Shown here: piece after piece, positions 1-20,064 of the stretch
Layout of the letters: each line of letters opens with the position of its first letter
Position numbering within the stretch: the stretch's first letter is position 1
IMG/VR virus record: IMGVR_UViG_3300037264_000195
Location: 1 to 20,064 of that record
Origin: a virus
Length of the DNA: 20,064 nucleotides
Direction: 5' to 3' (one strand)
Translations under genes and position numbers: made by a program
Notes under the pieces: generated by a model
Database searches by the model: none
Told to the model about the DNA's origin: nothing
What the model saw: only the letters and a program-made list of their open reading frames with translations

Positions 1-480
1 ATCAGCGTATTCGGTTCCGCCACCAGCAGCAGCATAATCTCCATTAGTATCTGTTAAACGAACTGCTAGAGGTTTACTGTTTGCATAGCTAAATACAGTA
101 GCTTGTCCTGCGACAACTCGTACTCTAACTGCCTCATTAGCCTCATCCATAACTGTTATACCAGAAGTTGTTTCTAGAGCAGTTAATAGACCTCTACGTT
201 GGGTCATTGCAAATGCGCCCGCGTCGTTATCGTCCACTAAATCTCTAGTAGACCTATAAGTACCGCCAGCTGGAGTAAATGACGTAGACCCTGGCGAGAA
301 GCCAGCATCGTCTGTCATGTTTGTTCCGCCAGCGCCGCCGGTTACACGTAGCGCACCAGACAAATCTGTTGATAAAGCTACTTGATTCCCCTCAGAATAA
401 CTTGGTCCTGCTGTAGTAGCAACGGCAGGAAGAACTCCAAGGTTGGTCCCTAATGGAGCAGAGGTATTGTTTGTCTTAGT
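1..480 (-). repeat. Second copy of a composite module (VLPAVAT + TYRSTRDLVDD + NPLAVRLTD)
   Basis: In reading order this segment encodes GVLPAVAT and STDLSGALRVTGG (about 480-310), GGTYRSTRDLVDD and AFAMTQRR (about 295-125), then KPLAVRLTDTNGDY and GGGTEYAD (100-1). The same order appears at about 2440-1610, where the middle unit is present twice. The copy is cut by the window edge, so the composite period may continue to the left. Confidence 0.8.
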
Positions 481-3400
481 TCCAGAGAAGATTAAGACGC
501 CACTGGTTCCACGGACTCGATCCCATGTAGTACCATTAAAGATATATTGATTAGCACTTGTGGGTATTGTAACCTTGGTTACCGAGATCCCATCGGAACT
601 AATATTTCCAATATCTACAAGTGAGCCTGTAGTACTAGCTAAAAATGTTCCTTGAATGCCACGTGTCGAGAACCAAGCATTTACCCTGTCGCCATCAGAA
701 ACGTTAGGTGGAGCGATAGAAGAAGCATACCCGCCGATCTTAACTGGATTGCCTATATCTACATCATCATGAGCTGTATCACCTTGCACAGCATTATTGT
801 TGACTCCAGAAACTAGTAATCTACTTTGGTCTGTAGCTATAACTACTCTTTGTGTTCCTGCATCAACATTCCCGGCATTTACCGAAGTAGTAGTTCCAAC
901 TATTTGAGCTAGATTAAAGGCTTGATTAGCTGGGAAAGTTCCTATATTAACAGTTCCATCAACTGTAATTGAATTTCCATTATCCCAAATACCAGCAACC
1001 CCAGAAGTCACAAAGACTCCAGTGCCTGCATTAGCTGTAACAGTTGGAGTATTTCCAATATTTACATCGAGTCGCCCACCAACAAGACTAGTTGGGAATT
1101 GTCCAGATTGAGCAATATGATAGAAAGCCGAACCATCTGAAGCTCTTATAGCAACAGGAGTCCCAACAGGAGCATCGATTGTAAGTGAACCAGCATTATC
1201 TGTTACAGGGAATGCAGCTGCTGCTGTAACTGTAGCTTGAAGATTTGCGGGTGTTCCTTGAGAGACTACCAGAGAAGCATTAGTTACGTTTGTATTTAAT
1301 GTTCCTGTCCCAGCATTAGCTGTAACTACACCACTTATTAATATTTGTGGCTGGTTTGAAGCAAGGACTGCTCTTATAGTTCCAGCATCGGCATTACCTA
1401 TATTTACACTTGTAGCAATCCCGGCTACTTGAGCCATATTAAATGGTTGGTTACTAGGGAAAGTCCCAACATTAACAGACCAGGTTCCAGATTGAGTAAC
1501 TACAAGAGCATCTCTAGCTACTGTTAAAGTTCTTATATCTAGATTACCTGGGACTGTTAGAACATCTACTTGTAGGTCTCCAGAGGAATCTGTAGTTATA
1601 GCTCTTACGTTTGAACCATCATGGCCAAGCGCGACTGTGCCAGTTGGCGTCCCCTGAGCAGCTCCATCTGCATATTGTGTTCCTCCGCCTGCTGTTACAT
1701 AATCTCCAGCTGTATCTGTAAGTCTAACTGCTAGAGGGTTGCTATTGGCAAAATCTAGGACTGTGGCCTTTATAGCAGAAGAAACACCATCTACAATAGC
1801 TCCATCACTAGCAGATCCACCAACTAATGTTACTCGTACTGCTTCCTTACCTTCGTCTACAACTGTAACTCCTGAAACGGTTTCTAAAACAGCAAGCATT
1901 CCACGCCGCTGGGTCATTGCGAAGGCCCCGGCGTCTGCATCGTCTACTAGGTCTCTTGTAGAACGATAAGTACCTCCTATTGGAGTGAATGATGTAACTG
2001 CTACAGTAAATGCAGCATCGTCTGTCATTGCTGTGCCACCAGAACCAGCACCAGCTATAATATTTACTCTTAGTGCCCCATTTACTTCATCCATTGCCGA
2101 CATACCAGACATAGTTTCTATGGCTGTTATTAGGCTGCGCTTTTGCGTCATAGCAAAGGCCCCGGCATCATTATCATCAACTAGGTCTCTTGTTGATTTA
2201 TAAGTTCCACCTACGGGAGTTAATGCTGTGGAACCTACGCTAAATGCTGAATCATCTGTAATAGAAGTTCCACCAGCTGCACCACCAGTAATACGTAGAG
2301 CACCACTTAGATCTGTAGATAGACCTACAAGCCTACCTTCTACTAGAGAAGGTCCTGAAGCTGTAGCAATAGCTGGGAGGACTCCAATATTTATTCCGCC
2401 AGGAACTTCTGTATTGCTTGCTCGATTACCTGAGAAGACTAGGACTGGATCAAAAATAGTACTATTAGTAAATCTTACGGGTAGATAATCTCCTGCTGCA
2501 GGCGAAACTGGAGTTACATCGAATACTCCTGTTCCAGCATTAGCTGTCACAGTTCCAGATACTGGCACTGCAGACTGATCAGAAGAAATAGCTACTGAGA
2601 TCGAGTTCGCCATTGTCTGCTGACCTTCATTGGGCAGCGAAACAATGTCTACATTGCCTATATTATTATCGCCAGCAGGCAATGCGGCAATAACATCAAC
2701 TTGCATTTCAGATCCTGAAATAGCATTGTCAATTATTTCTACGGCATTCTTAATAGATGTTGCAGTTGTTTCTAGAGCTAATGCAGATGTGTTTAGATTT
2801 GTTCCAGCATTAGCTGTAACTGTAGGGGTATTCCCTACACTAACATCTAGACGGCCGCTGATTAATGCAGCAGGAAGCTGACCAGAAAGAGTAGGAATAA
2901 TAAACGCTGATCCATCTGATTGTCTTACTGCTACTGGTGTTCCTACAGGAGCATCTACAGTAAGTGATCCAGCATTATCAGTTACAGGAAATGCAGAGGC
3001 TGCAGTAACTGTAGCTTGTAAACTAGTTGGAGTAGATTGTGTAACTACTAATGAAGTATTACTTACAGTAGCAATAACATTTCCAGAAACTGTAACTGTA
3101 GGTTGATTGCCAATATTAACTGTTCCATCAACCGTAATTGAGTTACCATTATCCCAGATTCCAGTTACACCAGAGGTTACTATTGTGCCCTGATTGGTTG
3201 CTATAACTACTCTTTGGGTCCCAGTGTCTGTATTACCAGCACCAACAGAAGCTGCTACTCCTGCAATTTGACTAAGGTTAACAGCAGGAGTGTTTGTAAT
3301 ATTGGCATTAACATTCCCAGAAACTATTACTGTTGGAGTATTTCCAATGTTGACATCTAACCGTCCAGACACCAAAGAGGTTGGGAATTGACCTGAGTGA

Positions 3401-4974
3401 GCAATATGATAAAAGGCTGAACCATCGGATGCTCTAACAGCTACAGGCGTTCCAACTGGAGCATCTATTGTGAGTGAACCTGCATTATCACTTACTGGGA
3501 ATACTTGGCCAGCTGCAGGTGTAACTGTGGTTTGTAAACTTGCTGGAGTAGCCTGAGTTACAATTAATGAAGTATTGGTAACTGTTGCATTAACGTTGCC
3601 AGACACTATTACCGTTGGAGAATTGCCCACATTAATATCTAAACGATTATTTACTAATGAAGCTGGGAATTGTCCTGATTGAGCAAGATTATATAGACTT
3701 GAGCCATCAGATCCTCTTACTGGAAGAGGTGTGTTTGTCGGCGCATCAACTGTTAAAGAACTAGAGTTATCAGTTACAGGGAACGCTGCTGCTGCAGTTA
3801 CTGTAGCTTGTAAACTAGAAGGTGTTGATTGTATAACTGTGAAAGATCCAGTTCCAGCATTAGCTGTTACAACGCCACTTACTAATACCTGTGGCTGATT
3901 GGATGCTAAGACTACTCTTTGAGTTCCGGCATCAGAATTGCCAACTCCTACACTTGTAGCAGTACCAGTTACCTGAGCTAGGTTAACTGATTGATTGGCT
4001 GGAACTGAGGTAACAGATACACTTGGACTATTACCAACATTAACATCTAGTCGCCCAGATATCAAAGAAGTTGGCAATTGTCCAGACATGGTTGGTAGGA
4101 AAAAAGCACTACCATCTGAAAGTCTAGTTGCCACAGGAGTTCCAACTGGTGCATCAACTGTAAGCGAACCAGCGTTATCAGTTACTGGAAATGCAGAAGC
4201 TGCAGTGACTGTAGCCTGTAAACTTGCTGGAGTAGATTGTGTAACTACTAGAGAGGAGTTAGTTACAGTAGCATTGACGTTGCCTGATACAGTAACTGTA
4301 GGCTGATTACCTATATTAACCGTGCCGTCAACTGTGATCGAGTTACCGTTGTCCCAAATTCCTGCCACACCAGAAGTTACAAAGATACCAGTTCCTGCAT
4401 TGACAGTGACTGTACCGTCAACCGTAATTGAATTGCCACCATCATAGATAGAAGTTACGCCACTGACAGTTACTAATGGCTGGTTTGAAGCAAGAACTAC
4501 TCGTTGAGTACCAGTATCGGCATTCCCTGTATTTACAGATGTAGCAGTACCTGCAACTTGAGCAATATTAAATGGCTCATTATCTGGAAATGAACTAATT
4601 GCAACAGTACCTGAGATAGGCTGTGTAACACCAGAGCCATCTACTGCTAATCTGCCGCTAGCAGTAGTTAGGAAAGAAGTTCCGTCTGATAGTCTAGCTG
4701 CAACAGGAGATGTTACAGCTGCATCTATTGTTATAGAAGATCCGGCATCATCAATACTAAAGATTACGCCAGAGGTAACTACTCTGGTTACTAGTCCTAG
4801 GTCATTAGCAGAAGGAGCTGCATCTTTAACTCTGGCTATTTCTGTTAATCCGGCACCAGCTAGAACTACTCTTGGTCGTTTACGTAGTAGAGGAGGACTA
4901 CCATAGGTAAGCCCTTCCTCATCCATAACATCTCCGCCCGTGCCGCTATTAAGTACTGTATAATCTTCTGCCAT
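1..4974 (-). CDS. Giant repetitive virion protein, likely fibre or surface structural protein (C-terminus beyond window)
   Basis: The minus-strand frame from ATG at 4974 stays open for 1658 codons and runs off the left edge, so the C-terminus is missing. Residues 1-60 are non-repetitive, with a basic patch (LLRKRPRV), and may anchor the protein to the virion. The rest is rich in T, V, G, S, N and A with almost no Cys or Trp, as expected for stacked beta-strands. It is built from recurring modules: an AFPVTDN/VDAPVGTPVA/SGQLP/GRLDVN unit (five copies), an AQVAGTATSV/GTQRVVLASNQ unit (five), a GGTYRSTRDLVDD/AFAMTQRR unit (three), a VLPAVAT/STDLSGALRVTGG unit (two) and a NPLAVRLTDTAGDY unit (two). 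Similar repeats occur in phage tail or head-fibre proteins; receptor binding is an inference. It starts two bases after the stop of the 128-residue gene, with no clear Shine-Dalgarno, so translation is probably coupled. Adhesin-like surface display is an alternative. Confidence 0.85.
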   Translation of the reverse strand, partial: MAEDYTVLNSGTGGDVMDEEGLTYGSPPLLRKRPRVVLAGAGLTEIARVKDAAPSANDLGLVTRVVTSGVIFSIDDAGSSITIDAAVTSPVAARLSDGTSFLTTASGRLAVDGSGVTQPISGTVAISSFPDNEPFNIAQVAGTATSVNTGNADTGTQRVVLASNQPLVTVSGVTSIYDGGNSITVDGTVTVNAGTGIFVTSGVAGIWDNGNSITVDGTVNIGNQPTVTVSGNVNATVTNSSLVVTQSTPASLQATVTAASAFPVTDNAGSLTVDAPVGTPVATRLSDGSAFFLPTMSGQLPTSLISGRLDVNVGNSPSVSVTSVPANQSVNLAQVTGTATSVGVGNSDAGTQRVVLASNQPQVLVSGVVTANAGTGSFTVIQSTPSSLQATVTAAAAFPVTDNSSSLTVDAPTNTPLPVRGSDGSSLYNLAQSGQFPASLVNNRLDINVGNSPTVIVSGNVNATVTNTSLIVTQATPASLQTTVTPAAGQVFPVSDNAGSLTIDAPVGTPVAVRASDGSAFYHIAHSGQFPTSLVSGRLDVNIGNTPTVIVSGNVNANITNTPAVNLSQIAGVAASVGAGNTDTGTQRVVIATNQGTIVTSGVTGIWDNGNSITVDGTVNIGNQPTVTVSGNVIATVSNTSLVVTQSTPTSLQATVTAASAFPVTDNAGSLTVDAPVGTPVAVRQSDGSAFIIPTLSGQLPAALISGRLDVSVGNTPTVTANAGTNLNTSALALETTATSIKNAVEIIDNAISGSEMQVDVIAALPAGDNNIGNVDIVSLPNEGQQTMANSISVAISSDQSAVPVSGTVTANAGTGVFDVTPVSPAAGDYLPVRFTNSTIFDPVLVFSGNRASNTEVPGGINIGVLPAIATASGPSLVEGRLVGLSTDLSGALRITGGAAGGTSITDDSAFSVGSTALTPVGGTYKSTRDLVDDNDAGAFAMTQKRSLITAIETMSGMSAMDEVNGALRVNIIAGAGSGGTAMTDDAAFTVAVTSFTPIGGTYRSTRDLVDDADAGAFAMTQRRGMLAVLETVSGVTVVDEGKEAVRVTLVGGSASDGAIVDGVSSAIKATVLDFANSNPLAVRLTDTAGDYVTAGGGTQYADGAAQGTPTGTVALGHDGSNVRAITTDSSGDLQVDVLTVPGNLDIRTLTVARDALVVTQSGTWSVNVGTFPSNQPFNMAQVAGIATSVNIGNADAGTIRAVLASNQPQILISGVVTANAGTGTLNTNVTNASLVVSQGTPANLQATVTAAAAFPVTDNAGSLTIDAPVGTPVAIRASDGSAFYHIAQSGQFPTSLVGGRLDVNIGNTPTVTANAGTGVFVTSGVAGIWDNGNSITVDGTVNIGTFPANQAFNLAQIVGTTTSVNAGNVDAGTQRVVIATDQSRLLVSGVNNNAVQGDTAHDDVDIGNPVKIGGYASSIAPPNVSDGDRVNAWFSTRGIQGTFLASTTGSLVDIGNISSDGISVTKVTIPTSANQYIFNGTTWDRVRGTSGVLIFSGTKTNNTSAPLGTNLGVLPAVATTAGPSYSEGNQVALSTDLSGALRVTGGAGGTNMTDDAGFSPGSTSFTPAGGTYRSTRDLVDDNDAGAFAMTQRRGLLTALETTSGITVMDEANEAVRVRVVAGQATVFSYANSKPLAVRLTDTNGDYAAAGGGTEYAD
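1030..4260 (-). repeat. Five dispersed copies of the AFPVTDN...GRLDVN protein module
   Basis: Module of about 60 residues in the giant repeat protein. Approximate copies: 4030-4210, 3610-3810, 3335-3540, 2830-3020 and 1050-1230. Each carries SLQATVT, AFPVTDN (or VFPVSDN), a LT(V/I)DAP strand, an SDGS turn, SGQ(L/F)P and RLD(V/I)N. The most similar stretches, 2941-3180 and 4141-4380, are exactly 1200 bases apart. Copies are close in protein sequence but visibly diverged at third codon positions. Confidence 0.85.
1610..2440 (-). repeat. First copy of the composite module, with the middle unit duplicated
   Basis: In reading order: GVLPAIAT and STDLSGALRITGG (about 2440-2260); GGTYKSTRDLVDD with AFAMTQKR (about 2230-2060); GGTYRSTRDLVDD with AFAMTQRR (about 2000-1830); then NPLAVRLTDTAGDY and GGGTQYADGA (about 1760-1610). 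The two middle units are adjacent and in frame, which fits a local tandem duplication relative to the copy at 1-480. Confidence 0.8.
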
Positions 4975-4976
4975 AG

Positions 4977-5363
4977 TTATGCTGCCGTAACCGACAAATC
5001 ACCTGCTAGGAACTTAGCTTGCTGGCCAGATAGTAGAGTTATAGGAGAAGTTATTGCTCCATGATATAGAAGATTTCCGCCAGAAGAAGCATCTAGGATA
5101 CCCATATGGGTAATAGTTCCCCATCCAGCAGTTGCAACCGGGAACGTTATATCAGTTGTATTAGTAGATAGACCATTACTTGGAGCATTCCAAGTACTAG
5201 CCATTCTTACATAACTACCACCAGAGACTTCTGTGCCAGTATTGGCATCAGTAGGGTTAGCAGTATATAGAGCTACGTATACAGTAGTTATAGTAGTCCA
5301 GGCTTGTCCCCTAAGGGTAATATTTATTACTTTATCTTCTAAGTAATCAGAAGCGTTAGCCAA
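4977..5363 (-). CDS. Small virion protein resembling the phage tail-fibre-like (Gp80-type) family
   Basis: This 128-residue protein has the layout of a small beta-sandwich family common in phage tail or fibre regions: a short N-terminal helix (SDYLEDKVINITL), a YVALYTANPTD strand and turn, an EVSGGSYVR turn, a DITFPVATAGWGTITHMGILDA region, and a C-terminal strand ending AKFLAGDLSVT. Family assignment is from memory of these motifs. The start is TTG at 5363: the codon before it in frame is a TGA stop, and GAGG (5373-5376) lies nine bases upstream. A nearby ATG at 5367 opens only a three-codon out-of-frame ORF. It lies 31 bases after the Ig-like gene and two bases before the giant repeat gene, suggesting these products act together at the virion surface. 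Confidence 0.78.
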   Translation of the reverse strand: MANASDYLEDKVINITLRGQAWTTITTVYVALYTANPTDANTGTEVSGGSYVRMASTWNAPSNGLSTNTTDITFPVATAGWGTITHMGILDASSGGNLLYHGAITSPITLLSGQQAKFLAGDLSVTAA

Positions 5364-5394
5364 TCATATCAACCTCTTTACATAATATTATATG

Positions 5395-6498
5395 TTATAT
5401 GTCTAATATTACTTGCTTACCATTAACGGTAATATTCTTATATATCTTCCTTGTTGGAAGTAGTCCTTCGTCGCCATTAACAGGATATGCAGTTATAGTT
5501 ATCTTATCTGATGCTACGGTGCTGGCATTTACATTCTTATTAAAGTTAATTAATATTCTAGATGTATCTAGAGGCATCTGTGTAGATGTATCTTTAGGAG
5601 ATACAGAAGTTATAGCAAATATACTTGGAACGACTGCAGAAGTAGCTACCCCAGATATATCTCCTATTATTGATGTAGATGTAGTAGTTGGAAGAGTTTG
5701 TATTGATCCAGAAGCTGTTTCAAATTCCCAAACAACATTACCTAAGAATAAAGTTGGTTTCCTAACTACTACAGAGAAAGTATCTCCTACAGAGAAAGTT
5801 CCACTTAGAAATCTAGTAGAGATACCCTGTTCTAATACAATAGACCTAGATGCAGAGCTATTAATTGGACCGTGGATTAATAGAGGATAACTATTCCTCC
5901 ACCATTCAAATTTAGCTGTTCCTGGCGGTCCAGCAGTAGTTACTTTAACTTTGTAAGTATCTTCTAAAACACTATCTTTATAAGGACCTCTAAATTCTAT
6001 TTCTCCAGTTCCTAGATTAGGACCCTTTAGGGTATCAAATACTGATCTAGTAGTTACACCAGTCTTTAGTAAGTCTACTAAATTTTCATCACCAGTTATA
6101 TATACTTTATATTTAGTGATTGGAGAAAGTCTTTGTGATGGAGTAAATATAGCCTTGTGTCTAAACGTTGTCCCTATACCTGAGAAATCAAATCCACTAT
6201 AGACTCCATAATCTCCAGCATTGATCTTCTCAAAGGAAAAAGTTCCTTTAACTAGACCTCTAAGTCCAGGAGACATAATTTGATCCTGTGTTGAAGACTG
6301 ACTAGTCTGTGGAAGATGTAGGCTATATTCTGGACCTATTACAGAATCTGTATCTGGACCTTCTACGAATAGAGATGCTTTAATAGATTCTTCATCTATC
6401 TCTCTATCAAATAGAATCCATATTTGATCAGTTACAATTATACCTATAGCATTAGATCCTGGATGTGTTGCAGTAATTATTGAAGATAAATCAGCCAT
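5395..6498 (-). CDS. Virion protein with Ig-like (SbsA/Big_5-type) domains, last domain apparently short
   Basis: The 367-residue product has three beta domains by eye. Residues 8-136 look like an SbsA/Big_5-type Ig fold (ATHPGSNAIG, WILFDREIDEES, FTPSQRLSPITKYKVYI). Residues 165-262 resemble a beta domain frequent in phage structural proteins (TYKVKVTTAGPPGTAKFEWW, then GISTRFLSGTFSVGDTFSV). Residues 293-367 start a second Ig fold (ITSVSPKDTSTQMPLDTS, ILINFNKNVNAST) but stop at VNGKQVILDI, before the usual closing strands. Neither other frame continues beyond the stop. The gene starts at ATG 6498, three bases after the preceding stop and without a clear Shine-Dalgarno, so it is probably translated by coupling. 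Its role is likely virion decoration or adhesion; no catalytic motif is seen. Confidence 0.75.
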   Translation of the reverse strand: MADLSSIITATHPGSNAIGIIVTDQIWILFDREIDEESIKASLFVEGPDTDSVIGPEYSLHLPQTSQSSTQDQIMSPGLRGLVKGTFSFEKINAGDYGVYSGFDFSGIGTTFRHKAIFTPSQRLSPITKYKVYITGDENLVDLLKTGVTTRSVFDTLKGPNLGTGEIEFRGPYKDSVLEDTYKVKVTTAGPPGTAKFEWWRNSYPLLIHGPINSSASRSIVLEQGISTRFLSGTFSVGDTFSVVVRKPTLFLGNVVWEFETASGSIQTLPTTTSTSIIGDISGVATSAVVPSIFAITSVSPKDTSTQMPLDTSRILINFNKNVNASTVASDKITITAYPVNGDEGLLPTRKIYKNITVNGKQVILDI

Positions 6499-6501
6499 TA
6501 A

Positions 6502-7065
6502 TTAATTAATTGGAACACCAACCTTTATTTTATAAACCTCTGTATCTGTAACTTCTGATACAAATGGATCCTTCTCTAGAGCCATAGGAATCTCTAATGA
6601 TAGCCCTTTCTTCAGAGACTGTTGAACACTAGTTTCTATATTAGATATTTTCTCCTGTAGAAAAGATAAAATACTCTTACGCTTTTTACCTTTTGCTTCT
6701 AATTCTAGCATATTACGGATAAATCGTAAGTCTGTAGAATCAGTAATCATTTCCTTGACTTGCTTAGGTGATTTATTAAGAACTTGTTGAGGAGTGTCTG
6801 GCGTTATAATCTCTTGAATACTCTTAGAAGGTGTCTCAATAGGGATTGGAACAGACTGAATACTTCTGACTAATTCATCAATATCTTTATCTATTTCGAT
6901 CTGGCCATATCTAGCACCCATTATTACTTGTCTCTTCTCGGCTGGCATTAAATGGTCCCATATAATATCCATAGGACCAGGATCATTAGCAGTAAGCTGG
7001 AACCTCCCGACAAGTCCCCAAAATGGAACTCTATCAGGATCTGATAACTTAATAGATATCTGCAT
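6502..7065 (-). CDS. Conserved-looking phage structural-region protein, function unknown
   Basis: The 187-residue protein has no function I can assign. Residues 1-60 look compact and mixed alpha/beta (PFWGLVGRFQLT, MDIIWDHLMPAEKRQVIMG). Residues 70-105 are Pro/Ser/Thr-rich and probably flexible. Residues 108-145 form a charged helical segment (STDLRFIRNMLELEAKGKKRKSILSFLQEKI without the break would be one helix pair), followed by a possible coiled coil. The start ATG at 7065 is well supported: AGGAG at 7072-7076 lies six bases upstream. It is the first gene after the major capsid gene, separated from it by a 74-base gap holding a strong stem-loop, and it ends three bases before the Ig-like gene. 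A head-tail connector or head-completion role is possible from position only. Confidence 0.65.
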   Translation of the reverse strand: MQISIKLSDPDRVPFWGLVGRFQLTANDPGPMDIIWDHLMPAEKRQVIMGARYGQIEIDKDIDELVRSIQSVPIPIETPSKSIQEIITPDTPQQVLNKSPKQVKEMITDSTDLRFIRNMLELEAKGKKRKSILSFLQEKISNIETSVQQSLKKGLSLEIPMALEKDPFVSEVTDTEVYKIKVGVPIN

Positions 7066-7087
7066 TATTAACTCCTGTGTTAGATAG

Positions 7088-7121
7088 ACTAGCTCCTTAG
7101 ATTATAACCTAAGAAGCTAGT
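7088..7121 (-). promoter_or_regulatory. Stem-loop between the major capsid gene and the next gene
   Basis: In minus-strand RNA, ACUAGCUUCUUAG pairs with CUAAGGAGCUAGU to give a 13-bp stem with one G-U pair and an eight-base loop (GUUAUAAU). It lies 18 bases after the capsid stop and 22 bases before the next ATG. No U-tract follows, so a classical intrinsic terminator is unlikely. A partial terminator, an RNA-processing site or a 3'-end stabiliser that raises capsid mRNA over downstream mRNA all fit. Confidence 0.65.
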
Positions 7122-7139
7122 TAAGTAGTGGACTGGGGA

Positions 7140-8435
7140 TTAAAGAACTGAAGCAGTGGGAGAGATCTTACCAAGTGTACCGCTTACATCTAGAGTTGCC
7201 ATTGCAGGTAGTACGACTTCATTTGGTACAACATGGACATTACGAATAACACCAATTGCCTGACCCTCATTTAAGATACCTATACCATAACGTTCTCGGA
7301 ACTTAATCTTACGAATGTCTACTCGTGGGTCATCGAACTCTTCTGTAGTTACATCTTCGTCAACTATTAGAACTCCCAGTTCATTACTATCGAACATGTA
7401 GATATCTGTTAGCTTTCGAGCTGCATCAAATGGCACAAATGGGCTAACTATAATTCTCATAGTCATACCCCAGTAACCAGGGATTATTGGTGCAGAAGTC
7501 ATTGACTGTACGTGAGGAGCCATTGCAGATGTTGCAGCAGCGCCTGAAGCTGCAGCCCCGCCAGTAGCAGTGGATGGACCACTTATTGTATTCTGTCCAG
7601 GAGAGATACCCATCCCGCCCTGTGAAGAATTACCCCATGGTGCTTGCTGATTTACCTGGCCATTCCAACCAGCTAGGAAAGACCCGCTACCATTAGCCAT
7701 AGCGAAGGCTCGTAGTGTAGGATCCTTCACAAATAGACTCCATGTTAATGGATGCATTAGAAGTGTATTAGGTATAAATCCTTGAGTTAGAATATGTGCA
7801 TAAGCATCGAAGACATCATCCATAGTTAGAGAACCATTGGCTGCACCAGTAATATCTCTACCTGTAGTAACACCTTTAAGAGAGGCAGTAGGTGTTAGGT
7901 TATCGAATACTGTAACGCCCATTTTTCTAATAAAGTTAAAGATCTTAACTTCTTTATGACGGGCAAGGGCTCTACCGGCTGCTCTTAGATGAAGACCGAT
8001 AACATCAAACTGTGAGTAGCGAACCATTTCATCTGTTATACGAACAGCAACACCAGACTTCCCGATTGATGCTGTAACCGTCCCGCCTCCCATCTGAAGC
8101 GAACGCTCTGGATACTCTTGGCCTTCTGCAATATCTGCAGCTACCAATGCTCCAACAGCTGGGAATGATATAGTCTGCCCATAACTATAGTTAATTCTCT
8201 GTAGGAGAGAGGTGCCAATAAGCAGGGGCTCAGCAGCTTCTTTAACTATATTGGAGACGACTTTTGGGAATAGAATTGGGGCATTGGGAACGGAGAGAGC
8301 ATCTTTTAGCTCCATCGTAGTCCCGTCTGGAAGTTTCCCTTTATTCCTCCAGAGCCATTCAAACTCAGTTACATCCTTGATATCTAACTGACTATCAGAT
8401 GTATCCTTGTTTTCTAGCGTAGTAACTGCTGACAT
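7140..8435 (-). CDS. Major capsid protein, HK97 fold
   Basis: The 431-residue protein has the size and layout of an HK97-fold capsid subunit. Residues 80-132 look like the E-loop with its beta arms (GQTISFPAVGAL, AEGQEYPERS, GKSGVAVRITDEM). Residues 133-172 match the long spine helix, and residues 203-246 match the P/A-domain helix and strand (MDDVFDAYAHI, NTLLMHPLTW, DPTLRAFA). Residues 318-400 carry the C-terminal A-domain strands (MRIIVSPFVPFD, ELGVLIVDED, IKFRERYGIGIL). Residues 250-316 are an unusual Gly/Ala/Ser/Gln-rich insertion. No long N-terminal delta domain is present, consistent with the scaffold being carried by the protease gene. ATG 8435 is preceded by AGGAGG at 8448-8453 (12-base spacing). 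Position directly after the decoration candidate supports the call. Confidence 0.9.
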   Translation of the reverse strand: MSAVTTLENKDTSDSQLDIKDVTEFEWLWRNKGKLPDGTTMELKDALSVPNAPILFPKVVSNIVKEAAEPLLIGTSLLQRINYSYGQTISFPAVGALVAADIAEGQEYPERSLQMGGGTVTASIGKSGVAVRITDEMVRYSQFDVIGLHLRAAGRALARHKEVKIFNFIRKMGVTVFDNLTPTASLKGVTTGRDITGAANGSLTMDDVFDAYAHILTQGFIPNTLLMHPLTWSLFVKDPTLRAFAMANGSGSFLAGWNGQVNQQAPWGNSSQGGMGISPGQNTISGPSTATGGAAASGAAATSAMAPHVQSMTSAPIIPGYWGMTMRIIVSPFVPFDAARKLTDIYMFDSNELGVLIVDEDVTTEEFDDPRVDIRKIKFRERYGIGILNEGQAIGVIRNVHVVPNEVVLPAMATLDVSGTLGKISPTASVL

Positions 8436-8459
8436 GTCTTATATAGCCCTCCTGATTAA

Positions 8460-9626
8460 TTACCTACTAATTAGGTTAATTAGTACTGTTGTATCTGCAG
8501 CACCGGCATAATGTACCTTATCGGTTACTCCGCCAGTTGCTGATCCAGGCATCTGATCCATCTGGCCAGCAGAGCCTGGCTTAGAGTATGTAGCAGAAGT
8601 ACCTAGAGCTGGATTATATGCTGTTCTTACACGGTCTAGTGCATCTCTTGGGTAAGAAATTTTCCCAAGTACCTGGCCCATTACTTGCTGGAAGTTATCA
8701 CCAGAGGCAGCTAGAGTAAAGTTTGAGTTATAGTCGCACCTTACGAAGTCGCCTGTCTTTAGATTTCCTACAGCTGAAGAGAATGAACTAACCGTTGAAG
8801 GCGCTGATGCATAGTGTGAATATGTAGCTGTAATGCTTGTTGGCTGTGAAGTTGCATAAACCGTAACTACACCTGTGGTTAGATTGATGAACCAATCTCC
8901 AGCAGTCTTAACACCTGTTAGTACACTAACTTGATTAGTGAATAGAGTAGCAGCTGAGCCACCTGCAAATGTTATTGGAGTTCTAGCTGTATTTGAAGCA
9001 ACAGGCTTACTAGCAAGTGCTGTACCAGTTGATATATTACTGACTGGAGAACCAAAGGTCATATTCTCAGCAGCCGCAGTAGTAGCGGGAACTAGAGGAA
9101 TCTCTAGTACATAGTCACAGACTACTGCAACCTGATGCTGCATATTATAGTTGTGATGAGTATAATCAGCTGGATTGAAACCGTCCCCACCGGCCCACTG
9201 TATATATGCATATGGAGCAATTCCTATTGGAGAAGAGACTGCCATAGCAGATCCTAGACCCATGAAATTACTTACGCTAGCTACTGTGAATGTTCCAATA
9301 TTAGCCACTAGTAGAGCGACACCAGTACGAACATCTGTTACACCTGCATCTACATCTCGCTGTAGATATGTAATGGAAGCTGCAGCAAGCCCATATTGGG
9401 CTGGGCAGATATCACCATTATTATCAGAAGCAACAATCTTCCCAGGCATTAGTACAAAGTAGTTTTCGTAATGCTTGTCGAAGAATACAGTTGGCAACCA
9501 GGATGCTGGATGCCACTCTACAGAAGGTCTATCACCTTCTGAGTGCTCAACTTCAGGAATTATATTACCAAAATGGTCCCAAACTTTGTGAGAACCTGTA
9601 TATTGACCCAGAGCGTTGAATGACAT
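8460..9626 (-). CDS. Candidate capsid decoration or head structural protein
   Basis: This 388-residue protein sits directly before the major capsid gene, the usual place of a decoration protein. Residues 55-105 contain a small beta-barrel-like pattern seen in head decoration proteins (FVLMPGKIVASDNNGDICPA, then DVDAGVTDVRTGVALL). Residues 286-325 return to that style (LKTGDFVRCDYNSNF, FQQVMGQVLGKISYP). Between them, residues 180-285 are Ser/Thr/Ala-rich beta sequence that looks like an inserted domain (AGDWFINLTTGVVTVYA). The start ATG at 9626 has AGGAGG at 9637-9642, ten bases upstream and overlapping the TAG stop of the protease gene. A strong ribosome site suits an abundant virion protein. 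A fibre or vertex protein is the alternative. Confidence 0.7.
   Translation of the reverse strand: MSFNALGQYTGSHKVWDHFGNIIPEVEHSEGDRPSVEWHPASWLPTVFFDKHYENYFVLMPGKIVASDNNGDICPAQYGLAAASITYLQRDVDAGVTDVRTGVALLVANIGTFTVASVSNFMGLGSAMAVSSPIGIAPYAYIQWAGGDGFNPADYTHHNYNMQHQVAVVCDYVLEIPLVPATTAAAENMTFGSPVSNISTGTALASKPVASNTARTPITFAGGSAATLFTNQVSVLTGVKTAGDWFINLTTGVVTVYATSQPTSITATYSHYASAPSTVSSFSSAVGNLKTGDFVRCDYNSNFTLAASGDNFQQVMGQVLGKISYPRDALDRVRTAYNPALGTSATYSKPGSAGQMDQMPGSATGGVTDKVHYAGAADTTVLINLISR
8465..8485 (-). promoter_or_regulatory. Short AT-rich hairpin at the 3' end of the decoration gene
   Basis: ACTAATTA and TAATTAGT (8466-8473 and 8477-8484) form a perfect inverted repeat with a three-base loop, plus one more A-T pair outside. 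It covers the last codons of the decoration-protein gene and sits about 12 bases before the capsid Shine-Dalgarno. It is AU-rich and weak, and it may be chance or may affect capsid translation. Confidence 0.35.
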
Positions 9627-9640
9627 TTACTTGCTTCCTC

Positions 9641-11986
9641 CTATGAATCCTTTTTAACTATAGAGTCTTCCTTTGGAAGAAACCCTTTATCGACCATATC
9701 TTGTCTGTAATTTTCTGCTGCTACTTTTCCTTGTCCATATTTTGGGTTAGATCCACCAAGCAATAGAGTTAGATAAGTTTCAGTTATATTCGTTAGAGTA
9801 TCTTTATTCACTGTAGGTTTATTTGACATACTAATCATTTCCTGTTTACGCGCTACTCTAACAACTGGATCATCGACAGTACCTACGGGAATATTAGTAA
9901 GACCACTATTGATATTATCAGCTAACTTAATGATGTCAACATCTTTAATCAATCCAGTAAGCTGGCCATCAAGATCTGCACTTTGTAATATATTAGGGAC
10001 TAGAGTATCTCTAAGTTCTTTATCTATTGACTTGTCCCCTATTTTAACACCTTTAAGAACCATGTGATCTGCAATACGCTCAGCTTTAGATAGATTAAGA
10101 GCTTCCTGAGAAGCGATTAATGCTTCATTGGTAGCTTCTAGATCTTTATGTACTAGGGCCAGTTCTGCTCTGACGCTTTCTAGTTCATCAGTAAGATCTT
10201 CCAGCTTCTGTAGGTTGTCTGCACATTCTGAACAAGCTTTATCGTTAAGCTTAGCTTCTAGGGCAGCTACTTTAACCTCTAGGGCAGAAATCTTCTCTTC
10301 GTCGGCCGCTAGAAGTTTAGCAAGTTCATCAGGATAAGAATCTTTAAGTGATTGAAATAGTTCATCAAATGACTTTAGAATTAAAGTCCCTTTAATAGAA
10401 TCCTTTACCGCATCTTTGCTTCCGCAGCCTAATGCCTTCTGTTTACGGAGAACACAGGATAGAACTGATCTTCTTTGAGCTGGAGACATCTTAGAATGTC
10501 CTAGACGAGCCTTAGCATTACCTGCATGTGAACAATCAGGTACTGGGAATGATCTATTAGGGCCACAGAACGTTGAAGAAGATAGTTTCTTACGAGCTTG
10601 TGTATTTAACTTAGCATCTTGTGGATTAAGTTTCTCTAAGGCTAAGATACCTTCGTCTTTATCCTCGTCATATACTTTAGCTTCTTCCTCTAGAAGGAAA
10701 GTATTAAATGCCTCGTCGCCCTTATCTTTAAGGGTAACTAGTGCAGTCTTTACTACATCTTCAGATAGAGTAGGACGTAGAGCAGAGAGAGCCTTTGCCT
10801 TATCCTCGTCAGAAGACTCAAGAGCAACAAATTTATTTAACTCCCATTTATCTAGATAAAAACTTAGATAAATATCTAGTTCTATTTTGTCCTCTGTATC
10901 TAGTAGTTTCTTTTCTTTTGCAGATAGAGTATTCACTATAGCTAAGACACCATTAATAGTATCTTCGTCTCTATCTTTTAGATAAGCTTTTACTAAATCA
11001 CTATATTTATCTGATTCAGTAGTTTCTTTATTAGCATCTGGCACGTTAATAGGAGCCTCCATATTGTCTTTGGATTTATTGATAAGTGTATCATCTAATG
11101 ATTCTAATGCTATAGCATCTTCAGAATCGGCCATTATGATTTCCATGGTATAAAGCTGCTTATTAGAAGTATCTTCAATATTAGAATCATATTCTACTTC
11201 TATAGAATCCATCATATTACCGTGGGTAATCTCTATAATCTGGCTATGTCTGTCTGCAGGTCTATTAACAAAAGAATACTCATTATAAGTTAGTTCTCCT
11301 GCAATTAGGAAGGCTTTAACGCCATCATAGCTCTTTCCAGGTCTATGTTCACAGGGTCCTCCACTATCTGCCCAATCTTCTTTACAAACAGAACATACTG
11401 CTTTATTAGTAGTAGATGCAGTAGAACCAGTTAGATATCTACCATCTAATATCTTTTGCTTAGCATCTGAGTCTGAAATACTAACTATTAATTGAATATA
11501 ACCAAGACCTTCATAGTTTGGATCATCTAAGACTGCATCTGTTAGATTAGTAACAACATCTACTGCTTTTGCATGTGAGTATTTGCCACCAACTAGTTTA
11601 TCTATTACTTCTGTAAGTAACACTTCTTTTGTAGTTTTCCCTACAGAATCTTTAATGGTTTTGTCTTTATATCTATCTCTAACTACATTAGAGATATCTA
11701 CATAATCAGCCTTGATTACTCTCCCTATTGGATCAGCATCGTCATTATGATGAATTAATATTGGTTTTGGATAGTTTTGAGTCCAAGATGGAACTCCAGC
11801 TCGCATTTTATCTGGAAGATAATACCCGTTATTCTTAGTAATAATTCCAGCATGTGTAGCTTTAAGCCTTACTATTAATGGCTGTCCTTCTACATTTGGA
11901 TTAATAGGAAGAAATTGATCTCTAACTTCTTTAGATATGTCCAAAGGAGTTAAATCAAAATTATCAAAAAACTTAATAAGACCCAA
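9641..11986 (-). CDS. Prohead protease fused to a Cys/His module and coiled-coil scaffold
   Basis: The 781-residue protein looks like a maturation protease and scaffold in one chain. Residues 36-256 fit a phage prohead protease: LIHHNDDADPIGRV gives a candidate catalytic His (79 or 80), S188 in LTGSTAST is the candidate Ser, and SFVNRPAD ends the domain. C198, C201, C212 and H214 form a likely zinc site inside it. Residues 260-470 are acidic and helical. Residues 472-522 hold a module seen in other phage head proteins (FCGPNRSFPVPDCSH; C474, C485, H487, C511, C521). Residues 540-640 are a long coiled coil, as in scaffolds. The start is TTG at 11986, one base after the portal stop, with AGGAGG at 11995-12000 eight bases upstream; the first internal Met lies past conserved-looking sequence. 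Scaffold function is inferred from coiled coil and position. Confidence 0.82.
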   Translation of the reverse strand: MGLIKFFDNFDLTPLDISKEVRDQFLPINPNVEGQPLIVRLKATHAGIITKNNGYYLPDKMRAGVPSWTQNYPKPILIHHNDDADPIGRVIKADYVDISNVVRDRYKDKTIKDSVGKTTKEVLLTEVIDKLVGGKYSHAKAVDVVTNLTDAVLDDPNYEGLGYIQLIVSISDSDAKQKILDGRYLTGSTASTTNKAVCSVCKEDWADSGGPCEHRPGKSYDGVKAFLIAGELTYNEYSFVNRPADRHSQIIEITHGNMMDSIEVEYDSNIEDTSNKQLYTMEIIMADSEDAIALESLDDTLINKSKDNMEAPINVPDANKETTESDKYSDLVKAYLKDRDEDTINGVLAIVNTLSAKEKKLLDTEDKIELDIYLSFYLDKWELNKFVALESSDEDKAKALSALRPTLSEDVVKTALVTLKDKGDEAFNTFLLEEEAKVYDEDKDEGILALEKLNPQDAKLNTQARKKLSSSTFCGPNRSFPVPDCSHAGNAKARLGHSKMSPAQRRSVLSCVLRKQKALGCGSKDAVKDSIKGTLILKSFDELFQSLKDSYPDELAKLLAADEEKISALEVKVAALEAKLNDKACSECADNLQKLEDLTDELESVRAELALVHKDLEATNEALIASQEALNLSKAERIADHMVLKGVKIGDKSIDKELRDTLVPNILQSADLDGQLTGLIKDVDIIKLADNINSGLTNIPVGTVDDPVVRVARKQEMISMSNKPTVNKDTLTNITETYLTLLLGGSNPKYGQGKVAAENYRQDMVDKGFLPKEDSIVKKDS

Positions 11987-12000
11987 TTTACTTGCCTCCT
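11984..12000 (-). promoter_or_regulatory. Shine-Dalgarno and TTG start of the protease gene
   Basis: AGGAGG (11995-12000) is formed by the last Gly codons of the portal gene, followed by GCAAGTAAA and TTG. Nearly the same leader, AGGAGGAAGCAAGTAAATG, precedes the decoration gene at 9624-9642, so this looks like a reused ribosome-binding module. Confidence 0.7.
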
Positions 12001-14492
12001 GCTTTACTTATAGACGCTTCATATATTGCAGATGCTTTACTAAGTATTTCATTCTCTGAAGCTTTAGGATATTTCTTTCTTAACTGATCTTTAATCTTCT
12101 TAAGACGTTCATTAAGATCTATTGCATCTTTTCTGTCAACTCTGAAAGAATATCCACATGCTCTGCAATTATATATATCTGGTGTATCTTTCTTTAATAT
12201 AGCTGTTTTCCCACATTTTGGACAAGATTCAGTATTCTTAAATACTTCTTCATGTGCATCTGAGTACACACAGTCTATATTACTTCTCTTATTATCTAGT
12301 ACTAGTTTACAGCCACAAGAACCATGATGTGGAATAATGTCATCAATAGTTAATAGCCATATATTATGAATATCTTTAGACTTCCTAAGACATTCTTCAC
12401 AGGTTCCAGTAGAGATAAAGTATGCCCTGCTCTCTCCACGTAAACGGCCCGCAGTAACAATCCCCCAATTATATGCTTTACGTATCTCTACATCGGCTAT
12501 AAAGCTGGCTCTATATTCAATAGAATCAAATATAGCTCTTATTGTAGAAACTCTAAGTTCCTTAGAAATCTTATCATTCGCAAAAACGCTGTCAATACGC
12601 CTGTTTATAGCTCGGAGTATATCCTTAGTAAGTTTATTAACCCAGAAGTTAGCTCTATCTTTGAATAATGTTGCAGCAAAATTAATAGCATTAATATAAA
12701 CTGAATTATAATATCTATTATCAAACTTTAAGGATTGTCTAAAGGTAGACATCATTCTATTCTCTAAATCATTAATCATCGATGTAGAATTAACTTCTAG
12801 TAATAAAGATATAAAGTTTACATCGCCATTGTTCTTAATGGCTTCGTTTATGATGTCATCACGTACATCATGAAGCTTATTAGTTAAGAAATTATCTTTC
12901 TTGACTCTCTTTACACGAGCAACAGCTATAGCTTTTTCCTTTTCAATCTCTGCCTTCTCTTTTTCAGCTTTAACTCCAGCTTCTCCAGCTGTAGTATTTG
13001 TAGTTGGTGTTAATGCAGTAGATCTAGATTCTGCTACTGCTTGTGCAACACTTCCAAATGGCTCATCTACTGCACTGATAAGCTGTTCTGGTTCATGGAA
13101 CAGCTTCCAGAATGTCTTTCCCCACTCTGGGAATTTAGTTAGATCTTGATCTTCGCCATCCTCTGGTACAGGAATTGGCTTCTTCCCAATAGCTATTCTT
13201 AATTCATCCCATGTAGTAGCATTCTTAGAGAATTGATCTGCTGCATGATTCTGAATCTTAATCTGCTTATCTATATCTATCTCTCTGAAACTTAATTGAA
13301 CTTTATTTTGTTCATCTAAGACTTCTGCGCCGAAAGTAGATTCTAGTAATAGTTCTGATATAACAAATTGAGTAAATTGTGTTTCTAATACTTCTTGGAA
13401 ATCTTTAACATCATCTATTAGAGCAAGAGACATATTATCGGAAGTAGCCTTATTACTTGTATCTCCCTCACCAAAATCTACAGCCGAACATCCTAGACCT
13501 GAGAATACTCTTCTCTTAAAATGCTCAAGATAAGACTCAGCTCTAAGTGCTCTGCTTTCTGCTCCGATAGCCTCTATCTCATGTCTTTCTGGTGTGACAA
13601 TGCCGCCCTCGGTAGGCATGTATTGAATCTCTCTTCTAACTATATCTACTTCTCGTTCTCCAGTTTCTGTTAGACCTGCTGGAGCTGTTTCTGTTCCTAC
13701 TTTATAATGGAAGAGAGGAAATAGATGTTTATATATTAGAAGCTCTACGTTTTCTTCTATCCTTCGCAGTGCTCTAATATCATCCATTACAGGAACAAGA
13801 GTAGGGCAACCAAATAGGAAACCCTCTTTTCTATCAAAATAGAAATGTACTACATCTTCTGGATCAAACTGTTTTTCTATACCATTAGGAGTACGTTGAA
13901 TCCATTTTAGTACTTTGCCATTATCATCAACAGCTACAAACATCATTTCTGGAGGTGCAGGGAAATAGGCTGCAATAGGCTCTATTTCTTTACCATTGCT
14001 ATCAACTCTAACTTTACCACCAGATGCTTCTCTATCTCTAATTTTTATTAGAAAGGCATTGGACCTTTTTATAATATAAGATCCTATTCTTCTTAATAGT
14101 TCTTCATGTGGAATACTTGAAGCTTTAGCTATTTGAGCTAAACGAGTCTTAATATACTTGGTTACTTTAGTATTCTCGCCAGTATAATCAAAACCTTCTT
14201 TAAACATAAGAGCAGTCTTTTTCTTAAAAGCTTGTCTTACATAAGATTCTACATCTTCAACTCTTCCAACTTCTATAAGATCATACTCTGGTGGAATAAG
14301 CCTAGCTCTATTAGCTGGTTTTGATGCACCAGTAGAAAGATAATGTAATGCAGGATTATTAACAGAGGGTATTTTTGATATAGGTGTAGAAGGACTTTCT
14401 TTTTCGGGAGCAGATTCTAAGTCTAGATCATTTATAGTCATGCTAGGAATCTTCTTAAAGAATGGTATTTCCCAGCCAAATATGTTAGCCAT
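11988..14492 (-). CDS. Portal protein fused to MuF-like head-morphogenesis domain and zinc ribbon
   Basis: At 834 residues this is longer than most portals because three parts are joined. Residues 60-470 look like a portal: GRVEDVESYVRQAF, an FDPEDVVHFYFDRKEG segment, FGCPTLVPVMDDIRALRR (wing-to-stem helix) and GLGCSAVDFGEGDTSNKAT, a pattern typical of portals. Residues 500-535 are a charged Lys/Glu coiled linker. Residues 545-735 match the MuF-like head-morphogenesis pattern: ADVEIRKAYNWG helix, CEEC (698-701), and PHHGSCGCKL with H722, H723, C726, C728. Residues 741-786 form a zinc ribbon with CPKC (757-760) and CRAC (776-779). A basic helical tail ends the protein. The portal forms the DNA-entry vertex; MuF-like domains are minor head proteins. 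ATG 14492 follows the upstream stop by seven bases, with AAAGG close by. Confidence 0.87.
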   Translation of the reverse strand: MANIFGWEIPFFKKIPSMTINDLDLESAPEKESPSTPISKIPSVNNPALHYLSTGASKPANRARLIPPEYDLIEVGRVEDVESYVRQAFKKKTALMFKEGFDYTGENTKVTKYIKTRLAQIAKASSIPHEELLRRIGSYIIKRSNAFLIKIRDREASGGKVRVDSNGKEIEPIAAYFPAPPEMMFVAVDDNGKVLKWIQRTPNGIEKQFDPEDVVHFYFDRKEGFLFGCPTLVPVMDDIRALRRIEENVELLIYKHLFPLFHYKVGTETAPAGLTETGEREVDIVRREIQYMPTEGGIVTPERHEIEAIGAESRALRAESYLEHFKRRVFSGLGCSAVDFGEGDTSNKATSDNMSLALIDDVKDFQEVLETQFTQFVISELLLESTFGAEVLDEQNKVQLSFREIDIDKQIKIQNHAADQFSKNATTWDELRIAIGKKPIPVPEDGEDQDLTKFPEWGKTFWKLFHEPEQLISAVDEPFGSVAQAVAESRSTALTPTTNTTAGEAGVKAEKEKAEIEKEKAIAVARVKRVKKDNFLTNKLHDVRDDIINEAIKNNGDVNFISLLLEVNSTSMINDLENRMMSTFRQSLKFDNRYYNSVYINAINFAATLFKDRANFWVNKLTKDILRAINRRIDSVFANDKISKELRVSTIRAIFDSIEYRASFIADVEIRKAYNWGIVTAGRLRGESRAYFISTGTCEECLRKSKDIHNIWLLTIDDIIPHHGSCGCKLVLDNKRSNIDCVYSDAHEEVFKNTESCPKCGKTAILKKDTPDIYNCRACGYSFRVDRKDAIDLNERLKKIKDQLRKKYPKASENEILSKASAIYEASISKAGGK

Positions 14493-14499
14493 TAATCCT

Positions 14500-15903
14500 T
14501 TATTTCACCTGGTTTAATTCTTCCATCCAGCGATTTACTTTATCTATATCTTCAGATGTTGTATCTAACTTGCATTTAATAGTAACTTTAATAGGAGTAA
14601 CAAGGTTGCGTAATAGAGATTCCTGAGTTAATCCTAATACTTTTGGCACATTTGGCAACATTGAACCATCAGAAGTTGTAGGTCTATCGGTATCGCTTGA
14701 GCCATTTATTGGCTCTTCTATAGTTATATTACCATCTTTATCTACAGATAGCCTGAATGGGCTATTAGGATTAAGAAATGTATCAAAGAAATTCTCAAGT
14801 TCAGTTGGAGCAGGTTTATTAACACGAGGATCACATATTGGCTTACCTTTACTTAAGGCCTCTATAAGAGCTACTAAGAATCCTTGTAATCTTAGATTAA
14901 TTAACTTTTTACCAGAATTAGCAATATAGCTCTCATCATTAAGACCCCAATCTCCAGCTAGCTTAGTTATAGCATTCATAAAGAATGCGAACTTCTCTTG
15001 TAGTTTATTCCTGCCTTTTATTAGAGAGCTTTGTAATTCAACTAGGCCAGATCTGACAGCTGACTGATTCTTATCTTGTTTATCAGCTGCATCTGATATT
15101 GCAGATGCCAAATCTATACTAACTGATGCGCTGGCACCACTGCTAGAACTACTAGAAGAAGCTTTTAGAATCTTATCTGGATCACCAATTAATTGGCCAG
15201 TAGCTGTTAATACATCCAAATCTCTTATTAAGAGAGACAGAGCTTCTATTATGCAATTTATTGGAGCTAGTATTAATTGCATAAGTTGATTTAGGAGTCC
15301 TAATATAGATTCAAGTAAAGGAGCAAATAGCGATCCAACTAATGACATTAATAAATCAAAGATTGCATCTAAGCTAATACTAAATTCCATATCTAGCATT
15401 GTTAGTAATGCTAATAGTTTTTGTAGATCGGCTACACACATAGAATTAAGGAATCCTAGTAATGCACAAAGATCTCCATATACATCTAGAGGACCAAATA
15501 AATTAGATAAACTATTTAACATAGCTAACTTCGTGCGCAATATATCTTCTAATGCATTCAGGAAGTCATCTAGAGGGTTTAAATCTAGACCAGATAATAT
15601 TCTATCAAAACATGGTAGACACTCTTTAGCCTCTTTTGCTAAGACATTTGCAAAGGATGAATCATCATCTTGTTCAGCTCCAGCTACACTAGCAGTAGCT
15701 GAATCAATGAAGAAGGCTTTCTTCTTAGAAGTAGCTCCAAAACTCTTTAATGTTTTCTGGGTTCCTCTAGAGAAGACACGAGTATTCTGAACTGGTCTAC
15801 TTAATGTAGCAAAGACAGCAGCTTCTTTAGAAGAATAATGAGATCCTTTTTCGAAGGCTCTTGCTATTAGATTGCAGTCGGAGAATTCTTCAGTAGTAGC
15901 CAT
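14500..15903 (-). CDS. Leucine-rich hydrophobic phage protein, function unknown
   Basis: I do not recognise this 467-residue protein. Residues 1-75 are basic (SRGTQKTLKSFGATSKKKAFF). Residues 100-232 are a run of strongly hydrophobic, leucine-rich helices (LLALLTMLDMEF, LFAPLLESILGLLNQLMQLI) broken by Asp, Asn and Pro; they read more like packed amphipathic helices than simple membrane spans. C95 and C98 form a CxxC, with further Cys at 146, 156 and 217. A Ser-rich linker (249-262) leads to a charged coiled coil (275-310) and a mixed C-terminus. ATG 15903 directly follows the previous stop with no gap, so translation is likely coupled. Position between terminase and portal suggests a virion protein, perhaps internal or ejected; a membrane-active role is speculative. 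Confidence 0.72.
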   Translation of the reverse strand: MATTEEFSDCNLIARAFEKGSHYSSKEAAVFATLSRPVQNTRVFSRGTQKTLKSFGATSKKKAFFIDSATASVAGAEQDDDSSFANVLAKEAKECLPCFDRILSGLDLNPLDDFLNALEDILRTKLAMLNSLSNLFGPLDVYGDLCALLGFLNSMCVADLQKLLALLTMLDMEFSISLDAIFDLLMSLVGSLFAPLLESILGLLNQLMQLILAPINCIIEALSLLIRDLDVLTATGQLIGDPDKILKASSSSSSSGASASVSIDLASAISDAADKQDKNQSAVRSGLVELQSSLIKGRNKLQEKFAFFMNAITKLAGDWGLNDESYIANSGKKLINLRLQGFLVALIEALSKGKPICDPRVNKPAPTELENFFDTFLNPNSPFRLSVDKDGNITIEEPINGSSDTDRPTTSDGSMLPNVPKVLGLTQESLLRNLVTPIKVTIKCKLDTTSEDIDKVNRWMEELNQVK

Positions 15904-16524
15904 TTATATACCTGGAACCATCTTTTTGATTAGATCCTTTACCTGAGGCTTAAGCATCTCAAATAACTTCTTAATCTGATCATTTTGGAACTTAATTAGA
16001 TCTAATGGATCTACTATTCTGCCATCAGAATTAAGATCTGGACGATTTAATCCATCAGGCTTTCCTCTGCCGCCAAAGTCTGTTCTAAATGGATCTGATG
16101 AAGCTTGATCCACTTTTGCTGGATCTATTGCAGGTAAACGATCTTCTATATGATTATTTATATCTTTTAAGCATTCTCTATACTCTTCAAAAGTAATAGT
16201 TGCTGGATTCTCTTTATCTGGGAAATGTCTTTTTATTGCTTCTATAATTGGAGCATCTGCAGCTGGATCTAAATTAACAATAAACCCTTTAGCTCTTTGA
16301 TCTATACGAGCTTGAGCAATATCAGTTAGTTGTTCTAGCTTTTGATATTCATCTATTAAAGTTTGCGTCCTTTGAATAACTTCATCTATAGTAGTCTTGT
16401 CTTCCTCTTGCTGTTGCTCTCCTTCTATTTGCGGAGGCTCTTCAAAAGATAAGACGGGTTTATATTCTATAATATCTCTATCACTAGAGAAGTCATTAAG
16501 TGACTGACGTGACCTTTTAGCCAT
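15904..16524 (-). CDS. Coiled-coil phage protein with EF-hand/dockerin-like calcium loop
   Basis: The 206-residue product is charged and helical. Residues 30-45 are Gln/Glu-rich, residues 43-78 predict as a coiled coil (TTIDEVIQRTQTLIDEYQKL), and residues 106-130 form another helix pair. Residues 163-175 read DLNSDGRIVDPLD, close to the calcium loop of EF-hands and dockerins (D163, N165, D167, G168, I170), followed by a helix LIKFQNDQIKKLF. The final acidic position is shifted by one from the dockerin spacing, so binding is not certain. The ATG overlaps the upstream stop by one base (TAATG), and the next gene begins immediately after this stop, so the trio is tightly coupled. Its exact role is unknown; a virion or assembly protein is likely from context. 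Confidence 0.7.
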   Translation of the reverse strand: MAKRSRQSLNDFSSDRDIIEYKPVLSFEEPPQIEGEQQQEEDKTTIDEVIQRTQTLIDEYQKLEQLTDIAQARIDQRAKGFIVNLDPAADAPIIEAIKRHFPDKENPATITFEEYRECLKDINNHIEDRLPAIDPAKVDQASSDPFRTDFGGRGKPDGLNRPDLNSDGRIVDPLDLIKFQNDQIKKLFEMLKPQVKDLIKKMVPGI

Positions 16525-16985
16525 TAAAGAAGAATTTCTGTTGCACTAATCTTTAGTGTTACATCTGTGATTGTTTGTACTGGGACATTTTTTGGTGCTG
16601 TAACTCTAGTCCAAAATGGTAGATATGTTGATATGTCTGGTACAGTTACTGTCCCTAAAACTCCTGAAAAGGCTATAGAGTTGCCAGCTTGAACAACAGA
16701 CCATTGGTCTTCGGTAGGTTGCTGATCTATAGCATATAGCTTCCAGGAGTAACCTTGACTACCATCTATTACATTTATACCAGCATTATATGTAGGAGTA
16801 AGTGATATCCCAGAATAGGAATATAAAGAGTTATCATTGCGTACATATAGCTTCTGCTGAAGTGTTTGACCCTTTCTGCCATCTAATGTGACTAAAAGTG
16901 GGTTAGTAAAAGCTCCACTTTGGCTTAATCGTTTATCAGGGTCGGCAGATGTATATATCCCTATACCTATTGTTGGAAGTGGCAT
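16524..16985 (-). CDS. Small beta-rich virion protein next to terminase
   Basis: The 153-residue protein is dominated by short strands: GQTLQQKLYVRNDNSLYSYS, YSWKLYAIDQQPTEDQWSVV, GNSIAFSGVLGTVTV, then YLPFWTRVTAPKNVPVQ and VTLKISATEILL. The last part, a PFW.RV.xP..xPVQ pattern with a closing strand, resembles small structural proteins I have seen beside phage terminases, but no named family can be given. No signal peptide, Cys or catalytic motif is seen. The start ATG at 16985 lies 16 bases after the terminase stop, in a leader with AAGG and a TATAATATA stretch shared with the terminase leader. Its stop overlaps the next ATG. Confidence 0.7.
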   Translation of the reverse strand: MPLPTIGIGIYTSADPDKRLSQSGAFTNPLLVTLDGRKGQTLQQKLYVRNDNSLYSYSGISLTPTYNAGINVIDGSQGYSWKLYAIDQQPTEDQWSVVQAGNSIAFSGVLGTVTVPDISTYLPFWTRVTAPKNVPVQTITDVTLKISATEILL

Positions 16986-16990
16986 TGCTA

Positions 16991-17003
16991 TATATTATAC
17001 CTT
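16991..17003 (-). promoter_or_regulatory. Shared AAGGTATAATATA leader, copy 1
   Basis: Thirteen bases identical to 19010-19022, both just before a start codon in an otherwise unrelated gap. It contains a TATAAT hexamer and an AAGG that could act as a weak Shine-Dalgarno. No -35-like hexamer is seen 17 bases upstream, so a sigma70 promoter is doubtful. Confidence 0.4.
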
Positions 17004-19002
17004 AAATATTCTTTCTTCTAGACGGTCCTTGTATTCTTCTTGGTTTTGGTGGGCCTTCATCTCTACTAAATCCTGGCCATGCCCATAAACCAACAGTTCC
17101 AGATCTATTAACATTTGCTGCTGGTAGACCAGTATTCCTGAATAAAGATGGCTGATCTGGAGATATTCCTTGGTCTCTACCAGAATCTGGTCTTTTCTTA
17201 GTCTTCTCTTCTATAAATGTCTTTTTTGGATCTTGCTTTATAACTAATGAGAATCCTTCATCTTTAGCTTCTGTCTTCTCTCCAAATTGACCAGTGAACG
17301 CTATATGGACATCATAAGTAGGTTTACCAAGATCAGACATTTGTAAAGTAAATGCTACTAAAGCTAGATTAAGAGCATCTAAAGTATGGTCTCCAACTTT
17401 CTCTTCAGAAGCTATGTAAACTGGTTGACCTGTTGGAGTTACTCTATCAACAATATATCCAGATAGTTCTGCCTCTAGTTGTTTATCACTTTTAGGGAAT
17501 TTCATCTGTGCAGCCTCAAAACGTCTAACAGAGTTTTGTACTAAGAAGGGTTTAGCATGTTTTTGCATAGGGACTTTAGTAAATGGATCTCTAGTCTCTA
17601 TTTTGCCTCCTGAATCATAGGCCACAAGTATTCTTGGTATTCTAGAGTCAGGGTGAGAAGCTCCCTTAGCAGGAGAAGATAATGCGTCAAAACCAATCTT
17701 TCTTAGTACTTCTATTTGTGTTGTACCAAATCCTTTATCAACATAGATAAAGCTTGGTAACCATATCTTATTTAGATTTAGTATTACTTCTACTGCCATA
17801 AGCTGTGTCCAGCCTTCACGAGATACTACTCTTTTATGAACAACATAGAATTTCGCATCAGCAGGATTAAATCCAACAACAACAATAGTTGTGCCTATTT
17901 TAGTGTCATTCCAATCAACGCCCATACAATAGATCCATCTATTCTCATGTCTCATCTGATTATATTCATAATCAGACATAGCAGCTTCTATAAATGCTTG
18001 TTGGTAGACTCCTTCTTGTTGCTCGCCCCATTCAGCAAGCACTTCTTGTTTATAAGCAGGACCAAGAGTCTCTCTATATAGGGCATCCATCTCATCGTTG
18101 TAATTAGGATTTATATGGGATGGATAATGGAATTCCTTCCAATTCTTAGATTGACAGAGATCATAGAATTTAGCCCTTCTACCTGTAGGGGTAGAAGACA
18201 TCCATACAGTAGCATTAGGTTGATTAGTAATAACTGCCAATGCAGAAGCAATATCTGCTTCGGCTAGATAATCAGCTTCATCAAAGACTAACATATCTGC
18301 TCTTTGTCCTCGTACAGCGTCGGCATTTCCGGCAGATCTAACTCCAGTCGTGAATCCTTTTAGGCTACTATTATTGTATAGTTCTATGGTAAAGTTTGGG
18401 GCTTTAACATTTCGTCTTATAGAGCTAGAAACTGTGGGCAGAATTAGGAATCTTTCTATTCTTTTAAAGATTAATTCTATCTGCGTAAGATATGGAGCTA
18501 AAATTACTATATTAAAATCAGAATGAGTAAATGCATTAAAAAGAATAGATATTACTAGTGCGGTTGTCTTGCCAAACTGTCTACCTATCCTAAAGACTTT
18601 GTACTTACTCGTGCATCTTAACATTGTTGATTGTTGAGGTCTATTAAATGGAGACTTGCCATTTAGACAACGATGAATATCTTCAGCAGTTCCTTTAAAT
18701 GGAGGGACTTCCATTAAAGAACCGTCTTTGGTCTTCCGTTTCCAAACAGAACCATCTGGATCTAAACAATGCCAATCTAATAATTGTGCCGCCCAAGTTA
18801 CTGGATCTAGGACCATATCCATAGATGAATTTTCTGGATCTTCTTGGGTAACTGGAAGACTTAACCTTGTGTAATTCTTAGGTATACCTGAACAGGCTAC
18901 ACTGAATTTATCGCCATGTTTTAGTTGGAACTTACTCTTATATGACTTTATACAGCCAGTACAGGCTGAATCACATTCTCTTAAATCAAATTGTTGAGAC
19001 AT
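17002..19002 (-). CDS. terL: Terminase large subunit (DNA-packaging ATPase and nuclease)
   Basis: The 666-residue protein powers DNA packaging and cuts the concatemer. The ATPase part shows Walker A GRQFGKTT (140-147), Walker B MLVFDE (237-242, with D241 and E242) and the coupling motif SSTPTG (269-274). The RNase H-like nuclease part shows D363 (GVDWND), D422 (YVDKG) and D538/D542 (GDHTLDAL). Two additions are less usual: an N-terminal cluster C10, C14, C17 and C37 that could bind zinc, and a C-terminal tail of about 100 residues, basic and Pro-rich, ending RRIQGPSRRKNI, which may contact the portal or DNA. ATG 19002 lies 19 bases after the glycine-zipper gene. No small terminase subunit is visible in the window. 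Confidence 0.95.
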   Translation of the reverse strand: MSQQFDLRECDSACTGCIKSYKSKFQLKHGDKFSVACSGIPKNYTRLSLPVTQEDPENSSMDMVLDPVTWAAQLLDWHCLDPDGSVWKRKTKDGSLMEVPPFKGTAEDIHRCLNGKSPFNRPQQSTMLRCTSKYKVFRIGRQFGKTTALVISILFNAFTHSDFNIVILAPYLTQIELIFKRIERFLILPTVSSSIRRNVKAPNFTIELYNNSSLKGFTTGVRSAGNADAVRGQRADMLVFDEADYLAEADIASALAVITNQPNATVWMSSTPTGRRAKFYDLCQSKNWKEFHYPSHINPNYNDEMDALYRETLGPAYKQEVLAEWGEQQEGVYQQAFIEAAMSDYEYNQMRHENRWIYCMGVDWNDTKIGTTIVVVGFNPADAKFYVVHKRVVSREGWTQLMAVEVILNLNKIWLPSFIYVDKGFGTTQIEVLRKIGFDALSSPAKGASHPDSRIPRILVAYDSGGKIETRDPFTKVPMQKHAKPFLVQNSVRRFEAAQMKFPKSDKQLEAELSGYIVDRVTPTGQPVYIASEEKVGDHTLDALNLALVAFTLQMSDLGKPTYDVHIAFTGQFGEKTEAKDEGFSLVIKQDPKKTFIEEKTKKRPDSGRDQGISPDQPSLFRNTGLPAANVNRSGTVGLWAWPGFSRDEGPPKPRRIQGPSRRKNI

Positions 19003-19009
19003 TATTCTC

Positions 19010-19022
19010 TATATTATACCTT
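19010..19022 (-). promoter_or_regulatory. Shared AAGGTATAATATA leader, copy 2
   Basis: Second exact copy of the 13-base motif, located between the glycine-zipper gene stop (TAAAGG) and the terminase start. A looser version, AGGTATATAA, also precedes the ATG at 15903. It may be a translation leader common to this part of the operon, or a promoter -10 element for terminase. Confidence 0.4.
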
Positions 19023-19819
19023 TAAGATCCGGCGGGTATTCCTGCACGATTACTAAGTCTTGCTGCTGCAGCATTAGAAATTCTTGAAGCTGAAGAAGGT
19101 CCTTTCCTGCCCATATTTCTCGTACTATCTCCGATTCCTTGGAGCCAAGCCTTCGTCCCCATCGTATTAGGATCATTTCGGGCTCTGATCATCGTCTCAT
19201 TTAACTGGCTCTGACTTCCTTCCCTCATTCTTCTTGCAAAAGTACCACTACGTGTTCGTGGGACTGTATTCCTTAATCCTGGACTTTTATATGCTCCTTT
19301 TACAGGAGTTGCAGCTACAGCTGTAGAAACTGCATTTGCTGTACTAACTGAAGCATTAGCCTTTAATGTAGAATCTATCTTACCAACTACTCTACTTACA
19401 GTATTCCCTATATATCCGGCTGCTGCCTCCCCTCTTGCCTTCGCAGCTTGATAAACTTTCTTCCCGGCTGGGCCGCCGATCCTACCTATGTCCTTTCCCC
19501 ATCTTCCTCCTGCCGCTCCAACTCCAGTACCTATACTTGCTCCCATTAAAGCCCCGCCTAGCATGGAAGTATCATCAGAAAAAGCTCCATAAATTCCCCC
19601 TCCAACACCGCCAATCATACCCCCAAGAGCTGCTCCTTGAGCTGTTCTACCCGCTGCTCCACCAGCGCCTCCTAGTATACTTGTTAGTCCATTAGCGCCG
19701 TGAGCTAGTGCTCCAAGACCTACCCTACTCATACCAGTAGATCCCATTGTCGAAATTGCAGCAGCTCCAGCAATGCCTTTCGCTTCTCGTGCAGCCTTTA
19801 AAAATGGGGCTATTCTCAT
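19022..19819 (-). CDS. Glycine-zipper protein, likely virion-internal or membrane-active
   Basis: The 265-residue protein has no catalytic motif. Residues 48-115 are rich in GxxxG and AxxxG steps (LGGAGGAAGRTAQGAALGG, GGVGGGIYGAF, GASIGTGVGAAGG), the mark of glycine-zipper helices that pack in membranes or oligomers. The N-terminus is short and basic with Ala-rich helices, and residues 175-265 are basic and Ser/Ala-rich, probably disordered. ATG 19819 is preceded by AAGGAG (19831-19836, 11-base spacing) that overlaps the upstream stop. Glycine-zipper proteins in head operons can be internal or ejection proteins; that role is inferred. A holin is less likely given size and position. Confidence 0.72.
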   Translation of the reverse strand: MRIAPFLKAAREAKGIAGAAAISTMGSTGMSRVGLGALAHGANGLTSILGGAGGAAGRTAQGAALGGMIGGVGGGIYGAFSDDTSMLGGALMGASIGTGVGAAGGRWGKDIGRIGGPAGKKVYQAAKARGEAAAGYIGNTVSRVVGKIDSTLKANASVSTANAVSTAVAATPVKGAYKSPGLRNTVPRTRSGTFARRMREGSQSQLNETMIRARNDPNTMGTKAWLQGIGDSTRNMGRKGPSSASRISNAAAARLSNRAGIPAGS

Positions 19820-19835
19820 TCTAATTAATACTCCT

Positions 19836-20063
19836 TTACGAATGCATTAACGAGGCTTCGTTGCCGAATGCATATCTACCATTAGTAGCTGAACTTTGTA
19901 TAGCTTGTATAGATCTGCCTCTCATTGTAGCAGCAGTTCCAAATTGGTCTATTACTGGTGCTCCCATTTCTAACCTACTGGAATTCTTATATCTTTTATT
20001 ACCAGCTTTTAAGACTTGGTGTGCTGCGTAGGTTCCTAATACTGCAGCTCCTAGTCCTATTGC
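19836..20063 (-). CDS. C-terminal 75 residues of another glycine-zipper-like protein (partial)
   Basis: A minus-strand frame is open from the right edge to TAA at 19836-19838, and its N-terminus lies outside the window. It begins AIGLGAAVLGTYAAHQVL, a small-residue helix like the next gene, then a basic stretch (KAGNKRYKNSSR) and a polar tail ending in ASLMHS. Its stop overlaps the ribosome site of the following gene, so the two are co-translated. The similarity in style suggests related virion-internal or membrane-interacting roles, but no family can be assigned from this fragment. Confidence 0.65.
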   Translation of the reverse strand, partial: AIGLGAAVLGTYAAHQVLKAGNKRYKNSSRLEMGAPVIDQFGTAATMRGRSIQAIQSSATNGRYAFGNEASLMHS

Positions 20064-20064
20064 G

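Follow-up and report, generated by a model that had tools for sequence, protein, structure and literature searches.

The window analysed here, a 20,064-base virus fragment with all of its major genes on the (-) strand, ends inside a gene whose product we read as a virion protein of modular build, with a role as fibre or decoration protein in the head-neck region being most likely. We give this reading as a whole a probability of roughly two in three. Its stalk would consist of a few module types, probably β-rich, that recur along the chain, and old duplications or exchanges would have given rise to the copies of each module within the gene. Residues would be held fixed by purifying selection on module structure while the silent sites have drifted almost to randomness, and changes in copy number would come from homologous in-frame recombination of already diverged copies or alleles and not from fresh, identical tandem duplication.

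Gene neighbourhood

The (-) strand gene set comprises a terminase, a portal protein, capsid-associated genes, the major capsid protein (MCP), a small protein, a Big_5 protein, a gp80-like protein and the repeat gene (Table 1). The gp80-like protein matches PF23140 ('Podophage GP4 fiber I protein gp80') with E=1.3e-46 and the head protein family phrog_240 with E=3.2e-34; we found no paper describing gp80 of phage GP4 in the open-access literature. A fusion is suggested for the portal gene (11988-14492), whose product continues past the portal part with a region resembling head-morphogenesis proteins (phrog_8089) and has a zinc-ribbon-like end.

Table 1. Features of the window discussed in the text.
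Feature	Position	Strand	Basis
Repeat gene	1..4974	(-)	Open frame; ATG at 4974, no end before contig edge at base 1
gp80-like protein, directly upstream of repeat gene	4977..5363	(-)	PF23140 and phrog_240 matches
Big_5 Ig-like domain protein	5395..6498	(-)	PF13205 E=4.5e-12; synteny, kept downstream of MCP in relatives
MCP, anchor of head-gene block	7140..8435	(-)	PF25209 E=7.6e-18; phrog_3922
Module A copy 1	4006..4281, aa 232-323	(-)	Alignment, self-comparison
Module A copy 2	3598..3873, aa 368-459	(-)	Alignment, self-comparison
Module A copy 3	3319..3600, aa 459-552	(-)	Alignment, self-comparison
Module A copy 4	2806..3081, aa 632-723	(-)	Alignment, self-comparison
Module A copy 5	1027..1302, aa 1225-1316	(-)	Alignment, self-comparison
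Module B copy 1, FPDNEPFNIAQVAGTATSVN...	4465..4614	(-)	Alignment
Module B copy 2	3865..3999	(-)	Alignment
Module B copy 3	3145..3267	(-)	Alignment
Module B copy 4	1327..1473	(-)	Alignment
Module B copy 5	802..948	(-)	Alignment
Short motif C, DNGNSITVDGT	4321..4353	(-)	Also caught by module A core profile
Motif C, further copies	4411-4443 (DGGNSITVDGT), 3121-3153, 952-984		
Module E copy 1	2050..2292	(-)	Alignment
Module E copy 2	1810..2058	(-)	Alignment
Module E copy 3	106..348	(-)	Alignment

The block from the terminase to the Big_5 gene is conserved among the MCP relatives, which are uncultured phages. After the block, several of them encode tail sheath-like and tube-like proteins, recognised by eye from their sequences rather than by a family search; if this assignment holds, the MCP lineage would be contractile-tailed. 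The repeat gene was not found near the MCP in these relatives, and thus sits in a variable slot. A search of bacterial genome contigs with the MCP gave no match, and the same search with module B gave a single one, in a metagenome-assembled genome named Oleiharenicola (L134, JANYDW010000004.1); this may be a prophage or else a viral contig that was binned with the genome.

Organisation of the repeat gene

The repeat protein is at least 1658 residues long, with Thr, Val, Ala, Gly and Ser accounting for 58% of residues and Lys, Glu, His and Trp being rare. The gene is a mosaic of module A (~92 residues, five copies), module B (~45 residues, five copies), module E (~80 residues, three copies), the short motif C and linkers. 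An ungapped diagonal scan of the protein (self-BLAST returned the full self-match only) gave irregular module offsets of 78, 94, 136, 230, 264, 400, 593, 857 and 993 residues. The gene is not a regular tandem array. The module A copies are 61-74% identical at the DNA level.

A preliminary description of this DNA had drawn attention to two segments, 2941-3180 and 4141-4380, as collinear at exactly 1200 bases, and this is correct: the offset corresponds to 400 codons, although it is just one spacing among many. The two segments differ at 43 of 240 bases, distributed 4/2/37 over codon positions 1/2/3, while 75 of 80 residues are identical (NG86 dS 1.09, dN 0.029, dN/dS 0.03). The counts given for the last 60 bases (3121-3180 against 4321-4380) are also exact, with 13 differences, 19 of 20 residues identical and 11 silent changes. 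Twelve of the 13 differences are at third positions, but one of these falls in the changed Thr/Ala codon, leaving 11 that are strictly silent. The match around this pair is longer than first described, extending over 157 codons (residues 167-323 and 567-723; window 4006-4476 and 2806-3276) with 114 identical residues (73%), so the similarity of the pair is not due to chance.

Age of the module copies

The earlier proposal that these are old copies under strong protein-level selection is supported, in that residues are held while silent sites are almost saturated. All 18 module pairs compared have dN/dS values of 0.02-0.48, calculated on saturated dS. The proportion of synonymous differences in these pairs (pS, 0.52-0.75) reaches or approaches what random synonymous codons would give (0.66-0.73), and the dN/dS ratios are therefore not well measured. 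For this reason, we compared codon identity at residues shared by copies instead. In the best pair the same codon is used at 51 of 113 shared residues, against 44.8 expected from codon usage and 42.2 from within-copy permutation (P=0.028); the 80-codon block singled out originally has the same codon at 39 of 74. Across the five module A copies, eight of 41 invariant residues are also codon-invariant, against 3.3 expected (P=0.011). Codon sharing slightly above chance means that the silent sites are close to, but short of, full randomisation. These data support the conclusion that the module copies are old and retain a slight trace of common ancestry. The MCP orthologues of the nearest known relatives (67-77% amino acid identity) are about equally saturated. 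The module copies may thus date from about the same time as the splits that separate known members of the lineage, if rates are alike.

Could the divergence be an artefact, with modules from different strains joined during assembly? The contig end does lie inside the gene, in a stretch that is repeated at 1666-1750. Set against this, the 1658-residue frame is single and uninterrupted, and exact stretches shared by copies are too short to give rise to chimeras, with 23 nt as the longest in the best pair. We consider such an artefact extremely unlikely.

A widespread module family

The 27-residue core PVTDNAGSLTVDAPVGTPVFVRLSDGS occurs, whole or in part, in 20 genes of the family set on different contigs, and modules B and E occur on many contigs from which the window's capsid genes are absent. 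Among cultured phages, gp19 of Sphingomonas phage Scott carries a related module. The family of mosaic phage proteins is widespread (window 1-4974, L009-L045, L101-L112, L116-L134). None of the 11 members tested, the window protein and ten relatives, could be assigned to a Pfam or PHROG family, and the window protein gave no convincing NCBIfam match; the core marks a widespread module without an entry in the protein-family libraries searched. Copy number was compared with related phages, as the preliminary description had proposed, and does vary, with five full cores in the window and one or two in other genes.

Full-length cores agree on average at 22.0 of 27 positions among the window copies, at 21.0 between the window and other phages, and at 22.5 among the other phages themselves. 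Because the core is as alike between unrelated phages as within the gene, age cannot be read from it, and its conservation is a property of the module rather than a sign of recent duplication. The same similarity would be expected if the copies had not been duplicated in this lineage at all, but had been imported as diverged modules from other phages, their silent sites already different on arrival. Domain shuffling in phages is well documented (PMC10684548), and within the family the 3' halves of L103 and L105 are 98.5% identical while their middle modules differ. However, the window cores group together, albeit weakly (85/77) in a poorly resolved tree, and the module flanks are well kept among the window copies and largely missing from those of relatives. 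The residual codon sharing in module A also points to common ancestry. Import is therefore unlikely, though it deserves some weight, and we prefer old duplications or exchanges as the source of the copies.

Module exchange between close relatives

Recent shuffling was seen in three close relatives rather than in the window gene itself. The contigs L103, L104 and L105 are 91-95% identical on either side of the family gene, with a value of about 93% for L104 and L105. L105 has three 192-nt modules, while L104 and L103 have two. Comparison of L104:1270-3183 with L105:7239-9488 revealed that the first module of L104 is a hybrid: it follows L105 module 1 as far as nt 192 and, after a single switch, L105 module 2 from nt 198 onwards. 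Either L104 lost a module via recombination between diverged copies, or L105 gained one by unequal exchange between diverged alleles. The L104 hybrid junction is one event, taken from metagenome assemblies, and may be an assembly error; as it stands, L104/L105 is one clean case of a change in module number between diverged copies. The identity between L105 modules 1 and 2 is only about 82%; silent divergence was therefore no bar to exchange here. We infer that the window copies arose like the modules of L104 and L105. Another pair, L124/L125, was rejected as a copy-number change, as the 33-residue in-frame segment by which they differ is not a copy of its neighbours.

Was silent divergence selected?

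The preliminary description had also suggested that silent divergence would lower recombination between copies and so may stabilise the gene. In its strong form, this would mean that the divergence is itself selected: identical copies are removed or mutated since recombination between them deletes essential modules. If so, codon sharing should fall below chance and exact shared runs should be short. We took the best module pair of each of 37 non-redundant family genes. Pooled codon sharing was 0.436 against 0.425 expected (z=0.96), and the mean longest exact run was 12.5 nt against 11.3 nt in simulations. No best pair in the non-redundant set fell below z=-2, although some genes taken singly tend to the low side (L032, z=-1.9; L103, z=-2.2), and the window pair is above chance. 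Even pairs with high amino acid identity (84-100%; L039 91/108, L041 44/48, L107 21/21) have random silent sites. Other repeat genes on the same contigs, outside the family, are mostly saturated too, with a few recent duplications. With codon sharing at chance, exact runs that are not short, and the exchange in L104/L105, the suggested stabilising effect found no support, and we regard selection for silent divergence as very unlikely. Silent divergence is the ordinary ageing of copies under protein-level selection. The comparison provides a worked test for telling silent saturation in repeat genes apart from silent divergence under selection, and demonstrates saturation in this phage protein family.

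What does favour such selection is that clear residual silent similarity, with codon sharing clearly above chance, was seen in only three of the 37 genes, so that fresh identical duplicates are rare. Short-read assembly is prone to break at identical repeats. Fresh duplicates are thus probably under-represented, which would mimic selected divergence, and their rarity across the family cannot count as biology without long reads. A bolder version, in which recombination between diverged modules drives these virion genes, identical new copies almost never arise, and the near-absence of fresh duplicates reflects real counter-selection or removal and not only assembly bias, seems to us distinctly doubtful.

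Nature of the repeat protein

Searches of the repeat protein against Pfam, NCBIfam, PHROG and PDB sequences gave no convincing match. PF22097 (McpB HAMP) was rejected: its score of 24.3 bits is below the curated cut-off of 27, and no stretch passes alone. An AlphaFold2 model of the repeat region had no confident fold (pLDDT 61, pTM 0.22). More could be learned from L009, a different phage with a matching N-terminus, in which two related genes lie downstream of the major head protein and adjoin a phrog_9534 head protein. The C-terminal domain of L009 is predicted to be a β-sandwich with high confidence (pLDDT mostly >90), with middling structural matches to the HFTV1 turret, the KHP30/KHP40 and Pam1 capsid proteins, and the fibres of phage 7-7-1 (Z 6-7.3). 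As the window C-terminus is missing, the jelly-roll tip is visible only in this relative (Z ≤8.5).

Both the repeat gene and its L009 relative are encoded in a head-gene block, as a head fibre or decoration protein should be. We infer that the repeat protein is located on the virion and that it is a fibre; a head-neck fibre or decoration protein is our best guess. Other contexts in the family argue against a fibre: L106 is slightly upstream of the terminase gene, and L017 is upstream of a tape measure gene. In addition, the frames L017:7174-10470 and L041:7152-9803 include an apparent signal peptide start (MRRWALVGALLLGLAGPATAQ and MRRILALWLLELLLLPTLALAQ, respectively), which is odd for a virion protein and also speaks against the fibre reading.

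Comparison with known systems

The repeat protein resembles phage domain-mosaic proteins (Smug et al. 2023, PMC10684548) in that the family shares fragments among otherwise unrelated phage proteins, with their order recombined. It differs in that a single gene here also contains several copies of the same modules, whose silent-site age was measured, and in that the family is absent from Pfam, NCBIfam and PHROGs as far as tested. The likeness to head fibre and decoration proteins, such as the Ralstonia phage GP4 fiber I protein gp80 (PF23140), lies in the PF23140 protein directly upstream and in the location of the block downstream of the capsid gene; the repeat protein itself matches neither PF23140 nor another fibre family, and its virion location is predicted.

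Bacterial periscope proteins are likewise long surface proteins whose length is set by repeated modules, and their repeats have high DNA identity, linked to length variation (PMC8201768). In contrast, the repeats described here are interspersed at irregular spacing. We rejected classification as a periscope protein, which calls for tandem repeats of at least 80% identity and high DNA identity, as nucleotide identity in module A is 0.61-0.74. The repeats studied by Persi, Wolf and Koonin (PMC5120217) are also paralogous repeats in one protein with dN/dS <1, but are highly periodic and were chosen so that dS is measurable, whereas the present repeats lack periodicity and have a saturated dS.

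Repeat genes in distant MCP relatives

L095 and L099 are one contig (IMGVR_UViG_3300035034_002798) matched in both orientations. Its genes past 17.4 kb repeat earlier ones in inverted order; this inverted duplication is perhaps an assembly artefact. L095 and L094, both distant MCP relatives, encode a different repeat protein of 1127 residues downstream of the MCP (L094:12463-15843, L095:12491-15871), in which copies ~390 residues apart have likewise saturated silent sites.
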